From: a bacterium
GTDB lineage: Bacteria; Armatimonadota; Zipacnadia; Zipacnadales; UBA11051
Length of the DNA: 64,000 nt
Direction: 5' to 3'
Assembly: GCA_030604405.1 (NCBI GenBank)
Contig: JAUVVY010000011.1
Location: 1-64,000, forward strand
Shown: positions 1 through 64,000 of the stretch, one piece after another
How the letters are laid out: each line of letters starts with the position of its first letter
How positions within the stretch are numbered: position 1 is the stretch's first letter
Notes under the pieces: generated by a model
Seen by the model: only the letters and a program-made list of their open reading frames with translations
Database searches by the model: none
Told to the model about the DNA's origin: nothing
Made by a program: the position numbers and the translations under genes

Positions 1-715
1 CATGTGCGATGTTTGGCACCAATAGGGGCCTGAGAGCTACTCGCTGACGGTGGCCGAAGGCAACGCCAAAGACCCAGAGAAAACAAAATCTCCACCACAC
101 CCTTGACAGGCCGTTTCATAGGGGCCGGCTGAGCGACGCATAGTCGTATCATGCGTCGGGAAACCGGCCCACGCCTAGCTCGCGTAGCTCGGGCACCCCG
201 AAAAATCCCGTGGGTCGGGCTTTCCAGCCCGACGCCGCTGTCGTTGAGTCGTCCGGAGGGGCCAAATGGGGGATGTTTGGGGCCCCATCCGGCCCACGGC
301 TTGTCATCCCGCCATCGCCCACGATCAGCCGTGCGCTGGTCACAAACCAAGAATCTGCATAGCTACTGTTTCCAGCCCTCCTCCGTTGACTTGCTCCCCT
401 CTCTGGGGTACCCGCGCCAAAGGCGTGGGTCAGAGAGGGGCCGGGGGTCAGGGTTGCCGTTGTCGTAACTACTCACCTAACTCTCTTTGTTTCCCCCTGC
501 CCGCGTACGTATCCGCCTTTGATTCCCCCTTCCCTGCAGGGAAGGGGGCTAGGGGGTTAGGAGGGCTTAGGAGGGCTAGGGGGTTAGACCAAGCCGCAAC
601 CTGAGTACTTACCCGTTGTCTTTCCCATCCACCTATGCGCCACATGCAGGTCGGGCACATCGCCAGGGGGAAAATGCTCTTGTCGCCTGTTCACACTATT
701 CGCCTGGAGGCTCAC
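1..715. repeat. Repeat-rich intergenic region
   Basis: No convincing gene. Several intergenic repeat families seen elsewhere in the window occur here. At 179-234 lies a two-part element in which a CGTGGCTCGGGC-like half is followed by CGTGGGTCGGGC and a paired GCCCGAC. At 261-295 lies a GC-rich element centred on GGGGCCCC, with other copies near 1758, 36841 and 37221. At 410-430 is a palindrome ACCCGCGCC/GGCGTGGGT. At 524-561 is a CCCCCTTCCCTGCAGGGAAGGGGG palindrome-type element. The short open frames here consist only of these repeats. Confidence 0.7.
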
Positions 716-1459
716 ATGAAGAAAAACACTGTCCTTGAAAAGATCGAGCGTGGCGAGCCCGCTTTCGGCTTCAGCCTGGGCTCGGGTTCGCCGCTTATTG
801 CTGAGTTGGTTGCCCACGCGGGCTTTGACTGGATATGGCTCGACACCCAGCACGGTTACTGGGACGAGAGCGAGTTGCTCGCGGCCCTGCAGGTCATCTT
901 CCCCACGGACACTACACCGATTGTGCGCCCTGGCTCCAACGAGTTTTACCGCATCGGACGGCTTCTTGACGCCGGAGCCGAGGGTGTCATCGTCCCGATG
1001 GTCAACTCGCCGGAAGAAGCGGCGGCTGCGGTGTATGCGGCCAGGTACCCGCCGGCAGGTGGCCGTTCTGGTGGTGGAGCGCGGCTTAGCCTGTTCGGTG
1101 ATGATTATTTCGAGAAGGCCAATGACGAGGTGCTCGTGGCTGTGATGATCGAGACAACTCAGGCGCTGGCGGCAGTTGATGAGATCGCGGCGGTCCCCGG
1201 CGTGGATTGTCTTTTCATCGGCCCGGGCGATCTGAGGGCCTTCTTGCAGACGCAAGTGGGCAGTGCGGAGCACCAGGCGGCGATAGCGCGGATACTGGAC
1301 GCTGCCAACAACGCAGGCATTTTCGCCGGCTTTCCCTGCGGTGCAGTCGAGGATGCTATCAGGCGCGCCGACGAGGGCTTCAAGCTGGTGACTTGCGCAT
1401 CTGACATCTCGAGTCTCAGAGCGGGTCTGACTTCGGCGCTGGAGGCACTGGGCCGCTGA
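716..1459 (+). CDS. HpcH/HpaI family aldolase
   Basis: Predicted 247-residue class II pyruvate aldolase of the HpcH/HpaI (2,4-dihydroxyhept-2-enedioate aldolase / citrate lyase beta) family, a cytosolic divalent-metal TIM barrel that reversibly cleaves 2-keto-4-hydroxy acids to pyruvate or a related donor plus an aldehyde. Family signatures are visible: LDTQHG around His46, Arg71 in VRPGSNE, and the metal ligands Glu146 (MIETTQAL) and Asp172 (IGPGDLR), spaced as in E. coli HpcH. Length is normal. The ATG at 716 is chosen because CTGGAGG lies 6 bp upstream; an in-frame ATG at 635 lacks this. It stands alone between repeat-rich gaps. Substrate is not determinable; a sugar-acid role fits the neighbourhood. 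Confidence 0.9.
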   Translation: MKKNTVLEKIERGEPAFGFSLGSGSPLIAELVAHAGFDWIWLDTQHGYWDESELLAALQVIFPTDTTPIVRPGSNEFYRIGRLLDAGAEGVIVPMVNSPEEAAAAVYAARYPPAGGRSGGGARLSLFGDDYFEKANDEVLVAVMIETTQALAAVDEIAAVPGVDCLFIGPGDLRAFLQTQVGSAEHQAAIARILDAANNAGIFAGFPCGAVEDAIRRADEGFKLVTCASDISSLRAGLTSALEALGR

Positions 1460-2192
1460 GCGAGGGCCACGGCTGCCCGGCATTGTGTGACTACTGATCT
1501 TTCTGCCCTGGGTGTCCGCCGTCTTGTCCGCCGTAGCCTTGTCGCAGGCCCTGCCGTGTGCTCCCTGCCGCGTGCGCCGTGAGCTTGCCGAAGGGAGCCT
1601 GCCGAAGGGCCGAAGGCGACAGCCCAGCGATGGCCGGGCATCCCCAAAACATCCCGTGGGTCGGGCATCCTGCCCGACTCTGTCGTCGTTGTCGTTTTCC
1701 CCTCTCCCTGCGGGAGAGGGGCCGGGGGTGAGGGCGTTGCCGTTGCCTTTCGGAGGGGCCAAATGGGGGATGTTTGGGGCCCCATCCGGCCCTGCCGTTG
1801 TTGTTTTCCCCTCTCCCTCCGGGAGAGCCGCCGGCGGTGAGGGTGCCGTTGCCTTTTGGGAAATTGGGGACTGTCACCCATTTCTTGCCATTTCTGTAAG
1901 TTCCACTCCTACGCCTCTGGAGAAATAGGTGACTGTCCCCAATTTCCCCCAAAAGCATCACAAACACTTCCCATCCTTATCCAGTAAAACGCCTCGCTCG
2001 CAGAGACTCTACTAGTGGGGGCATATCTTTCCCGGTGCAACTGTCCGCTTCCCGTATCGCGAGATCTATTGGTTTGCCCAATAGAAATAAATTCGCGTTA
2101 TAGTCTGCTACTTTGGTTGCTGGCAACTAAAGTAGATTTCCTCCCCCCCTAGCAACAAATACCGTAGTATCAGGGCCTCGTGGCGTTGGCGG
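1460..2192. repeat. Repeat-rich intergenic region
   Basis: No gene supported. From 1540 to 1610 there are stretches of GCCCTGCCGTGTGC and GAGCTTGCCGAAGGGAGC, repeated at 36680-36770 and 37080-37160. A copy of the TCGGGC..GCCCGA element is at 1632-1680, two CCCTCTCCCTGCGGGAGAGGG-type elements are at 1698-1735 and 1807-1843, and the GGGGCCCC element is at 1758-1792. From 2070 to 2135 two hairpins can be drawn: CTATTGG/CCAATAG at about 2072-2090, and CTACTTT/AAAGTAG with an inner GTTGC/GCAAC at about 2108-2135. Confidence 0.7.
1853..1954. repeat. Long imperfect inverted repeat (GGGGACTGTCACC type)
   Basis: The left arm (about 1854-1886) reads TTGGGAAATTGGGGACTGTC and continues CACCCATTTCTT. The right arm (about 1920-1954) is its reverse complement with a few mismatches, and the spacer is about 33 bases. 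Arms containing GGGGACTGTC resemble sequences often seen beside REP-associated tyrosine transposases in many genomes. No transposase is adjacent, so this would be a non-autonomous copy. That link is inference. Confidence 0.6.
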
Positions 2193-2217
2193 CGATTTGC
2201 TCCCCCAGAGCAAATCG
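2193..2217 (-). terminator. Hairpin at end of the first epimerase gene
   Basis: A perfect 9-bp stem, CGATTTGCT/AGCAAATCG, with a 7-base loop lies just 3 bases beyond the stop codon of the minus-strand epimerase gene. No T-run follows, so it may act as an RNA 3' end stabiliser or a weak terminator. Confidence 0.45.
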
Positions 2218-2219
2218 GC

Positions 2220-3413
2220 TCATTCGCCGGTCAGCCGACCCAGCACCTCAATGCACATCATCAGCGCCCGCGGCAGGTGGAACGGGTCCTTGATCGGCAG
2301 CGCAATCAGGCTCAGCAGCTCTTCCGGCACCTTGCCCTCGTGGGTCAGCCGCATGTGCCATTCGCCGTGCTCGGGCACCGGAAAATGCGCGTAGGCCCAC
2401 TCGTGCACCTGGTCGTGCCACTCCAGGCACCAGTGCTCCCCGCAGTGCTCGTAGGCCAGTAGCAGCGCATACATCGCCTCGGTGTGCGGCCACCAGAACT
2501 TGTTCTCATGATGCTCCCAGGCGACCTCATCATTGCCGTCGGCGTCAATTGCCAGCAGCATCCCGCCGAATTCAGGATCCCAGCAGGCCTCGATGTGCCA
2601 CTTGATGGACTCGATGGCCTGGACGATGCGTTCTCTTTCGCGGCGGTCGCGGAAGATGTGCATCACAAACCACATTGATTCGATGGCATGGCCGGGCACC
2701 ACCGCGCGGCCTACGGGAGTGTCGAGCTCCGAGCCGTCCAGGAGCGTATATTCCAAAAGCAGCTTCCGCTCCGGCTTGCGGAAATGATCCATGATCTGCA
2801 CGGCGTGCTCGTAGCCGGCTTGCAGTATCTCGGCGTCATCGAGCAACTTGCCCAGCTCGTGGAATACGGTAGAGAAGATCATCGAGACGCCGTGGGCCTT
2901 GGCGCCTGCGGGGATGGTGTAGGGCGCGGTCAGGTACGAGCCGGGCACTGCCAGCCGCTTCTGCACATTGTCGTATGTCTCCAGCGCGGCCCGGATCGCC
3001 CGCTGGTCGCCGGTGGCTTTGGCGTATTCGGTCATGCCCATGATCGCAAAGCCGTCGCTGTAGATGCTGTTGGCGCCCTCTTTGACCTTGCCGTTCTGGT
3101 CCACCCAATAGACCCAGCGGCCCTGGTCGTCGCGGCCGTGTGCCAGCACGAATTCAAATATGTTCTCCGCCACCTCGAGCCACTCATGGCGCTGGCCGAT
3201 GTTGTTATACAGCGCCGACCAGGTGTACAGCGCCCGCAGTTGTGACCACAGGTATTTGTCCTGGCTTACGACGGTGCCATCGTCTTCGATGAACTGGAGG
3301 ACGCCGCCATTTTCCCAGTCAATGGCATGTTCCATCCACCAGGGGATGACGTTGTCCAAAAGCTCGTTTTCGTAGAAGCTGAGAAGCTCATCCAGGTTTT
3401 CAGATGGTTTCAT
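2220..3413 (-). CDS. AGE (N-acylglucosamine 2-epimerase) family epimerase/isomerase
   Basis: 397-residue cytosolic (alpha/alpha)6-barrel enzyme of the AGE family, which includes N-acylglucosamine 2-epimerase, cellobiose 2-epimerase and mannose isomerase. These interconvert C2 epimers or aldose/ketose forms of sugars. Visible family residues are Arg60 in SQLRALYTW, GHAIESMW with His242 and Glu245, and WWPHTEAM with His310 and Glu312. Length matches the family (about 390-420). AGGAGG precedes the ATG by about 9 bases. A second copy at 10616-11809 shares its beginning (KPSE..L..FYE..LLD) and most motifs. The exact substrate cannot be read off. It is the most downstream gene of a minus-strand run with the NHL lipoproteins. 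Confidence 0.88.
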   Translation of the reverse strand: MKPSENLDELLSFYENELLDNVIPWWMEHAIDWENGGVLQFIEDDGTVVSQDKYLWSQLRALYTWSALYNNIGQRHEWLEVAENIFEFVLAHGRDDQGRWVYWVDQNGKVKEGANSIYSDGFAIMGMTEYAKATGDQRAIRAALETYDNVQKRLAVPGSYLTAPYTIPAGAKAHGVSMIFSTVFHELGKLLDDAEILQAGYEHAVQIMDHFRKPERKLLLEYTLLDGSELDTPVGRAVVPGHAIESMWFVMHIFRDRRERERIVQAIESIKWHIEACWDPEFGGMLLAIDADGNDEVAWEHHENKFWWPHTEAMYALLLAYEHCGEHWCLEWHDQVHEWAYAHFPVPEHGEWHMRLTHEGKVPEELLSLIALPIKDPFHLPRALMMCIEVLGRLTGE

Positions 3414-3437
3414 TTGTTGGCCTCCTGACCGCTCCTG

Positions 3438-5246
3438 CTAGGGCGCTACAGGCCGGAACTTCTGGATGCGATTGTTCCGATAGTCCGCGACATAGACATT
3501 TCCGGCACCGTCTACCGTAATAGAGTTCGGACTATCGTAGGCACACCCGAATTCGCCGTCACCGCTGCCGCAAACAGGAACCTTGCTGCTGCCGGGAGTG
3601 TGCCAACCAGTATAACCCTCAGCGTCCCTGCCAAACCAGCCCAGGAATGTGCCGTTGCTGGTGAACTTTTGGAAGCGATGATTGGCACTATCGGCCACAT
3701 ATACATTGCCGTCACTGTCCGCGGACAAGCCCCATGGCGCATAAAGCTCGCCGTCACCGCCACCATGAGTACTTACTGCGCCGCTACCCGGGTCATGCCA
3801 GCCTGTGTAACCGTCAGTGTCCTTGCCCCACCAGCCCAGGAATGTGCCGTTACTCGTGAACTTTTGGATTCGGTTGTTGCCCCCGTCTGCTACGTATACA
3901 CTACCTGCAGGGCCCACGGCCGCGCCTCCTGCGTAGCCGAACTGGCCATCACTGGTGCCCAAAGGGCCCCACTGGTGTAGGAGGTATCCGTCACTCGTGA
4001 ACTTCTCAACCCGGTCATAGGCGTCGCGCCAAGAGCAACGCATTACATACACGTTCTCGGCCGCATCCAGAGCAATGTCGTACCACCTATCCCCACCTTG
4101 AGCGCTGCCGGCTCCCCATGTGACTAGGATGGCCCCGTTAGGAGCGAACTTCACAAAGGCTGTTCCGGCATGTACTACGTGGACATTTCCGTTACTGTCC
4201 ACGGCCACATCCTGCGGCTTCCAGAGAAAACCTGGCACGTCGCTGGCTCCAGCGGGTTCTCGGCCGCTGCCAGGACCATGCCATCCGGTTCCGCCATCAG
4301 TGTCTCCTCCCCACCAGCCGAGGAAGGTTCCATCGTCGGCGAACTTCTGAATGCGGTCGTTGTATTCGTCTACCACATATACGTTGCCATTGTTATCAAC
4401 GTCTATCCCCACCACACCTTGGAACTGGCCATCTGCGCTACCCCAATCGCTCGGGCCCCACTTGGTCACGAATTCATATTCTACCGCTCCGCCGCCATCG
4501 TGGGTAACGGTCACCTCCGCCGTGCCGCTCTTCCGCTCTCCGGTTTCTGACTCGGTTTCAGCGGCACGGACGGTGGCAGTCCCCTCGGCGAGGCCGGTGA
4601 CAAGGCCGTTCTGGTCCACAGACGCGTACGCGGCCCCGTCAATAACCTCCCAAACGAACCCGCCCGTCTCCGGCACCAGGACGATTTCGTCGTTAGAGTT
4701 CTTTGCGGTGGCGGTAAGTTGAACCGTGCTGCCTACGTTAACGCTCGCTGGGTTCGGGGCGACCTGGACTGTGCAAATAGTGGACCAGAGAGTGAGGCGG
4801 ATTTCGTCGCCAGGATTGGCGCCAGACGGATAGGCATTGGCATTAGGAGGAATGACAATGCGCACAGAAGCGGCGGCCTGAATGACGCCGGTAGTTTGGG
4901 AGGTAGGATAAGCTTGTGCTGTGAGCGTTGCGTCGCTGCACACGGGGACCCGCCGAATGACCTCCCTGGTAACCCACGGAGCTTGGGCGGGACGGAGCAT
5001 CCAGCAGTCATCAATGACTTCCCCGTCTCGCCACACCCTCAAGTAGATCGCGTTGGCCGCCCGTGGCACACGTTGTGTTTCTGCCTCGAAGCGAGGCGGC
5101 CACTTCACCGTTATGACCACGTTGCCGGTGCCCGCACGGACGCCACTGGCAGGGGGTGCCTCGTTGGTTCCACTACAGCCGACGATAGTACCGATAACAC
5201 AGCTCGCAGTTATGAGCAGCCAGAGTCCAATGCAGGGCCTTTGCAC
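3438..5246 (-). CDS. NHL-repeat lipoprotein with BIG2 domain
   Basis: 602-residue predicted lipoprotein. The N-terminal signal ends in a lipobox (TIVGC, Cys near residue 24). A beta-rich region follows (about 35-150), then a bacterial Ig-like BIG2 domain (about 155-245, containing SVNVGSTVQLTATA and NGLVTGLAEGTATV), then a beta-propeller of NHL repeats to the C-terminus. Each repeat contains a G-NVYVAD--N-RIQKF core. NHL propellers bind proteins or ligands; no catalytic residues are evident. The start is GTG at 5246: its GGAG overlaps the TAG stop of the upstream lipoprotein gene, so the two are probably translationally linked. Repeats carry a long insert ending DTDGxTGWH, unlike the two NHL proteins at 7-10 kb. 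Probable role: surface-exposed binding protein. Confidence 0.85.
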   Translation of the reverse strand: MQRPCIGLWLLITASCVIGTIVGCSGTNEAPPASGVRAGTGNVVITVKWPPRFEAETQRVPRAANAIYLRVWRDGEVIDDCWMLRPAQAPWVTREVIRRVPVCSDATLTAQAYPTSQTTGVIQAAASVRIVIPPNANAYPSGANPGDEIRLTLWSTICTVQVAPNPASVNVGSTVQLTATAKNSNDEIVLVPETGGFVWEVIDGAAYASVDQNGLVTGLAEGTATVRAAETESETGERKSGTAEVTVTHDGGGAVEYEFVTKWGPSDWGSADGQFQGVVGIDVDNNGNVYVVDEYNDRIQKFADDGTFLGWWGGDTDGGTGWHGPGSGREPAGASDVPGFLWKPQDVAVDSNGNVHVVHAGTAFVKFAPNGAILVTWGAGSAQGGDRWYDIALDAAENVYVMRCSWRDAYDRVEKFTSDGYLLHQWGPLGTSDGQFGYAGGAAVGPAGSVYVADGGNNRIQKFTSNGTFLGWWGKDTDGYTGWHDPGSGAVSTHGGGDGELYAPWGLSADSDGNVYVADSANHRFQKFTSNGTFLGWFGRDAEGYTGWHTPGSSKVPVCGSGDGEFGCAYDSPNSITVDGAGNVYVADYRNNRIQKFRPVAP

Positions 5247-5258
5247 GGTATCAACTCC

Positions 5259-6719
5259 CTAGCGGAATAGTGGGCCGCGTCTGTGGCGTACGGCGTCGAC
5301 AATGACGTCAACGTCGCCAGAGATGTAAACATCCACTTTAGCCACTCTTGGATATGTGAATAGTGTGATGATGAAGAAGGAGAAGTTCGACACGCTGAAG
5401 ATCACCGCGCCCTTAGCGAGTAGGGTACCAATCGTGACGGCTACAGGAATCGCTGACGTTCCTAGCAGCGCAACCAGCGCGGAAGATGCTCCGCCGGCGA
5501 CGATCAAGCCAAGGAAGGTGAAGCAGGCATTGATAGTTGCAGCGGTGGCGGAGGCTTCGTCGTCTGCGCTCCGCATTCCCTCGAGAGCGTCAGTTGCATT
5601 CTGGTCGAGTTTTATGAGGTCCCAAAGCAGGCGGGCGGCTTCAGGGCCGTAGTCTAGTAGTGCTGAGCCACCAGCGGCGAAATCAAGGAAGGGGCAAAGG
5701 AGGTAATGAATGACGGTCTCACCCCAGGGTTGATTCTCATTTTGAAGAGAGGGGGGGAGATCTATCTTGGAGGGCGCCCAGCCGGGGCCTATCGCCCAGT
5801 ACTCACTCCTGGCTATCATGCGACTGGGGCCGCAGTTGGCGTAGTCCAGCTCTACTGTCGGGTCGCCAAAGGTGTTGGTGAACACGCTCCCCCAGGAAAC
5901 AGGTATTGCGCCTGCGATGGGGTTCGTGTCCGCTGGCCTCGGAGTCGGAGCAAGTACATGCCCGTCATCGCGGATATCGCGCACGACAACATTGAGCCAG
6001 CGCCACCCGCCATTGCTGAGCTTGAGTGGGTAGTCATCCCAGTCCGTACTCGTGGCATCGCCCAATCCGACTCGAAATCTCGCGCCAGGATCGTTGCAGA
6101 AATCGGGATCAACTGCGGCGGTACCAAGCTGCGTATGCTCGCCTCTCCATTCGTTAACGCACGCAGACAGCAGATTCGAGACGGTTACATCGGTAACGAC
6201 CTCGCGTAATGGTTGACTCGGAAGCCTGGCGGCGAGAGCGGAGACCAGCCCCGGGAAGGAAAGGAGAGCGGCGAGTTGAGACCGCCGAGCGGCGGCTACA
6301 GAAGGATCAATAGCAAGAATACCAGGTGTCTGCATCAGCAGCGAGATGGCGGTGCTGGTTGCGTTGACGGTGAGGGTGTGTCCGCCTTGCGCCGTATCTG
6401 CTCCGGGGATTGATACAGTTAATCCCCTGACGTCGCCCGAGCTGTCAGTCGCGAACAGAAGCTGTGCCCCTTCAGCGGACACGGTAGTGGTGAAGTTGCC
6501 TTCTGGCTCTGCGGGTGCGCTCTCCTGCCAGACAGACTTAACGCACAAGTCTTCGCCACCAATTTCGCCCGTATCAATGACGCCTGTGCTTTCAGTGGTC
6601 TCGATATCGGGCTCCTGACTAGCGCGGCCGCCTCCTCCTCCGCTACACCCAAACAGGGGCAAGACAAGCGCAGGTATGAGCAATAGCACGAGAAATCGTC
6701 TGCGCCGGATAGTCGTCAT
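5259..6719 (-). CDS. Hypothetical lipoprotein with C-terminal membrane segments
   Basis: 486 residues; family not recognised. The start at 6719 (MTTIRRRRFL) is preferred over an ATG 27 bases upstream because GAGGGAG sits about 9 bases before it. A basic N-terminus, hydrophobic stretch and LFGC lipobox followed by a Ser/Gly-rich tether mark a lipoprotein. The middle part is soluble and mixed. Residues about 385-460 contain two or three hydrophobic segments (AGGASSALVALL, VAVTIGTLLAKGAVIF, SFFIITLF), which is odd for a lipoprotein, before a short charged tail. The 3' end touches the NHL/BIG2 lipoprotein gene (12-base gap), so they form an operon and may act together at the envelope. Confidence 0.75.
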   Translation of the reverse strand: MTTIRRRRFLVLLLIPALVLPLFGCSGGGGGRASQEPDIETTESTGVIDTGEIGGEDLCVKSVWQESAPAEPEGNFTTTVSAEGAQLLFATDSSGDVRGLTVSIPGADTAQGGHTLTVNATSTAISLLMQTPGILAIDPSVAAARRSQLAALLSFPGLVSALAARLPSQPLREVVTDVTVSNLLSACVNEWRGEHTQLGTAAVDPDFCNDPGARFRVGLGDATSTDWDDYPLKLSNGGWRWLNVVVRDIRDDGHVLAPTPRPADTNPIAGAIPVSWGSVFTNTFGDPTVELDYANCGPSRMIARSEYWAIGPGWAPSKIDLPPSLQNENQPWGETVIHYLLCPFLDFAAGGSALLDYGPEAARLLWDLIKLDQNATDALEGMRSADDEASATAATINACFTFLGLIVAGGASSALVALLGTSAIPVAVTIGTLLAKGAVIFSVSNFSFFIITLFTYPRVAKVDVYISGDVDVIVDAVRHRRGPLFR

Positions 6720-7030
6720 GATGTGTGTCTCCCTCTGGGAAGTCATAGCTCAACGGGTTCTTTGCAGCTTTAGCGCGCGGCGAGGCGCGTCGGGGGTAGA
6801 GTTCGTCTATTTGCTTCATGGTTCCTTGTTTTCGCTAAGAATATTTCCTCGCGCGGGTCGGTTGGATTGAAATGCTCGGCTATGAGGGTGTGTCTGTGGC
6901 TGCTCTGGGCGGGCTTGGCGGAGTCGTCGTTACGAGGCAACGGCAAGGATGACTCGGGCTGGAAAGCCCGAGCCACGCGTTGGCAAATGATGGGCTAGCA
7001 AGGCGGCCCTGCGCGTTGGTGAATGGCGGA
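6720..7030. repeat. Intergenic region, left edge of tandem duplication
   Basis: No gene. From about 6800 the DNA matches 8595 onward, where the NHL-gene duplication begins. At 6951-6983 is a GACTCGGGCTGGAAAGCCCG palindrome followed by AGCCACGCGTTGG, a member of the TCGGGC element family. Confidence 0.65.
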
Positions 7031-8473
7031 CTATGGCGCTTCAGGCTGGAATTTCTGGATGCGATTGTTGCCCCTGTCTACCACGTACACATTTCCGTCT
7101 GCATCCACAGCCACACCCGCGGGGTTGTCGAACTCTCCATCGCCGGAGCCCTCAGAGCCCCACTTGGTGATGAAGGCGGCGGTGCCACTCAATTTCTGGA
7201 TGCGATGGTTTTGCGAGTCTGCCACGTACACATCTCCGTGTGAATCCACAGCCACACCGTGGGGCCCGTCGAACTGTCCATCGCCGGAGCCATAGGAGTC
7301 CCACTTGGTGATGAAGGTGCCGCTGCTGGTGAACTTCTGGATGCGATCGTTGGCATGATCTGTCACGTACACATTTCCGTCTGCAGCCACAGCCACACCT
7401 GCAGGCCCGTTAAACTCTCCATCGCCGGAGCCATAAGAGCCCCACCTGGCGATGAAGTCGCCGGCGCTGGTGAACTTCTGGATGCGAGAGTTCGTGATCT
7501 CTGTCACATAGACATTGCCGGCTGCATCCACAGCCACAGCGTAGGGGTAGCGGAACTGTCCATTGCCCGAGCCCTGAGAGCCCCACTCGGTGAGGAAGGT
7601 GCCGGTGCTGGTGAACTTCTGGATGCGATGGTTGTAACCGTCTGTCACGAACACATTTCCGTCTGCATCCACAGCCACACCGATGGGCCTGTTGAACTGT
7701 CCCTCGCCGGAGGCATAAAAGCCCCACTCGGTGATGAAGGTACCGGTGGCAGTGAACTTCTGGATGCGATGGTTAAAAGTATCTGCCACGTACACATTTC
7801 CGTCTGCAGCCACAGCCACACCGTGGGGGGTGTTGAACTGTCCCTCGCCGGAGCCGGCAGAGCCCCACTTGGCGGCAAAGACGTAGTTGTCAGATGGCGG
7901 CGTCTCGCCTGCTTCAACACGGAACTTGATTGGCAACGTGCGGCCGTTTCTCAGCGCGAACGTTGTGTCGTTCTTGGGGCCTTTGGCCCGTTTACGCTTC
8001 GGGACGATCTTGACATCGGCAAAACCATATTGGGTGCCATCCAAGCGCCCCACGAAGATCCGATAGATGGCTCCATCCACAAGATCGTATGAACGGGTGT
8101 GGAAGTTGACGATGTAGTATTCATGGTCGGTGTTCACCCGAATGGCTGCGCTCTTCTTAGTCGTGGCTGTATCGGTGAAGGTGGCAACTGCTTCTCCGGT
8201 GGGTTCGCCATCCTCACCCAGCATGAAGATTTCTACTTTTAGGTCCGATGCTAAGTCGGGGTTAAACGCACCGGTGAAATTCGGGCGCCGCGCCAACGGC
8301 GGCAGGAAGAAGAAGCCCTCGACTGCGCCCTGCTGGACCCCGTCATACGCAGCGCCCGGGGCCACGGTAGGTTGTGTGCCGTTGGTGACGCACTCCCCGC
8401 CGCCGCAGCCGTACAACGTGACCACCACCGCCACCACACACAACACTGCCAGAATTTGTCCTGCTCGTTTCAT
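7031..8473 (-). CDS. NHL-repeat lipoprotein, copy 1 of tandem pair
   Basis: 480 residues. The start at 8473 (MKRAGQIL) follows AAGGAGG by about 9 bases; upstream in-frame codons lack a site. The signal sequence ends at a lipobox (TLYGC, Cys about 23). Residues about 45-190 form a beta-rich domain ending in NGRTLPIKFRVE. Residues about 195-480 hold six regular NHL repeats of about 47 residues, each with a GSxGSGxGQF lead and an NVYVxDxxNxRIQKF strand: a six-bladed propeller. Likely an outer-membrane or periplasmic recognition protein. No catalytic motif is seen. It is 80-90 % similar by eye to the copy at 8828-10270. Confidence 0.85.
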   Translation of the reverse strand: MKRAGQILAVLCVVAVVVTLYGCGGGECVTNGTQPTVAPGAAYDGVQQGAVEGFFFLPPLARRPNFTGAFNPDLASDLKVEIFMLGEDGEPTGEAVATFTDTATTKKSAAIRVNTDHEYYIVNFHTRSYDLVDGAIYRIFVGRLDGTQYGFADVKIVPKRKRAKGPKNDTTFALRNGRTLPIKFRVEAGETPPSDNYVFAAKWGSAGSGEGQFNTPHGVAVAADGNVYVADTFNHRIQKFTATGTFITEWGFYASGEGQFNRPIGVAVDADGNVFVTDGYNHRIQKFTSTGTFLTEWGSQGSGNGQFRYPYAVAVDAAGNVYVTEITNSRIQKFTSAGDFIARWGSYGSGDGEFNGPAGVAVAADGNVYVTDHANDRIQKFTSSGTFITKWDSYGSGDGQFDGPHGVAVDSHGDVYVADSQNHRIQKLSGTAAFITKWGSEGSGDGEFDNPAGVAVDADGNVYVVDRGNNRIQKFQPEAP

Positions 8474-8827
8474 TGTGACTACCTCCTTCAGCTTTCTTGA
8501 TCTGGCCAACCAGCCAGCGTAGCCGCTGGCCTATGCCGAAGGTCACTGCACCGGCGGCACCCAGTCGGAAACTAAGTTTCCGAATTGAGGGTTCGTCCAT
8601 TCGCCTCGTGATTCCTTGTTTGCGCCAAAAAATATATCTTCGCGCGGGTCGGTTGGATTGAAATGCTAAGCTATGAGGGTGTGTCTGTGGGTCTGGCTGC
8701 TCTGGGCGGGCTTGGCGGAGTCGTCGTTACGGGGCAACGGCAAGGATGACTCGGGCTGGAAAGCCCGAGCCACGCGTTGGTAAATGACGGGCTGGAAAGC
8801 TCGCCCTGCGCGTTGGTGAATGGCGGG
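8474..8827. repeat. Intergenic region between the duplicated NHL genes
   Basis: No gene. It contains the upstream flank of unit 1 and the downstream flank of unit 2. A TCGGGCTGGAAAGCCCGA palindrome is at 8748-8780, followed by a degenerate half copy (GGGCTGGAAAGCTCGCCC) at about 8789. AAGTTTCCGA/TCGGAAACT at about 8565-8583 can form a small hairpin. Confidence 0.6.
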
Positions 8828-10270
8828 CTATGGCGCTTCAGGCCGGAACTTCTGGATGCGATTGTTGCCCCTGTCTGCCACATACACACTTCCGTCTGCA
8901 TCTACAGCCACACCGCCGGGGTTCCAGAACTCTCCATCGCCGGAGCCCGAAGAGCCCCACTTGGTGATGAGGGTGGCGGTGCCACTGAATTTCTGGATGC
9001 GATGGTTTTGCGAGTCTGCCACGTACACATCTCTGTGTAAATCCACAGCCACACCGTGGGGCCCGTCGAACTGTCCATCGCCGGAGCCATAGGAGTCCCA
9101 CTTGGTGAGGAAGGTGCCGCTGCTGGTGAACTTCTGGATGCGATCGTTGGCATGATCTGTCACGTACACATTTCCGTCTGCATCCACAGCCACACCTGCA
9201 GGCCCGTTAAACTCTCCATCGCCGGAGCCATAAGAGCCCCACTTGATGATGAAGTCGCCGGCGCCGTTGAACTTCTGGCTGCGAGCGTTCGTGACCTCTG
9301 TCACGTACACATTGCCGGCTGCATCCACAGCCACAGCGTAGGGGTAGCGGAACCGTCCATTGCCGTAGCCCGAAGAGCCCCACTCGGCGATGAAGGTGCC
9401 GGTGCTGGTGAACTTCTGGATGCGATGGTTGTAACCATCTGTCACGAATACATTTCCGTGTGCATCCACAGCCACACCGATGGGGCGGCGGAACTGTCCA
9501 TTGCCGGAGCCATAAGAGCCCCACTCGGCGATGAAGGTGCCGGTGGCAGTGAACTTCTGGATGCGATGGTTAAAAGTATCTGCAACGTACACATTTCCGT
9601 CTGCATCCACACCCACACCGTGGGGGCTGTTGAACTCTCCCGCGCCGGAGCCGGCAGAGCCCCACTTGGCGGCAAAGACGTAGTCGTAGGATGGCGGGGT
9701 CGCGCCGACTTCAACACGGAACTTGATTGGCAACGTGCGGCCGTCTTTGAGAGCGAACGTTGTGTCGCCTTTAGGGCTTTTGGTCTGTTTACGGTTCGTG
9801 ACGATCTTGACATCGGCAAAGCCATATTGGGTGCCATCCAAGCGCCGCACGAAGATCCGATAGATGGCGCCATCCACAAGATCGTATGAACGGGTGTGGA
9901 AGTTAACGATGTAGTGTTCATCGTCAGTGTTCACCCGAATGGCTTCACTCTTGTTAGTCGTGGCTGTATCGGTGAAGGTGGCAACTGGTGCTGCGGTGGG
10001 TTCGCCATTCTCACCCAGCAAGAAGATTTCTACTTTGAGGTCCGCTGCTAAGTCGGGGTCAAACGCACCGGTGGAATTCGGATCCGGCGCCAACGGCGGC
10101 AGGAAAAAGAAGCCCTCGACTGCGTCCTTGTGGACCCCGTCATACGTAGCGCGCGCGGTCACGGTGGGTTGTGTGGCGCTGGTGACGCAGTCCCCGCTGC
10201 CGCAGCCGTACAACGTCACCACCACCGCCACCACACACAACACTGCCAGAATTCGTCCTGCTCGTTTCAT
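8828..10270 (-). CDS. NHL-repeat lipoprotein, copy 2 of tandem pair
   Basis: 480 residues with the same architecture as its neighbour at 7031-8473: lipobox TLYGC, beta-rich N-terminal domain, six NHL repeats. The start at 10270 follows AAGGAGG. Divergence is highest in exposed positions of the propeller, for example EVTNARSQKFNGAG against EITNSRIQKFTSAG; one repeat has RSQKF instead of RIQKF. This may mean a different ligand, but that is inference. Reading frame and signal peptide are intact, so both copies are probably functional. Confidence 0.85.
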   Translation of the reverse strand: MKRAGRILAVLCVVAVVVTLYGCGSGDCVTSATQPTVTARATYDGVHKDAVEGFFFLPPLAPDPNSTGAFDPDLAADLKVEIFLLGENGEPTAAPVATFTDTATTNKSEAIRVNTDDEHYIVNFHTRSYDLVDGAIYRIFVRRLDGTQYGFADVKIVTNRKQTKSPKGDTTFALKDGRTLPIKFRVEVGATPPSYDYVFAAKWGSAGSGAGEFNSPHGVGVDADGNVYVADTFNHRIQKFTATGTFIAEWGSYGSGNGQFRRPIGVAVDAHGNVFVTDGYNHRIQKFTSTGTFIAEWGSSGYGNGRFRYPYAVAVDAAGNVYVTEVTNARSQKFNGAGDFIIKWGSYGSGDGEFNGPAGVAVDADGNVYVTDHANDRIQKFTSSGTFLTKWDSYGSGDGQFDGPHGVAVDLHRDVYVADSQNHRIQKFSGTATLITKWGSSGSGDGEFWNPGGVAVDADGSVYVADRGNNRIQKFRPEAP

Positions 10271-10615
10271 TGTCACTACCTCCTTCAGCTTTCTTGATCT
10301 GGCCGACAAGCCAGCGTAGCCGTTGGCCTATCGCCGAAGGTCACTGTAACGCGAGCGGCGACGGAGTCGGGCAATGGTCTTGTTCCTGGTCGGGGGGCAT
10401 TGTTGTTATGCAAAAGTGGGGGTATCGAAGGGATGTAGTCTTATCCCTGCTAGCACAGAGCGGACTCTAACTATACCCACACTATAGGCGATTCAAACAT
10501 TTTGCCGCTGCTCGCAGGCAGTCGTGCGCGATAGTTACATGTTGCCCCCTATGAAACGGCCAGGACAACGGCCGGGCCGGATGCCCGATCCACGGAGTTT
10601 TTGGGGATGCGCGGG
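10271..10615. repeat. Intergenic region upstream of NHL copy 2
   Basis: No gene. It should hold the promoter for the NHL lipoprotein gene, but I could not pick a convincing -35/-10 pair. CCCCTATGAAACGGCC near 10545-10561 recurs in reverse at about 110-126. At 10571-10615 is a reverse-oriented TCGGGC-family element (GCCGGATGCCCGATCCACGG). Confidence 0.55.
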
Positions 10616-11809
10616 CTACTCGCCCCCCAGGCGCTGCAGCACATCCACGCACATGATCAGCCCTCTCGGCAAGTGGAACGGCTCCTTGCGAGGCACCTCG
10701 CCCGGGCCGGTGACGCCCCACGGATGGCTGCCATCCCTCGCCACCTGCCCGTGCCATTCGCCGTGCTCGGGGACCGGAAAATGCTCCCACGCCCACTCGT
10801 GCACCCGGTCGTACCAGTCCAGGCACCATCGTTCGCCGCAACATTCGTAGGCCAGCAGCAATGCGTAGAGAGCCTCGGTATGCGGCCACATGATCTTATG
10901 ACGGTCCTGAGAGACGCGGTCGGTGTCGCCGTCGGCGTCTATGGCATGGAACAAGCCGCCATATTCGGAATCCCAGGCCGCCTCGACATGCCATTCGATC
11001 GCCTCTACAGCAGTCGCAATGCGCTGCTTTTCGTAGCGGTCGCGGAAGATGTGTATCCCAAACCACATCGACTCGATGGCATGGCCGGGTATCACGTAGC
11101 GGCCTTCGGGCGGGTCCAGCTCCGAGCCGTCGAGCGCGGTGTACTCCAGCACGAGTCGCCTGTCGGGTTTCAGGAACTGGTCCTGGATGAGGACGGCATG
11201 ATCGTGGCCGGCCTGCAGAATCTCGGCATCGTCCAGCAGTTTGCCCAGCTCGTGGAAAACCGTCGAGAAGATCATCGAGATTCCGTGGCACTTGCCGATC
11301 TCGGCGATGTTTTCAGGGGTCGCCAGGTGGGTGCCAAGTACGCCCATGCGCTCCTGGACCGTCTCGTACGTCGCTCCTGCGGCCTCGGCGGCCCGCCCGT
11401 CGCCGGTGGCCTGGGCGTACTCGGTCAGGCCCATGATCGCAAAGCCGTCGCCGTAAATCGCGTTGCTGGGCTCTTTGAGCGAGCCGTCGCGGTGTACCGA
11501 CTGCGGCCAGACCCAGTCACTCTCAAGGCCGATGGGGAGCATGAACTCAAATATGCGATTGGCGACATCGAGCCATTCGCAACGCCGGCCGATGAGGTTG
11601 TAGAGCCGCGACCACACAAACAGCGCGCGCCCCAGAGACCACACCGACTTGTCGTAGCTGGCCACCGTGCCGTCCTCGGCGATGATCTCGGTGACGCCGC
11701 CCTGCTCCCAGTCAATGCCGTGCTCCATCCACCAGGGAATCACGTCATCCAATAGCGCGCTTTCGTAAAACTCCAGGAGTTTGCCCATGTCCTCTGAGGG
11801 TTTCACCAT
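10616..11809 (-). CDS. AGE family epimerase/isomerase, second copy
   Basis: 397 residues, paralogous over the full length to the enzyme at 2220-3413, with the same WSLGRALFVW (Arg61), VIPGHAIESMW and MWPHTEALYALL motifs. GGAGG precedes the ATG by about 6 bases. It probably epimerises a sugar or disaccharide. Having two diverged copies 7 kb apart suggests two substrates, or two steps of a scavenging pathway with the DapA/NanA-type lyase downstream in the window. In known sialic-acid catabolism, AGE-type epimerases act after a NanA lyase, but cellobiose 2-epimerase activity is equally possible. Confidence 0.87.
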   Translation of the reverse strand: MVKPSEDMGKLLEFYESALLDDVIPWWMEHGIDWEQGGVTEIIAEDGTVASYDKSVWSLGRALFVWSRLYNLIGRRCEWLDVANRIFEFMLPIGLESDWVWPQSVHRDGSLKEPSNAIYGDGFAIMGLTEYAQATGDGRAAEAAGATYETVQERMGVLGTHLATPENIAEIGKCHGISMIFSTVFHELGKLLDDAEILQAGHDHAVLIQDQFLKPDRRLVLEYTALDGSELDPPEGRYVIPGHAIESMWFGIHIFRDRYEKQRIATAVEAIEWHVEAAWDSEYGGLFHAIDADGDTDRVSQDRHKIMWPHTEALYALLLAYECCGERWCLDWYDRVHEWAWEHFPVPEHGEWHGQVARDGSHPWGVTGPGEVPRKEPFHLPRGLIMCVDVLQRLGGE

Positions 11810-12086
11810 TTGCCTCCATTCAAACGCAGTAGCACTGTCTTCTGTAGCTGCACAAAGCAGCGCAGCAATGGAGTATTGCTACACTCAAAGGAAATTACCT
11901 GCATGTGGTGGATAAGAAGCGTGCGCGGAGGTGACTCGTCTCGCTCGGCACAAGCGTTGTATCAGGCGTGAATGGACTCGGGCTGGCCTTCGGCGTTGCT
12001 CAGGGCAGGCCGAGCCACGCGCTTGTGAATGATGCGGTGCTGGCGTGGAAGCAGTATTGGGAAGCTCTAATGGATTGGCCGAATCT
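11810..12086. other. Intergenic region without recognised gene
   Basis: Holds a degenerate TCGGGCTGGCCTTCGGC...GGCCGAGCCACGCG element at 11975-12022. Nothing coding is supported. Together with the post-stop segment 12087-12254 it separates the epimerase and lyase genes. Confidence 0.5.
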
Positions 12087-12254
12087 CTACGCGGCTGGGC
12101 TCGCGCCACTGAGCGGATACTCGATAAACTCGTTGGCACAAGGGAAGCGCTCGGCCACCAGAATTTTGCGCTCGAGTGGGACATAGATCACACCGCAGCA
12201 GTTGTTGGGATTGCAGATGCCGCCCTCGCCGTGGCGCAGCCAGACCTGCAGGCC
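12087..12254 (-). pseudogene. In-frame coding-like extension after the DapA-family stop codon
   Basis: Directly after the TAG stop (12255-12257) of the DapA-family gene, the same frame stays open for 55 codons to a second TAG at 12087-12089. The encoded stretch looks protein-like, containing GGICNPNNCCGVIYVPLERK and then ILVAERFPCANEFIEYPL. DapA-family enzymes normally end where the first TAG lies. The segment is therefore a remnant of another gene, a C-terminal domain cut off by a nonsense mutation, or a readthrough extension. The family of the segment was not recognised. Confidence 0.45.
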
Positions 12255-13202
12255 CTAATCGAAGACGTAGTCGGGATAGCGGTCGCGCATGCGCGCCTTC
12301 ATCTGCGCCATCGCCTCGTCAGACCAGCCGATATATGGCGGGCGCGTGCGCTGGTGTCCGGCCAGGAAGCCTGACAGAATCGCAGCGCCCTTGTCCCAGA
12401 CCGGGTCCATGCCGCTCAACTCGAACTCCTCGGCCATTTCGTCAACGAAGCCCATGACCTCCGTCACCTGCGCGTGTATCGCCTCGGCTTCCGCCCACTT
12501 GCCTTGCTCGGCGAGGTCGAACATCTTTATGGTCGGCTCGGGATAGGCCAGCACCCAGGCACTGTAGCAGCCCTGGACGCCGAATCTCATGGCCTTGAGC
12601 AGATTGCCCTCGCCGATGAAATGGGCCAGCTCCGGAAGCGCCGGTATGGTCTGCTCAAGCCGGCCCAGGTCGAGCTCGGGAGTGCCTGCCCACTTGATGC
12701 CGATCAAATTGGGCGCGACATCTATGATCTGGCGATACTCGTCGTAGAAGTACCAATTCGCACGGCCGATGTTGTACGAGATAAGCGGGAGATGGGGCAC
12801 CGCCTGTGAGATGTCGTCAAAGAACTTCAGGATCTCCTCTGCGGTCAGCTTCATCCAGAAGGGCACGACTAGCTGCGCGCCATTGACGCCGGCGTCGGCC
12901 GCGTATTTCAGCTTGCGTATGACCGGGTGTGTGGCTATGTCGTTGCAGCCCGCCTGTGTGGGGATGCCGCTGGGCGCGACTTCCTCCACCAGTATGTCCA
13001 CAACTCGTCGGAACTCGTCGTCGTCCACCGCATGGAACTCGCCAGTGCTGCCAAAGACGTAGATGCCGTGCGGCCGCGCCTGGACGAGCCGGCGCAGGTT
13101 CTCGCGGTATGCCGCCTCGTCCAACGCGTAGTCTTCATCCCAGGATAAAGTTATGCCCGCCCATACGCCCTTCAGACTCTCTCTGGTCAGTTCGGTCGCC
13201 AT
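12255..13202 (-). CDS. DapA/NanA-family (dihydrodipicolinate synthase-like) lyase
   Basis: 315-residue class I aldolase TIM barrel. Members form a Schiff base between a Lys and pyruvate or a keto-acid: DapA, N-acetylneuraminate lyase, sugar-acid dehydratases. Key residues are visible: GSTGE phosphate/carboxylate loop (FGSTGEFHAV), the catalytic Tyr in LISYNIG, and the Schiff-base Lys in IGIKWAGTPEL. The ATG at 13202 has AAGGGTGAT upstream; longer upstream frames overlap the next gene. The lack of lysine-pathway neighbours, together with AGE epimerases, a sialidase-like gene and glycosidases, favours sugar catabolism (NanA-like or keto-deoxy sugar acid). The frame continues past the stop (see 12087-12254). 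Confidence 0.87.
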   Translation of the reverse strand: MATELTRESLKGVWAGITLSWDEDYALDEAAYRENLRRLVQARPHGIYVFGSTGEFHAVDDDEFRRVVDILVEEVAPSGIPTQAGCNDIATHPVIRKLKYAADAGVNGAQLVVPFWMKLTAEEILKFFDDISQAVPHLPLISYNIGRANWYFYDEYRQIIDVAPNLIGIKWAGTPELDLGRLEQTIPALPELAHFIGEGNLLKAMRFGVQGCYSAWVLAYPEPTIKMFDLAEQGKWAEAEAIHAQVTEVMGFVDEMAEEFELSGMDPVWDKGAAILSGFLAGHQRTRPPYIGWSDEAMAQMKARMRDRYPDYVFD

Positions 13203-13303
13203 CAATATCACCCTTAGCTGTCGGCGTATTTGCGCGAAAGTCAGGTCAGGCTCCAGGCTGATTTCCGCTTGCACGAGCGGCTTTCCTGCGAGAGGCGATG
13301 TTT

Positions 13304-14725
13304 CTATGCCACGCGGAAGCAATAGAGGCGGCCGCGTGTGAGCCTGAAATGGAGCCTGATGGGGCGGCCCTTGAGCTCGGCGAGGTCCTCGTGGTTCTGG
13401 AAATGGACCTCGTCGAAGAGACAGTCGCCGGTCAGAGCAACAGTCTCGGCCAGTGAATAGCCTGCGATAGCAGCGCCGCTTTCGTCGCAGACTTCGACGG
13501 CGACTTTGCCGCCGAAATGGGTCCAGGCGTTGAGCTGAAGATGGTCGCCTTCGAGTTCAAGCGGCACGGTCCAGAACTCGCCTGCTGCTTCGGCCTCGAC
13601 AGCCATGAAGCCGTCCTCGCGGATGGTGGCATACTCGAGCGTCTGGGAGCGCCGAATATTTTCTTCGTAGAAGCCCTGGTTGTGGGTCTTGTTGTCGCCG
13701 GAGACAGGAATCGCCCACACGCCCTCCTCGGGAGAAATGATGCCGTGGCCCGCGACCATTATCGCATAGTGGCCGGTATCCGGCTGACCCGTCGGCAGCC
13801 ACGCAGCCCGTTGAGGACGATGCCAGATGCGGCCATCCCGGCTCACCGCCAGGTGCGTTTCCATGATGTCAGCGGTGCGTGGATAGAACGCGGGGAACAT
13901 CACATAGGCGTTGAGTGCCCCCGGCCAGGGCATGGCAGGCGCACTGTAGATGTCAGTGCCGGGCGGATCGTTGGCATCAGTTATCATGCACGGTTGCGGT
14001 GTCGGCCAGTCGTAGAAATCCGCTGTCACCGCATGGCAAATGCTGCGGCGGCCGTGCGACTCCCAGTCCCTGGCACGTCCCCGGAAGAAGCCCTTATAGT
14101 GCTGCTCAGCATCGTCGTAGAACACCACCGTGTCAGTATCGGCAGGATGGCGCAGCAGTATCTCTTCCGGCATCGTCCAGTCAGTGCCATCCGCGGAGTA
14201 GCCGGCGTATATGAACTGGCTTTGCTGATCGCTGCTGCCCACTACCATCCGGTAGCGTTGCTGCGGTTCAGCGGTCGGGTCTATGAGAACATGCCCTCCC
14301 AGCCCTCCCCGCCCGCGCGTCTTGGCATCGGTGAGGATGATGTTATTGCTGGTGGAGCCGTCGAACTCCGCCACCCCTAAGGCCGGCTTCGTCCACTTGT
14401 AGCCGTCGTCGGACTGCGCGTAGCACATCATCCCCCGGCACACGCCCTGGGTGTCGTCGGTGTAAACCGTGTAATAGAGGCGAAACACGCCGTCATCCTC
14501 AAACCAGGTGGCGTAGCAGTTTATCGAGCCGCTCTCCCACGGCTGCTCGGCGACGACTACCGGCTCTCTCGTGTAGGTGGGCTGAAAGGTCCGTATCTGT
14601 ATGCCCGAGGGCATCATCTCAGGCACCGGCCTCGCTTTTCCCGCCCAGGCCACGCCGTAGCCCGCTGCAACGTTCTCCCAGTCAGTGAACACAATCTTCT
14701 TGCCTCGCGGCAGCAGGAGAGCCAC
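13304..14725 (-). CDS. Five-bladed beta-propeller glycosidase-like protein (GH32/43/62 clan type)
   Basis: 473 residues, cytosolic as no signal peptide is seen. Motifs such as ATWFEDDGVFRLYYT, AQSDDGYKWTKP and the blade-like repeats through about residue 350 resemble family 32/43-type propellers, which hydrolyse fructosides, arabinosides or mannosides. The C-terminal about 100 residues form a beta-sandwich-like tail (EFWTVPLELEGDHLQLNAWT..., ending LHFRLTRGRLYCFRVA). The start is GTG at 14725 with GGAGG about 9 bases upstream. The gene lies 101 bases upstream of the lyase gene on the same strand, likely in one transcript. The catalytic acid triad could not be assigned with confidence. Confidence 0.7.
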   Translation of the reverse strand: MALLLPRGKKIVFTDWENVAAGYGVAWAGKARPVPEMMPSGIQIRTFQPTYTREPVVVAEQPWESGSINCYATWFEDDGVFRLYYTVYTDDTQGVCRGMMCYAQSDDGYKWTKPALGVAEFDGSTSNNIILTDAKTRGRGGLGGHVLIDPTAEPQQRYRMVVGSSDQQSQFIYAGYSADGTDWTMPEEILLRHPADTDTVVFYDDAEQHYKGFFRGRARDWESHGRRSICHAVTADFYDWPTPQPCMITDANDPPGTDIYSAPAMPWPGALNAYVMFPAFYPRTADIMETHLAVSRDGRIWHRPQRAAWLPTGQPDTGHYAIMVAGHGIISPEEGVWAIPVSGDNKTHNQGFYEENIRRSQTLEYATIREDGFMAVEAEAAGEFWTVPLELEGDHLQLNAWTHFGGKVAVEVCDESGAAIAGYSLAETVALTGDCLFDEVHFQNHEDLAELKGRPIRLHFRLTRGRLYCFRVA

Positions 14726-14901
14726 GGTAATTTCCTCCTGATGATGGTGCTAAAACGCGCCCCTCAGCCGGCATCGACACTTTGAAGATTTGTCAGGTGG
14801 GAATAGAGACCTCTGACCGTCAGCTCCAGTGTTAGCTAAATCATCTGTCCCCATCCATAACCTGCGGCCCCTCAAACTGGCCTCATACTTCGATTGCATG
14901 G

Positions 14902-15426
14902 CTATCTACTGGAGAAGTCATTGTCACTGTCTAGTGCTTCCGCTTGCACATAGTAAAAGATGTGTGTGACCCCATCGAATAGATTGACCCTTACTACCAC
15001 TGGACTTGTCCCCTCGCCTACACTGTATGATGCTTCCCAGTCCCCCCATGTCCCAGTAAACTTCGGCTCGTTGAACTTGAACGGTGGAGCTGACAGGTTG
15101 CGCTTGTACCAGGCAACGACTGTCTGGAATGAGTCGTCAGTCTCAAAGCGGAATGTGCGCGAATCTCCCCGCAGTTCTGCACCCGCATGATGACGTGCCC
15201 ACGAACGGGTGTATGGTCTATTCACGCAGCCGCGGTATATCGGCAAGCCGAGGCGTTTGACGGTCTTAACGTTTCTGTAGGAGTAGATAGGCGCCAATGG
15301 GTGGAGGTGTCGTATGACTGGGTGGCGCTGAGCACAAAGTATCACAACCGCTGCACCCAGGGCCGCGATGATCGCTGCCGCTACCAGTATTCTTCGTCGG
15401 CTGTGAGTGCCCATCAGTGTATTCAT
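14902..15426 (-). CDS. Hypothetical membrane-anchored protein
   Basis: 174 residues. A basic N-terminus (SHSRRR) and one membrane-spanning segment (about 12-31, ILVAAAIIAALGAAVVILCA) are followed by a small extracytoplasmic domain. The segment TFRFETDDSFQTVVAWYKRN resembles the helical start of small alpha/beta exported domains in which a periodic Tyr-x-x-x-Leu helix precedes a sheet. Family not identified. It sits alone; the divergent gene at 15685 starts 258 bases away. Confidence 0.6.
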   Translation of the reverse strand: MNTLMGTHSRRRILVAAAIIAALGAAVVILCAQRHPVIRHLHPLAPIYSYRNVKTVKRLGLPIYRGCVNRPYTRSWARHHAGAELRGDSRTFRFETDDSFQTVVAWYKRNLSAPPFKFNEPKFTGTWGDWEASYSVGEGTSPVVVRVNLFDGVTHIFYYVQAEALDSDNDFSSR

Positions 15427-15684
15427 GTTAGCCGCTACGCCTTCATCTCCTGCAAGAGCATCAGCAAAGCCGCACAGTGGTAGACGACCCGCACATAACC
15501 CTCCGGGCCCGGCTTCTTAACACGCTTGCTGTCGCCATCATACGGTCGTGCCCTATATTCTACTCTATGCGCAGAGGACTTTCCTGCCTGGCAATGGAAG
15601 CATTAAAGTGATGGTGGCAGAACAAACAGGGCCAGTCTCCAACAAGTCCAAGTCAGTCGGGTGGCATAAGGGGAGCTGAGATCG

Positions 15685-17325
15685 GTGAAGTTATCAATAA
15701 TAGCGGCAATGCTTATTGCATCATTACTGCTCGCAAGTGCAGGACTGGCTGCGGAGCCGAATGTGCTGATGCAGCCGGGCGGGGCGATGTATCTCAACGG
15801 TGAGCCGTTCATGCCGATAGGAGCCTGGTGCCACAGTGACATCAAGTTCTCAGACCTCAATGCCTGGAACATGAATACCGCTTTCATCGGGCTGTCACGC
15901 GAAGACCCGGAAGAGGGCGCCAGGGCGTTCGGCGCTCGGCTGTCAGAAGCCACTGATGTCGGGCTCAAGGTCATCGGATATTTCGGCTATGGCGGCTGGG
16001 GCGAAGAGAAAAAGCCGCCTGGCTGGACCGAGCAAGAAATGCGCCCGTATCTGGCCTACAAGGACCATCCGGCGCTGATCGGCTGGTGCCTGGGAGATGA
16101 CCTGCTGGTCGAGCGGCACCTCGAAGGCGTCAAGCAGGCCCACGAGATTATCAAGCGCATTGACCCGGTGCACCCGACCATGGGCGACTCCAACGGGCGC
16201 GCGATTGATGACTTCCTGCCCTTCAAGCCGTATCTCGATATCACGCTGCCTTACACCTATCCGGTGGCAGGCAGCTACCCCGACTGGTACGAGACATATA
16301 TGACCAAGCGCAGGGCGTACATGGGCGATCCCGTCTGGACTTTCCTGCAAGCGTTCAATACGAAGGGCACCTGGCAGGGCTTTGGTGTGGGCGGATGGGG
16401 GAGAGGACCCACGCCGGACCCGGGACAGTTCCGAATCATTGCCTACCTGCCGGTCGCTCTGGGCTACAAGGGCTTGATCTGGTTCGGGGCGCATACGCTG
16501 GTCAATAACCCCGAGCGCGCCCACCAGGTTTCCATCCTTGATGCCGAGCTTGAGCAGATCGGGCCACTGGCGGTAACGATGCAGCCGAGCGACTCCGCCG
16601 ATACCTTCGCCACCTATCGCTCGCACAGTGTCAAAACCTACTGCCTGGAAAATGACAAGCGCAAGCTGGTGTTTGTTCTCAGTTGGCGGAAGAACGACTT
16701 TCATACACTGGGCTCGACCGGCTACGAGAATTTTCCGGTGCGGATCAAAATGCGCGGGGACTATGATTTGACGCTGCCGACCGGCCCCTCGATTGAGGCG
16801 TATCAGGTGGGCTTCCCCGGCCTGCGGAAAATGAAGATAACAACCGCCAACCGCTCGGCGATAGATATGCACATTCGCAGGCTCGAAGTGATGGGTGTCT
16901 ATCTGATTACCGAGGCCGGCGACCCGCTCATCGAACAATGGCAGACCGCATTCTCGGAGCAGCTTGTGGACATCTCGTACAACATGACGGCGCTGGCTGA
17001 ATTGCAGATAGGCAAGGTCAAGGGCATTCACGACAAGCTCGTCGAACTGGGCGTGGAGGTACCGGAGCCGGCGGAGGCGCTGACAGCAGCGGAACAGGCA
17101 CACGCCAGGGCGGTCAAGGCGCGACAGGACTTGGACTACGAATTCGCCTACAAGCAGGGGGCCGAGGCGCTGGTGCACTGTCGGGCGCTGCAGACGGCTT
17201 ACATGCGACATGCCTGGAACATGGCGGCCAAGTATGGGACCCTGTTCTACGCGCTGCCGACGATGTTTGAAAAGCTCAAAGAAGAAGCCCGCAATCCGGA
17301 ACCGGAGGCAGAGGCAGAGGAATAG
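15685..17325 (+). CDS. Secreted TIM-barrel glycosidase-like protein
   Basis: 546 residues with a clear Sec signal peptide (first about 22 residues, LLLASAGLAAEP). GTG start at 15685, with AAGGGGAG upstream. Residues about 30-330 look like a GH-A clan TIM barrel (GGAMYLNGEPFMPIGAWC opening, IGWCLGDDL at a strand end, LPYTYPVAGSYPDWY, KGLIWFGAHT). A beta-rich region (about 340-430) and a helical, very acidic C-terminus (EARNPEPEAEAEE) follow. Opening sequences of this kind occur in beta-galactosidase-like and uncharacterised glycosidases. The expected Glu pair was not firmly located. Likely periplasmic or surface polysaccharide degradation. Confidence 0.72.
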   Translation: MKLSIIAAMLIASLLLASAGLAAEPNVLMQPGGAMYLNGEPFMPIGAWCHSDIKFSDLNAWNMNTAFIGLSREDPEEGARAFGARLSEATDVGLKVIGYFGYGGWGEEKKPPGWTEQEMRPYLAYKDHPALIGWCLGDDLLVERHLEGVKQAHEIIKRIDPVHPTMGDSNGRAIDDFLPFKPYLDITLPYTYPVAGSYPDWYETYMTKRRAYMGDPVWTFLQAFNTKGTWQGFGVGGWGRGPTPDPGQFRIIAYLPVALGYKGLIWFGAHTLVNNPERAHQVSILDAELEQIGPLAVTMQPSDSADTFATYRSHSVKTYCLENDKRKLVFVLSWRKNDFHTLGSTGYENFPVRIKMRGDYDLTLPTGPSIEAYQVGFPGLRKMKITTANRSAIDMHIRRLEVMGVYLITEAGDPLIEQWQTAFSEQLVDISYNMTALAELQIGKVKGIHDKLVELGVEVPEPAEALTAAEQAHARAVKARQDLDYEFAYKQGAEALVHCRALQTAYMRHAWNMAAKYGTLFYALPTMFEKLKEEARNPEPEAEAEE

Positions 17326-17350
17326 GCGCGCACGGTGGCTGCACAAGCAG

Positions 17351-17380
17351 AGGCCCGGGGCGCATGTTGCCCCCGGGCCT
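17351..17380. terminator. Convergent terminator hairpin
   Basis: Perfect 10-bp stem AGGCCCGGGG/CCCCGGGCCT with a 10-base loop, followed by TGTCTTTGTC. It lies between the convergent ends of the genes at 15685-17325 and 17400-18137. Confidence 0.75.
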
Positions 17381-17399
17381 TGTCTTTGTCTGGCTCAGC

Positions 17400-18137
17400 T
17401 CAAGCCGGGTCGTCGGGCGGCTCGGGCTGCTCCTGCCGCTCGGAGTGAGCCGCAATGGCGTGTATAACCAGCAGCGGCAGTCCAATGGCAGCAAGGAAGA
17501 TGGCTATGTGGAGTTGCAGGGGAACGCCTGGCACCATTCCGGCTGACAGGAAATCCGAGGCCACGAATGCCGCGGCCAGAAACAGCAGAACGATGCCCGC
17601 CTTCATATTGCGCAGGGGATCGGCTTCACGTCCTACGACCAGCGGCTGCGGCGCTTGCTCCTCCCCGGGCTGGTATGATGTGGCCATGCCATAGGCAATA
17701 CCGCGAGCGGTTGCGTATCTTTGCACGAGCACTAGCCCAATCGCGCAAGAGACGATGCCGGCGAAAACCCACCAAACCCAGGGGTCATGCTGGTTCTCGG
17801 CCGCCACGCCGCCAATGAAGATTAGAACGCCTCCTACAAGCAGCAGAATAATGCCGCCTGTGAGGTTGCCAGTCCCAACCTTACCCTTTGCGCCTGCAGG
17901 CGCCCGGCCAGACAGCAGCGCCGGACCCTGGTCGGCCGCGTTCGTGAGCGCGGTTTCGGGAAGTTCCAGCGGAGGAAGGTCAGTGACCCCTTTTTCAATC
18001 AGCATCTTACGCTCGTCGAGCAGGCGTGTCAGCAGCTTGTCGCGAAGCCACATCCAGTAAGCGCGGAGTCCAACCACACCGCTAATTGGCATTCCCACAG
18101 CGATAAACACAACGAATACTATTGTCGCATCATGCAT
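17400..18137 (-). CDS. Membrane protein with DUF6249-like N-terminus
   Basis: 245 residues with about five predicted membrane segments: residues 5-27, about 95-112, 120-140, 180-198 and 205-228. After the first helix comes a cytosolic amphipathic region with RLLDERKMLIEKGVTDLP, a pattern typical of small membrane proteins with an ERxxMIEKG motif (DUF6249-like). The next gene, divergent, encodes an ECF sigma factor; such DUF6249-like proteins are commonly found beside ECF sigma genes. The intergenic distance to that gene is 141 bases, room for two divergent promoters. Function unknown. Confidence 0.65.
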   Translation of the reverse strand: MHDATIVFVVFIAVGMPISGVVGLRAYWMWLRDKLLTRLLDERKMLIEKGVTDLPPLELPETALTNAADQGPALLSGRAPAGAKGKVGTGNLTGGIILLLVGGVLIFIGGVAAENQHDPWVWWVFAGIVSCAIGLVLVQRYATARGIAYGMATSYQPGEEQAPQPLVVGREADPLRNMKAGIVLLFLAAAFVASDFLSAGMVPGVPLQLHIAIFLAAIGLPLLVIHAIAAHSERQEQPEPPDDPA

Positions 18138-18278
18138 CGGTCGTTGCCTCCTCTAAGATGTGGGCCTGTGTTTCCCGGTTCGCTAGGTTAGATGCCTCCG
18201 CCTGCGTGAAAGGTTGCGGCGTGCCGTGCGAAGAATTATACCAATGACTGCAACCGAATCTAGCCCCCATGGCATCTA

Positions 18279-18878
18279 ATGTATAGCGACATGGATATTG
18301 AGGCCGCGATCAGGCCGTTCGGCAGATTTGCCGATGGCATTAGTCCTGCCGGCGAAGCGGCATTGGTGGCCCGCGCCAGAACCGGCGACCATCATGCCTT
18401 CGAGATACTGATACGCCGGTACAAAGATCGCGTTTTGAACCTGGCTCGGCGAATTGTCGGTGATGCCGACGCGGCGCAAGATGTCGCACAGGAGACGTTC
18501 ATCAAAGCTTACCAGAAGCTGCGTCGCTTCCGGGGCAAGAGCAGGTTCTCCACCTGGCTCTACCGCATAGCGGTCAACGAGGCTCGCGCCTATTTGCGAG
18601 CACAGCGCAGGCGCCGCGCCCGATGGGATAAGCAGAAAGCTGTGGAGGCGGGTAAGCCGGCGCATGTGGAGCCCAGCGAACGGGCCGGCCGGCTGGTAGA
18701 GCTGCTGGACGAGCTTCCCGAGAAGCAGCGAATCGCACTGGCTTTGTTCTATTTGCAGGAACTGTCTGTGAGCGAGATCGCTCAATTAGTAGGTGCGCCG
18801 GATGGGACGGTTAAAGCGTGGCTCTCCCGCGGCCGGGAGCGGCTGCGGAAGTCGGCGCGAGAGCGAGGGCTATTGTGA
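18279..18878 (+). CDS. ECF-type RNA polymerase sigma factor
   Basis: 199-residue sigma-70 family ECF factor. Region 2 (about residues 28-95) carries the typical DAAQDVAQETFIKAYQKLRRFRGKSRFSTWLYRIAVNEA signature (split here for length: DAAQDVAQETF, then KSRFSTWLYRIAVNEA). Region 4 (about 130-190) has LPEKQRIALALFY, an HTH with LSVSEIAQLVGAPDGTVKAW and LSRGRERLRK. Sigma3 is absent, as usual. It is followed without a gap by its anti-sigma gene: the TGA stop lies inside GTGA shared with the next GTG start. It probably controls envelope or nutrient-response genes; its target promoters are not identifiable from the window. Confidence 0.93.
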   Translation: MYSDMDIEAAIRPFGRFADGISPAGEAALVARARTGDHHAFEILIRRYKDRVLNLARRIVGDADAAQDVAQETFIKAYQKLRRFRGKSRFSTWLYRIAVNEARAYLRAQRRRRARWDKQKAVEAGKPAHVEPSERAGRLVELLDELPEKQRIALALFYLQELSVSEIAQLVGAPDGTVKAWLSRGRERLRKSARERGLL

Positions 18879-19366
18879 AGTGCCGGCAGGCGCGAGAACA
18901 ACTGGCTGACTACAGCGCCGGGTTCATGGATGCCGGACCCCGGGAGCGCTTGCAGCGTCACCTGGCGGCATGTCGAAGCTGCAGAGCGCACCTGGCGCAA
19001 CTGCGGGAGCTGGACAGTTTGGTGTCCGGAGAGCGGCTTGCAGCGGACGAAGCGCTCGTGCAAAGAATTATGGCGCAGGTGCGAGAGCAGGAGAGTGTCC
19101 GGCAATTGCGCCGGCGATATCTGGTCCAGGGCATTGCGCCGATAGTCTTGATGCTAACCCTGGCGGCGGCGGCGCTAGTGCTGATCCAGCCACAGGCCGC
19201 TTCTTGGACGCAAGCACTGAGCGCCGCGCGAGTGGACTGGGACCTGTTAGCGCAGCCGGAGTGGGCGCTGGTGTCTGTCGCGGGCTTGTGTTTGATAGCA
19301 GCCCTGGCGACCTGGGTTACAGGCCGCCTCGCGAGGGCCCTGACGCCGGACGGCGCCTCGCCCTAG
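18875..19366 (+). CDS. Zinc-finger (HC2-type) transmembrane anti-sigma factor
   Basis: 163 residues from the GTG at 18875, which overlaps the sigma-factor stop codon by three bases. The N-terminal domain has the zf-HC2 pattern: an early Cys (KCRQAREQL) and HLAACRSCRAHL, giving His-x3-Cys-x2-Cys. Two hydrophobic segments follow (about 90-107 LMLTLAAAALVLIQ and about 130-148). Expected role: holds the ECF sigma at the membrane until a signal is sensed. The tight overlap argues for strict stoichiometric co-expression. Confidence 0.88.
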   Translation: MKCRQAREQLADYSAGFMDAGPRERLQRHLAACRSCRAHLAQLRELDSLVSGERLAADEALVQRIMAQVREQESVRQLRRRYLVQGIAPIVLMLTLAAAALVLIQPQAASWTQALSAARVDWDLLAQPEWALVSVAGLCLIAALATWVTGRLARALTPDGASP

Positions 19367-19425
19367 CGCGCCGCTGCGTGGTGAGGAAGACAAACAAGCG
19401 GGATAGGCCTGTTTCGGAATAGCGC

Positions 19426-19453
19426 GCCCGGTGGCAAAACATCGCCACCGGGC
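19426..19453. terminator. Convergent terminator hairpin
   Basis: Perfect 10-bp stem GCCCGGTGGC/GCCACCGGGC with an 8-base loop, followed by CTTGTCTTG. It separates the convergent anti-sigma and sulfatase-family genes and has the same design as the hairpin at 17351-17380. Confidence 0.72.
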
Positions 19454-19474
19454 CTTGTCTTGCGATCTCTTGGC

Positions 19475-20881
19475 CTATAGGCCCCGTGCGACCGGGCCCC
19501 ACGATTCACTTTGCATCAGGAGCTTCTCGCCGTCGGCGAGACCGTCCGGGCGCTTGCTGAGGATTTCCACCAGACGAGCGCGCCAGAGCTTAAGCCTCTC
19601 GGCCCATGCCGGGTCCCCGGATAGATCGTGCAACTCCTGCCGGTCATTGACCAGATCAAATAACTGCTCCTGTCCGGTGAGCGGGAACCAGATGTACTTC
19701 TGCTTGCCGTCGGTGAGGTATTGCATGGACTCTTCGGCGGTGTTGCCTGGCGAATGTTCACCGTGGATGAACTCGCGCCACGGCTTGCCGCAGATCGCGT
19801 CAAATACGCTGCGGCCGGTGCAGCCGTCCGGGATTTCGATGGCGGCGGCGTCGAGAATGGTGGGCATGATGTCCTGCTGGCCCACGACATAGTCGAACAC
19901 ACCTGTGGCCGGGTAGAAGCCCTCCGGATACTTGATCAGAAATGGCACGCGCGCCGAGCCCTCGTAGGCGTAGGTCTTGCGGTGCAGGTGGTGATCGCCC
20001 ATCATGTCGCCGTGGTCGGAGGTGAAGATGACCAGAGTGTCATTCAGCAGGCCCATCCCTTGCAGCCGCTCCAGCAGATAGCCGAACTGGAAGTCAATGT
20101 GCGTGCAAAGCCCCATATACCCGGCGCGTGCGCGGTGGCTGTGCTCCGGCTGGAGGCGACCGTGCCACGTGCAGCGGTCGGGGAACTGCACCGGGATGTC
20201 ATGCTTTGCGGCCCAGTCGCCCACGGGCGGCTCGGGCAGCTCCTTGTTGACGTACATGTCCCAGAAGTGCTGTGGCGGATCGTAGGGCGAATGTGGGGCG
20301 CGCAGTCCGCACCACACGAAAAAGGGCCTGGTCGGGTCGCGCTTTTGTATCTGCTCGATGGTCGTGTCCACCGTCCAGTTGGTCGGGTGGCACCGCTCCG
20401 GCAAATGCCATGGGCGGGCCAGCCAGCCGTTGGCATCACAGCCGTGTGCGTGGTGGTGTGCGTGCGGCCCCATTTCGCGGACAAGCCATTGCAGATAATC
20501 GGACGTGTCCAGGTCAAATCCGGCGCTGGTGATGACGCTGTGGTAGCCAAACAGCTTGCGCCGCACTCCGAAGTTGCGTGTCGCAATACTCATGCAATGG
20601 TAGCCGTTGTCGGCAAGCACCCCGGCCAGGAAGGTATCCTCGTCCCAGTCGGCGTGCGAATAGCCAACCAGGCCGCAGTCGTAGTTGCCCTTGCCGCAGT
20701 TCATGATGCGATGCACAGCCGTCGTCGAGGGCACCTCGGTATAGGCGTTAGGGAAGTAGGCGCCGTTGTTGACGAAGCTGTCCACATTGGGGGTCAGCAC
20801 GAATGGATGGCCGGCGATGCTGAGATGGTCGCCACGCTGCTGGTCGGTGGTGAAAAGCAGAATGTTGGGCTTTTCCGGCAT
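19475..20881 (-). CDS. Sulfatase-family hydrolase lacking the formylglycine Cys/Ser
   Basis: 468 residues, alkaline-phosphatase superfamily. Conserved parts include LLFTTDQQRGDHL near the N-terminus (metal ligand Asp), TPNVDSFVNNGAYFPNAY, and the C-terminal metal site TSDHGDMMGDHHLHRKTYAY. At the C-x-P-x-R position that normally yields formylglycine, this protein reads T-T-A-V-H (VPSTTAVHR). Cys/Ser is replaced by Thr, Pro by Ala and Arg by His. It therefore probably cannot be matured to a formylglycine sulfatase. Thr is the nucleophile in some phosphodiesterases and phosphoethanolamine-transfer enzymes of the superfamily. The ATG at 20881 is preferred (AGGGGTGA upstream). No signal peptide is seen, so it is probably cytosolic. 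Confidence 0.82.
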   Translation of the reverse strand: MPEKPNILLFTTDQQRGDHLSIAGHPFVLTPNVDSFVNNGAYFPNAYTEVPSTTAVHRIMNCGKGNYDCGLVGYSHADWDEDTFLAGVLADNGYHCMSIATRNFGVRRKLFGYHSVITSAGFDLDTSDYLQWLVREMGPHAHHHAHGCDANGWLARPWHLPERCHPTNWTVDTTIEQIQKRDPTRPFFVWCGLRAPHSPYDPPQHFWDMYVNKELPEPPVGDWAAKHDIPVQFPDRCTWHGRLQPEHSHRARAGYMGLCTHIDFQFGYLLERLQGMGLLNDTLVIFTSDHGDMMGDHHLHRKTYAYEGSARVPFLIKYPEGFYPATGVFDYVVGQQDIMPTILDAAAIEIPDGCTGRSVFDAICGKPWREFIHGEHSPGNTAEESMQYLTDGKQKYIWFPLTGQEQLFDLVNDRQELHDLSGDPAWAERLKLWRARLVEILSKRPDGLADGEKLLMQSESWGPVARGL

Positions 20882-20932
20882 GCGGCTCACCCCTGAAGAG
20901 CAATTGGCAGGTTGCAGAGCACAACAGCACCT

Positions 20933-21766
20933 CTAGCCTTCCGCGTACTCCTTGATCGTCTGGATGATGTTGGGAGCAATACGCACATGACTGGCGAGTA
21001 TGAGCGCATAAAGTGGAGAACGTTGGTTGCTGCGCATTATCTTTGGTTCCGATACATGCTCGTATACTTTTGCCAGTCTATCTTTGAACCCGTTCGCCAA
21101 GCGTTCAGCAACTCCGTGCGCCTTTTCCTCCGAAGACCCAAAGAGCGTGGGTACGCTTTCAAATATGCAGTCAACCCACTCATCGTTTCCCCATGCGGTG
21201 GTCATCGTATCTGCCATTTGAGTACTGACGAGTTCGCGTCGAGTTCGGCCGACAGTTCGCGTAGCATGAAGGATGCTGAAGTTTACGAGGATTTCAACTG
21301 CCTTGTGATTACCAGCCGTGGCCGCCAGTTCAATCGTCTTCCAGTCAACGCCGAGATTGTAGGGATCAAGCAACAGAAAAGCTCTGTCCCACCGGCTCAG
21401 GCTATCGAAGATCCCTGGCAGGAGTTCGTTACAGTCCCCCTCACGAACGTCAATGTCTCTGTCAGGGTACTCGCGTTGTAGTTCCCTGAGGGCGACTGCC
21501 TTTTCAGGTTTCATCTCAATGAACACGAGACGGTCGAAGGGTGGCTCTTCTTGGAGGGCAATCCGTGGCGAGCCGTCGAGGAGTTGCTGGGTGTCGCGGT
21601 CCAAGTTTTGCCCTGCGCCCGCGAAGGCATCAATGTAATGCATGCCCTCGCACCACTTTTTCTTTTGATTGCTGATTATTTTCGTGTATACGTCAAGGTA
21701 TTTCGTGAGAAGTATGAGTTTCCTCTTGCTCCATGGACCTACCCCATCCAAGCCTGGGACTTTCAT
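20933..21766 (-). CDS. tcmP: Three-Cys-motif partner protein TcmP
   Basis: 277 residues matching the TcmP type: an N-terminal KxLLTKYLDVY helix, HYIDAFAGAGQN (a Rossmann-like, methyltransferase-type glycine loop at about residues 43-55), a LVFIEMKPEKA strand with an acidic residue, GDCNELL, and FLLLDPYNLGVDW (DPY/F motif at about 135). The fold suggests a SAM- or nucleotide-binding enzyme. Known members occur almost always next to a three-Cys-motif (Gp37/Gp68-like, DUF5131) protein, as here, where that gene lies 33 bases upstream. Function is undetermined; phage and mobile-element occurrence suggests a nucleic-acid or small-molecule modification role. Confidence 0.85.
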   Translation of the reverse strand: MKVPGLDGVGPWSKRKLILLTKYLDVYTKIISNQKKKWCEGMHYIDAFAGAGQNLDRDTQQLLDGSPRIALQEEPPFDRLVFIEMKPEKAVALRELQREYPDRDIDVREGDCNELLPGIFDSLSRWDRAFLLLDPYNLGVDWKTIELAATAGNHKAVEILVNFSILHATRTVGRTRRELVSTQMADTMTTAWGNDEWVDCIFESVPTLFGSSEEKAHGVAERLANGFKDRLAKVYEHVSEPKIMRSNQRSPLYALILASHVRIAPNIIQTIKEYAEG

Positions 21767-21799
21767 TTAGATACACCGTCCTTTGGCAGTGGTTGGCGG

Positions 21800-22525
21800 T
21801 CACTCACTGGCCAACGCCACTTCCGGCATCTGGTCCCACGTACGGGCCTTCAGAGTCCTTCCTCTCTCCTTCTTCCGCACACCGCCCCATTGCTTGAAAA
21901 AAAACGGGATGCCTGCGTCCAGGCATTGATCTCTAATGTCAATAGCCCAGCTCTCCTTCATTGGTCTTGCGCCGGGACCCGATTCGCCACCGACGATAAC
22001 CCAGTCAATGCCGCTCAGATCAAGTTCTCCAACTGCTGCCAGCAATGGCTCAAAGGAAATGAACTTGACTGTGGCCAGGGTGCGCCGAAGGTCGTCAATG
22101 CGATATGTGTAGTCTTCGTTCTCGACACTAACTCCCATCCACACGTTGTCCGGCCAGGCGATGTCAGGGGCGGATGCTACCAATCGTTCAGAGCGTTTGG
22201 TGAGTACTTGAAAGACATGCCATGAGGCCTTGCTCATGACGTCAAAGATGCTTTCGACAAACTTGAAAGGCACCTGTTCGTGGAACAAGTCGCTCATCGA
22301 GTTGACAAAGATGACTTGAGGCGTTTTCCAGGTCAAAGGCTTGTCCAGCATGTGCTTGTGCAATGTTACCTCAAAGCCCCTCGCGTAATTCGGTTGGCCC
22401 ATCGCCCGCAGGCGCAGGGCAAGCCGTTCAGCATAGCAATTGGCGCACCCTGGACTCACTTTTGAGCAACCCGTCACTGGATTCCAAGTTGATTCGGTCC
22501 ATTCGATCTTTGAGTGGGTGGCCAT
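21800..22525 (-). CDS. Three-Cys-motif protein (phage Gp37/Gp68-like, DUF5131)
   Basis: 241 residues from the ATG at 22525 (MATHSKIEWTE; AGGAG about 11 bases upstream). The opening TWNPVTGCSKVSPGCANCYA supplies the C-x6-C-x2-C motif that names the family and resembles the 4Fe-4S cysteine cluster of radical-SAM enzymes. Later segments VIFVNSMSDLFHE, FQVLTKR, NVWMGVSVEN and GIDWVIVGGESGPGARPM are family-typical strands of a TIM-like barrel, with FFFKQWGG near the C-terminus. It is paired with TcmP downstream in a two-gene operon. Probably an Fe-S enzyme; substrate unknown. Confidence 0.87.
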   Translation of the reverse strand: MATHSKIEWTESTWNPVTGCSKVSPGCANCYAERLALRLRAMGQPNYARGFEVTLHKHMLDKPLTWKTPQVIFVNSMSDLFHEQVPFKFVESIFDVMSKASWHVFQVLTKRSERLVASAPDIAWPDNVWMGVSVENEDYTYRIDDLRRTLATVKFISFEPLLAAVGELDLSGIDWVIVGGESGPGARPMKESWAIDIRDQCLDAGIPFFFKQWGGVRKKERGRTLKARTWDQMPEVALASE

Positions 22526-22648
22526 AGCATCTACTCTCCTGTCGTCTGCCGATGAGGGGCGCACATAGCCGGCAGCCGCTGAGATTCTACACCAAACATA
22601 TGTTCGATGTCAATGGCTCAACGACAACACGTCGAAACGGCCCAGAAT

Positions 22649-24016
22649 CTACCCAGCCCTCACGCGCTGCAGGTAGAGCAACGCCTGCCCTGGTAACTCG
22701 ATGCGCTGTCCGACATCGCCGGTTTCGCGGTTCTGCCACGACCATTTGCTGTCCAGGGCGACGGGCGTCACACCGTAATTGGCCAGTACCAGATACATCT
22801 CATCGTTCACAAAGAGCGAAGCGACGACCTCATCCGGCAGCGGCCGGCCGAAGAGATTGCTTTCTGCGATCTCTATCCAGACGCGGCTGCCGGCGGCGAC
22901 CATCGGTCGGTAGAGGTCGAAATGATGGAACCACCGCTCGCGGGCATCGGCGCGGCCCGGACAACTGTCGGACCCGCCATATGCCGGCGGGGCGTCTGGA
23001 TGCTCGGTGTAGTACTCCTTGATCGCGCGCATGTGCCGCGTCCAGAAGCAATCTTCGCCCCGGCGGTAGGTCACGTTGTCCGCAAACGCGCGCTCGCCGG
23101 TCACGGGTCGCCCGTCCACGCGCACGGGGAATTGCATGTACGGCACGGAGTGGACGTAGAAATCGTCCTCACTGTCGATGTGCGCGCGGCTCATGTCCAG
23201 GGCCGGCACGACGTATGGGTCGTAGGCCTTTGTCTTCCTGCGCAGTTCGCTGATGTTCTCAATCCCCTCGCCGACCCACAGGTAGTCGTAGATGTCGTTG
23301 CTCAGCCCGCCCGATTCGGCGCCGTCAACATGGACCTTGAAGACCCCGCCGCGCTGGTGAACCATATCGCTGACGATCTCGAGCAGATCGTAGAACGCGG
23401 AGTGGCACTGTGGCGTCTCCGGCCCGGGCGAGATGTCATCCGCGAGCGGCGGATCGTGCAAATACGGCGGGTCATACCCGACATCATCATAGAGCCCGTC
23501 AATGCCATATTCGTCCATGATCCTCTCAAGACGGGGCAGGAGGTAGGCGCGCCATTCGGGGCTTGCCGGCGAGCACTTGGCGTAGTCGAACCACAGCTCC
23601 ACCAGGTGAGTGTCGGGATGCGCCCAGGCCGGATCGAAATTGGGGTCGGTGGCCTCAAAGAAGCCGGTCGAGGCATAGAGAATGATTTTCATGCCCACGG
23701 AGTGCACTAGCTCGATGAACTGGGCCAGGCCCGGTTCATCGTGTGAGGAGTACTTATCCGCGCCCAGCACGCGCTGGGCGTCGTTCCATTCCTCGTGCAA
23801 GTGAATCAGGCCAACGCCGTGGTCGGCCAATTCCTGAAGCAGGGCCTCGTCATATTCAGTTGGGGCGATGGAAAAGGCATTTGGATATTCGCCCAGGTTG
23901 TAAATTACCTGGCCGGGCAGGTACTCGCCGATTCTGTGCTCGGCCATACACGATGTGACTGCATCATTTGCGTCTCGCAGGTTTTGCAGCCGACGCCGGT
24001 GATACTCGACATTCAT
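22649..24016 (-). CDS. Glycosidase-like TIM-barrel protein
   Basis: 455 residues, no signal peptide. AGGAGGG precedes the ATG. Barrel-type strand ends are visible: LADHGVGLIHLHEEWND, VGMKIILYASTGF, YGIDGLYDDVGYDPPY (a likely catalytic Asp pair at about residues 175-177), and GGVFKVHVDG. This order resembles clan GH-D/GH-H alpha-glycosidase barrels and uncharacterised relatives. A C-terminal beta-domain (about 380-455, MYLVLANYGVTPVAL) is typical of such enzymes. It is co-directional with and 56 bases from a sulfatase-family gene, suggesting joint attack on a decorated glycan. Confidence 0.7.
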   Translation of the reverse strand: MNVEYHRRRLQNLRDANDAVTSCMAEHRIGEYLPGQVIYNLGEYPNAFSIAPTEYDEALLQELADHGVGLIHLHEEWNDAQRVLGADKYSSHDEPGLAQFIELVHSVGMKIILYASTGFFEATDPNFDPAWAHPDTHLVELWFDYAKCSPASPEWRAYLLPRLERIMDEYGIDGLYDDVGYDPPYLHDPPLADDISPGPETPQCHSAFYDLLEIVSDMVHQRGGVFKVHVDGAESGGLSNDIYDYLWVGEGIENISELRRKTKAYDPYVVPALDMSRAHIDSEDDFYVHSVPYMQFPVRVDGRPVTGERAFADNVTYRRGEDCFWTRHMRAIKEYYTEHPDAPPAYGGSDSCPGRADARERWFHHFDLYRPMVAAGSRVWIEIAESNLFGRPLPDEVVASLFVNDEMYLVLANYGVTPVALDSKWSWQNRETGDVGQRIELPGQALLYLQRVRAG

Positions 24017-24072
24017 TGACTTTCCCTCCTGAGTTGCAGTCCATCTGACGAAGCCAAACGCGCTTACGGATG

Positions 24073-25476
24073 CTATTCAACCTCTGGTCCCCAGCCGTCA
24101 GGTCTGAGCAGCAGCTTCTCTCCATCAGAGAAGCCGTCGCCGCGATCGCCGAGCAGCTTGATAAGACGGTCGCGCCAGATCTTAACGCGGGCCTCATTGG
24201 CCGGATCGGCGGCCAGGTTAACAAGCTCCTGGCGGTCGCTTTGCAGGTCGAAGAGCTGCTCCTCGCCGGTGGTCGGGAACCAGATGTACTTCTCCCTGCC
24301 GTCGGTCAGGTACTGCATGGCGTTGTCGGGATCGTAGCAGGCCGAGTGCTCGCCATGGCAGAACTCGCGCCACGGCTTGCCACGTGCGGCGTCGAGGACG
24401 CTGAGGCCGGTCATGCCCTCCGGAGCTGCGATGCCGGCGCAGTCAAGGATCGTGGGCATTACGTCCTGCAGGCCGACGACCTGCTCGAAGCTGCCGCTGG
24501 GCGCGTCGAGACTCGACGGATACTTGAGCACGAACGGAATGCGGGCAGAACCCTCATAGGCGTAGCTCTTGCGGTGGAGATAATGGTCGCCCATCATGTC
24601 GCCGTGGTCGGAGGTGAAGATGATGAGAGTGTTGTTGATGTCGGTGCCCTCCCGCTGAAGCCGTTCAAGCATGTAGCCAAGCTGGAAATCAATGTGAGTG
24701 CATGTGGCCATGTAGGCGGCTCGGGATTGGTGGCTTAGCTCCTGCGGCAGGCGGCCTTGCCAGGCGGTGCGCTCGGGGAAGGGCACGTCCACATTGTACT
24801 TCTCGGCCCAGTCGCCAATCGGCGGTTCGGGCAGGTGCTTATTGATATACATGTCCCAGAAATACTGCGGCGGGTCATAGGGCGAATGGGGGCGCAGATG
24901 CGAACACCACACAAACCAGGGGCGTGTGGGGTCGCGTTTCTGGATCTGCTCGATGGTCACGTCTGTGGTCCAGTTGGTGGCGTGATAGCGCTCCTCGAGA
25001 TGCCAGGGGCGGGCCAGCCAGCCGTTGGCATCACAGCCATGCCCGCGCTCGTGAGCCTCAGGCCCGACCTCGCGCTTCAGGAACTCCCAGTAGTCGTCAT
25101 TGCCCTCCCGCAGATCGTGCGGAATCACGATGTGGAAGCCGTACAGCTTGCGGGTAGGGTGCATATTGCGCCACCCGACGTTGATGCAGTGGTAGCCATT
25201 GTCGGCCAGCACCTGCGCAAGGCTGTTTTGCTCGTGCCACTCGACGCCACAGTAGCCGATGAGACCGCAGTCGTAATTGCCCTTGCCGCTGTGGAGGATG
25301 CGGCGGGCACCGGTCGTAGAGGGAATCTCGGTGTAGGCATTGGGGAAATAGGCTCCGTTGTTGACGAAGCTGTCCACGTTGGGTGTTTGAATGACCGGAT
25401 GGCCGGAGATGCTGATGTGATCCCCGCGCTGCTGGTCGGTGGTAAAAAGCAGAATATTGGGCCGCTGCTCTGACAT
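24073..25476 (-). CDS. Sulfatase-family hydrolase lacking the formylglycine Cys/Ser, second copy
   Basis: 467 residues from the ATG at 25476 (AAGGGAG about 9 bases upstream), paralogous to the protein at 19475-20881. Metal-binding regions LLFTTDQQRGDH and TSDHGDMMGDHYLHRK are intact. At the C-x-P-x-R position it reads T-T-G-A-R (PSTTGARRIL), so Cys/Ser is Thr and Pro is Gly while the Arg is kept. The two copies share long family-specific blocks (GCDANGWLARPWHLEER, IEQIQKRDPTRP). This implies a distinct subfamily with a Thr nucleophile. No sulfatase-maturase gene is present in the window. It lies upstream of the glycosidase-like gene. Confidence 0.83.
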   Translation of the reverse strand: MSEQRPNILLFTTDQQRGDHISISGHPVIQTPNVDSFVNNGAYFPNAYTEIPSTTGARRILHSGKGNYDCGLIGYCGVEWHEQNSLAQVLADNGYHCINVGWRNMHPTRKLYGFHIVIPHDLREGNDDYWEFLKREVGPEAHERGHGCDANGWLARPWHLEERYHATNWTTDVTIEQIQKRDPTRPWFVWCSHLRPHSPYDPPQYFWDMYINKHLPEPPIGDWAEKYNVDVPFPERTAWQGRLPQELSHQSRAAYMATCTHIDFQLGYMLERLQREGTDINNTLIIFTSDHGDMMGDHYLHRKSYAYEGSARIPFVLKYPSSLDAPSGSFEQVVGLQDVMPTILDCAGIAAPEGMTGLSVLDAARGKPWREFCHGEHSACYDPDNAMQYLTDGREKYIWFPTTGEEQLFDLQSDRQELVNLAADPANEARVKIWRDRLIKLLGDRGDGFSDGEKLLLRPDGWGPEVE

Positions 25477-25517
25477 CAGATCACTCCCTTTGTCACATTC
25501 GCATGAAGGCCGGGTTT

Positions 25518-25814
25518 TCACTCCAGGCCGAGGTCGCGCCGCTCACTGGCTGAGAGGTGCTTGTGCGGGTCAATGCCGATGGAAAGCAGGTATTGGTCCA
25601 GGGCGCGATGCTTGGCCAGCGCACACGCCATGGAGAGAAGCTCCGCTGCCTCCATGTGCCGCAGATCAATCGCCTGCGCATCGGCGAGCTCCGACATTAT
25701 CGCGTCGAAATCTACTTTCTGGACGGTCTTGGTACCACGCGTTGTGTCTTCTATTTCGATCTCGATTTCTTCGGGGAGCTGTATGCTTGTCAAAATCTTC
25801 GCGTTGAGTGCCAT
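25518..25814 (-). CDS. Small hypothetical protein
   Basis: 98 residues from the ATG at 25814, with AGGAGGAG about 9 bases upstream; a longer frame to 25925 has no site. The N-terminal part is beta-like and acidic (SIQLPEEIEIEIEDTTRGTK). The rest is helical (AIMSELADAQAIDLRHMEAAELLSMACALAKHRALDQYL, quoted in parts: DLRHMEAAELLSMACALAK). No family recognised. It ends 41 bases upstream of the sulfatase-family start and is probably co-transcribed with it. Confidence 0.6.
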   Translation of the reverse strand: MALNAKILTSIQLPEEIEIEIEDTTRGTKTVQKVDFDAIMSELADAQAIDLRHMEAAELLSMACALAKHRALDQYLLSIGIDPHKHLSASERRDLGLE

Positions 25815-26016
25815 CTTTTTCGACTCCTCCTGTTTGATGTCATCACAGACTGTGGGTTTGAACCCGGCCGGCGAGCTAGATCCGCCGCCTTTGTCGTGTT
25901 GGATTATAGCACAAAGCGCTAGCACATCGGCAGCGGCAGAAGGAAGCTCTCACAGACTCGAAGAATACGTAACGTAGTAAAAGCCAAATGGCAAATCTGC
26001 AGATCATAGCTCATCT

Positions 26017-26859
26017 TTGCGAAGGCTGTCTAGAGGAACCGGGGGCGGACTGTTAGTGCCTATCTTATTGTTGCCCATCCTTGGCATTTTTGTAGGTGCC
26101 CTCGTGACTTTCATCGGTGGTGGCGGAGGCGCCATTTACATTCCTCTCTTGGTGTTCGTGTTTGGCCTGACATTCAAAGAAGCTATACCCATCTCGCTTG
26201 CCACAATGATCTTCACGAGCTTCTTTGGTTCCATAAGCCACTACCGACAAGGCAACGTCCATCTCAGGGGCGGTCTTGTTACTGCTGCCGGGGCGGTTAT
26301 GGGCACAGGCGTTGGGACATATATCTCCACCATCGCTGCCGAACTCGTCTTGCAGAGAGCTTTTGGCGTCCTGATGATCATAATGGCTTATCCAATGTAT
26401 ATCGAGATAAGAGCCAGGCAAGAGCGGGAGCCGGCTGCAGAGATCGCTCGCGAGATAGACCTGCTCGAGCACCCCTTCCGACACGGTCTGTGTACCACAG
26501 TGCTGATTTTCCTCATAGGTCTGGTATCTGGAACCAGTGCCGGGCTCTTTGGAGTAAGCGGAGTTGTGACGTTGGTAGTTGGGTTTTATCTTATCGGAAT
26601 TACACCTACCCTGATCGTAGGCACCTCTATTTTTGTTCTACTCTTCAAGGCCGTCTCGGGCCTCGCATGGCACTTCACCGCTGCCCATGTGAATTGGACA
26701 ATTGTAGTCTGGCTCGGAACTGGGACAAGCATAGGGGGGTTTCTGGGCCCAGAGGTATTAGCAAGAATCCACCCCGAAAAAGCTGAGAATCTACTGCAGA
26801 GCATTTTTCTCGCTATCGTCGTCATCATAGGCATTGTATTCTTAGTGAAACCCGTTTGA
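26017..26859 (+). CDS. TauE/SafE family sulfite/organosulfonate-type permease
   Basis: 280-residue polytopic inner-membrane protein with about eight helices in two inverted halves. The first half has FVGALVTFIGGGGGAIYIPLL and ISHYRQGNVHLRGGL. The second has GLVSGTSAGLFGVSGVVTLV and AWHFTAAHVNW. These paired Gly-rich openings are the TauE hallmark. Members export or import sulfite, sulfoacetate or related anions. The start is uncertain: TTG at 26017 gives the full length, but a GTG at about 26056 preceded by GGGCGGA is also plausible. In a sulfatase-family neighbourhood a sulfur-anion role is attractive but unproven. Confidence 0.85.
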   Translation: MRRLSRGTGGGLLVPILLLPILGIFVGALVTFIGGGGGAIYIPLLVFVFGLTFKEAIPISLATMIFTSFFGSISHYRQGNVHLRGGLVTAAGAVMGTGVGTYISTIAAELVLQRAFGVLMIIMAYPMYIEIRARQEREPAAEIAREIDLLEHPFRHGLCTTVLIFLIGLVSGTSAGLFGVSGVVTLVVGFYLIGITPTLIVGTSIFVLLFKAVSGLAWHFTAAHVNWTIVVWLGTGTSIGGFLGPEVLARIHPEKAENLLQSIFLAIVVIIGIVFLVKPV

Positions 26860-27369
26860 TTAACTCTTGAGCTCGACCCCCGCTCAGACCAAGCCCTTGG
26901 AGCGACCGATGTATGCACGAGCGTCGGAGATCTGGAGGCTTTTCCGAGGCCTTGAGCCCGAACTGAGCAACCTTCCTGGCTTTCGAGGGGATAGTAGCCG
27001 GAGCAATCCCTGGTCATAAGCGAAACTTCGCATCACTGGCGACTTGACTACGTCGTCAGCCTGCCCCGGCGACAATGCCCAAATCTGCTGTAGAAGTTGC
27101 GCAAATAACTCGCGTGGCTCGGGTATCTCCAAGAAACCCCGTGGCTCGGGCATCCTGCCCGACTCCATAAGATCAGATTGCCCATACCCCAGCCGCTCAT
27201 GGTATTATTAGTCATCGAAATGTGGTAAAATATCTAAGAAGGCTTCCTGTTGTCATTTGAGGGAACTCAAGAGGTCATTGACGTGCGCCGAGGAATAATG
27301 TTACTATGCGTCTCCCGATGGCAAATGTATTGATATCTGGGGGATCACTGAACATAGGGAGTGGGCCCA
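26860..27369. repeat. Intergenic region with first 92-bp flanking repeat
   Basis: No gene recognised. The minus strand from 27168 to 26884 is open and could be the remains of a small gene, but half of it is the repeat at 27076-27167. Between 27170 and 27360 lies the promoter region of the DUF3467 operon. AT-rich TTATTAGTCATCGAAATG and TGGTAAAATATC at about 27206-27234 may include a -10 element. Confidence 0.5.
27076..27167 (+). repeat. 92-bp direct repeat, left copy flanking the DUF3467 operon
   Basis: Starts TGCCCAAATCTGCTGTAGAA and ends with a TCGGGCATCCTGCCCGACTC palindrome. It matches 28874-28965 at 89 of 92 positions in the same orientation. The 3' half is the TCGGGC-family element found at many places in the window; the first about 35 bases occur only in these two copies. 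Confidence 0.85.
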
Positions 27370-27696
27370 ATGACTGAAAATGAGGAAGAAGTTCAGAATG
27401 TCGAGGCAGGATCCGAAGACGAAGTGCTGGTGCGCATTGAGATTCCAGATGAATTGAAGATGGGCGCTTATGCGAACCACGTAGCTATCTCGACGGCACG
27501 GCATGAGTTCGTCATAACGTTTGCACAGATCATGCCACTGCGCGATAACAAAGCGATCCAAGATGCACTCGAAACAAGAACCCTGGAAGCTGTTGCCGTT
27601 GCCAACATAGCTATCCCTCATGGTTTGCTCGCTGGCGTCATCAAGGCGTTTCAGACGAATCTGGACGGGCTCCCAGAGAAGGGGGAAAGCGACTAA
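27370..27696 (+). CDS. DUF3467 family protein
   Basis: 108 residues. The ATG at 27370 is chosen because AGGGAGTG lies just upstream; an in-frame GTG at 27361 is inside that site. After an acidic start (TENEEEVQNVEAGSEDE) comes the DUF3467 core: YANHVAISTARHEFVITFAQIMP and then AIPHGLLAGVIKAFQTNLDG. The family is small, cytosolic and of unknown function. The gene overlaps the next start in TAATG, so it heads a translationally coupled operon of three. Confidence 0.82.
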   Translation: MTENEEEVQNVEAGSEDEVLVRIEIPDELKMGAYANHVAISTARHEFVITFAQIMPLRDNKAIQDALETRTLEAVAVANIAIPHGLLAGVIKAFQTNLDGLPEKGESD

Positions 27697-28223
27697 TGTC
27701 TGCTGTGCAGGAAGCCCTTCCGACAGCCACCGGTTACCGTGCATCGTCTATCGAGAATCGGCGAGAGGCAGTAGAGGCGGGCCAGCGTATTGCCGATTGG
27801 CCTTTTACCGCCATGGGGCAATCGGTCTTCACGGTGGCTATGCTCAGCGAGCTTCGAGCTACCCCAAGCCACATTGTATTGGAAGCCCTTCTTGCGGGGA
27901 GAGCCCTTCTTGCGGGGCGCGACGGTATTATGCACGAACTTGTCCATCAGCCAGAGGCAACATTTGTGGCACTGGTTCACGGATTGCCGCGTGTGTTGCG
28001 AATCTATGCGCTGCGCGACGAAGACATGATAAGATTATGGACTATACTCGATGTCCTCGACTTGGACGCGGAGAAAGCCATACACGAAGCGGAAGCCAAA
28101 GTGTGGTCGCAGTATCCCGAGTTGGATTTTGATTTCTTTGTGATTCCGTTGTCAGGAAGAGACATTCGCCAGCTAGTTCCACAGGAATTCCAGTTACTAT
28201 ACGCAGAACAGGATGCGATGTGA
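27696..28223 (+). CDS. Hypothetical protein, possibly MNT-like, in DUF3467 operon
   Basis: 175 residues. The start ATG shares one base with the preceding stop (TAATG). The N-terminal half includes a tandem 15-base duplication giving EALLAGRALLAGRDG. The C-terminal part, KVWSQYPELDFDFFVIPLSG followed by RDIRQLVPQEFQLLYAE, resembles the end of small nucleotidyltransferase-like proteins, where a hydrophobic-acidic strand (DFDFFVIP) precedes a final helix. The catalytic GS-x-DxD loop is not seen, so an MNT assignment is a guess. It overlaps the next frame by 11 bases. Confidence 0.6.
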   Translation: MSAVQEALPTATGYRASSIENRREAVEAGQRIADWPFTAMGQSVFTVAMLSELRATPSHIVLEALLAGRALLAGRDGIMHELVHQPEATFVALVHGLPRVLRIYALRDEDMIRLWTILDVLDLDAEKAIHEAEAKVWSQYPELDFDFFVIPLSGRDIRQLVPQEFQLLYAEQDAM

Positions 28224-28764
28224 GTCTATGCCCAAACCGGCAATTCACCAGGGCAAAGCGGACCACAACGAACAGTTTTTTGACTTGCTCAAGTGCGTGA
28301 TATCAAGTCATGCTGATGGCGCTGAGAAGGCAGTTGAAGGTGCCGCTGCTGCTCTCAGTGAAATGCAGTCATGTGGCGATGAGAATCAACTTGGCGTCCT
28401 TTGTTCTACCGCAATGGCGCATCTGGACGTAGCGAGGGCGGCAATTAGGAAATTGGGAGCCCTACCGGACGACTTTCTCGATTGGGTCATCGTGGGAATC
28501 TTCTACTGTGCACTGCACCATGTGGATGCATATCTAGCTCGAAAGCACAATATCCATCCCACCAGTCATGGCTCTAAGAGGTTCAAGCGGACACGGAATT
28601 GGTACGTAGCTCACTACATGAAGCAAATATCGACCGATTACGCAACGCTCTACAGCCTTAGCAGAGACGTGCGATATAACGAGCCGTTCCCCATTTCCCC
28701 TTGCGACGTGCAGAGGCTGATGAACGATAACCTGGCCGCCATAAAGAAGTTTACCTCCATCTAG
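28213..28764 (+). CDS. HEPN-like protein, third gene of the DUF3467 operon
   Basis: 183 residues from the ATG at 28213; an alternative ATG at 28228 (MPKPAIHQG) gives 178. Mostly helical. The segment VIVGIFYCALHHVDAYLARK followed by HNIHPTSHGSKRFKRTRNW and YSLSRDVRYNEPFP has the layout of HEPN-type proteins: a long helix, a His-rich turn, and a late Arg-rich motif (SRDVRYN, R-x2-R). HEPN domains are often RNases or their relatives in toxin-antitoxin and defence systems. A final helix (LMNDNLAAIKKF) closes the protein. A terminator follows 40 bases later. Confidence 0.65.
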   Translation: MRCESMPKPAIHQGKADHNEQFFDLLKCVISSHADGAEKAVEGAAAALSEMQSCGDENQLGVLCSTAMAHLDVARAAIRKLGALPDDFLDWVIVGIFYCALHHVDAYLARKHNIHPTSHGSKRFKRTRNWYVAHYMKQISTDYATLYSLSRDVRYNEPFPISPCDVQRLMNDNLAAIKKFTSI

Positions 28765-28803
28765 GTGCGGTGCGCTAGGTGACCGATGGCCTACTGACCG
28801 CGA

Positions 28804-28830
28804 GCCAGCCCACAAACGGGCTGGCCTTTT
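28804..28830 (+). terminator. Rho-independent terminator of the DUF3467 operon
   Basis: Perfect 8-bp stem GCCAGCCC/GGGCTGGC with loop ACAAAC, followed by CTTTTCT. It lies 40 bases after the HEPN-like gene. Confidence 0.8.
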
Positions 28831-28873
28831 CTATGCCCGCAGAACTAACGTTTTGGTGCGCCAAGTATATTAT

Positions 28874-28965
28874 TGCCCAAATCTGCTGTAGAAGTTGCGC
28901 AAATAACTCGCGTGGCTCGGGCATCGCCAAGAAACCCCGTGGGTCGGGCATCCTGCCCGACTCCA
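28874..28965 (+). repeat. 92-bp direct repeat, right copy flanking the DUF3467 operon
   Basis: Same orientation as 27076-27167, with three mismatches. The two copies bracket about 1.7 kb that holds exactly the three-gene operon, its promoter region and its terminator. Confidence 0.85.
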
Positions 28966-29136
28966 TTGCCCTTGTCCTGGCCGTTCGTCTCTGTATGTCA
29001 ATAGGTAGGTTGAGAAGAGCTTTATGCGGGCTGGGGAGCCCGGCGTGCTGTTGCTTCGCTCTATTGTGGAACCAGCTCAGCCGCTCCTACGTCACAACAG
29101 CAATCATTGGCCAGACACTTTCCACGGAGGCCACAC

Positions 29137-30345
29137 ATGAGGCATGCAAATTGCCGCATCTTGCTCGCCGCATTTCTAGTTGTCCTGGTTCAGATTGCCT
29201 GGGCTGATGGCGGCATGTTTCCGTGGTTGTCCGCCGGTAGTGCTGCGTCCGTTGACCAGCGCGCGATAGTGGTATTCGACGACGGGCGCGAGACATTGAT
29301 TCTGCAAACCGCGTACGAGGGTGACGGCTCCGACTTCGCCTGGGTGATACCAATTCCAACGCTGCTGGGCTCCGGCGATATCAGCACCTGCGATGCCGCT
29401 GTCTTCGACGAGCTCTACTACCTGACCGAGCCTTCAGCCTATGGCGGCGGACACAGCGCCCAGGCCCTTTGCGGCTGCGGCGGCGGCGGTTCGGAGGGCC
29501 AGGAGTTCCGCTCGGTCAGGGTGTGGGACACGTTCCAGGTTGACGACTATGAGCTTGCCATCCTCTCGGCTACCGAAAGCGAGGACCTGGAGGCGTGGCT
29601 GAATGACAATGGCTACGCCTTTCCTCCCGGCCACCAGGCCGAGCTCGACCACTATGTGGGCGCCGAGTGGTTTTTCGTAGCCGTCAAGATCAGCCCATCA
29701 GTCACACAAGACCGTAGTGACGACGACCTGCCGCCTGACGTAGGTGGAGGCTATGGGGAAGAGGGGCAGGAGATGCGGCCCTTGCGTCTCTGCTTCGCTA
29801 CTCCTGAGCCGGTTTATCCCATGCGCATCTCGGCCGTCAGCACCAGGGACGAAGTCGAGGTGCTGCTCTATGTCATCGCCCGCTACCGGGTAACTGCGAC
29901 CAACTACAACACGCAGGAGGTTGCGCTGACCTCCGAATTCTCCGGCGACGATTTCCCCGCATATTATGAGCAGCAATTCCGCAGCACTCTGGCACAGGCT
30001 GGCGCCGGCTCACTGCTGGTCGAGTACGCCGGCCCACTTGGTGCTTACTTGACCGACCGCTACGGTGCGGAGTTGGGCTTGGGGCCTGGGACCTTTTACG
30101 TCACTCGCCTGCGCACGTATCTGCGGCCCGAGCACATGCAGCAAGACGTGCTCCTGGCCCAGGCCGCCAGCGACGATCGCTTTGACATTCGCATAGCCGC
30201 CGCCCCTGACGCGCTCAGGCCGCGTCTTGCCGGCGTTGGCCTGCTATTTCTGGCAGCGGCCACGCTGGGACTTGTTTCTGGCGACCGCCGCGCCCTGCTT
30301 CGTCTCCTGCTCCTGGCGGCCATCATCGGTGTATTGATCCTGTAA
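29137..30345 (+). CDS. DUF2330-like exported protein
   Basis: 402 residues from the ATG at 29137 (CGGAGG 6 bases upstream). A signal peptide (ILLAAFLVVLVQIAWADGG) is followed by a DUF2330-type domain: AVDQ-like ASVDQRAIVVFDDGRETLIL, AYEGDGSDFAWVIPIPTLLG, and a Cys/Gly-rich loop LCGCGGGGSE. A middle region (about 190-320) contains MRPLRLCFATPEPVYPMRIS, a common DUF2330 block. The C-terminus ends in a hydrophobic pair (LLFLAAATLGLVSGDRR, LLLLAAIIGVLIL), so the protein is probably held in a membrane by its tail. Function unknown. It begins a co-directional group of three exported proteins. Confidence 0.82.
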   Translation: MRHANCRILLAAFLVVLVQIAWADGGMFPWLSAGSAASVDQRAIVVFDDGRETLILQTAYEGDGSDFAWVIPIPTLLGSGDISTCDAAVFDELYYLTEPSAYGGGHSAQALCGCGGGGSEGQEFRSVRVWDTFQVDDYELAILSATESEDLEAWLNDNGYAFPPGHQAELDHYVGAEWFFVAVKISPSVTQDRSDDDLPPDVGGGYGEEGQEMRPLRLCFATPEPVYPMRISAVSTRDEVEVLLYVIARYRVTATNYNTQEVALTSEFSGDDFPAYYEQQFRSTLAQAGAGSLLVEYAGPLGAYLTDRYGAELGLGPGTFYVTRLRTYLRPEHMQQDVLLAQAASDDRFDIRIAAAPDALRPRLAGVGLLFLAAATLGLVSGDRRALLRLLLLAAIIGVLIL

Positions 30346-30609
30346 GCCCGGCCCGCGTGCTCCCTCAATTCCCGGGCTCCGACCTTCTCCTGGCTTGCCT
30401 GCTGGCTTCGGCGCAGTTTTCCTCCTGCTTACCAAGCGCTTGCTCACAGGGAGCAAAACTCCCTTTCGAACGGGGCAACACGCACGGCCATCCAACTCAT
30501 CCCCGCAGCAGGTTTCTCGGTTCACTTGCAGGAGAAGGCCTCTTGCGGCAGGAACCTTCCTCAACGGTACGCCTGCAATGCCGGTGTTGCCTATAAAGGA
30601 GAAATTGAC

Positions 30610-31803
30610 ATGCTCAGAGTTGCCGCGTGTGCGCTGTGTGGGCTGGCATTATGTGTGGGCAGTTTTGCGGTCGAGTTGCAGCAGGCCGCCTGCAGGACGG
30701 GAATGGAGATCACCCTGACGTCCGGCTCCCCGCGGGCGCTGGTGCGGGACATCCGAGGCATTGACTATTCCCGCCAGGTCAAGTCCGTGGTGTTTTCCTA
30801 TGGCCAGGCCAAGATCATAGCCGACAGCATCCAGATCGCGCCGCCGCTGGGCCTGACAGTGGCGCGCACCTACCGTCCTGCCGGCAAGGACAATTGCCTG
30901 GTCTGGGAGCTGAAGGGCGACGCGCAGGGCCCTGGGCCTACCGTTATTTCCTACGAATTGGAGGGGCTCAAGTGGCAGCCCCTGTACCGGCTCACTTACG
31001 AGCAGGACCGCAGCGTCCCCGACCGCGGCGGCATCAACCTGCAGGCTGAGATCGCCATTACCAACGACAGCGGCCTGGACCTCGAATCGGCGAGCTTGCT
31101 GCTGGCGCTCGGCGGCGGCGAGGACACGCGCGAGTTGCGGGTGCGCGATCAGGGCCTCGATCTGCCGACCGGCTGGTCGAAGCAGTGGCCGCTGGTGACT
31201 GCTGCGGGCTCAGCCTACATCTACGAGGCCGTGCCGGTGCACCTGCGGCACGTATATGATCCGAGAGTGTACGGCAAGGCGGTTCAGAAGCTGCTGCTGA
31301 TCCCCGCTGAGCCGGGCAGTTCACAGCGCCTGCATCTGCTGAGCTTGCCCGAGGGGCCGATGGAGGTTTTCTTCTCCGGTTCGGGCGAGATGTCTGACGA
31401 GGTGCCGGCGGTGGTCACGACATGGCGCGCCCAGGTGGGGCTGGAGGATGCTGCCGGCACTGAGGCATACATGCTGCTTGACGTCGGTGCGGAGGCGGAC
31501 ATTGTCGTCGCGCACAGTGTTTTGGCTTCGCGCAAAGACAAGCTCGCCCTGGACAAGCTGGGCCGGGTCAGTGGCATGGACATCATCGAACAACACCGGC
31601 TGAGTGTCACCAACCACACCGGCGCGGATGTGGAGATGGCGGTTTATCAGGAGTTGCTCGGCACGTGGGAGATCAAGCCCAAGCCGGCGGCGGTGCCGGT
31701 CGGGGCAGACGGGCAGCCGCTGTTGTGGTCTGGTGCGCTGGCCGCAGGTGAAACTCAAACCCTCGAATTCATCCTCATCAAGCACCAGGGCACCAACGCG
31801 TAA
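30610..31803 (+). CDS. Exported DUF4139-like protein
   Basis: 397 residues from the ATG at 30610 (AAAGGAG about 10 bases upstream). Signal peptide ALCGLALCVGSFAVEL. Two beta-rich regions follow. LEGLKWQPLYRLTYEQ, then EIAITNDSGLDLESASLLLA, and near the end RLSVTNHTGADVEMAVYQEL match the pattern of the DUF4139 domain found in mucoidy-inhibitor-type proteins: a substrate-like sandwich with an internal Asn-x-Thr/Ser-Gly turn. No transmembrane tail. The 264-base gap from the DUF2330-like gene contains no gene. Likely periplasmic; function unknown. Confidence 0.7.
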   Translation: MLRVAACALCGLALCVGSFAVELQQAACRTGMEITLTSGSPRALVRDIRGIDYSRQVKSVVFSYGQAKIIADSIQIAPPLGLTVARTYRPAGKDNCLVWELKGDAQGPGPTVISYELEGLKWQPLYRLTYEQDRSVPDRGGINLQAEIAITNDSGLDLESASLLLALGGGEDTRELRVRDQGLDLPTGWSKQWPLVTAAGSAYIYEAVPVHLRHVYDPRVYGKAVQKLLLIPAEPGSSQRLHLLSLPEGPMEVFFSGSGEMSDEVPAVVTTWRAQVGLEDAAGTEAYMLLDVGAEADIVVAHSVLASRKDKLALDKLGRVSGMDIIEQHRLSVTNHTGADVEMAVYQELLGTWEIKPKPAAVPVGADGQPLLWSGALAAGETQTLEFILIKHQGTNA

Positions 31804-31941
31804 GCAGCGCCGGGTGACTCAACGTAGAGACCTTCGACACGATACGACCGCCAGTTTGAACATGCGGCTTGAAGGGTAATACTGTGGTATATGGTCCCCG
31901 TGGCGTGCCAAGAACAGCACATCCCAGAGGAGGTCAGGAAC

Positions 31942-32733
31942 GTGAATGCACATAAGGTCTTGCTCGCAATCGTTGTGCTGGTGTGCGTCGTAGTCGTTTG
32001 TGGCTGCGGCGGCGGCGGCGAGAACGCCACGCCGCCATCGGCTGAAACGACCAGTGTCACATTCAGTATCGAATGGCCGGTGACAACGACAGCAATCCTC
32101 TCTGCACTGCACCGGGTGGACATCAGGGTCACCGGGCCGGGAATTGACGGCGCAGTGGAGGCTTCAATCGAGCGGCCGGCAACCTCCACGACCTTTGATG
32201 TGCCCTCGGGAGAAGACAGGCTATTTTCGCTTTCGGGCAAGAGTGCTGAAGGCACTGAGATTCAGCAGCGCCAAGGCACAGTGGAAAGCTTGGCGGCCAA
32301 TACCCATGTCGAGTTGACCTTCGAACTCTATGATCCCTGGGATCCAACCGACGACACCAGCGCAGGGGCGACCGCAATCCAGGCTAATGGGGAGGGTAGC
32401 GGCAGGCATGTATTGGACCGACAGGCGACAACCAACCAGGATGAAGTCGACTGGTTCGTCTTTGAGGCCCAGGCCGGTGCCAGATACGAGATCGAGACGA
32501 TCGGAGTCGAGTCGACCGCTCGACACGCGGTAGCAGCCCACGACGGCGACCAGACGTTAGGCGCCGCGGACGCAGAGGCCGACCAGGGCGTTCACCTCGT
32601 CGTCACTGCACTCAAGAGCGGTCCCTGCCACATCAAAGTGTGGCTCCAGCACGACGACGGCGGCGTGATGGCATACTGCCTCAGGGTGAGCGCACCTCAT
32701 CACGAGACAGAAGTCACCGTCATCATCAGGTAA
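31942..32733 (+). CDS. Small exported lipoprotein
   Basis: 263 residues from a GTG at 31942 (GAGGAGG about 8 bases upstream). Signal and lipobox VVVVCGCGGGGE (Cys near residue 19-21). Region about 35-120 is an Ig/transthyretin-like sandwich (VTFSIEWPVTT, VDIRVTGPGIDG). Region about 150-263 looks like a PPC-type (pre-peptidase C-terminal) domain: EVDWFVFEAQAGARYEIET, AHDGDQTLG, HDDGGVMAYCLRVSAPHHE. The last about 27 codons and the following 200 bases are duplicated at 33788-34050, so the 3' end of this gene took part in a local rearrangement. Confidence 0.75.
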   Translation: MNAHKVLLAIVVLVCVVVVCGCGGGGENATPPSAETTSVTFSIEWPVTTTAILSALHRVDIRVTGPGIDGAVEASIERPATSTTFDVPSGEDRLFSLSGKSAEGTEIQQRQGTVESLAANTHVELTFELYDPWDPTDDTSAGATAIQANGEGSGRHVLDRQATTNQDEVDWFVFEAQAGARYEIETIGVESTARHAVAAHDGDQTLGAADAEADQGVHLVVTALKSGPCHIKVWLQHDDGGVMAYCLRVSAPHHETEVTVIIR

Positions 32734-32930
32734 TTAGCGCAACTCTGACAGTGGTGGCCAGCAAGGGGCCTGAGGGGGGCCTAGCAGGCCCCCTGGCCAC
32801 TCTAGAGTGTCGGATGGCGGAATCTGGGCTAGAGGCGTCCACAGGCACGTCTCGCCGACGAGTAGAGCGCCGGTCACTGCAAATATGCAGGCGATGAAGG
32901 CCACAAGCCGATACGTGCTCCACGTGGTCA
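32652..32930 (+). repeat. About 280-bp segmental duplication, copy 1
   Basis: Begins at CACGACGACGGCGGCGTGAT inside the lipoprotein gene. It continues through a GTGGCCAG...CTGGCCAC hairpin (32752-32801) and a membrane-module fragment. Copy 2 is at 33788-34050 with about 90 % similarity and small deletions. Both copies are oriented alike and bracket the XRE operon. Confidence 0.85.
32831..32925 (-). pseudogene. Fragment of small membrane protein module, copy 1
   Basis: The minus strand encodes STYRLVAFIACIFAVTGALL followed by VGETCLWTPL, almost identical to copies at 33961-34052 and similar to the intact 83-residue gene at 34915-35166. No start codon with a ribosome site and no first helix remain, so it is a remnant carried by the 280-bp duplication. 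Confidence 0.7.
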
Positions 32931-32998
32931 AACGCAAACTCAAACCCTCATCAGTGGCGACGAATTCACCGCCATCCGCCTCGGCTTTCAGCCGCCAT

Positions 32999-33310
32999 TC
33001 ACAGCCCGAACCAGCTGCGAAACACGATCGATCCAACGGCTCCGAAGACAGCCCCGCCGAGGCCGGCGAGCAGCGCGACTCTTGTCTGGCTGCGTGTCCA
33101 TATCTTCAGGCGGATCTGGTAAATCATACAGGCGGTTCCGCTCACAATTACCAAGGCCAACAAGTCCAAAGGAGGCTCTCGGCGAAACCAAGTCCGGTAC
33201 CCCACGTCAATGAGCAGTGCGAAGTATACGAACAGGTAGGCCCATTTGTAAATGGCGTTTTCGACAGCCTCCGTCCGCTCATCGCGTTCCACTGAGGGAG
33301 TCATACTCAT
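32999..33310 (-). CDS. Small membrane protein paired with XRE regulator
   Basis: 103 residues with three predicted membrane helices (about 24-40 WAYLFVYFALLIDVGY, 50-67 LLALVIVSGTACMIY, 80-97 LLAGLGGAVFGAVGSIVF). It resembles DUF2178-type proteins that accompany small XRE regulators in many bacteria and archaea. The start ATG overlaps the regulator stop as ATGA, so translation is coupled. It probably senses or responds to a membrane condition, or is the regulated partner; the role is not known. Confidence 0.75.
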   Translation of the reverse strand: MSMTPSVERDERTEAVENAIYKWAYLFVYFALLIDVGYRTWFRREPPLDLLALVIVSGTACMIYQIRLKIWTRSQTRVALLAGLGGAVFGAVGSIVFRSWFGL

Positions 33311-33525
33311 GGTGTTTCTCCTTTCAGGAAGAACAGTTCGTCCACCCGTTTCTCAAGTTGATTGGCAAGCAGGAAGGCCAGCAGCGCTGACGGACAATAC
33401 AGCCCCGTCTCGACGGCACTAATGGTTTGACGCGTCACACCCACGAGGCCGGCGAGTTGCTCTTGCGAGAGCTCGCGCTCCGCGCGTGCGACTTTCAAAC
33501 GGTTACCAAGTACCTGGGTCGCCAT
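33307..33525 (-). CDS. XRE-family HTH regulator, minimal
   Basis: 72 residues, a single helix-turn-helix: LKVARAERELSQEQLAGLVG, then VTRQTISAVETGLYCPSALL, then a terminal helix RVDELFFLKGE. This is the short YozG-like type found beside DUF2178-like membrane proteins. GAGGTG lies 5 bases upstream of the ATG. It is encoded between a 32-residue membrane peptide upstream and the 103-residue membrane protein downstream. The palindrome overlapping its promoter (33692-33716) is a natural operator candidate, suggesting autoregulation. Confidence 0.88.
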   Translation of the reverse strand: MATQVLGNRLKVARAERELSQEQLAGLVGVTRQTISAVETGLYCPSALLAFLLANQLEKRVDELFFLKGETP

Positions 33526-33539
33526 CGGGTCACCTCAAG

Positions 33540-33638
33540 TCACTCTTTGTTTCTGTTCTTCATTGCCCGGGTCACCACAGCGAACACTACTCCGAAGACG
33601 ACGCCAAAGGCAGCACCGAAAACGACCATGTCTATCAT
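33540..33638 (-). CDS. 32-residue membrane peptide upstream of XRE regulator
   Basis: A small frame of 32 codons: MIDMVVFGAAFGVVFGVVFA and then VVTRAMKNRNKE. One glycine/valine-rich transmembrane helix ends in a basic tail. GGAG lies 9 bases upstream of the ATG, the promoter is 45 bases upstream, and the XRE start is 14 bases downstream. Good ribosome site, spacing and composition make it a likely real leader peptide or small regulator of the operon. It resembles type I toxin or DUF-type small membrane peptides only in general form. Confidence 0.65.
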   Translation of the reverse strand: MIDMVVFGAAFGVVFGVVFAVVTRAMKNRNKE

Positions 33639-33682
33639 GCGTATTCACTCCTTCCGTTGTGGTCAACATACTAATTGATGAT

Positions 33683-33716
33683 ATTGTACGGTATACTTGT
33701 CAGGATGTCAAGTATA
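33683..33716 (-). promoter_or_regulatory. Sigma-70 promoter with overlapping palindromic operator
   Basis: On the minus strand TTGACA (33706-33711) and TACAAT (33683-33688) are separated by exactly 17 bases, close to the sigma-70 consensus. Overlapping the -35 element, TATACTTGACA-TCC-TGACAAGTATA (33692-33716) is a 25-bp palindrome with one mismatch. It lies 45-78 bases upstream of the 32-residue peptide and probably controls the three-gene XRE operon, with the regulator binding its own promoter. Confidence 0.75.
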
Positions 33717-33787
33717 GCAGGCAAAGTGTCAAGAAAACCAGGCGCGTTGGGATGGCGCCTCCCTCTCAGTTTGCGGCTCGGCCTTCC

Positions 33788-34050
33788 GCACGACGACGGC
33801 GGCGTGATGGCATACTGCCTCAGGGTGAGCGCACCTCAGGAGACGGAAGTCACCGTCATCATCAGGTAATTAGCGCAACTCTGACGGTGGTGGCCAGACA
33901 GGGGCCTGAGGGGGGCAAGCAGGCCCCTTGGCCACTATGGAGTGTCGGCAATCTGGGGTAGAGGTGTCCACAGGCACGTCTCGCCGACGAGTAGAGCCCC
34001 GGTCACTGCAAACATGCAGGTGATGAAGGCCACAAGCCTGTAGGTACTAA
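33788..34050 (+). repeat. About 280-bp segmental duplication, copy 2
   Basis: Same orientation as 32652-32930. It holds a 3' remnant of the lipoprotein gene (HDDGGVMAYCLRVSAP, then TAATTAG), the GGCCAG hairpin and the start of the membrane module. It lies on the far side of the XRE operon. Confidence 0.85.
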
Positions 34051-34168
34051 CCGTCGGGACGAAGAGGAAGATGAGCAGGAACCCGGCCAGCGAGACGCCG
34101 CCGCGGGCCTGCTCTTCGGTGGAGACGCGGGTGTAGATGGCGGCTTTCACAGAAAATGAATTCGGCAC
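33935..34168 (-). pseudogene. Chimera of serine recombinase N-terminus and small membrane protein
   Basis: 77 codons from a GTG at 34168. Residues 1-28 are a large serine recombinase N-terminus: KAAIYTRVSTEEQARGGVSL, with the catalytic Ser in RVST. At SLA the frame passes directly into a membrane module (GFLLIFLFVPTVSTYRLVAF and VTGALLVGETCLW) that matches the gene at 34915-35166 from its LAGF onward. It looks like a recombination scar that joined the two genes in frame. Whether it is expressed is unknown. Confidence 0.75.
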
Positions 34169-34241
34169 CGGGCGGGGGAATCCTTCTTAGGGCAACGCGG
34201 CCATAGGGCGCCCAAACCGGGACTGATCGCTTTCGCTCTAT

Positions 34242-34955
34242 TCATAGGGGCCATTCATGCCCGCACGCATTGCACTTGCCCCAGGTGCTGCGGCTCCGGA
34301 ACAAGAAGGGCGCCAGCAGTGCGAGGGGCCAGGCAACACAGCCGCCCATACAACAGCAGAACCCGGCCTGCGCAGCGGTATCGTCCTCGGTTTTGCGGAT
34401 ACGCGTTGTATTGGGGCTGCCACAACTCGGGCAACGGCCCATGCCCGTATCGGTATTATGTATCTCCTGACGCTCGGCTTCTTGGGCCGCGCGTGCTGCT
34501 TGCGCTGCCTGCTGTTCGGCCTCATGGACTTGGTTACGGGCCTCTTCTGCGGCTGCGAACCACTGAGCACACTGACGGCAATACCCATTGTATTGGGCTG
34601 CCTCTGCAGTCGGTACGGGTCGGCGGCATCCGGGACAATAGGTGGGATTCATTTCATCTTCGGTGGCAAAAGTCTGTGGCTGGGCAGGGGGCAAACTTGC
34701 GGGATCGGGCCGAAGTAGTGCCTCACGGACACGTAAACTTTCAGAACCGTCCGACGCTTGCCAATCGAAGCCGAGATGCCCCTTGGCCAAGTGATCTAAG
34801 AGTGTACTACGATCAAAAGGTCCAAACAGATTGCCGAGGGCGTCGGTTACGGTCCAAGGGCCAGAAGATGTTGCCCCCACAGGTACCGAATCAGATCTGT
34901 CTGTGGCGCTCCGGTCAATCTGACGTGCTTTGCGCCGGCTGATCTTCCGAGCCAT
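34242..34955 (-). CDS. GYF-like domain plus zinc-ribbon membrane protein
   Basis: 237 residues from the ATG at 34955 (MARKISRRK); an ATG at 34967 is possible. Residues about 32-85 resemble a GYF_2-type domain (GPWTVTDALGNLFGPFDRST). A zinc ribbon follows: YCPGCRRPVPTAEAAQY, then CRQC. A coiled coil (about 140-165, alternating A/E/Q) comes next, then a second Cys cluster (CPSCGSPNT ... CNACGHEW) broken by a hydrophobic, Cys-rich stretch FCCCMGGCVAWPLALLAPFLF that could span or bind the membrane. It overlaps the preceding gene (34915-35166) by 41 bases. Similar tools-of-assembly proteins are common in accessory DNA; function unknown. Confidence 0.7.
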   Translation of the reverse strand: MARKISRRKARQIDRSATDRSDSVPVGATSSGPWTVTDALGNLFGPFDRSTLLDHLAKGHLGFDWQASDGSESLRVREALLRPDPASLPPAQPQTFATEDEMNPTYCPGCRRPVPTAEAAQYNGYCRQCAQWFAAAEEARNQVHEAEQQAAQAARAAQEAERQEIHNTDTGMGRCPSCGSPNTTRIRKTEDDTAAQAGFCCCMGGCVAWPLALLAPFLFRSRSTWGKCNACGHEWPL

Positions 34956-35166
34956 TATTCTCACCATCCTGCTTTGAGCAGCTCATGGCGATCACTCCGG
35001 CCAGCACCGCGCCAGTCACTGCAAGCATGACTGTGATGAAGGCCATAAGGCGATACGTGTTCACCGTCAGGACGAACCAGGATATCAGCACGAACCCGGC
35101 CAGGGCGATGACCGCGAAAGTGCCGATGACCACGGCCGCCAGCTTGCTCAGTCTGCGCCAGTTCAT
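34915..35166 (-). CDS. Small two-helix membrane protein (intact module)
   Basis: 83 residues. First helix VVIGTFAVIALAGFVLISWFV, short NTYRLM turn, second helix AFITVMLAVTGAVLAGVIAM, acidic tail. The TYRLxAFITxMxAVTGAxLxG segment recurs at 32831-32925 and 33961-34052, but only this copy has both helices and a start. Overlaps the following zinc-ribbon gene. Function unknown. Confidence 0.65.
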   Translation of the reverse strand: MNWRRLSKLAAVVIGTFAVIALAGFVLISWFVLTVNTYRLMAFITVMLAVTGAVLAGVIAMSCSKQDGENNGSEDQPAQSTSD

Positions 35167-35238
35167 GCCTGCACCTTCGCATCGGTTTTACGCTAGGCTT
35201 CCACTTGGCAGATTTGTGCGTGTTGCCATGCGCGGTTG

Positions 35239-35766
35239 TCACTCCATCAAGCTGAGAGGTTCCTGGTACTCAGCGAGGGGGTCCAGCTGGAACTCTTTCC
35301 GCATCGCATTAACACACTGGAAGCTCTGCCCGCACAGGTCCTGGTAGAGGTCCATCCTTAGGGGGCCCTCGTTGGTTCTCATCCACTTATTGGTCCTGCG
35401 AAGGGCAGACTCGAATATCCTCTTGCGCTGAAGGACATGCGCCTCGCGTGTGACAAGGAGCAAATCTCGCGTTGCCGCATCATAATCAATTACCGCATTT
35501 TGAAAGCTCACTCTATCATTTTGGTACGCCGCCACTGGGATACGGGGCATACAGCGCGCAAGCTCTCGGTAGCCCTCGAGCTTCCAAAGCTCGATTTGCT
35601 GGGCAACTTTGTCGTAGCGCGTCTTTTCCTCGAAATGCAACGTAACGATCGTGACGGTGAGCGCAACAATCGCCGCGATCAATGCGCTGGTGATGGTTGG
35701 GTGCAACTGAATTTTCGAGCGAAGGCCTCCTACCAAGCGATGCAGCAAGCATTGTTTGTCCGCCAT
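35239..35766 (-). CDS. Hypothetical protein with one N-terminal membrane helix
   Basis: 175 residues. Membrane helix at about 23-43 (ITSALIAAIVALTVTIVTLH), then a mostly helical soluble domain with several Arg/Glu-rich helices (RYDKVAQQIELWKLEGYREL, RKRIFESALRRTNKWM). GAGGGAG lies about 8 bases upstream of the ATG. No family recognised. The layout resembles small cargo genes of integrons and phage islands. Confidence 0.65.
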   Translation of the reverse strand: MADKQCLLHRLVGGLRSKIQLHPTITSALIAAIVALTVTIVTLHFEEKTRYDKVAQQIELWKLEGYRELARCMPRIPVAAYQNDRVSFQNAVIDYDAATRDLLLVTREAHVLQRKRIFESALRRTNKWMRTNEGPLRMDLYQDLCGQSFQCVNAMRKEFQLDPLAEYQEPLSLME

Positions 35767-35785
35767 GGGATCACTCCCTCAGGTG

Positions 35786-35878
35786 TCACAGATCACGTAT
35801 TGACTTCATGACGCGCCCGAGCATGCGGCCGCGGGCCTGCTGTTCGGTTGATACGCGGCTGTAGATCGCACACCGCAA
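35786..35878 (-). pseudogene. 30-codon fusion of serine recombinase start and LexA end
   Basis: From TTG at 35878, preceded by CAGGGG, the frame reads RCAIYSRVSTEQQARG, a serine recombinase N-terminus with catalytic Ser. It then passes at once into RMLGRVMKSIRDL and a stop, matching the last residues of the LexA-like fragment at 36436-36558 (GRVMKSIRNH). About 18 bases later the next gene, at 35766, has its ribosome site. This is either a scar of deletion or recombination between neighbouring lexA-like and recombinase genes, or a very short real peptide. Confidence 0.65.
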
Positions 35879-35895
35879 ATCATTTACCCCTGGGG

Positions 35896-36426
35896 TTAAT
35901 GATAGCAGTTTTTGCAAGGCCGAAGGCCCATTGCCTTGGCCTCAGAGAGTGAGGTGGATTGGACATTGCTACTCCGAGCCAGCGAGCGGCAGCCAGAATT
36001 GCTGTGATAGCAAGCGCCATTGGAAACATAATAGACCATTGGGCCTGCGGCGGGTGCTGTGGTTGGCTGAGAATATGTCGGGCGAGTGGGCTGTGCAGTG
36101 TGTGCTTGCCTGGTTTGCGGCGAGGCGGGAGGACTGGGCTGAGGCCGATACGTCCTAGCTGGCGGACTTTGATAAGGTGTGCTTGCCCTTGGCTGCGGAC
36201 TCGGCTGCTCACTGGTGCGAGCGGGTTGTGGAACAGGAGCGGGATGCGTGCGCGGCTGTGGCGAGGTCCTGGGTGACGATGTGGTGGAGGGTGCCTGAGA
36301 CTTCGGCTTTGGTGGAGTAGTGAGGCAAGGACCAATCGCCAGTACAAAGATGAATGCGCCGATGATAGCCAACACAGTCCACGTGTTGGTGTTGCGTGTT
36401 TGCGGCTTACGATGGATGCGGCTCAT
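35896..36426 (-). CDS. Anchored proline-rich protein with Cys-rich C-terminal domain
   Basis: 176 residues. N-terminal helix TVLAIIGAFIFVLAIGPC, a long Pro/Ser/Thr linker (about 35-125), then a compact domain: YYVSNGACYHSNSGCRSLA and then LSEAKAMGLRPCKNCYH. The pattern Y-x-x-x-G-x-x-YH-x3-x-C-x-x-L ... A-x-x-x-G-x-x-PC-x-x-C is the Ada-metal-binding-like or nuclease-associated domain often found at protein C-termini; its four cysteines likely bind zinc. The start lies 9 bases after the LexA-like fragment's stop. Confidence 0.75.
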   Translation of the reverse strand: MSRIHRKPQTRNTNTWTVLAIIGAFIFVLAIGPCLTTPPKPKSQAPSTTSSPRTSPQPRTHPAPVPQPARTSEQPSPQPRASTPYQSPPARTYRPQPSPPASPQTRQAHTAQPTRPTYSQPTTAPAAGPMVYYVSNGACYHSNSGCRSLARSSNVQSTSLSEAKAMGLRPCKNCYH

Positions 36427-36435
36427 CGTATTGTC

Positions 36436-36558
36436 TCAGTGATTCCGTATTGACTTCATCACGCGCCCGACAACGCGGGCATCGTCAACCTCTATTGGCT
36501 CGAAGTCCGGATTCTCGCTCACCAGGAGTAGCCTATTGCCACGCTCATCAGGTACCAT
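36436..36558 (-). pseudogene. LexA-like (S24) repressor C-terminal fragment
   Basis: 40 codons: from an ATG, MVPDERGNRLLLVSENPDFE and then PIEVDDARVVGRVMKSIRNH. The strand pattern NRLLLVSENPDFEPIEVDD and the final GRVxxSIR match the C-terminal end of LexA/phage-repressor S24 peptidases; the catalytic Ser/Lys part is missing. An in-frame TAG lies just upstream. The last nine residues recur at 35786. It is a remnant, not a working repressor. Confidence 0.75.
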
Positions 36559-37560
36559 CTACCCAAGTCGGTACAATACTATTCTATCCTATAGCTCTTC
36601 CACTGTCCAGCTATCCCGGGGGCGAGTCTAGATTGTCGGCAAAGTCACAAACGCGTAGCTCGGCCTGCCCTGAGCTTGCTGAAAGCCCTGCCGTGTGCGC
36701 CCTGCCGCGTGCGCCCTGAGCTTGTCGAAGGGAGCTTGCCGAAGGGAGCCTGTCGAAGGGTCGAAGGGCTGCCCGACTCCGTCCTTCCTTGCCGTTGCCT
36801 TGTGGAGGGGCCCGGGTACCCACTGCGTAGCAGTGGGTGAGGGATCTTTGGGGCCCCATCCGGCCCAGTCGTTGTCGTTCCCGTCGCCTTTCGGCTTGTC
36901 CGCCGTCTCGTCCGCCGCAGGCGTTGGCCGTTGCCGTAATGGAGGGGCCTGTCGCAGGCTGTTTCGCCTCGCGAAACAGACAAGCCTGGCCCGCGCCCTC
37001 CCTCACCCCGTGGGCCAAGCTTGCCCGCTATCCGGTCCGTCATCCCGTTCGCCATCCTGTGCGCCATAGCCTTGCTGAAAGCCCTGCCGCGTGCGCCCTG
37101 CCGTGTGCGCCCTGAGCTCGTCGAAGGGAGCGTGCCGAAGGGAGCTTGCCGAAGGGGCGAAGGCGGAAGCTTTAGCGAAGGCGGGAGGGGCCCGGGTACC
37201 CACTGCGTAGCAGTGGGTGAGGGATGTTTGGGGCCCCATCCGGCCCGCGCCCTTTCTCATCCCGTGGCTCGGCCTTCCCAAATATATCCGCGTGGCACAG
37301 GCTTTCCAGCCTGTGGGCCGTTGCCGTTCTCCCCTTTCCCTGCGGGAGAGGGGCCGGGGGTGAGGGCGTTGCCGTTGCCGTTCTCCGCTCTCCCTGCGGG
37401 AGAGGGGCCGGGGGTGAGGGCGTTGCCGTTGCCGTTCTCCCCTCTCTCTGCGGGAGAGGGGAATTGAAGGGGTGAGGGTGCCGTTGCCGTTCTCCCCCTC
37501 CCGTGTCGGGAGGGGGCCGGGGGGTAGGCGCCGTCGCCTTCCGGAACGCCCGCACCTCCG
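36559..37560. repeat. Dense intergenic repeat cluster
   Basis: No gene. Contains stretches of GAGCTTGTCGAAGGGAGC and GCCCTGCCGTGTGCGCC (36680-36770 and 37080-37165) and GGTACCCACTGCGTAGCAGT palindromes at 36818-36838 and 37198-37218. The GGGGCCCC element occurs at 36841-36866 and 37221-37246, and a TCGGCC/CACAGGCTTTCC element at 37261-37318. Four CCCTCTCCCTGCGGGAGAGG-type palindromes lie at 37340-37372, 37385-37420, 37436-37478 and 37494-37530. Confidence 0.8.
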
Positions 37561-37982
37561 CCTCGACACAACCTTCACACTACAGAAGGTACTCTAGTCG
37601 AAGCACGAGGCCCGCTGGCTCAGGGCCTCCCGCAGCTTCCACCATTTTGCTCTAGGGGAGTAACCGATTTCCGCATTCGCTCTCCGCAACATCCCTCCCG
37701 GCACGAGCCCCGTAGTCTCAGGGCCTCCCGGCTTTGTCGCCCGTCTTAGCCCCGATTGGGAAGATCCTGGACCTCCCCCTCTGTAAGCGGGTTCCAGACG
37801 TCAGTAAACCTGTGTAATACCCAACGGGGCCAACACCCCCAGGGGTTCGTTACTGGTGGGGAGGTGGGGCAAGGGCGCTGCTGGACACACCCAAACGCCG
37901 CTACGGGGAAATTAGCTCATGGGGGGTGCCCGAAATGGGCACTTTGGCAGGTGACCATAGCTTCACAAAATTTGCTTATCTG
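37561..37982. other. Gene-free stretch with unexplained direct repeat
   Basis: No gene or known RNA recognised. A 30-base direct repeat (GCACGAGGCCC...CTCAGGGCCTCCCG) occurs at 37603-37632 and 37701-37730, with four mismatches. Further on are GC-rich blocks and a short GGGTGCCCGAAATGGGCACTT hairpin near 37925-37945 that overlaps the downstream flank of the DnaA remnant. It could hold a structured RNA. Confidence 0.4.
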
Positions 37983-38150
37983 TCAAGATATATAGGGCTG
38001 TTGGAGGGCGCCTTTGAAGTTGTTGATTGGCCACATGATCTTCTCGTCTTCGGCCACCATTTCGCTGACCTTATTGCAGGCGTGCAGGACGGTACGGTGG
38101 TCGCGGCCGCCGCAGTGCCTGCCGATATCTATGAGGCTCAAGTCAGCGTA
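37983..38150 (-). pseudogene. Orphan DnaA domain IV remnant
   Basis: On the minus strand, YADLSLIDIGRHCGGRDHRT followed by VLHACNKVSEMVAEDEKI matches the DNA-binding domain IV of DnaA: S-L-x-x-IG ... GGRDH-T-V-x-HA. The expected FGGRDH is CGGRDH here. Upstream, at 38146-38180, the coding sequence stops at a TCGGGCTTTCTCGCCCGA palindrome, and no domain III is present. The remaining about 55 residues end at a TAA-type stop. Probably a truncated gene rather than a functional initiator. Confidence 0.75.
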
Positions 38151-38254
38151 GGTCGGGCTTTCTCGCCCGACGCTGTTACGGACCAGGGCAGGTAATAGGC
38201 CCGGCAGAGCGAAACTATCTTGGGCAATTGCGCTTGACAGAGGGGGCGACGGAG

Positions 38255-41200
38255 ATGCGCGCAGACAGACTTCTGATCGGCATATTCCTATTCTTCTCAT
38301 TGTGCAGCCATGTGTACACGGAGGACGAAGGCATGGTAGCTTACAAGCCCGACATTGTCGGTGTTGATCGCATGTTCATGGTCGCTCTGAATGTGCCCAG
38401 GGAGGCGCCGGAGCTAGCAGTGACCTCTCCTGAGAACGTCACCTTGTTCGACCGCACGCCGCTGCCGGCACAGTCTGAACTCCGCAAGTATTACTTCCGC
38501 GCGGTCAAGCCGGCGAAGCAGGCAGATATCACCTTTGCTCACCCCGACGGCGAGATAATCATCTCGATAGAGATCTGGTCATTTGATGACTTACGGGACT
38601 ATCGTCAGCTTAAGGCGGTCCCGCTTCCGCGCCGGTGGCCACTGGGTGAGCCACTGCCGGAACTGAAACAGGGACAGACGACCACCACGGAGCGACTGAA
38701 GCAGTTCTGGCAGCAGCGTGGGGCTCCCGACCGGCAGCGGCGGGACACTTCGGTGTATCGCTGGTTGGAGGACAGGCCACACCAACCCGAAGCCGCGCCC
38801 GGGGGATGGCTCGATGTGTCAGATCAACAGATCTGGGACCTGCAACCTGACAGCACCATACCGCGCACGCACTGCGTGAACCTGAAGCACGGGTGTCCCC
38901 TACACGGCACCGAGATCTACCTGCACCGCGCGTTTTATCCGTGGGACCGAGACATCTCGTTTCCGTATCGCTGGAAGCTCAAGTGCCCGGTGGGTGGCGA
39001 GGACTACCCCTCAAACGACTTCGCCAACGGCGATATGACCAGCGGCGAATTCCCTGACGACGGCATTGGCGGGGCGTGTGAGCATAAGGGCAACAGATAC
39101 GGCTTTATCGCCGAGATTTGCCAGGCGTACGGTCATCAGATGCTGAGGGTGGCCCCGGAATGTGCCGACGGCTATCTCGCGACCGGCGACATCAGGTACG
39201 TCCACAAGGCGTTGGTGGCATTCTGTCGGCTGGCCGTCGAGTATGCTTACCTGGCGACGATGACCCAGCATCGGCATCGCAACAAAGTCGCCCAGGTTGA
39301 ACGGCTGGGCCCTGCGCCGTTCAGCGAGGGGCCGTTCCTCGCCGCCAGCGGCTTTACGATCTACTACATAGACCAGCCGGCCTATCAGTGGGCGCATGCT
39401 GAAGCCTATGACAATATCTGGCCGGCTATCGCCAGGGATCCTGACATCGTTCCCTTCTTGCAATCGCAGGGATACCGTGTGGAAACTCACGAGGACGTAC
39501 GCCGGTTTATCGAAGAGAACCTGTTCGCGGTGTGGATGCAGGGCGCGATGGATGGGGCGACGCATTCGAATCAACCGTACCCGCAGCGAGGTCTGGCTCG
39601 AATGGCCGAGGTCCTCAACTACCAGCGCGGCGATGAATTCATGGACTGGCTCTATGACGGCGGTGGGGATATGCGCATTTTTGTGCCCAACGGCTTCTTC
39701 CGCGACGGCGCTGCCTACGAGGCCACCGGAGGGTACAACAGCATGCACGTCATCGCGTTAGGGCCGATTGTCGAGTCGGTCGAGCACCTGCGGCAGATGC
39801 GCCCTGAAGTGTATCCGGAAGCCAAGTACCCGAACCTGAGTAAGAGTCGGCGATACCACAATGTATTCGATTTCTCGATGAACATTGTCAATATTGACCG
39901 CAGTTACGTTCGTGTCGGCGACATCGGAAGCTATCCTCAATACCGCAAACTGCGCACGCTGACTTGCCCCAAGGGTCGCGTAGAAGCTTTCGAGCATGCA
40001 TACAAGCTCTTTAAGGAGCCCAAGTTTGCCTGGGCGCTGGTACATCACGAGGACTGGCAGCCATCCGTGGAGTTTCCTTACACTCGGGAAGAGATGGAAA
40101 CCGAGGCCGCCAAGTGGCCGGACGACTGGAATGACAAGAGCTGCCTCCAGGACGGATATGGTCTGGCTATGTTGCGCAGCGGTAAGGGTGATAACAAACG
40201 CGCGCTGTGGCTGCGGTATGGCCGCGCCCGCGGTCATACCCACGACGACATCATGCACATTGGCATGGACGCGCATCAGAGCGAGATCCTGGGCCAGCTC
40301 GGCTATCCACGCAACGCGGGCTACTGGGAACGAACCTGGATGACCCACAATCTAGGCCGGCAGATGCCCTTTGTGGAAATGACTGCCACGGCCCAGCTTT
40401 TCGCCGACGCCGGCCCCGTACATGTCGGAGAAGCATACGCGCAGGGCTTCATTGACACAATGGCAAACGGTGAAGGCTATGAAGTCCTGCGGGACGATTG
40501 GCAGCGGCGGATGCTGGCGGTCATAGACGTGTCTGAGGACCAGTTCTATTGCCTCGATTTCTACCGCATTTCCGGAGGCGAGCAGCACTGGCGGACGTTC
40601 CACGTGCAGGAGGGCGAGTTCACCACTGAGGGACTGCGCCTGGGGAAGCAGGACGGCGGCACACTCGCCGGACAGGATGTGGCGTACGGAAGTGATGAGT
40701 GGTTCGAGCAAGCCGGGTGCCGCAGGCATCCCAGCCTCGGCTGGTGGGATCCGCTTTTCGGCTTCCCGCATCTCTACAATGTCGAGCGCGACACACCTGA
40801 AGAGAGCGTGTGGTCGGCAGACTGGGAGCTGGAGAACTCAGATGGCCTGCATTTCCGCCTCACGGTGCCCTCAGCACAGGACACAGAGGTGATAGTGTGC
40901 GACGGACAGTCTCCGGTCGGCGGCTCGCCGTACGAGATGAAATGGGTGCTTCAGCACAAGCAGGGCGACACGCCGGTAAAGACGCAGACACTGAGCGCAA
41001 TGGAGTTATATCGCCGCCAGCCTGTGATCAAGTCAATGGAAGTTATCGAAGTATCAGGCGAAGATGAAGACGGCTTTGCGGCCTACGGAGTCGTGATTCA
41101 TCTGCCTGATGGCACTGACACCGTCTTCGCTTCGGCTGATGGCTCCGTCGAGCGCACAGCCCCGGGCGGGTTCGAGTTCGCGGGCCGGTTTGGTCTCTAT

Positions 41201-41833
41201 AGAGAGCGTGATGGCAGACCTCCTCAGGTGGTACTTGTCGGCGGTACCAGGCTGACGAAAACCGGCGTCGGCATTACACAGGAACAAGCCGAGTACCGCG
41301 CCCGGATAGCCAAGGTGGACCGGCAGACCGACACGATCACCGTCTCACCGGCGCCGGCCGATCCGGTCGCAATGGTGGGGAACTACATCTGCATTAGCAA
41401 TCGCGTACGCCGCATCGCCTACAAGGTGCTGGCAGCGAAGCAAGTAGCGGACGGCGCGGAGTTGCGTCTGGAATTCGACTCACGCATCGGCACCGGCAAG
41501 GTGGCCGGCCTCGACGGGTACAAGATAATGACCTCCACGCCCTTCCACCTGCAGGGCTTCCGGTACTATCACGGGGCGCGTCTGGTCAACGCTGACGGCG
41601 GCGCTGAGTACCGGTTGGCCGGCATCCGCGGCGACTTCAATCATCCGTCGGAGCCCAGGTTCGCGCTCATCGATCGCGAAGTGCATCCTGACATCTCCCC
41701 GACAAAGCTAGCGCGCGAGTTCCCTGAGGGTTCATGGTTTGATGTGTACGACTATGGTAGCGGCGACGAAGTCTCATGGCCTCTGGCTGTGACCTTGCCT
41801 CCGCAAGCAGGGCCAGGTGCTGTGTTAGAATGA
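38255..41833 (+). CDS. Heparinase II/III-type polysaccharide lyase-like protein
   Basis: 1192 residues from the ATG at 38255 (GGAG just upstream); a longer TTG-start frame is less likely. Signal peptide LLIGIFLFFSLCSHVYTE. A beta N-terminal region (about 20-150) precedes an (alpha/alpha) toroid of about 400-550 residues (YGFIAEICQAYGHQML, DGATHSNQPYPQRGLARMAE). A heparinase II/III signature follows: YGRARGHTHDDIMHIGMDAH (HxHxD type metal or catalytic site), then beta-sandwich regions to the C-terminus. Such enzymes cleave uronic-acid polymers by beta-elimination. It has no Sus partner nearby. The open frame is intact. Confidence 0.8.
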   Translation: MRADRLLIGIFLFFSLCSHVYTEDEGMVAYKPDIVGVDRMFMVALNVPREAPELAVTSPENVTLFDRTPLPAQSELRKYYFRAVKPAKQADITFAHPDGEIIISIEIWSFDDLRDYRQLKAVPLPRRWPLGEPLPELKQGQTTTTERLKQFWQQRGAPDRQRRDTSVYRWLEDRPHQPEAAPGGWLDVSDQQIWDLQPDSTIPRTHCVNLKHGCPLHGTEIYLHRAFYPWDRDISFPYRWKLKCPVGGEDYPSNDFANGDMTSGEFPDDGIGGACEHKGNRYGFIAEICQAYGHQMLRVAPECADGYLATGDIRYVHKALVAFCRLAVEYAYLATMTQHRHRNKVAQVERLGPAPFSEGPFLAASGFTIYYIDQPAYQWAHAEAYDNIWPAIARDPDIVPFLQSQGYRVETHEDVRRFIEENLFAVWMQGAMDGATHSNQPYPQRGLARMAEVLNYQRGDEFMDWLYDGGGDMRIFVPNGFFRDGAAYEATGGYNSMHVIALGPIVESVEHLRQMRPEVYPEAKYPNLSKSRRYHNVFDFSMNIVNIDRSYVRVGDIGSYPQYRKLRTLTCPKGRVEAFEHAYKLFKEPKFAWALVHHEDWQPSVEFPYTREEMETEAAKWPDDWNDKSCLQDGYGLAMLRSGKGDNKRALWLRYGRARGHTHDDIMHIGMDAHQSEILGQLGYPRNAGYWERTWMTHNLGRQMPFVEMTATAQLFADAGPVHVGEAYAQGFIDTMANGEGYEVLRDDWQRRMLAVIDVSEDQFYCLDFYRISGGEQHWRTFHVQEGEFTTEGLRLGKQDGGTLAGQDVAYGSDEWFEQAGCRRHPSLGWWDPLFGFPHLYNVERDTPEESVWSADWELENSDGLHFRLTVPSAQDTEVIVCDGQSPVGGSPYEMKWVLQHKQGDTPVKTQTLSAMELYRRQPVIKSMEVIEVSGEDEDGFAAYGVVIHLPDGTDTVFASADGSVERTAPGGFEFAGRFGLYRERDGRPPQVVLVGGTRLTKTGVGITQEQAEYRARIAKVDRQTDTITVSPAPADPVAMVGNYICISNRVRRIAYKVLAAKQVADGAELRLEFDSRIGTGKVAGLDGYKIMTSTPFHLQGFRYYHGARLVNADGGAEYRLAGIRGDFNHPSEPRFALIDREVHPDISPTKLAREFPEGSWFDVYDYGSGDEVSWPLAVTLPPQAGPGAVLE

Positions 41834-41966
41834 TGGTCATGGAGTGTCCAAAAAGACCTGAGGATGTACAGTGCCTGCTGATCGAGACGGGCCGCTCTGT
41901 GACGCCTGTCAAACTTGCCGACATCGGGCTATCCTACATTTTCCCTGAGCAAGGAGAGAGACGACG

Positions 41967-44795
41967 ATGCGACTGCTGATCTGCGTTTGCCTGACGGCGT
42001 TCGGCTTCTCTGTGGCCTTCGCGCAACCCAAGACCCTCATCGAATGGACCTTCGAGAAACGCGGTGACCTCGAAGGCTGGACCCAACGGAACCACGTTGA
42101 TGAACTGCGCGTCGAGGACGGCGCGCTCTGCGGACGCATCATGAACTGGGATCCGTTCGTGCGCGGGCCGCAGTTCGAGGTCCAGGCTACGCCATACCAG
42201 CGCCTCGAGGTACGCATCAAGACCGACTGCGGCGGCGATGGCGAGTTCTTCTGGACGAATACGACTGAGTCGAAGTATGGCGGCTTCTCACCAGGCAAGG
42301 AGACGCCCTTTCAACTCACCGGCGATGAGCAGTGGCACGAGTATCACGTGTACCCGTTCTGGCACAAGGAAAAGAAGATCATCCTGCTGCGGCTGGACTT
42401 CCCGCGGTCGGCTGAGTCGGACTTCGGGAAAAAGACGTTCGCCGTGGACTATATCCGCATTGTTGACCTGGGCGAGCCGGAGCAAGTGACCACAGAAGCG
42501 GTGTGGGATTTCACGAGGGGCTCGCCGGGCTGGCAGGGCGCTGACGGCGGTGAGGTCAAGGCGGCCGACGATGGTGTGCAGTTCGCCTCGGGCGCGAGTG
42601 CCAGGGCGTACATGGTGAGCGGGGCGCTACGTTGCCGAATCCAGGACAACTTCTGGGTGCACGTCGAGATGAAGATTGACAAGGGCAGCGCGGGATACAT
42701 CAGATGGGTCTCCTCGGAACACGCAAACATGCATTCGGCGAAGTTCCCGGTCAAGGCAGATGGCGAGTTCCACAACTACAACCTCGATATGTCGAGGCAC
42801 AAGGAATGGACGGGCGACGCGCTGCTGCTGGGTCTGCAGCCCAGCAATGTGGCGGGCGCTACGGCAGTGGTCCGCAGAATCGCCGTGGGCAGAGACCCAA
42901 TGGGCGGGCCGGAAGTGGAGTGTACATACCTCGGCTTGGAGGATGCCATCAACCGGGTCGGAAGACCGACGAGGCTGATACTCAATCTTGTGAACCGAGG
43001 CGGGGCCGCGACAGCGAACACCGACATCCGCATCGATGAGCTTCGTCTGCCGGAGGGCATCTCCGTGGCCGGCGCTGCGGATTGGCGAAGCGTCCGCGCG
43101 CTCGAACCGTTCGAACCGGCGTCACACCGCATTGCGTTGCAGGCAGCCAAGCCAACGGCGGGCGAGGTCGTCGTGCGACTGTCCGGCAAAGGCGCGCCAA
43201 AGGAGGCGCTGACTGGCTCGCTGCTGATCTCGGAGCCGCTCGACCTGCCCAAAGCCGACTACGTACCCGAGCCGCAGCCTGTCGACTCAGACTACGAGAT
43301 CGGCGCGTTCTACTTCCCCGGCTTTCCGTCCATGGCGAGATGGGAGCCCGTCTTGCGCCACGCGCCCGCCCGCAGGCCGGTCCTCGGGTGGTATGACGAA
43401 GGCAACCCGGAGTGCGTTGACTGGCAGATCAAGTGGGCCGTCGAGCACGGCATCAAGTTCTTCCTGGTTGACTGGTACTGGAGTGCGGGCGATCGGCACC
43501 TGGAGCACTGGGTAAAGGCCTACGAGAAAGCGCGCTATCGGCGCTACCTCAAGTGGGCGATGATGTGGGCGAATCACAACCGACCCGGCAGCCACTCCGA
43601 AGATGATATGCGCAGGATCGCCGAGTTCTGGGTGGACAACTACTTCCACATGCCGGAGTACATGCGCATCGACGACAAGCCCGTGGTCATGATCTGGAGC
43701 GTGAGCAACATTCGGCGGGACCTGGGCGGCGAAGACGGCGGCAAGCGCGCCCTGGAGATTGCCCGGCAGGTTGCGCGCGATGCCGGCTACAAGGGCATCT
43801 ACTTCATCGCCATGAAGTGGCCCGAAGCAGCGACCGATCCAGCGATCATCCGTGGTCTCGCCGACGACGGCTACGACATGACCTCGATCTACCACTACAT
43901 GCACCACGGCGGCAAGGCGCAGGACCCGAGGCACTTCTCGTTCGAGCTGGTCGCTGAGTCGAGCTACGAGCACTGGAAGTCGTGGCACGAGGCGGGTATC
44001 CTGCCGTTTTTGCCCAACTTGTCCACGGGTTGGGACTCGCGGCCATGGCACGGCGACCGGGCGACGGTCATCTACGGCCGCACGGTCGAGCTGTTCCGGG
44101 CGATCTGCGAAGATGCAAAACGCTTCGCCGACGAGACCGGCGTGAGGCGCATGGTGCTTGCGCCGCTCAACGAGTGGGGCGAGGGATCCTACGCCGAACC
44201 ATGTAAGGAGTTCGGCTTCGGGATGTACGACGCCGTGCGCGAGGTGTTCTGCAGGAAGCCGGCAGGAGGCTGGCCGCCGAACATCGCGCCGGGCGATGTC
44301 GGGCTGGGGCCGTACGATCTCGCCGAGGCCAGCCTCAAACCCGTCATCGCCTGGACCTTCACGAACAGCGCCGAGGGGTGGAGCCCGCTGATGGGTGTGA
44401 CCAACTTCCATCACGAAGACGGCGCCATCCACTTCGAGACGACGAGCAACGACCCCGCCGTCGCTGTGATGCTGCACAAGGCGGACGCAAGCAAGTACCG
44501 GTTCGTCCAGCTTCGCATGAGGACCGACTCCCTCAAGTCGCCCGACGAACGCGGCCAGCTCTTCTGGTCAACGACCACTTCGCCCGTCAGCGAAGCCAAC
44601 AGTGCCCAGTTCGAACTGATCGGCGACAGCAAGTTCCACGACTACGTCATCCCCGTCCACGAGAACCCCCGCTGGCGCGGGAAGATCAGCACGTTTCGGT
44701 TTGACCCGTGCTCTCATGCGGGGGCGAAGGTGTCGGTGGCGGAAGTAAGGCTGTGCGCGGTGGAGGCGGAACCGTCCGAGGTGCCAGGGCCGTGA
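41967..44795 (+). CDS. GH99-like/WbsX-type secreted protein with flanking beta domains
   Basis: 942 residues; CAAGGAG about 9 bases before the ATG. Signal peptide LTAFGFSVAFAQ. Beta-sandwich or CBM-like regions at about 20-170 and 180-320, then a CARDB-type adhesion/linker domain (about 330-430, NLVNRGGAATANTDIRID). A GH99-like/WbsX barrel (about 440-790) carries EIGAFYFPGFPSMARWEP, GIKFFLVDWYW and NHNRPGSHSEDDMRRI (the FYFP...WDWYW order is typical). A C-terminal CBM-like sandwich follows (about 800-940). Possibly an endo-mannosidase-like or capsule-acting glycosidase, exported. 133 bases separate it from the lyase-like gene, so co-transcription is plausible. Confidence 0.78.
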   Translation: MRLLICVCLTAFGFSVAFAQPKTLIEWTFEKRGDLEGWTQRNHVDELRVEDGALCGRIMNWDPFVRGPQFEVQATPYQRLEVRIKTDCGGDGEFFWTNTTESKYGGFSPGKETPFQLTGDEQWHEYHVYPFWHKEKKIILLRLDFPRSAESDFGKKTFAVDYIRIVDLGEPEQVTTEAVWDFTRGSPGWQGADGGEVKAADDGVQFASGASARAYMVSGALRCRIQDNFWVHVEMKIDKGSAGYIRWVSSEHANMHSAKFPVKADGEFHNYNLDMSRHKEWTGDALLLGLQPSNVAGATAVVRRIAVGRDPMGGPEVECTYLGLEDAINRVGRPTRLILNLVNRGGAATANTDIRIDELRLPEGISVAGAADWRSVRALEPFEPASHRIALQAAKPTAGEVVVRLSGKGAPKEALTGSLLISEPLDLPKADYVPEPQPVDSDYEIGAFYFPGFPSMARWEPVLRHAPARRPVLGWYDEGNPECVDWQIKWAVEHGIKFFLVDWYWSAGDRHLEHWVKAYEKARYRRYLKWAMMWANHNRPGSHSEDDMRRIAEFWVDNYFHMPEYMRIDDKPVVMIWSVSNIRRDLGGEDGGKRALEIARQVARDAGYKGIYFIAMKWPEAATDPAIIRGLADDGYDMTSIYHYMHHGGKAQDPRHFSFELVAESSYEHWKSWHEAGILPFLPNLSTGWDSRPWHGDRATVIYGRTVELFRAICEDAKRFADETGVRRMVLAPLNEWGEGSYAEPCKEFGFGMYDAVREVFCRKPAGGWPPNIAPGDVGLGPYDLAEASLKPVIAWTFTNSAEGWSPLMGVTNFHHEDGAIHFETTSNDPAVAVMLHKADASKYRFVQLRMRTDSLKSPDERGQLFWSTTTSPVSEANSAQFELIGDSKFHDYVIPVHENPRWRGKISTFRFDPCSHAGAKVSVAEVRLCAVEAEPSEVPGP

Positions 44796-44802
44796 CGGGC
44801 TG

Positions 44803-44997
44803 TCACACGTACTCGACGTACTCGGGTTCGTACATGCTCGAACTGACGAGTTCGTGCATGTCGTCGGGACGCCGGAGGCGGGTCGGACCGCGGTCGAATG
44901 TCACGTTCGCAACTGCTGTCGCGATGGCAGCAGACACCTCGCGAATGCGGTCGAGTGCCGGGTAGATGCGGCTCTCAGCGAGGTCATTGTCTGTCAG
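44803..44997 (-). pseudogene. Orphan C-terminal fragment of a malic enzyme
   Basis: 64 codons on the minus strand: LTDNDLAESRIYPALDRIRE, then VSAAIATAVANVTFDRGPTR, then a tail ending SSSMYEPEYVEYV and TGA. The pattern V/LTDxDLAxxRIYPxLxxIREVSAxIAxAV ... MYEPxY is the C-terminus of NAD(P)-malic enzyme. The catalytic and nucleotide-binding parts are absent. The upstream end of the fragment abuts the ribosome site of the sialidase-like gene on the other strand, so the rest was probably lost when that DNA was joined here. Confidence 0.7.
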
Positions 44998-45006
44998 GAG
45001 GCTTCA

Positions 45007-46194
45007 ATGAACGATCCAATTGACCAGCAGGAACTGTCCTGGAAGCCGCACTCGATTCGTCAGAGCGACGGGCGGGGCGGAGAGGTGTGTCACCCGGCGA
45101 AGTTCCGGTTCGTGCCCCAGTGGCATGGCCTGAAGGTCACCCCCTACGGCCTGGCGCAGATGGACAACGGTGAGATTGCGCTGATCGGCGTCGCTTATCG
45201 CGGGAACCACGAATACGACGAGAAGACGGTGATCGGTTTCAGCCGCGACGGCGGGGCGACGTGGAGTGCGTACCAGCCGGTCGAGGGGCATCTCGGGCGG
45301 CCGACGATTCTGACTTACTTAGGCAGAGGCGAGCTGACGTTCGCATCCGGGCGCGGGTCGGCCGGTGGGGGCAACGATAAGTACTTTAGCCACGATTACG
45401 GGCGGACGTGGGAATGCGAACCGGGGCAGTTGGCGTCCAATGGTGAGCCATTCGAGACCGAGGGCAATGCGTTGGTGGACCGCGACGCGAACGGTCATGC
45501 AGAGCGCATCGCCGAGGCGGGGTGCAACCTGACCGGCGATCCCTGGCCGTTCCACACCACCAACAGCTTCCTGCGCTGGTCGAGCGACGGCGGGCGCACA
45601 TGGGAAAACGAGTCGCAGCCCGAGGCCTGGTATTGCGAGGATACGCACGAGGGCAAGACCGTCGTTCGTGGTTGCACCGAGGGCTCGCTGGTGCGTGCGG
45701 CCAACGGCGATATTGTCGCGGCGCTGCGTCTGGGCATGCGACCCCACTACCGCGAACATCCGTTTTGCAGCGACAATTTCGAAAGCACGGCCGTTTCGAT
45801 CTCCAAAGACGACGGGCGCACCTGGTCGCCCATCCGGGAGGTACTCTCGCCCGGCCGCATGCACGCCACGCTGAACCGGCTCGAAAGCGGCGACCTGGTG
45901 ATGACGGTCATCCGCCGGATCGACATCCGCGACGGCAAGCTGGCCACGTACCGCCGCGGCTGCGAGGCGGCGATCAGCCGGGACCACGGCCGAACGTGGG
46001 ATGTGGACCGCACGATTACGCTGGACGACTTTGCGTTCTGCGATGAGCGTAACTGGGTGGCCAGCGGCGAAAGCATGATCCCCAAGTGCGGCCACCAGTA
46101 CTCGATCGCGCTGAGCGACGGCTCGATCCTGACCGGCTACGGCAATTACAGCGCGGGCGGAGTCCTTATCCATTGGGAGCCCCCGGCGGCGTAG
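45007..46194 (+). CDS. BNR/Asp-box sialidase-like protein
   Basis: 395 residues from the ATG at 45007 (CAGGAGG 5 bases upstream). No signal peptide. Five Asp boxes S-x-D-x-G-x-T-W are visible (SRDGGATW, SHDYGRTW, SSDGGRTW, SKDDGRTW, SRDHGRTW), typical of sialidase/neuraminidase six-bladed propellers. Two Arg residues of the carboxylate triad may be in RGCTEGSLVR and the ALRLGMRP region. The catalytic Tyr/Glu pair was not assigned. Cytosolic location with an upstream malic-enzyme fragment suggests transferred DNA. Possibly trims sialic-acid-like or other acidic sugars. Confidence 0.8.
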   Translation: MNDPIDQQELSWKPHSIRQSDGRGGEVCHPAKFRFVPQWHGLKVTPYGLAQMDNGEIALIGVAYRGNHEYDEKTVIGFSRDGGATWSAYQPVEGHLGRPTILTYLGRGELTFASGRGSAGGGNDKYFSHDYGRTWECEPGQLASNGEPFETEGNALVDRDANGHAERIAEAGCNLTGDPWPFHTTNSFLRWSSDGGRTWENESQPEAWYCEDTHEGKTVVRGCTEGSLVRAANGDIVAALRLGMRPHYREHPFCSDNFESTAVSISKDDGRTWSPIREVLSPGRMHATLNRLESGDLVMTVIRRIDIRDGKLATYRRGCEAAISRDHGRTWDVDRTITLDDFAFCDERNWVASGESMIPKCGHQYSIALSDGSILTGYGNYSAGGVLIHWEPPAA

Positions 46195-46668
46195 CTTCGC
46201 GTGGTGCCTCGGTATTCGTAGGGGCGTGATTGATCACGCCCTCCACGCCGCTCCTGAGTGGGCCTTGTTGTAGGGCGCGGGCTTGTACCGCGCCGGCCCT
46301 AGTCCCTCCACGCTCCCGCTGAGTGGGCGCAATCAATTGCGCCCCTACAACGGCAACGGCGGCAGGCAGGATGCCTGCCCCACGGGAATGTACTTGGGAT
46401 CGGCAAGCTGGGCGATAGCAAAGGCGGCCTCACCCCCGGCCTCACCCACTCCTTTGGAGTGGGTACCCGCCAGAGGGAGAGGGGAGAACGGCAACGGCGT
46501 CGGGCTGGAAAGCCCGACCCACGCGTTGATGAATAATGCAGCCCAGATCGACCAAGATTCGGGGGTCCAGACCACGAGACTACCAGGAAATCGGAGTAAC
46601 GACGCTGAATATACGCCTATGGCAAATCCCTGGCACGGGCGTAGAAAACAGCACGGGAGGCGATTCGT
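46195..46668. repeat. Intergenic repeat cluster with covarying palindromes
   Basis: No gene supported. GGGGCGTGATTGATCACGCCC at about 46218-46242, GTAGGGCGCGGGCTTGTACC at 46270-46297, and GGGCGCAATCAATTGCGCCC with CTACAACGGCAAC at 46325-46348: the same TAGGGGC frame with different paired cores. Also a palindrome ACCCACTCCTTTGGAGTGGG at 46444-46464 and TCGGGCTGGAAAGCCCGA at 46498-46530. About 46600-46660 holds the leader and site (GGGAGG) of the next gene. Confidence 0.75.
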
Positions 46669-47220
46669 ATGGTGGTAGTGGCATTCGTCGGCAGCCCACG
46701 TAAGGGCGCAAACACTGACCGTCTGGTCGAGGAGATTCTGGCCGGAGCAACCGAGGCAGGCCATCAGATCGAGAAAGTTCATCTGACCGACTATGCCCTG
46801 ACGCCTATTGATGCGGTATATGGTAGCGAGATGGACTGGACCGACCCCCGCCAGGACGTGGCGGATGAGCTTATTGAAAGAATGGTGGAGGCTGATGTGG
46901 TGGTCCTGGGGTCGCCGGTTTACTGGTTCAATGTCAGCGGGTTACTGAAGCTGTTCATCGATCGCTGGTCGCTGTACCGACGCGGCGTGGAGCGTCTGAT
47001 GGACCGGATGGCCGGTAAGAAGATGGTGGTAGCCCTGGCTATGGCCGATCCCCATCTGGACTATGTTGAGGTGGTGCTGGCACCGCTGCGCGAAGCGGCC
47101 AAGTGGCTGGAGATGGAATGGGCGGGAGAGGTCATCGCCTCCGGAGTCAGCGACCCAGGGGATATTGAAAACCACCCCCAGGTGCTTTCCGAGGCCCGCG
47201 AGCTGGGTAAGTCGCTATAG
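46669..47220 (+). CDS. NADPH-dependent FMN reductase/flavodoxin-fold protein
   Basis: 183 residues; the ATG at 46669 follows GGGAGG by 7 bases. Flavodoxin-like FMN-binding start VVVAFVGSPRKGANTDRLVE (phosphate loop GSPRKGANT), later ADVVVLGSPVYWFNVSG (the typical G-S-P-x-Y/W-x-x-x-x-S/P-x-x-L-K-x-x-x-D motif, with KLFIDRWS). The family includes iron-sulfur flavoproteins and quinone/azo-type reductases acting with NAD(P)H in the cytosol. It stands upstream of a GHL10-type gene by 70 bases; no direct link in function is clear. Confidence 0.85.
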   Translation: MVVVAFVGSPRKGANTDRLVEEILAGATEAGHQIEKVHLTDYALTPIDAVYGSEMDWTDPRQDVADELIERMVEADVVVLGSPVYWFNVSGLLKLFIDRWSLYRRGVERLMDRMAGKKMVVALAMADPHLDYVEVVLAPLREAAKWLEMEWAGEVIASGVSDPGDIENHPQVLSEARELGKSL

Positions 47221-47290
47221 GCCGACCGCGGCCGAGCGTCGCCGGGCCCGGGCCTGCCGCCCGTCCATGAGTATTTCAGGAGGAGTGACA

Positions 47291-50266
47291 ATGAGAAAGC
47301 TTGCGGTTGTACTGGGCGCATGGCTGCTGGTGGGAGGCGCGCTGGCTCAGCAGCCGGACCTAGCCGTTGTGAAGGGCACGTTCACGACCGAGCAGCGGCC
47401 CGCCTCGGCCAGAACCGTGGCGCTGTACTGCGGGATCGTGCAGCGCGCTCTGGAGCAAAACGGCATGGAGTACGACTTGCTCACCGAAGAGCAGATAGTC
47501 GCGGGCAAGTTAGCCGGCTACAAGCTGGCCATCTTCCCTTTCAACACCGTCTGGCACGACGACGAGATGCAACAGGTGGTGAAGTTCATTGATGGTGGCG
47601 GAAAGCTGATGTGGTTTTATACAGTGCCTCCGCCGCTGCAACAGTTGCTCGGCATTGGCAAGTACAGCTACCGGGGCGTGAACTACGAGGGCGAGTTCTC
47701 CGTGATGCAGTTCGGCGCCGACCGCCCGCCCGGCTTCCCGGCGCAAGTACACCAGCAATCGCCGAACAGCCGGATAGTCGAGGAAGTAGCCGAGGGTGCC
47801 CGCGCCCTTGCGGTCTGGCACGACAAGGAGGGCAAGGATACGGGAGTGCCGGCAGTGCTGCTGTCCGACCATGGTGTTTGGGTCTCGCACGTCTTGTGGT
47901 CTGCAGCCGACGCCGGCGAGCAGCGCCACCTGGTGCTGGCGACGCTGGGGCATTTCATCCCGGGCAAGTGGACGGAGATAGTCGAGGGCGTTATGGCCGG
48001 GGCGGCTCCGGCCGCCGGCTATGACAGCCTCGATGCGCTGCAGGCAGCAGTGGCCGATAACGAGGTAGCCAGCGGGCTGGCGCAAGCAGCCGTTGCGCAA
48101 GCCGAGCAGGCGAGGGAGCTACTGGCCGCCAGCAAATTCTCGGCAGCCCTGGGCCTGGCCAAGCAGGTTCAGACCAGCGCGCAGTTGGCTGCGGCGGCCG
48201 CTTTCGCTTCGCGCCCCCACGAGTTGCGCGGCGCCTGGATGGGCTACCCTACCGACCAGACCGACTGGGAACAGATCATGTCCGAGCTTGAGGAGGCGAA
48301 CTTCAACGCCATCTTCCCGCTGATGTACGGGCCCGGCTCCGCGACGTACCCCAGTGACTATCTGCCTCAGGTCACGGAGACGGATCAGATGAAGGCATGC
48401 ATTGAAGCTGCGCACCGGCACGGCATTGAGGTGCACGTCTGGAAAGCTAACTGGCAGGTTCTTCACCGCGCCGCGGCTGAGCTCCGCCAGCAGTTTACTG
48501 ATGACGGCCGTATGGTGCTCAGCCTCGAACAGGCGATGGGCCAGGAGGAAAGGAGCGACTATAAGTGGAGCACCAGATGGCTTGACCCCTCCGACGAGCG
48601 CAACCGCGAGCTGGAGTTCAACGCGACGATGGAGCTGGTGGAGAAATACCATCCGGACGGCATACACTTCGATTTCATGCGCTACCCGTCCAGGGATTAT
48701 TGCTATTGCAGCCGCTGCCGGCAGAAGTTTGAGAAGTGGGCCGGCGTCAACGTCGAGAATTGGCCTGAGGACTGTTGGGAGGGCGGCAAGTACCTGGCGT
48801 CGTACAGAGACTGGCGGCGGCACCTGCAGACCTCGCTGGTCAAGCGTATCGCCGAGCGCGCCCGTGAGATAGACCCGAATGTCAAGGTCTCCCTGGCGGC
48901 GCGTGCCAGCCTCACGGGGTCGTTCGAAGGCGATGCACAGGACTGGGTCACCTGGGCGCACGAAGGCTACCTGGACATGCTGTGCCCGATGGACTACACG
49001 TCCAGTGTCGAGGTGCTGCGCAACAGGCTTGAGCCGCAGATCGAGGCCATTGACGGGGCTGTCCCGGTCTATGCGGGCCTGGGCGTCAGCCCCTCACGCT
49101 CTGCCAGCCCCGTGAATCTTTCCGAGCAGATAAAGCTGGCCCGCGAACTGGGCGCCGACGGGTTTCTAATCTTCTCGCTGACATCGTTCTCGCGGGCGAT
49201 GCTCCCGGCCCTGAAGCTCGGTGCCACCTCCACGACCGTTGACCTGAGGCCCCACCACGCACAGCCCGCTAAGGCCACCTTCACGTACCCAAAGGGTGTC
49301 ACCGGGGGTCCAGAGCGCACCTACACGTCCGAGGTGCCTTTGAGCGTGCGGGTCAGGATCGCCGCTGCTGGCGATGCAGAGCAGATGATTCTCCGGGCGT
49401 TGGTGATCCCGGCAGCCGGGGGCGAGGCGCAGCCGGCTGGCGAGCATGTCTCAAACAAGCGGCCTGCCCAGACAGCCAAGCTCGAACTCCCGCCCGAGCC
49501 TGGCGTCTGGCAGATTGTGCTCCAGGGCGAAGTCGTCTTCAAGGACGGACACAGGGAACCGTTCTACCTGCGCAGCCGGCCGCTGCGTATATTGACCGAG
49601 CAGGAGAAGCAGGCCTTGCTGGAGCGGCTGCAGCCGCCGAGCTTCGCGACAGACAAGCTCCACGTCGGGGTCGTTTTGGGCGGCTACGGCAGCGAAGCCC
49701 TGCTCCAGGCGCTGCAGACAGCCGAGGACCTCGAGCCCAGGCCGGTGTACCGACTGACGTCTGAGGCGCTGGAGCCGTGCCAGGTGCTCATCCTGCCGCA
49801 ACTGCGCGACACAAGGGGCGCATTCACAAGTCAGGTGGTGGAGTGCCTGCGCAGCTTCGTCGAGGCTGGCGGCGGCCTGCTGGTAACACACGATGCGGTG
49901 GGAATACGCGGCCACCCTGCGATCTTCGCCGATGTCGCCGGCGGGCTTGGCGGGCCCGTGAAGGAGCCGAGTGTGATAGTCGCTGTCCAACATCCGCTGA
50001 CCGCGGGCATGAGCGTCGGCGATGAATTCACTCACAGTTACTACGATCACATCCCGCTCACCCTGGGCGACAAAGGCACCGTCGTTATCAAAGACACCTA
50101 CGGCAATGCGGTGGTCGCCTGCGGTCAGGTCGGCAGGGGCCGCTATGTGGCCTGTGGCATTGCTATAGGTCTCGGTGCCGGTGACGCCGACGTGCGCCCC
50201 ACTGGTGCTGAGCTGACCTTGCTGAACAACGCGGTCAGGTGGCTGCAACTCGCCACAGGCCCCTAG
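47291..50266 (+). CDS. GHL10-type secreted protein with glutamine-amidotransferase-like ends
   Basis: 991 residues; AGGAGTG 8 bases upstream of the ATG. Signal peptide VVLGAWLLVGGALAQQ. N-terminal region (about 25-235) looks like a ThuA/class I amidotransferase-type fold (YCGIVQRALEQNGMEYDLLT, LAIFPFNTVWHDDEMQQVV). A coiled/helical spacer (about 240-310) is Ala-rich. A glycosyl-hydrolase-like 10 barrel (about 315-640) has HELRGAWMGYPTDQTDWEQI, HPDGIHFDFMRYP (Asp-x-Asp strand end) and YLDMLCPMDYTSSVE. A beta region and a second amidotransferase-like domain (about 790-990, VLILPQLRD) complete it. Exported; probably glycan-active. Confidence 0.78.
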   Translation: MRKLAVVLGAWLLVGGALAQQPDLAVVKGTFTTEQRPASARTVALYCGIVQRALEQNGMEYDLLTEEQIVAGKLAGYKLAIFPFNTVWHDDEMQQVVKFIDGGGKLMWFYTVPPPLQQLLGIGKYSYRGVNYEGEFSVMQFGADRPPGFPAQVHQQSPNSRIVEEVAEGARALAVWHDKEGKDTGVPAVLLSDHGVWVSHVLWSAADAGEQRHLVLATLGHFIPGKWTEIVEGVMAGAAPAAGYDSLDALQAAVADNEVASGLAQAAVAQAEQARELLAASKFSAALGLAKQVQTSAQLAAAAAFASRPHELRGAWMGYPTDQTDWEQIMSELEEANFNAIFPLMYGPGSATYPSDYLPQVTETDQMKACIEAAHRHGIEVHVWKANWQVLHRAAAELRQQFTDDGRMVLSLEQAMGQEERSDYKWSTRWLDPSDERNRELEFNATMELVEKYHPDGIHFDFMRYPSRDYCYCSRCRQKFEKWAGVNVENWPEDCWEGGKYLASYRDWRRHLQTSLVKRIAERAREIDPNVKVSLAARASLTGSFEGDAQDWVTWAHEGYLDMLCPMDYTSSVEVLRNRLEPQIEAIDGAVPVYAGLGVSPSRSASPVNLSEQIKLARELGADGFLIFSLTSFSRAMLPALKLGATSTTVDLRPHHAQPAKATFTYPKGVTGGPERTYTSEVPLSVRVRIAAAGDAEQMILRALVIPAAGGEAQPAGEHVSNKRPAQTAKLELPPEPGVWQIVLQGEVVFKDGHREPFYLRSRPLRILTEQEKQALLERLQPPSFATDKLHVGVVLGGYGSEALLQALQTAEDLEPRPVYRLTSEALEPCQVLILPQLRDTRGAFTSQVVECLRSFVEAGGGLLVTHDAVGIRGHPAIFADVAGGLGGPVKEPSVIVAVQHPLTAGMSVGDEFTHSYYDHIPLTLGDKGTVVIKDTYGNAVVACGQVGRGRYVACGIAIGLGAGDADVRPTGAELTLLNNAVRWLQLATGP

Positions 50267-50368
50267 ATGCCACTTGCCTCGGACCCGAAAGAATACGCGG
50301 TACGGGCCGACGGAAAATGGAAATTTCCGACGACTTCCGGGAGCGCAAGGTGCGGATGCCAGCTGCGC

Positions 50369-51328
50369 TCATGCGCTAGTAATCAAGCCCTGGTCGAACA
50401 TCCAGCGTAGCGAATCTGCTATGGCTTGCTCCGGCGTTATCTGCGGGCTGTAGCCGAGTGCTTGCTTCACCTTCGCAATCGTGAAGCACATGTGCTCACA
50501 CAGGAATCGCAGGCCCTTCTCGTTCAGCTTGTCGCCGCCCTGGTGCCTGGCCAGCAGCTCTTCCATAGGCACGTACTCGACCTGGGCTTTGCGACCGACT
50601 GCCTCTGCCAGCAGCTCCACATAGTAGTTGAGCGTGATGGCGTACTCGGATGTGATGTTGTAAGTATCGGCCTTTTCGGGTTGGTCGAGTGCAAGTACGA
50701 AGGCGTCGGCCAAGTCGCCGACATGCCCGAAGTGGATGAGAGCGCGGCCGTCGTTGGGCACTGACAGGACCTCGCCATCAATGATGCGCTGGAAGCATTT
50801 GGGATTGCGCGCGCCCCACAGGTCTATCGGCACAGCGCCGGCGCCGATGATGGCGGTGGGCCGCAGGATCGTCAGCGGGATGTCATACTCCGCGCAGAGG
50901 CGCTGGGCTTCGCTGTCCGCGGCGAGCTTGTGACTGAAGCCGACGTACTGGCTGTCAGGGCCGACATCACGCGGGTGGGTCGGGTGATTTTCATCAGCGG
51001 GGACATACGCAAGCGGCGCATAGACGCCGACTGAGCCGCACTGCACGTAGTGGCCGATTTTGCCCGCCAGCGGCTCCAGCACCACGCTGGCCGTGGAGGC
51101 CGACATTGCGATCATGTGGACAGCCGCGTCGAAGGTCATGCCCTCGACGGCTTTGGCCAGGGCGCTTTCTGCGCTGATGTCCACTTTCAGGCGCCGGACA
51201 GATTCAGGCAATTGCGCGGGCGTCTGGCCACGGTTGGCGACGGTGACCCGGTCACCCCTGGCCGCCAGTCTCCGCGTTAGATTCAATCCGAGAAAATGGG
51301 TGCCACCAATAATCAGTACGTTCATCAT
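50369..51328 (-). CDS. NAD-dependent epimerase/dehydratase (extended SDR), atypical active site
   Basis: 319 residues; AGGAGG close upstream; start at 51328 or 51325 (MNVLIIGG), the second having better spacing. Rossmann start VLIIGGTHFLGLNLTRRLAA with a GxTxFxG variant, NRG cofactor-side strand, and FDAAVHMIAMSA. The usual YxxxK reads QYVGFSHK: the position four before Lys is Gly, and a Tyr lies two residues further upstream. Some plastid-like and atypical SDRs also lack the Tyr. Probably acts on a nucleotide sugar or is a non-catalytic relative. It runs with the next SDR gene in one direction, 57 bases apart. Confidence 0.75.
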   Translation of the reverse strand: MMNVLIIGGTHFLGLNLTRRLAARGDRVTVANRGQTPAQLPESVRRLKVDISAESALAKAVEGMTFDAAVHMIAMSASTASVVLEPLAGKIGHYVQCGSVGVYAPLAYVPADENHPTHPRDVGPDSQYVGFSHKLAADSEAQRLCAEYDIPLTILRPTAIIGAGAVPIDLWGARNPKCFQRIIDGEVLSVPNDGRALIHFGHVGDLADAFVLALDQPEKADTYNITSEYAITLNYYVELLAEAVGRKAQVEYVPMEELLARHQGGDKLNEKGLRFLCEHMCFTIAKVKQALGYSPQITPEQAIADSLRWMFDQGLITSA

Positions 51329-51385
51329 ACTCCTCCTGTCGCACGGGCAGATGGGCCGCTGTTCGGCCGGCTCGGTATTGGGCTG

Positions 51386-52150
51386 TCAGACCATGAGGTC
51401 GCCGCCGGTGAGATCGAAGGCGGCACCTGTGATGTATGCGGCCTCGTCAGAAGCCAAAAAACCGACCAGCCAGGCGGCTTCCTCGGGACTGCCGAGGCGC
51501 TGGATCGGGAAAGATTCCTCCCAGGCGCGCAACTCGTCAGGAGGCGTGTTGTCAAGGACCATCTCCGTCGCAATCAGCCCGGGGCAAATGGCGTTGACGG
51601 TGATGCCGTAGCAGGCCAGCTCCTTCGCGAAGCCACGGGTGATGCCGAGCACGGCGTGCTTGGAGGCGGTATAGTGGACGCCGCCGAGAGTGCTGACAGT
51701 CTTGCCCGCCGAGGAGGAGAGATTGACGATGCGGCCCCAGCCTTGCTCCCTCATCGGCGCAATAACCGCCTGCGAGCACAGAAATACGCCGTTAACATTG
51801 ACCGACATCACGAGATTCCATTCTTCCTCAGAGATGCTCTCGACGCGAGTACGCCGGATGATGCCGGCATTGTTGACAAGGATGGAGACGGTGTCAAAGG
51901 CGTCGAGGGTGTGCTGAACCAGCGCCTCCACCTGGTCGCGCTTGCTGACATCACAGTGAACTGCGATGGCGCGCCCGCCGGAGGCGGCGATCTCGTCGCT
52001 GACACGTTGAGCGGCAGTGGTGTCCACATCGCTGACGGTCACGGCGGCGCCTTCGGAGGCGAACAGGCGCGCGAAGGCGGCACCCATGCCACGGCCGGCT
52101 CCGGTGATGATGGCGACCTTATCTCTAAAGCGCATGTTGCGGTCGGACAT
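51386..52150 (-). CDS. Classical short-chain dehydrogenase/reductase (FabG-like)
   Basis: 254 residues from the ATG at 52150 (GGAGG 8 bases upstream), a GTG three codons earlier being less likely. TGAGRGMGAAFARLFASEGA (Gly-rich NAD(P) loop), CDV, VNNAG, catalytic Ser in NLSSSAGK, and YTASKHA (Tyr-x3-Lys) are all present, with CPGLIATEM after. Length and motifs are those of classical SDRs that oxidise or reduce sugars, sugar acids or 3-oxoacyl groups. With the other sugar genes around, an aldonate/ketose dehydrogenase is a fair guess. Upstream of the atypical SDR, likely co-transcribed. Confidence 0.88.
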   Translation of the reverse strand: MSDRNMRFRDKVAIITGAGRGMGAAFARLFASEGAAVTVSDVDTTAAQRVSDEIAASGGRAIAVHCDVSKRDQVEALVQHTLDAFDTVSILVNNAGIIRRTRVESISEEEWNLVMSVNVNGVFLCSQAVIAPMREQGWGRIVNLSSSAGKTVSTLGGVHYTASKHAVLGITRGFAKELACYGITVNAICPGLIATEMVLDNTPPDELRAWEESFPIQRLGSPEEAAWLVGFLASDEAAYITGAAFDLTGGDLMV

Positions 52151-52502
52151 GTCGGACACCTCCGGCTACTTGTTTAATCTGAATTTCAGTACCGTGGGCC
52201 GGATGGGCCCCGTGTTTCACTTCGGTCAGGCCACCGCACCCACTGCGAAGCAGTGGGTACCCGACGCCTGCGGCGTGGGTACCCGGCCGGTCCGAACGAC
52301 TTAACGGCAAAGGCCCACAGACTGGAAAGCCCCGCCTTCGCCAAGGCTACGGCGGGCAAGCTTGTGCCACGCGAGAGAAGAAGGAATGGTATATTCTAGC
52401 TAGCTATTGACATACACAGTCCAAACGACTCAATGGCAGGAACGCCTGCGCAGGCGATGAGTAGCGTCAGAGCTGGTAGGAAAGGTCGGTGTATGACGCT
52501 GT
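52151..52502. repeat. Intergenic repeat region
   Basis: No gene. Palindromes ACCCACTGCGAAGCAGTGGG at 52238-52258 and ACCCGACGCCTGCGGCGTGG at 52259-52280 follow each other directly: same outer ACCC/GGGT, different inner pairs. A degenerate GACTGGAAAGCCCCGCCTTC element is at 52318-52380. Confidence 0.65.
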
Positions 52503-53648
52503 TCATCCTTTCTGCTCCTGGAGCGTGTATTCATATATTCGTCCTTGACCGCCGACGAGTATAGCGTCCGTTCCCGAATCATCCAGATCCAACGCAGCGA
52601 TGGCTGCACAATGTTCGGGTATTGTCTCCTCATAGATCAGCTTCTTGTTGGCATCGTACACCCACAAAGTCGCCTGGTCATTGACGTAAACCCCTGCTAT
52701 TGCGGCGAAATACTCTCGCTCATTTTTCTTGAGTCTGACAGGCGTGGCGGCCAGAGTCACCGCCCCCTCCAACGCAGTCGCCTGGAGCTTGGCGACGACG
52801 TTGGCGTCGAAGTTGAGGACTGTCAGTTTGTCACCGTCAAGATGCAACACGCGTTGCGGACCGGTCTTGTCGGGCCAATTACAGAGCGAAAAACGGGCAA
52901 GAAAACCAGGAGGACGCGTAGAAGACAGGACGTTGCCCTCGGCGTCCCTGATCTTCATCTCGCCACGAGCATTACTGTGGAGGATTTCCAGGCTTCCGTT
53001 ACCGTCGGTGTCCACCATTTCGACGTGCCAGACGTTGCCATCAGGTTTCTTCCACTGACGCTTACCGTCGGCCTGGAGCAGATGGACGCCGCCGCGGCCA
53101 TTGAACCCAACGACGAATTCCAGTTCGCCGTCGCCGTCAATATCTCCGGAGCACATGTCATCAACGCCTGGCATGGCCCCGCCATAAGACCAGCGTGTCG
53201 AGCCGTCGTGATCGAAGAGACGGGGGTTGCTGCCCCAGTGCCCTGTGTTGATAAACTCGCAATTGCCGTCGCCTTCGACATCAATAATATCAACGTGTTT
53301 GGGCCTCGATTTGAAGCTGACAGAGAACTTCACGTTGTAGTGTTGATCAAGCAGCACGGCGCCGCTATTGCCAGCGATGCCGATCTCGGGAACGCCGTCG
53401 GAGTCCAGATCCGCGAAGGCGATGTCCGTCACAGTGCCTGTGGGTACGTACTCGACGAGTAGCTCGCGGATGAATAGACCTGAGCCCTTGGTAACTACAG
53501 GGGAAGAGGGCTCAGGCGCTGGTTCGGGCGGAGGAGAGGGCATCCAAGCCATCAAGCGCGGGAGAATCCAGATGCTTGCCCCGATGAACAGCGCGCCAAA
53601 AAGCACTATCGCGACACAGCTGCCAATTATTACTTTCTTGACATCCAT
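52503..53648 (-). CDS. Membrane-anchored FG-GAP/VCBS-like beta-propeller protein
   Basis: 381 residues. N-terminal membrane helix VIIGSCVAIVLFGALFIGAS, proline-rich linker (PSPPPEPAPEPSSP), then repeated calcium-loop-like motifs D-x-D-x-D/N-G (FADLDSDGVPEIGIA, DVEGDGNCEFI, GDIDGDGELEFVVG, DTDGNGSLEIL, LDDSGTDAIL), the hallmark of integrin-type FG-GAP propellers. AGGTGA lies 5-6 bases upstream of the ATG. Probably a surface-exposed adhesion or ligand-binding protein. 89 bases separate it from the transporter gene upstream. Confidence 0.78.
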   Translation of the reverse strand: MDVKKVIIGSCVAIVLFGALFIGASIWILPRLMAWMPSPPPEPAPEPSSPVVTKGSGLFIRELLVEYVPTGTVTDIAFADLDSDGVPEIGIAGNSGAVLLDQHYNVKFSVSFKSRPKHVDIIDVEGDGNCEFINTGHWGSNPRLFDHDGSTRWSYGGAMPGVDDMCSGDIDGDGELEFVVGFNGRGGVHLLQADGKRQWKKPDGNVWHVEMVDTDGNGSLEILHSNARGEMKIRDAEGNVLSSTRPPGFLARFSLCNWPDKTGPQRVLHLDGDKLTVLNFDANVVAKLQATALEGAVTLAATPVRLKKNEREYFAAIAGVYVNDQATLWVYDANKKLIYEETIPEHCAAIAALDLDDSGTDAILVGGQGRIYEYTLQEQKG

Positions 53649-53737
53649 TAGGCGTCACCTGTCTTCCCGCTGGGCTCTCGACGCCTTGCCGAGAGCCAGT
53701 TGCGTTCTGGTCATTGATGCTGATTCTCCCCAGAGCG

Positions 53738-55753
53738 CTATCCGAACCAGACGCCGTAACGGCGGACGCTTTCGCCCCCGTAGGCGCCGATCAGACCATA
53801 TAATACGCCCGCGGTAAAGTAATGCCCCAGCGCCAGGCCGACGAAGCCCGGGATGAGCTGCCGGTAGGCGCGCATGCCGCCGAGCTTGAACACCACGCTC
53901 TTGATCAGCCACACGATCAGAAACGCCCCCCAGACCAGCTCGCCGTAGGAGCAGATCATGCAGAAGGCCAGCGGATGCAGCGGGAAGCGCAAAAACGCCA
54001 TGCGCACGAGCATCAATCCGACGGCGACGACAAAGCCGGAGCCGGTAGCAATGATGCGCGGGGTGTCGGGCTTGAGTGACCCCTTTGCGTAGTCGGCCAC
54101 AACCGTGTACTCCTGGCGGGCGATGCCGGAACCCCAACCGGACATGCGCCCAAGTCCGCCGGCGCCGAACTCGTAATAGGCGCGCAATAATCCGGTCATC
54201 GAAACGGTAAAGCCGACTGCAAGCGCGACGATTAGCACCCAGTTCATGGCGCTCTGTTTGACGCCGGTGCCGCGCGCGAGCCGGTAACCATCAACCTGGT
54301 AGCCCATCATCGAGGAATAATACCCGCGCGACATGAATACAAACGTGGCATAGACCGTCGCGCTTTGCCAGGAGTTCTGGTATCTGAAGGCCTCGGAGCC
54401 GAGGAAATAGCGGATGCCCTTGAAAGATTGATAGTAGGGGTACATCCAGATCAGCGGCACGCCGACTTCGGCGCGGATGCGGGCATACACCACCGCCAGC
54501 ATCATCACCAGGACCATGTAAAGAATCGCCAGCCACAGGGCCATGCCGGCCATATTCATCCAGCCGACAATTACCGCGAAGGCGAGTATGCCTCCGAACA
54601 CCGCCACCCGGTAGCTCATCGGCTCATCGGAGTCGTCTATCTGCTTGTCACCGGTGAAGGCCTTGCGGAGCACATCGGCGATGTGGTGGCGACCGATATA
54701 GATGAGCAGGATGCAGAGGGCCACATAAGCACCCAGCCCGCGCTCCTGCCAGAAGGGATAGCCGGCAAGCTGGAGGCCTGCGGCCGTGAAGATCAGCTTT
54801 TCAAGCTTCATCATCATATAGAAGGCCCATACGCTGAAGGCGATCTCGGTGGGCACGAGATAGCCGAAGCCGATCAGCTCAGGGCGAAAGTGGACCGACA
54901 TGGGTCGCAGCGAAGACAGCGGGAACTCGGTGAAAAGCGTACCGAGGTCATAGTACTTGCCCAGGGCGGTAAAGGCAGGGTTGTAGGAGTTGATGATGTT
55001 GGTAATGTTGTAGAAGAAGGCGATGGCGAAGCCGATCCACATGATCCTATTGCGGAGAAAGTCAACGAGAATGGCGGGGCCGTCAACGCCGTGGGTACAT
55101 TCTATGGGCAAGTGCAAGAGCGGATAGGTGAGCTTTTCTTTCTCTGACCACTGGCGGCGGAAGATGGTACTGATGGCGAGCATGCAGACCCACACGGCCA
55201 GGAAAAAGATGCCCCATGCGAAAAGCGGGATCGCCCATGCGCCCCACGGCACCAAACCGGATTCGGAGGCCTCGTAGAGCTTGCGAATGACCTCGCGGTC
55301 GTGTGGCACCATCCAGCCGGGCAGATGGCCCTGCAGGGAGGTGAAGTTATTCTCCGGAGTGTCGAAGTAGAACAAGACGGGCAGGGTGTTCATGAAGAAG
55401 CGGCCGATGCCGCAGCCGGTCACCGTAGTGGCCACGGTGAGGAATACATAGATCATGATGATTTCGCGGCGGTCGAGGCTGAGCCGCCGGCTGAGGCGAC
55501 GCACCAGCGGATTAAGCAGCACCAGCACAAGCAGTATGCCGACAGCAGGAATCGGGGGTACGGCTTCGGTAATCTGGCAGAAGTGGGTGATGACCTCGGT
55601 CTGGTTGATCCAGAAGCTGGCAAGGTAGCAAAGGACTATGGCGAGGATCAGGCTGCGGGCGGTGACGCCGATCAGGGGATAGCGCGGCTGGTCGAGACCT
55701 GCGGCTTCAGGTTCCGAAGTGCGGCCTTCGTCTGTTTTCTTATCCACTGCCAT
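53738..55753 (-). CDS. DUF6785-like polytopic membrane protein, copy 1
   Basis: 671 residues with about 14 membrane segments. The segment FWINQTEVITHFCQITEAVP near the start, LSLDRREIIMIYVFLTVATT, FFLAVWVCMLAISTIFRRQW, ARIRAEVGVPLIWMYPYYQS and WGSGIARQEYT recur in the paralogue at 56283-58286. The layout resembles DUF6784/DUF6785 proteins seen in Armatimonadota and Planctomycetota, distantly like OPT-type oligopeptide transporters. A cytosolic Glu/Asp-rich N-terminus is present. No ribosome site is obvious before the ATG. Probable importer of sugars, oligomers or amino compounds; substrate unknown. Confidence 0.78.
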   Translation of the reverse strand: MAVDKKTDEGRTSEPEAAGLDQPRYPLIGVTARSLILAIVLCYLASFWINQTEVITHFCQITEAVPPIPAVGILLVLVLLNPLVRRLSRRLSLDRREIIMIYVFLTVATTVTGCGIGRFFMNTLPVLFYFDTPENNFTSLQGHLPGWMVPHDREVIRKLYEASESGLVPWGAWAIPLFAWGIFFLAVWVCMLAISTIFRRQWSEKEKLTYPLLHLPIECTHGVDGPAILVDFLRNRIMWIGFAIAFFYNITNIINSYNPAFTALGKYYDLGTLFTEFPLSSLRPMSVHFRPELIGFGYLVPTEIAFSVWAFYMMMKLEKLIFTAAGLQLAGYPFWQERGLGAYVALCILLIYIGRHHIADVLRKAFTGDKQIDDSDEPMSYRVAVFGGILAFAVIVGWMNMAGMALWLAILYMVLVMMLAVVYARIRAEVGVPLIWMYPYYQSFKGIRYFLGSEAFRYQNSWQSATVYATFVFMSRGYYSSMMGYQVDGYRLARGTGVKQSAMNWVLIVALAVGFTVSMTGLLRAYYEFGAGGLGRMSGWGSGIARQEYTVVADYAKGSLKPDTPRIIATGSGFVVAVGLMLVRMAFLRFPLHPLAFCMICSYGELVWGAFLIVWLIKSVVFKLGGMRAYRQLIPGFVGLALGHYFTAGVLYGLIGAYGGESVRRYGVWFG

Positions 55754-56282
55754 AAGGGTGATAAGGTGGGGAAGACGCTCGCGATGGTGTCCTCCCCGAA
55801 GCCCCTTTCATGAAGTCCTTGGTGCTCTCAACGTCGGGTCGGTGCGGGCGCACGGCGTGCGCCCCTACGTGATTGGGCGCAATCAATTGCGCCCCTACAA
55901 CGGCAACAGCATTGACGGGCTAGAAAGTGACATCGACCAGGTTGTGGCCTGCAAAGATATTGCGCTACACGACCGGCGCGGTACAAGCCCGCGCCCTACA
56001 ACAAGCAGATACTTGATTCCTAATTCCGGAATTCACGACCGGAGTTTCAATACAGTTATTGTCTAATGACAAGATTCGCCGTTACGCGCCTACGGCAAAC
56101 AACAAGGATGCCCCGCCTTCGCTAAAGCCATGGCGCGCAAGCTTGTCGTCCAGGAGGCTTTGTTGTAGGGGCGCAATTGATTGCGCCCAAGGAACAGCGG
56201 CCTCAAGGGCGTGACAAGTCACGCCCCTACTTTTTCTGCATGGCGCCAGGGAAAACCTGCATGTGAGGCGGGGCAAATGTCT
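55754..56282. repeat. Intergenic repeat cluster between transporter copies
   Basis: No gene. At least five TAGGGGC-type palindromes with different paired cores: 55844-55868 (GGGCGCACGGCGTGCGCCC), 55875-55898 (GGGCGCAATCAATTGCGCCC), 55974-56000 (GGCGCGGTACAAGCCCGCGC, imperfect), 56164-56188 (GGGGCGCAATTGATTGCGCCC), and 56207-56230 (GGGCGTGACAAGTCACGCCC). Degenerate CCCCGCCTTCGCTAAAGCC lies near 56110. Confidence 0.8.
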
Positions 56283-58286
56283 TCAGCCGAAGATCACGTG
56301 GTAGAGGCGGACACCCTCACCGCCATAAAGGCCAATGAGATTCAACACCACACCGGCAGTCAAATAGTGGCCCACCGCCAGGCCGATGAAGGCGGGGATG
56401 AGTTGGCGGTAAGCGCGCATGCCACCCAGCTTGAAGACAATCGTCTTGATGAGCCAGACGATGAAGAACGGTCCCCAGATCGGCCCGCTGTAGGACAGAA
56501 TCATGCAGAGGGCCAGCGGGTGGAGCGGAAAGCGCAAAAACGCCATGCGCAAGAGCATCAGGCCCATCGCCAGCACAAAGCCGGAGCTGGCGGCGAGCAT
56601 GCGCGGTGTCTCGGATCGCACCGAGGCTTTGGCATAGTCAACCACGGCAGTGTACTCCTGTTGCGCAATCCCCGAGCCCCATCCGGACATGCGACCAAGC
56701 CCGCCAGCACCGTATTCGTAATAGGCGCGCAACAGGCCTGTCATCGAGACGGTGAACCCGACCATCAGCGCCACTATCAGCACCCAGTTCATCCCCGTCT
56801 GTTTCACACCGGTCGCTCGCGCCAGCCGGTAGCCGTCTATCTGGTAGGCCATCATGGACGAGTAGTACCCGCGCGAGAGGAATACGAATGTGGCAAAGAC
56901 AGTCGCGCTTCGCCAGCTATTGTTGTATTTGAGCGCCTCGGAGCCGAGGAAGTAGCGAATGCCCTTGAAGGTCTGGTAAAAGGGGAACATCCAAATCAGC
57001 GGGACACCGACCTCGGCGCGGATGCGGGCGTAGACTACCGCCACTATGAAGACCAGGACCATGTACAGAATCGCCAGCCACGGTGCCATGCCCGCGGCCT
57101 TCATCCAGCCAATCACTACGGCAAAAGCCAGCAGCCCGCCGAAGACCGCCACCCGGTAGCTCATCGGCTCGTCGGAATCGTCAATACTGTCGTCGCCAGT
57201 GAAGGCCTTGCGCAGGACCTCAGCGATGTGATGTCGCCCGATGTAGGCCAGCAGCAGGCAGACTGCCACGTAAGCGCCCAGGCCGCGCTCCTGCCAGAAC
57301 GGATAGCCGGCTATCTGGAGCCCCGCCATCGCTGCAATCAACGTCTCCAACTTGAGTAAGAAGTAGAAGGCCCAGACGCTGAAGGCGATCTCGGTGGGCA
57401 CGAGATAGCCGAAACCGATTATTTCCGGTCGGTACACGATGGCCATGGGCTGCAGCGCGCTGAGGGGGTGCTCGGTGAACAGCCCGCCGAGGTCGTAGGC
57501 TCTGCCCAGCGCCGTGAAAGCCGGGTTGTAGGAATTGATGACATTGGTGATGTTGAACAGAAAAGCGATGGCGAAGCCGATCCACATGATGCGGCTGCGC
57601 AGAAAGCCGACCACCAGGTTCGGCCCGTCAACACCCGCGGTACAGTCCATCGGCAGGTACAGCAAAGGATAGGTGAGCTTCTCCTTCTCCGACCACTGAC
57701 GGCGGAAGATGGTGCTGATGCAGAGCATGCAGACCCAGACGGCCAGGAAGAAGATGCCCCACATAAAGAGCGGCAAAGCCCACGCTCCCCACGGCACCAC
57801 ACCGGCTTCAGAGGCCTCGTAGAGCTTGCGAACCACCTCACCATCTTTCGGCACCATCCAGTCAGGCAGATGGCCCTGGAGGGAGGCGAAGTTGTTTTCC
57901 GGCGTGTCGAAGTAGTAAAGCGTGGGCAGGATATTGAGAAAGAAGCGGCCAATGCCGCAGCCGGTGACAGTGGTGGCTACGGCCAGGAACACGTAGATCA
58001 TGATGATCTCGCGGCGGTCGAGGGAGAGGCGCTTGCTGAGCCGGCGCACAAGCGGATTAAGCAAGACCAGCGCAAGCAGTATGCCGACGGCGGGAATCGG
58101 GGGCGCGGCTTCGGTAATCTGGCAGAAATGCGCGATGACCTCGCTCTGGTTGATCCAGAAGCTGGCAAGGTAGCAAAGGACTATGGCGAGGATCAGGCTG
58201 CGGCCGGTCACGCCGATCAGCGGATAGCGCGGCTGGTCAAGACCTGCAGGTTCGGTTTCTGAAGTAGGGCTTTGATCCACTGCCAT
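56283..58286 (-). CDS. DUF6785-like polytopic membrane protein, copy 2
   Basis: 667 residues, about 14 membrane segments, similar over the full length to the protein at 53738-55753 (same start MAVD..., DQPRYPLIGVT-RSLILAIVL, ending ...GVRLY-VIFG). Divergence is concentrated in periplasmic loops and the segment after PMSYRVAVFGG. Both copies have intact frames, so both probably function, perhaps on different substrates. No clear ribosome site (sequence TTACCTTC just before the ATG), the same as in copy 1. Downstream of the TldE gene in the same direction. Confidence 0.78.
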   Translation of the reverse strand: MAVDQSPTSETEPAGLDQPRYPLIGVTGRSLILAIVLCYLASFWINQSEVIAHFCQITEAAPPIPAVGILLALVLLNPLVRRLSKRLSLDRREIIMIYVFLAVATTVTGCGIGRFFLNILPTLYYFDTPENNFASLQGHLPDWMVPKDGEVVRKLYEASEAGVVPWGAWALPLFMWGIFFLAVWVCMLCISTIFRRQWSEKEKLTYPLLYLPMDCTAGVDGPNLVVGFLRSRIMWIGFAIAFLFNITNVINSYNPAFTALGRAYDLGGLFTEHPLSALQPMAIVYRPEIIGFGYLVPTEIAFSVWAFYFLLKLETLIAAMAGLQIAGYPFWQERGLGAYVAVCLLLAYIGRHHIAEVLRKAFTGDDSIDDSDEPMSYRVAVFGGLLAFAVVIGWMKAAGMAPWLAILYMVLVFIVAVVYARIRAEVGVPLIWMFPFYQTFKGIRYFLGSEALKYNNSWRSATVFATFVFLSRGYYSSMMAYQIDGYRLARATGVKQTGMNWVLIVALMVGFTVSMTGLLRAYYEYGAGGLGRMSGWGSGIAQQEYTAVVDYAKASVRSETPRMLAASSGFVLAMGLMLLRMAFLRFPLHPLALCMILSYSGPIWGPFFIVWLIKTIVFKLGGMRAYRQLIPAFIGLAVGHYLTAGVVLNLIGLYGGEGVRLYHVIFG

Positions 58287-58355
58287 GAAGGTAATAAGTG
58301 GGGGGAGGGCGCTCTCGATGGTGTCCTCCCCGAATCCCGTTTTGCTAGGTTGGTA

Positions 58356-59693
58356 CTACTCCTGGCCGGCGACCTGGATGTCGCGGATGCGCAGGCTCGG
58401 GACGATAATGCCCGGCTCCTCGCGGTAGTCGCTGGAAACTGAGTCAATGCTGCCAAGCATCTCAAAGGCGTCGCTGCCGATCATCGTCGTGGCCACCGGA
58501 TAGGCCAACTCGCCATTCTCGATCTTGAAGCCGAAGTCAACAGTGGCAGAGATGTCTCCGGATGCCCCGTCCGGCTGCAGGCCGCCGTAAGCGATGTAGA
58601 GGCCCTCGTCTATTTCGGAAATCAGCTCGGCCTCGGTACGTGTCCCCAGAGCCACCTGGAGATTCGACGTGCTGACGCCGACAGAGCCGCGATAGCCGCG
58701 ACGCCCGGCATGAGCGGTGTTGGTCACACCGGCCTTGTTGGCGGTGTAGGAGTTGTGCAGATAGGTGGTCAGCACGCCGTCTTCGATGAGCTTGCGCTGG
58801 ACCTTGGGCACACCCTCGCCGTCATAGGCAGCCGAACCTAGCCCGCCGGCAACAAGCGGAGCCTCGGTAATCGTGACCAGCTCGCCGGCGATGCGCTGGC
58901 CCTCTTTTCCGGCGAGGAAGGAACGGTTGCGCTGGATGCTTTCCGCAGCGGCCGCGCCGATGCACGAGAAAAGCAGCCCGGAAGCGGCCAGCGGCCCGAG
59001 CACCAGCGGCAGACGCTTTGTCTCGACATTGCGCCCGCCGAGGTAGCGGCGCGCCTCTTCCGTCGCCTTCGTGGCGACGCCTGCGGGGACGAAGTCTTTC
59101 AGCAACCGGGCCGCGTCATATTCGAAATAGACCCCGACATCCTCGCCATCAACGACCACCGCCTGGAAGCTGATGCCGAGACTGGTGCCTGAGCGCTGCA
59201 GGCCGATGCCGGTTGATGAAGCGATCGCGCTGGAGCCGACAGTAAGGCTGGCGCCACCTTCGAGATGCACCTCCGGCTCGACGGCCTGGGCTTCTTCAAT
59301 GGCCTGTGCGCACCATTCCACGACCTGCCCAACGTTCAGTCCGGCTACTGCGTCATCGAAAAGGTCCTCAACCTGTGGCGGCTCGGCGGGGTCGGGCAAT
59401 GCCACAAAGTCGGGGTCGGGATGCGCGGCCCTGGCCAGAGCGGTCGCACTGCGGGCACATTCTACGACATCATCGGACTGCAGGCTCTGGGTGCTGCCGA
59501 GGCCGACGCCGCCGTCGTGAAAAGCGCGCACGCCGATGCCATAATCGCGAACGACCTCGCTTTCGCGCAGGCTGGAGTTCTCGACACCTACCCCGACTTC
59601 GCGCACCTGCACGCAGTAGGCGTCGGCAACATCGGCCCCCTCATCCATGGCGGCTTTGACGGCTTTTTGGGCGATGTCGAGCAGATCGGTCAT
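58356..59693 (-). CDS. tldE: TldE/PmbA-family modulator protein
   Basis: 445 residues from the ATG at 59693, with GGAGG 5 bases upstream; the open frame extends much further upstream but only through a repeat and the tail of the next gene. Family signs are LRESEVVRDYGIGVRAFHDG and GSTQSLQSD near the start, then a late AYDGEGVPKVQRKLIEDGVL and TYLHNSYTANKAGVTNTAH, and a C-terminal EDISATVDFGFKIENGELAY-like block (here DISATVDFGFKIENGELAY). TldE lacks the HExxH metal site and works with TldD as a heterodimeric protease that matures or degrades unfolded peptides such as microcins and CcdA. Its partner gene lies directly upstream. Confidence 0.9.
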   Translation of the reverse strand: MTDLLDIAQKAVKAAMDEGADVADAYCVQVREVGVGVENSSLRESEVVRDYGIGVRAFHDGGVGLGSTQSLQSDDVVECARSATALARAAHPDPDFVALPDPAEPPQVEDLFDDAVAGLNVGQVVEWCAQAIEEAQAVEPEVHLEGGASLTVGSSAIASSTGIGLQRSGTSLGISFQAVVVDGEDVGVYFEYDAARLLKDFVPAGVATKATEEARRYLGGRNVETKRLPLVLGPLAASGLLFSCIGAAAAESIQRNRSFLAGKEGQRIAGELVTITEAPLVAGGLGSAAYDGEGVPKVQRKLIEDGVLTTYLHNSYTANKAGVTNTAHAGRRGYRGSVGVSTSNLQVALGTRTEAELISEIDEGLYIAYGGLQPDGASGDISATVDFGFKIENGELAYPVATTMIGSDAFEMLGSIDSVSSDYREEPGIIVPSLRIRDIQVAGQE

Positions 59694-59756
59694 GATGGCC
59701 TCCGTTTTCGTCCTTGGGACTATGGCAGACAGCTCGACAGGCAGCGGCAACGTCGA

Positions 59757-59803
59757 ACCCTCACCCCCGCCCCTCTCCCGCAGGGAGAGGGGAGAACGGC
59801 AAC
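59757..59803. repeat. CCCTCTCCCGCAGGGAGAGGG-type palindrome between tldD and tldE
   Basis: CCTCTCCCGCAGGGAGAGG with flanking CACCCCCGCC and AGAACGGCAACGG, in reverse orientation relative to the copies at 1698 and 37340. It lies in the 166-base tldD-tldE gap, so the repeats also insert inside operons. Confidence 0.75.
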
Positions 59804-59859
59804 GGCGGCGAGAAAAAGGGTCTGGCCCATTTTTCTCCGCGTGTTCATCGAGTTGAGTG

Positions 59860-61263
59860 CTATTGAGCTTCCTGTCCGCCGACGACGACCTGCGAGATGC
59901 GCACGTGTGGCCCGCCGGCGTCAACGGCCATGCCCTGGCCGTTCTTGCCGCACGTGCCACCAAGCTCGAACTGCAAGTCGTCGGCCACGGCGGTAACATT
60001 CTGCAAAGTCTCCAGCGTGAGGCCGGAGATGCAGACATTGCGGTAGTGGGTGCCGAGCTTGCCATGCTTGATCGTGTAAGCGTGCTCGACATTGCACGTG
60101 AACCGTCCCTGGGCGGTGAAAACATAGCCCCAGCCGCCGCCGCTCAGATACAAGCCCTCGTCCATCCCGGCCATCATCTGCTCCAGCGTCCGTTTGCCGG
60201 GTTCAATGGCAGTATTGCTCATGCGGACGATCGGGACATTCTGGTGGCCGCTGGCGCGGGCCGAACCATTCGGCTGCACGCCGAAACGTGCGGCCGTCTC
60301 GAGACTGTGGAGATAGCCCTTCAGTATCCCATTTTCTACGATGACATGACGCTGGGCAGGCACACCCTCGTGGTCGTAGTCGAAGGTGCCGTTTAGCCCC
60401 GGGAGCGTCGGATCATCAGTGATGGTGACCTCTTCAGCGGCGACCTTCTCGCCGAGCTTGCCGGCGAGAATCGAGTTGCCACTCCAGATCGCATCGGCCT
60501 CCGAATTGTGCCCGAAGGCCTCGTGCACCAGCAGGCCGCAGATGCGGTGGTCAATGATGACATCAAAGGTGCCGGCCGGTGCGCGCTCGGCGCTGAGCAG
60601 GTCCACCGCCTTCTTCGCGGTCTGCTTGCCCAGGGCCTCGATGTCCAGGTCCTCGATCAGTTCGTAGCCGGTGCGGTTGGCCTTGCGGTCGCCGGCGCGC
60701 TGGCGGGTGTCGCCATCGGTGGCCACCACGGACACGCCGATGGACGTGCCGGTGCTTTCGTAATGCAGAAAGGTGCCGAGACTGTTGGCCAGGAACATTT
60801 CGCCGGAGCCGTCGGCGTAGCTGGCGACGGTATTGGCGATCTTGGCAGGCTCAACGGAGCGGGCAGCCCTTTCAAGCTCGAACACGCGGGCCACGCGGTC
60901 CTCAAGCGGGACCTGGTCAGGGCGGATGCGAGGCGGCTTGCCCACCTCGCCGCGGGCGGGCTCGACTTCGGCGACCATGCCGGGGTCGGTGACGTGAGAG
61001 CTGGCGGCTTTCGCCATCGCAGTCGCATCCTCCGCACAGCGCAGCAACTCGGTCTCGTCGGGCCGGTTGGTGGGAGCGAAGCCCCATGCGCCATCTACCA
61101 GCACGCGCAGGCCGGCGCCGCGGGAGCGCGCGCTGGAGATCTTATCGGCGCGGCCATCTTCGACCGCAATCGCTGTGGCAGCGCCGTTGCTGATGCGCAG
61201 GTCGGCGAAATCAGCGCCCCTGTCGAGCGCCGCCTGGATAATCCGTTCCATTAACTGTTGCAT
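59860..61263 (-). CDS. tldD: TldD family metalloprotease
   Basis: 467 residues. The metal site HEAFGH is at residues 247-252 (LLVHEAFGHNSEAD), i.e. HExxxH with a later Cys ligand candidate in GGTCGKNGQ (about 442). Further TldD blocks: SLGTFLHYESTGTSIGVSVV, DYDHEGVPAQRHVIVENGIL, GYLHSLETAARFGVQPNGSA. Length is normal (about 460-480). Forms the active half of the TldD/TldE protease, cytosolic. Immediately followed by the TldE gene after a repeat-containing gap. The ATG at 61263 (MQQLMERII) is used; AGAGGT lies upstream. Confidence 0.93.
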   Translation of the reverse strand: MQQLMERIIQAALDRGADFADLRISNGAATAIAVEDGRADKISSARSRGAGLRVLVDGAWGFAPTNRPDETELLRCAEDATAMAKAASSHVTDPGMVAEVEPARGEVGKPPRIRPDQVPLEDRVARVFELERAARSVEPAKIANTVASYADGSGEMFLANSLGTFLHYESTGTSIGVSVVATDGDTRQRAGDRKANRTGYELIEDLDIEALGKQTAKKAVDLLSAERAPAGTFDVIIDHRICGLLVHEAFGHNSEADAIWSGNSILAGKLGEKVAAEEVTITDDPTLPGLNGTFDYDHEGVPAQRHVIVENGILKGYLHSLETAARFGVQPNGSARASGHQNVPIVRMSNTAIEPGKRTLEQMMAGMDEGLYLSGGGWGYVFTAQGRFTCNVEHAYTIKHGKLGTHYRNVCISGLTLETLQNVTAVADDLQFELGGTCGKNGQGMAVDAGGPHVRISQVVVGGQEAQ

Positions 61264-61296
61264 AAGTGACCTCTTTCGCTTGGCGCCGCCTTTTGA

Positions 61297-61677
61297 CTAT
61301 TTCTGTGAGCGCGTAGAGCACTGCTGCCGGCTTTTTGCAATTGCCTTGAGGCCGGCGGCAAGGCCCTTGCCCAGTACTCTCGCGAGAACCGGCCCGCGGC
61401 TGTGCTTATCTGCGTCGGCCGCGGTCGTCTGCTCGGCGCTTTGGACGGCGCGACCTCGCGATACGATCAGCCAGACGCCAACCGCGACGGCGGCAACACC
61501 AGCCACAGCCAGGATAGTAGCAGGCCTCGCACGCAGACTCTGCGTCATCTGCGTGGCCCGGCTCTTAATCTGAGCCTCCAGGCGGTCAATGGTCTGGCCG
61601 AGTTCTTCAAGTGCAGCCTCAGGCTTCGGCGCTGGTTTTTTCTTCTTTCTCTTCTTTGTCTTCGCCATCCTTATCAT
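61297..61677 (-). CDS. Small membrane protein with basic N-terminus
   Basis: 126 residues. Very basic start (KTKKRKKKKPAPKP), an amphipathic helix (ALEELGQTIDRLEAQIKSRA), one membrane helix (about 55-72, ATILAVAGVAAVAVGVWLIV) and an Ala/Gly-rich tail. This layout is that of DUF883/DUF3618-like ribosome- or membrane-associated proteins. It overlaps the 3' end of the preceding gene by 59 bases in another frame. Start at 61677 or 61668 (MAKTKK). Probable partner of the holin-like protein upstream. Confidence 0.65.
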   Translation of the reverse strand: MIRMAKTKKRKKKKPAPKPEAALEELGQTIDRLEAQIKSRATQMTQSLRARPATILAVAGVAAVAVGVWLIVSRGRAVQSAEQTTAADADKHSRGPVLARVLGKGLAAGLKAIAKSRQQCSTRSQK

Positions 61678-61969
61678 CTTTCGGCTTCTTGCTGGCCGCG
61701 ACCGCGATCATGATCGCCGCGGCGATGAGCAGTATGAGAGCTACGATAAAGTACGGCGCAGCAGGGGAAAGAAAGTACATTGCCAGCCAGTTGATCAGAC
61801 CTATGGACAGGTAAATGAGCGCCAGCACCAGGCAGGTGAGCGCGGCGGCAAACAGTGCCATCTTCTTGCCGGAGGAGATGGCAAAATCGGTGACCACAGC
61901 CCGGACGTAGTTGGCCGTGCCGCGCATCAATTGCTTGAAAAGCTCAGACAGCGATTCGGAATTTTGCAC
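61619..61969 (-). CDS. Phage-holin-like (Holin-X/DUF1469-type) small membrane protein
   Basis: 116 residues from a GTG at 61969 with AGGAGG 8 bases upstream; a GTG at 62002 lacks a site. Helix SLSELFKQLMRGTANYVRAV, then two membrane helices (about 40-60 ALFAAALTCLVLALIYLSIG and 70-90 APYFIVALILLIAAAIMIAV), and a very acidic Lys/Glu tail (KDDKDGEDKEEKEEK). This order matches holin-X/YqjE-type proteins encoded beside DUF883/DUF3618-like partners. Not necessarily phage-derived; such pairs are common in chromosomes. Confidence 0.72.
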   Translation of the reverse strand: MQNSESLSELFKQLMRGTANYVRAVVTDFAISSGKKMALFAAALTCLVLALIYLSIGLINWLAMYFLSPAAPYFIVALILLIAAAIMIAVAASKKPKDDKDGEDKEEKEEKTSAEA

Positions 61970-62048
61970 CGTTGCAACCTCCTGAAGACGCTTCGCGTCC
62001 ACCTCGCAAACCGTTTGGTTGGGACTTCAGTTCGGATTCGACTGCTAG

Positions 62049-63107
62049 TTACTGCTTCAGGCCGGCGACCATCAGGCGCAGCTTGCGCACCGTCGGCTCG
62101 GCAAGGTTGAATAAGCGATACCAGGTCGGCGAGTAGATTAAGTCCCATTCGCCGATGTATTCCACATGGCGGGCGGCAAACCCTTCCTTGAAGCGATTGA
62201 GGCCATACAGCGGGCTAGCTTTGTCGTCCTGGCGCACAACACCGCGCATGTCATAAATCTCGCAGCCGCGCGCCCTGGCCCAGCGCATCATCTCCCACTG
62301 TATCAAGTGATTAGGCATCTTGTTGCGGTGCTTGTTGCTGGAAGCGCCATAGACGTACCAGGCACGCCTGCCCACGGTCAAGGTAATCGCGCCGGCGATC
62401 ACCTCGTCTTCCAGTCTGGCGATAAAAAGGGCGCCGAGGCCGGCCGATATCAGCAGGTCGTAGATGTCGTAAAAGTAGCTTTCGGCGCGCACCTTGAAGC
62501 CGTCGCGCTCGGCCGTCTCAAGCAGAAGCCGGTAGAAGGCGGCGACCTGCTCGCGGGGGCAATCGCTGCTAATGGTTATGCCCTTACGCTCTGCGAGGCG
62601 GACATTGTAACGCCATTTGCTCTTGAAGCGGGCCAGAATCTCATCTTCGGGTGGGGTCAGATCAACCTGCATGACATAGCGGGGCTGGATGCCGCCAAAG
62701 GCCTCATTGCCGGTCGGCGCAGGAGAAAAGCCGTGGTCGCGCAGCATCCGGACGTACTCTGAATTGTCGGCCGGGATCGCCGGGTCAATCTTGTAAGCCA
62801 TCGCCCCGTGCTCTGTGGCCAGCGCGTTGACCTGCTCGATGAGGAGGCCGAAAAGGTGCGGCCGGCTGAGGTCAGATAGCGGCCCTCGCGGGCTGTAGAA
62901 AAGGCAGCGGCCAAGACCAGGCACCGGGCGCTTGAGAATCTGCACGGTGGCGCCAGTCCGGCCGCCTTCTTCGATGGCGATGCGGTACGGCTGCCAGCCG
63001 GTGCGGGACTTCAACTCGCCCCATTCCCAGCTTTGCAGGAAATTGCCGTACTCACATGCGGCGACAAAGTCGTTGTAGCGCTGCTTGTCAGCGTTTCCCA
63101 AAAGCAT
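62049..63107 (-). CDS. FemAB-type peptidyl aminoacyltransferase (lipid II bridge type)
   Basis: 352 residues with two GNAT-like halves. N-terminal NFLQSWEWGELKSRTGWQPY (Q-S-W-x-x-G), FYSPRGPLSDL, then KSKWRYNVRLAERKGI and the C-terminal half YYVYGASSNKHRNKMPNHLI (here WYVYGASSNKHRNKMPNHLI), followed by GCEIYDMRGV and LYGLNRFKEGF. These are the FemX/FemAB/BacA_N-type motifs; enzymes add amino acids from aminoacyl-tRNA to the peptide side chain of lipid II. The gene lies 12 bases after the PBP2-type gene, an operon typical of cell-wall synthesis. Confidence 0.88.
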   Translation of the reverse strand: MLLGNADKQRYNDFVAACEYGNFLQSWEWGELKSRTGWQPYRIAIEEGGRTGATVQILKRPVPGLGRCLFYSPRGPLSDLSRPHLFGLLIEQVNALATEHGAMAYKIDPAIPADNSEYVRMLRDHGFSPAPTGNEAFGGIQPRYVMQVDLTPPEDEILARFKSKWRYNVRLAERKGITISSDCPREQVAAFYRLLLETAERDGFKVRAESYFYDIYDLLISAGLGALFIARLEDEVIAGAITLTVGRRAWYVYGASSNKHRNKMPNHLIQWEMMRWARARGCEIYDMRGVVRQDDKASPLYGLNRFKEGFAARHVEYIGEWDLIYSPTWYRLFNLAEPTVRKLRLMVAGLKQ

Positions 63108-63119
63108 ATTGAGACCGTT

Positions 63120-64000
63120 TTATTGGTTGTTTGCAGGCTTGTCTTGCGCTGCCATAGCTGTGGCGAGAATGTCACGCGCTACCGGCCCGGCTGTGGAACT
63201 GCCATAGCCGCCTTCAGAGACCAGCACAGTCACGACAAAGCGCGGGTTGCTGTAGGGCGCGAAGGTCGTGATCCAGGCGTGCGTTGGCAGGCGCTTGTCA
63301 TGCTCGGCAGAGCCGGTCTTGGCGGCACACGAAAAAGGCAGGGCATCGAGCAGGCGGGCCGTGCCGTTGCGGTAAGTCACCGCCCGACGCATGCCGGCAC
63401 GCACCGTAGCCAGAGTGTCGGGCTTCAATTCAAGGTGGCGACGAACCTTGCGCTCGCAAGTAGTCGGCTCGCGGTGCATGTGATGCGGCCAGGCGATCTT
63501 GCGGACGACGGTGGGCTCAATGACCTCGCCGTCGCTAGCCACGACTGCGGTGGCTATAGCTACCTGCAGTGGAGTTGCGGACAGATAGCCCTGGCCGATA
63601 ACCATGTTGAGCGTATCGCCGCTGCGCCAGTCCTCGCCCGTATTGCTGCGCTTGTATTGCTTGGTTGGCACGAGTCCGCAAGCACTGCCGGTCAGCCCCA
63701 GGCCGGTCGGTTCGCCGAAGCCGAAGAGGCGCGCGTGGTTGGCGATAGCGCTGCTAGTGAGGCCGGATTTGCGGACCATTTCATAGAAATACACGTCACA
63801 CGACTCAGCGATGGCCCGGTAGAAGTCCACGCGGCCGTGGCCCTTGCGCTGCCAGCACTTGAAGGGCTGGTGCTTGGTGCCTTCGTGGATGATGCCTCTA
63901 CAGAAATAGGTGGTGGTGGTCTTGATCTGTGTAGTCTCCATCGCTGCGGTTGCCGAGACTATTTTGAATGTGGAGGCAGGCGCATACTGCCCGCCGATGA
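63120..64000 (-). CDS. Penicillin-binding protein 2-type transpeptidase, partial
   Basis: C-terminal about 293 residues; the 5' part lies beyond the window edge. The catalytic SxxK is visible at the very edge (YAPASTFKIVS), then SxN-type SCD (AESCDVYFYEM), and KTG-type KTGSAEH near the C-terminus. The region between is a normal class B transpeptidase domain with a long insert GTKHQPFKCWQRKGHGRVDF. These motifs match PBP2/MrdA-like elongasome transpeptidases, consistent with the FemAB gene 12 bases downstream. The gene ends with PANNQ and a stop. Confidence 0.9.
   Translation of the reverse strand, partial: IGGQYAPASTFKIVSATAAMETTQIKTTTTYFCRGIIHEGTKHQPFKCWQRKGHGRVDFYRAIAESCDVYFYEMVRKSGLTSSAIANHARLFGFGEPTGLGLTGSACGLVPTKQYKRSNTGEDWRSGDTLNMVIGQGYLSATPLQVAIATAVVASDGEVIEPTVVRKIAWPHHMHREPTTCERKVRRHLELKPDTLATVRAGMRRAVTYRNGTARLLDALPFSCAAKTGSAEHDKRLPTHAWITTFAPYSNPRFVVTVLVSEGGYGSSTAGPVARDILATAMAAQDKPANNQ

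Follow-up and report, generated by a model that had tools for sequence, protein, structure and literature searches.

Positions 33935-36558 of the window (the whole stretch of DNA analysed, 64,000 nucleotides) probably hold the lysogeny-module remains of two related elements, temperate phages or phage-like, each with a repressor of the S24 type and a serine integrase, which are likely to have once lain in tandem at one site. On the minus strand, read 5′ to 3′, an S24 end comes first, then cargo A and an integrase start, followed by another S24 end, cargo B, C and D, another integrase start and finally a membrane-gene fragment, with the succession of S24 end, cargo and integrase start present twice on one strand. 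The first unit (A) spans about 550 bp and the second (B) about 1630 bp; the integrase and S24 ends are similar between the units, whereas cargo A is unrelated to cargo B-D, which fits two related phages whose passengers differ. All stubs stop within 13-35 codons of the cargo.

Repressor and integrase stubs

A sequence-only reading had pointed to three fragments sharing parts in this region, and all three are real: they correspond to ORFs at 33935-34168, 35786-35917 and 36436-36558, all on the minus strand, with the serine recombinase starts and S24 ends where that reading had placed them and with pairwise DNA similarities above those of all 2000 shuffles. The ORF at 33935-34168 consists of integrase start 1 joined to the middle of a membrane gene, while the ORF at 35786-35917 carries integrase start 2 and S24 end b, with the 30-codon start at 35878 internal to it.

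The S24 repressor 3′ end copy a (NRLLLVSENPDFEPIEVDDARVVGRVMKSIRNH and a stop codon; 36436-36558, minus strand) stands alone, and matches phrog_4 ('transcriptional repressor') with an E-value of 2e-6. It covers positions 85-116 of the 116 positions of the Pfam Peptidase_S24 profile (PF00717; E 0.0014), with a score of 18.8 bits, which is under the Pfam cut-off of 23.3 because the sequence is a fragment. There are stops in the upstream frame, one of them in frame just upstream of copy a, which is therefore a pseudogene remnant. Copy a retains at least 33 codons (approximately 33-40), and copy b (RMLGRVMKSIRDL and a stop codon; 35786-35825, minus strand), which is fused in frame to integrase start 2, retains 13. 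The two copies share about 80% DNA identity and are alignable over about 47 nt, with a local DNA alignment score of 48 versus 30 for the best of 2000 mononucleotide shuffles. An S24-type repressor is thus represented by its 3′ ends only, with copy b assigned by DNA similarity. While these ends had been taken to be LexA-like, the S24 piece is phage-CI-like, and host LexA was rejected as its source, the best host S24 protein or LexA candidate (contig C78) being only 46% identical over 24 aa.

Both recombinase starts match the PHROG family phrog_95 ('integrase'), with E-values of 0.0033 for copy 1 and 0.011 for copy 2, the latter also being recognised by pattern match. Copy 1 (VKAAIYTRVSTEEQARGGVSL; 34090-34153, minus strand) is truncated and fused to the membrane-gene fragment, keeping the first ~21 codons and ending after VSL, and copy 2 (LRCAIYSRVSTEQQARG; 35829-35884, minus strand) is truncated after the first 16-17 codons and ends after ARG. 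The joint between integrase start 1 and the membrane gene has just a few bases in common (GCGG, CTGG). The two starts are alignable over about 50 nt (87% over 45 nt), and their local DNA alignment scores 62, compared with 26 for the best of 2000 mononucleotide shuffles. The pattern of the integrase start occurs twice in the window versus 0 expected; the sole further site in the rest of the genome has three mismatches and lies within a different full-length recombinase, and the motif is absent from 290 other genomes of the phylum when up to one mismatch is allowed. The serine integrase of a lysogeny module is hence also present, by 5′ ends only.

Cargo genes and the module order of phages

Cargo A (35896-36426, minus strand) encodes a 176 aa protein with an N-terminal membrane segment, a Pro/Thr-rich linker and a C-terminal small Cys/His domain with weak likeness to Ada_Zn_binding (E 0.014); the tblastn matches of its proline-rich linker at many loci were dismissed as low-complexity noise. 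Cargo B (35239-35766, minus strand) encodes 175 aa with a single membrane segment near the N-terminus, and matches no known family. Cargo C (34915-35166, minus strand) is a two-segment membrane protein of 83 aa, with relatives scattered singly across the genus and the order, and cargo D (34242-34967, minus strand) is a 241 aa protein with a C-terminal zinc ribbon/LITAF-like hydrophobic segment (PF10601, E 8e-5, just under the cut-off), of which a full-length homolog without stops, 61% identical, is found in a congener away from recombinases. The membrane-gene fragment fused to integrase start 1 is the 3′ part of a second, cargo-C-like copy (33935-34096, minus strand; 65% identity to cargo C over 40 aa), and another fragment of this gene, at 32848-32934, is truncated differently from the part in the ORF at 33935-34168.

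The cargo C family shares the motif MNWRRL..AFIT.M.AVTGA, with members at L031:9723-9929, L030:9678-10211 and L027:9641-9883, and occurs as singletons whose gene context differs from place to place in the genus and order; one relative sits between flagellar genes of another congener, in an apparent flagellar operon. Comparison of cargo C with two relatives (NG86) gave dN values of 0.30 and 0.33 with dS values of 2.7 and 1.1, which, with dS near saturation, would be consistent with selection on the protein.

For comparison, ten phages of different genera were taken from a public collection by similarity to the integrase start of the window (Brochothrix BL3, Staphylococcus 80alpha, Streptococcus Str01, Aeribacillus AP45, Anoxybacillus A403, Listeria 184, Clostridioides phiCD27, Stenotrophomonas BUCT702, Lactococcus CAP and Geobacillus E2). 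In all of these (10/10) the repressor is followed on the same strand by zero to about five small genes and then by the serine integrase, with the exception of one intervening small gene on the opposite strand in 80alpha, and 71-3894 bp lie between the end of the repressor and the start of the integrase; with a sample chosen by integrase similarity and mostly from Firmicutes hosts, this makes the order usual, not universal. The BL3 and 80alpha repressors are PF00717 proteins which end at the last profile position (116), the Geobacillus E2 repressor is annotated as S24-like, and the BL3 passengers are small DUF4064/DUF4352 proteins. Repressor, passengers and integrase follow each other in this same order and polarity in both units of the window.

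As the passengers of phages normally lie between the repressor 3′ end and the integrase 5′ end, the cargo needs no insertion event, and it is the outside of each unit which is scarred. This leaves no need for the 'lexA-recombinase junction' collecting cargo that the sequence-only reading had proposed: what stands of its interpretation is that a repressor/serine-recombinase element has left scars of recombination or deletion here, with small genes between them, while the accumulation of cargo by repeated insertion is not supported. Divergent cro/early genes, an att site and structural genes were not seen in the stretch, and with these features of an intact phage missing it can therefore only be a remnant.

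Compared with the serine-integrase phage lysogeny modules of BL3, 80alpha, Geobacillus E2 and Lactococcus CAP, the order, the polarity, the S24 repressor ends and the integrase N-terminus are alike, whereas here there are stubs only, without operator, cro, integrase body or att site, the two units abut, and the host belongs to another phylum. 'Grounded' or cryptic prophage remnants, which are defective and eroded by deletions and leave passenger genes in a hotspot of gene exchange, are a known kind (PMC6379469). The remains described here share these properties, but differ in that only the repressor-integrase interval survives, twice and without structural genes, which makes them an extreme case of this kind. 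The finding as a whole is mostly ordinary, a common sort of genomic fossil.

Proposed origin and alternative explanations

In the live element, repressor, passenger genes and integrase would all have been on the minus strand, and a pair of related phages whose integrases are of the same kind would share an attachment site, making tandem placement possible. One deletion would have had its endpoint inside repressor a, while a second would have begun shortly after the start of integrase 2 and stopped shortly before repressor b ends, removing the remainder of integrase 2 together with the att site and almost an entire phage, and yielding the in-frame 30-codon fusion. A third would have run from just inside integrase 1 to a membrane gene of the cargo C type. 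Left over would be the passenger genes, presumably kept by selection, and the stubs of the genes bounding them. With two prophages as the source, the in-frame fusion is best read as a deletion joint and not as a cassette site.

Several observations sit less easily with an origin from two prophages. The 13-35-codon spread of the stubs is tighter than purely random deletion predicts, other phage genes and the att site are missing, and the phages sampled come mostly from Firmicutes hosts and not from this phylum. As cargo C and D have relatives in the genus that are not near an integrase, the cargo of unit B may not all be phage-derived. A recombination process by which incoming temperate elements repeatedly lose all but their passenger interval, with cuts within a few dozen codons of the repressor end and the integrase start, and by which the host so builds up an array of domesticated phage passenger genes, seems to us highly improbable.

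The same module order and the same decay could have been left by an integrative conjugative or mobilizable element or a phage satellite, which we consider unlikely, albeit less so than the other alternatives. S24 repressors and serine recombinases also occur in integrative conjugative elements, and plasmid-borne recombinases with similar N-termini exist, but the PHROG matches and the ten phage modules fit directly, and no conjugation or replication genes were seen in the stretch. It is very unlikely that the region arose bit by bit, through horizontal insertions and illegitimate recombination between genes at a hypervariable place, with the S24 and integrase stubs arriving independently of the cargo, although such a history could account for a 270-bp segmental duplication in the region, the presence of one membrane gene in three copies, truncated or full, HTH/DUF6773 genes in common with another family at 86% DNA identity, and the different neighbours of the flanking genes in congeners; independent arrival does not predict an order of S24 end, cargo and integrase start that is repeated twice on one strand.

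The presence of two tandem units with the same kind of boundaries, and of two integrase stubs ending within about 5 codons of each other, might also bring to mind a site-specific cassette system, in which a serine recombinase, cutting close to its own start codons or to the repressor end, captures passengers unit by unit. The S24 breakpoints differ by about 20 codons, however, and those of the integrase by about 4-5, contrary to the constancy of the junctions between copies that the sequence-only reading had implied (at least 33 versus 13 S24 codons, and integrase ends after VSL versus ARG), and breakpoints that are not constant favour illegitimate recombination over a fixed crossover point. 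The edges of the units have no common repeat except the gene ends themselves, no third copy was found in the genome or phylum, the genome (96 contigs, about 97% complete) yielded no active recombinase of this type, and the order of repressor, passengers and integrase is already normal in phages, all of which makes a cassette system scarcely credible. Integron gene-cassette arrays resemble the region superficially in having several small genes between repeated boundary sequences, whereas here the boundaries are ends of protein-coding genes and there is no integron integrase in the stretch; no attC-like repeats were recognised among the repeat families, and an integron-type array is not supported.

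If an origin from two decayed prophages is correct, the region would be a small and clear example of the passenger genes of temperate phages outliving the phage, and would indicate that, in poorly studied phyla, vanished prophages can be recognised from gene-end stubs alone, as well as cautioning against taking such stubs for a new cassette system.

Related sequences and the neighbouring region

An intact pair of S24 repressor and serine recombinase with these ends, as would be expected from the sequence-only reading, was found neither in the genome itself nor in the order or phylum. With the motif or cargo used, searches of IMG/VR, the GTDB contigs and the phylum brought up no parental phage; cargo A-D were not found in viral contigs, and cargo B was not found on plasmids. 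The exact patterns of the integrase start had zero matches in IMG/VR or GTDB contigs, which is weak evidence given how strict it is to demand an exact match to a degenerate pattern of 38-41 bases. The only PF00239 protein of the genome is a different recombinase of 719 aa, located beside a tyrosine recombinase on contig C6. A motif scan found no S24 end upstream of those serine recombinases of the order for which upstream DNA was obtained, a scan by which divergent repressors may be missed. The recombinase pair of the genome itself carries a C-terminal LuxR/GerE-like HTH, and a similar pair is present in another family of the order; pairs of a tyrosine recombinase and a serine recombinase of ~700 aa are located at L005:7936-11544 and L030:3012-6520.

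No clear empty site was found in congeners, where the flanking genes have orthologs at 91-95% but with different neighbours or contig ends, which marks the region as a rearrangement-prone gap. As relatives of cargo C, cargo D and the HTH/DUF6773 genes are found in unrelated places elsewhere, these genes also move or persist independently.

Next to the units, repeat families (D2, D4, D6 and D12 for the first copy) and alignment identified a segmental duplication, with copy 1 at 32644-32919, comprising the end of a PPC-domain gene and the end of a convergent membrane gene, and copy 2 at 33783-34048, on the other side of the HTH/DUF6773 segment. These ~270-bp blocks are 91-96% identical and lie on either side of a ~860-bp segment with the HTH and DUF6773 genes, resembling an unusually long duplication around an insertion. 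The XRE-type HTH regulator (33307-33525, minus strand; HTH_3, E 4.7e-13) forms a two-gene unit with 32999-33310, and lies outside the S24/integrase modules. The HTH/DUF6773 pair (32969-33763) has 86% DNA identity to L024:9773-10432 in the genome of another family, where it adjoins an argB-like kinase gene (named by eye from the sequence), and the copy in the window has 137 extra bp (33537-33673), which could encode a membrane peptide of ~33 aa. On the other side of the units, positions 36675-37560 hold dense short repeats, for example of the CCCTGAGCTTGTCGAAGGG and GGGAGAGGGGCCGGGGGTGAGGG types, which recur widely in the same genome and in congeners.
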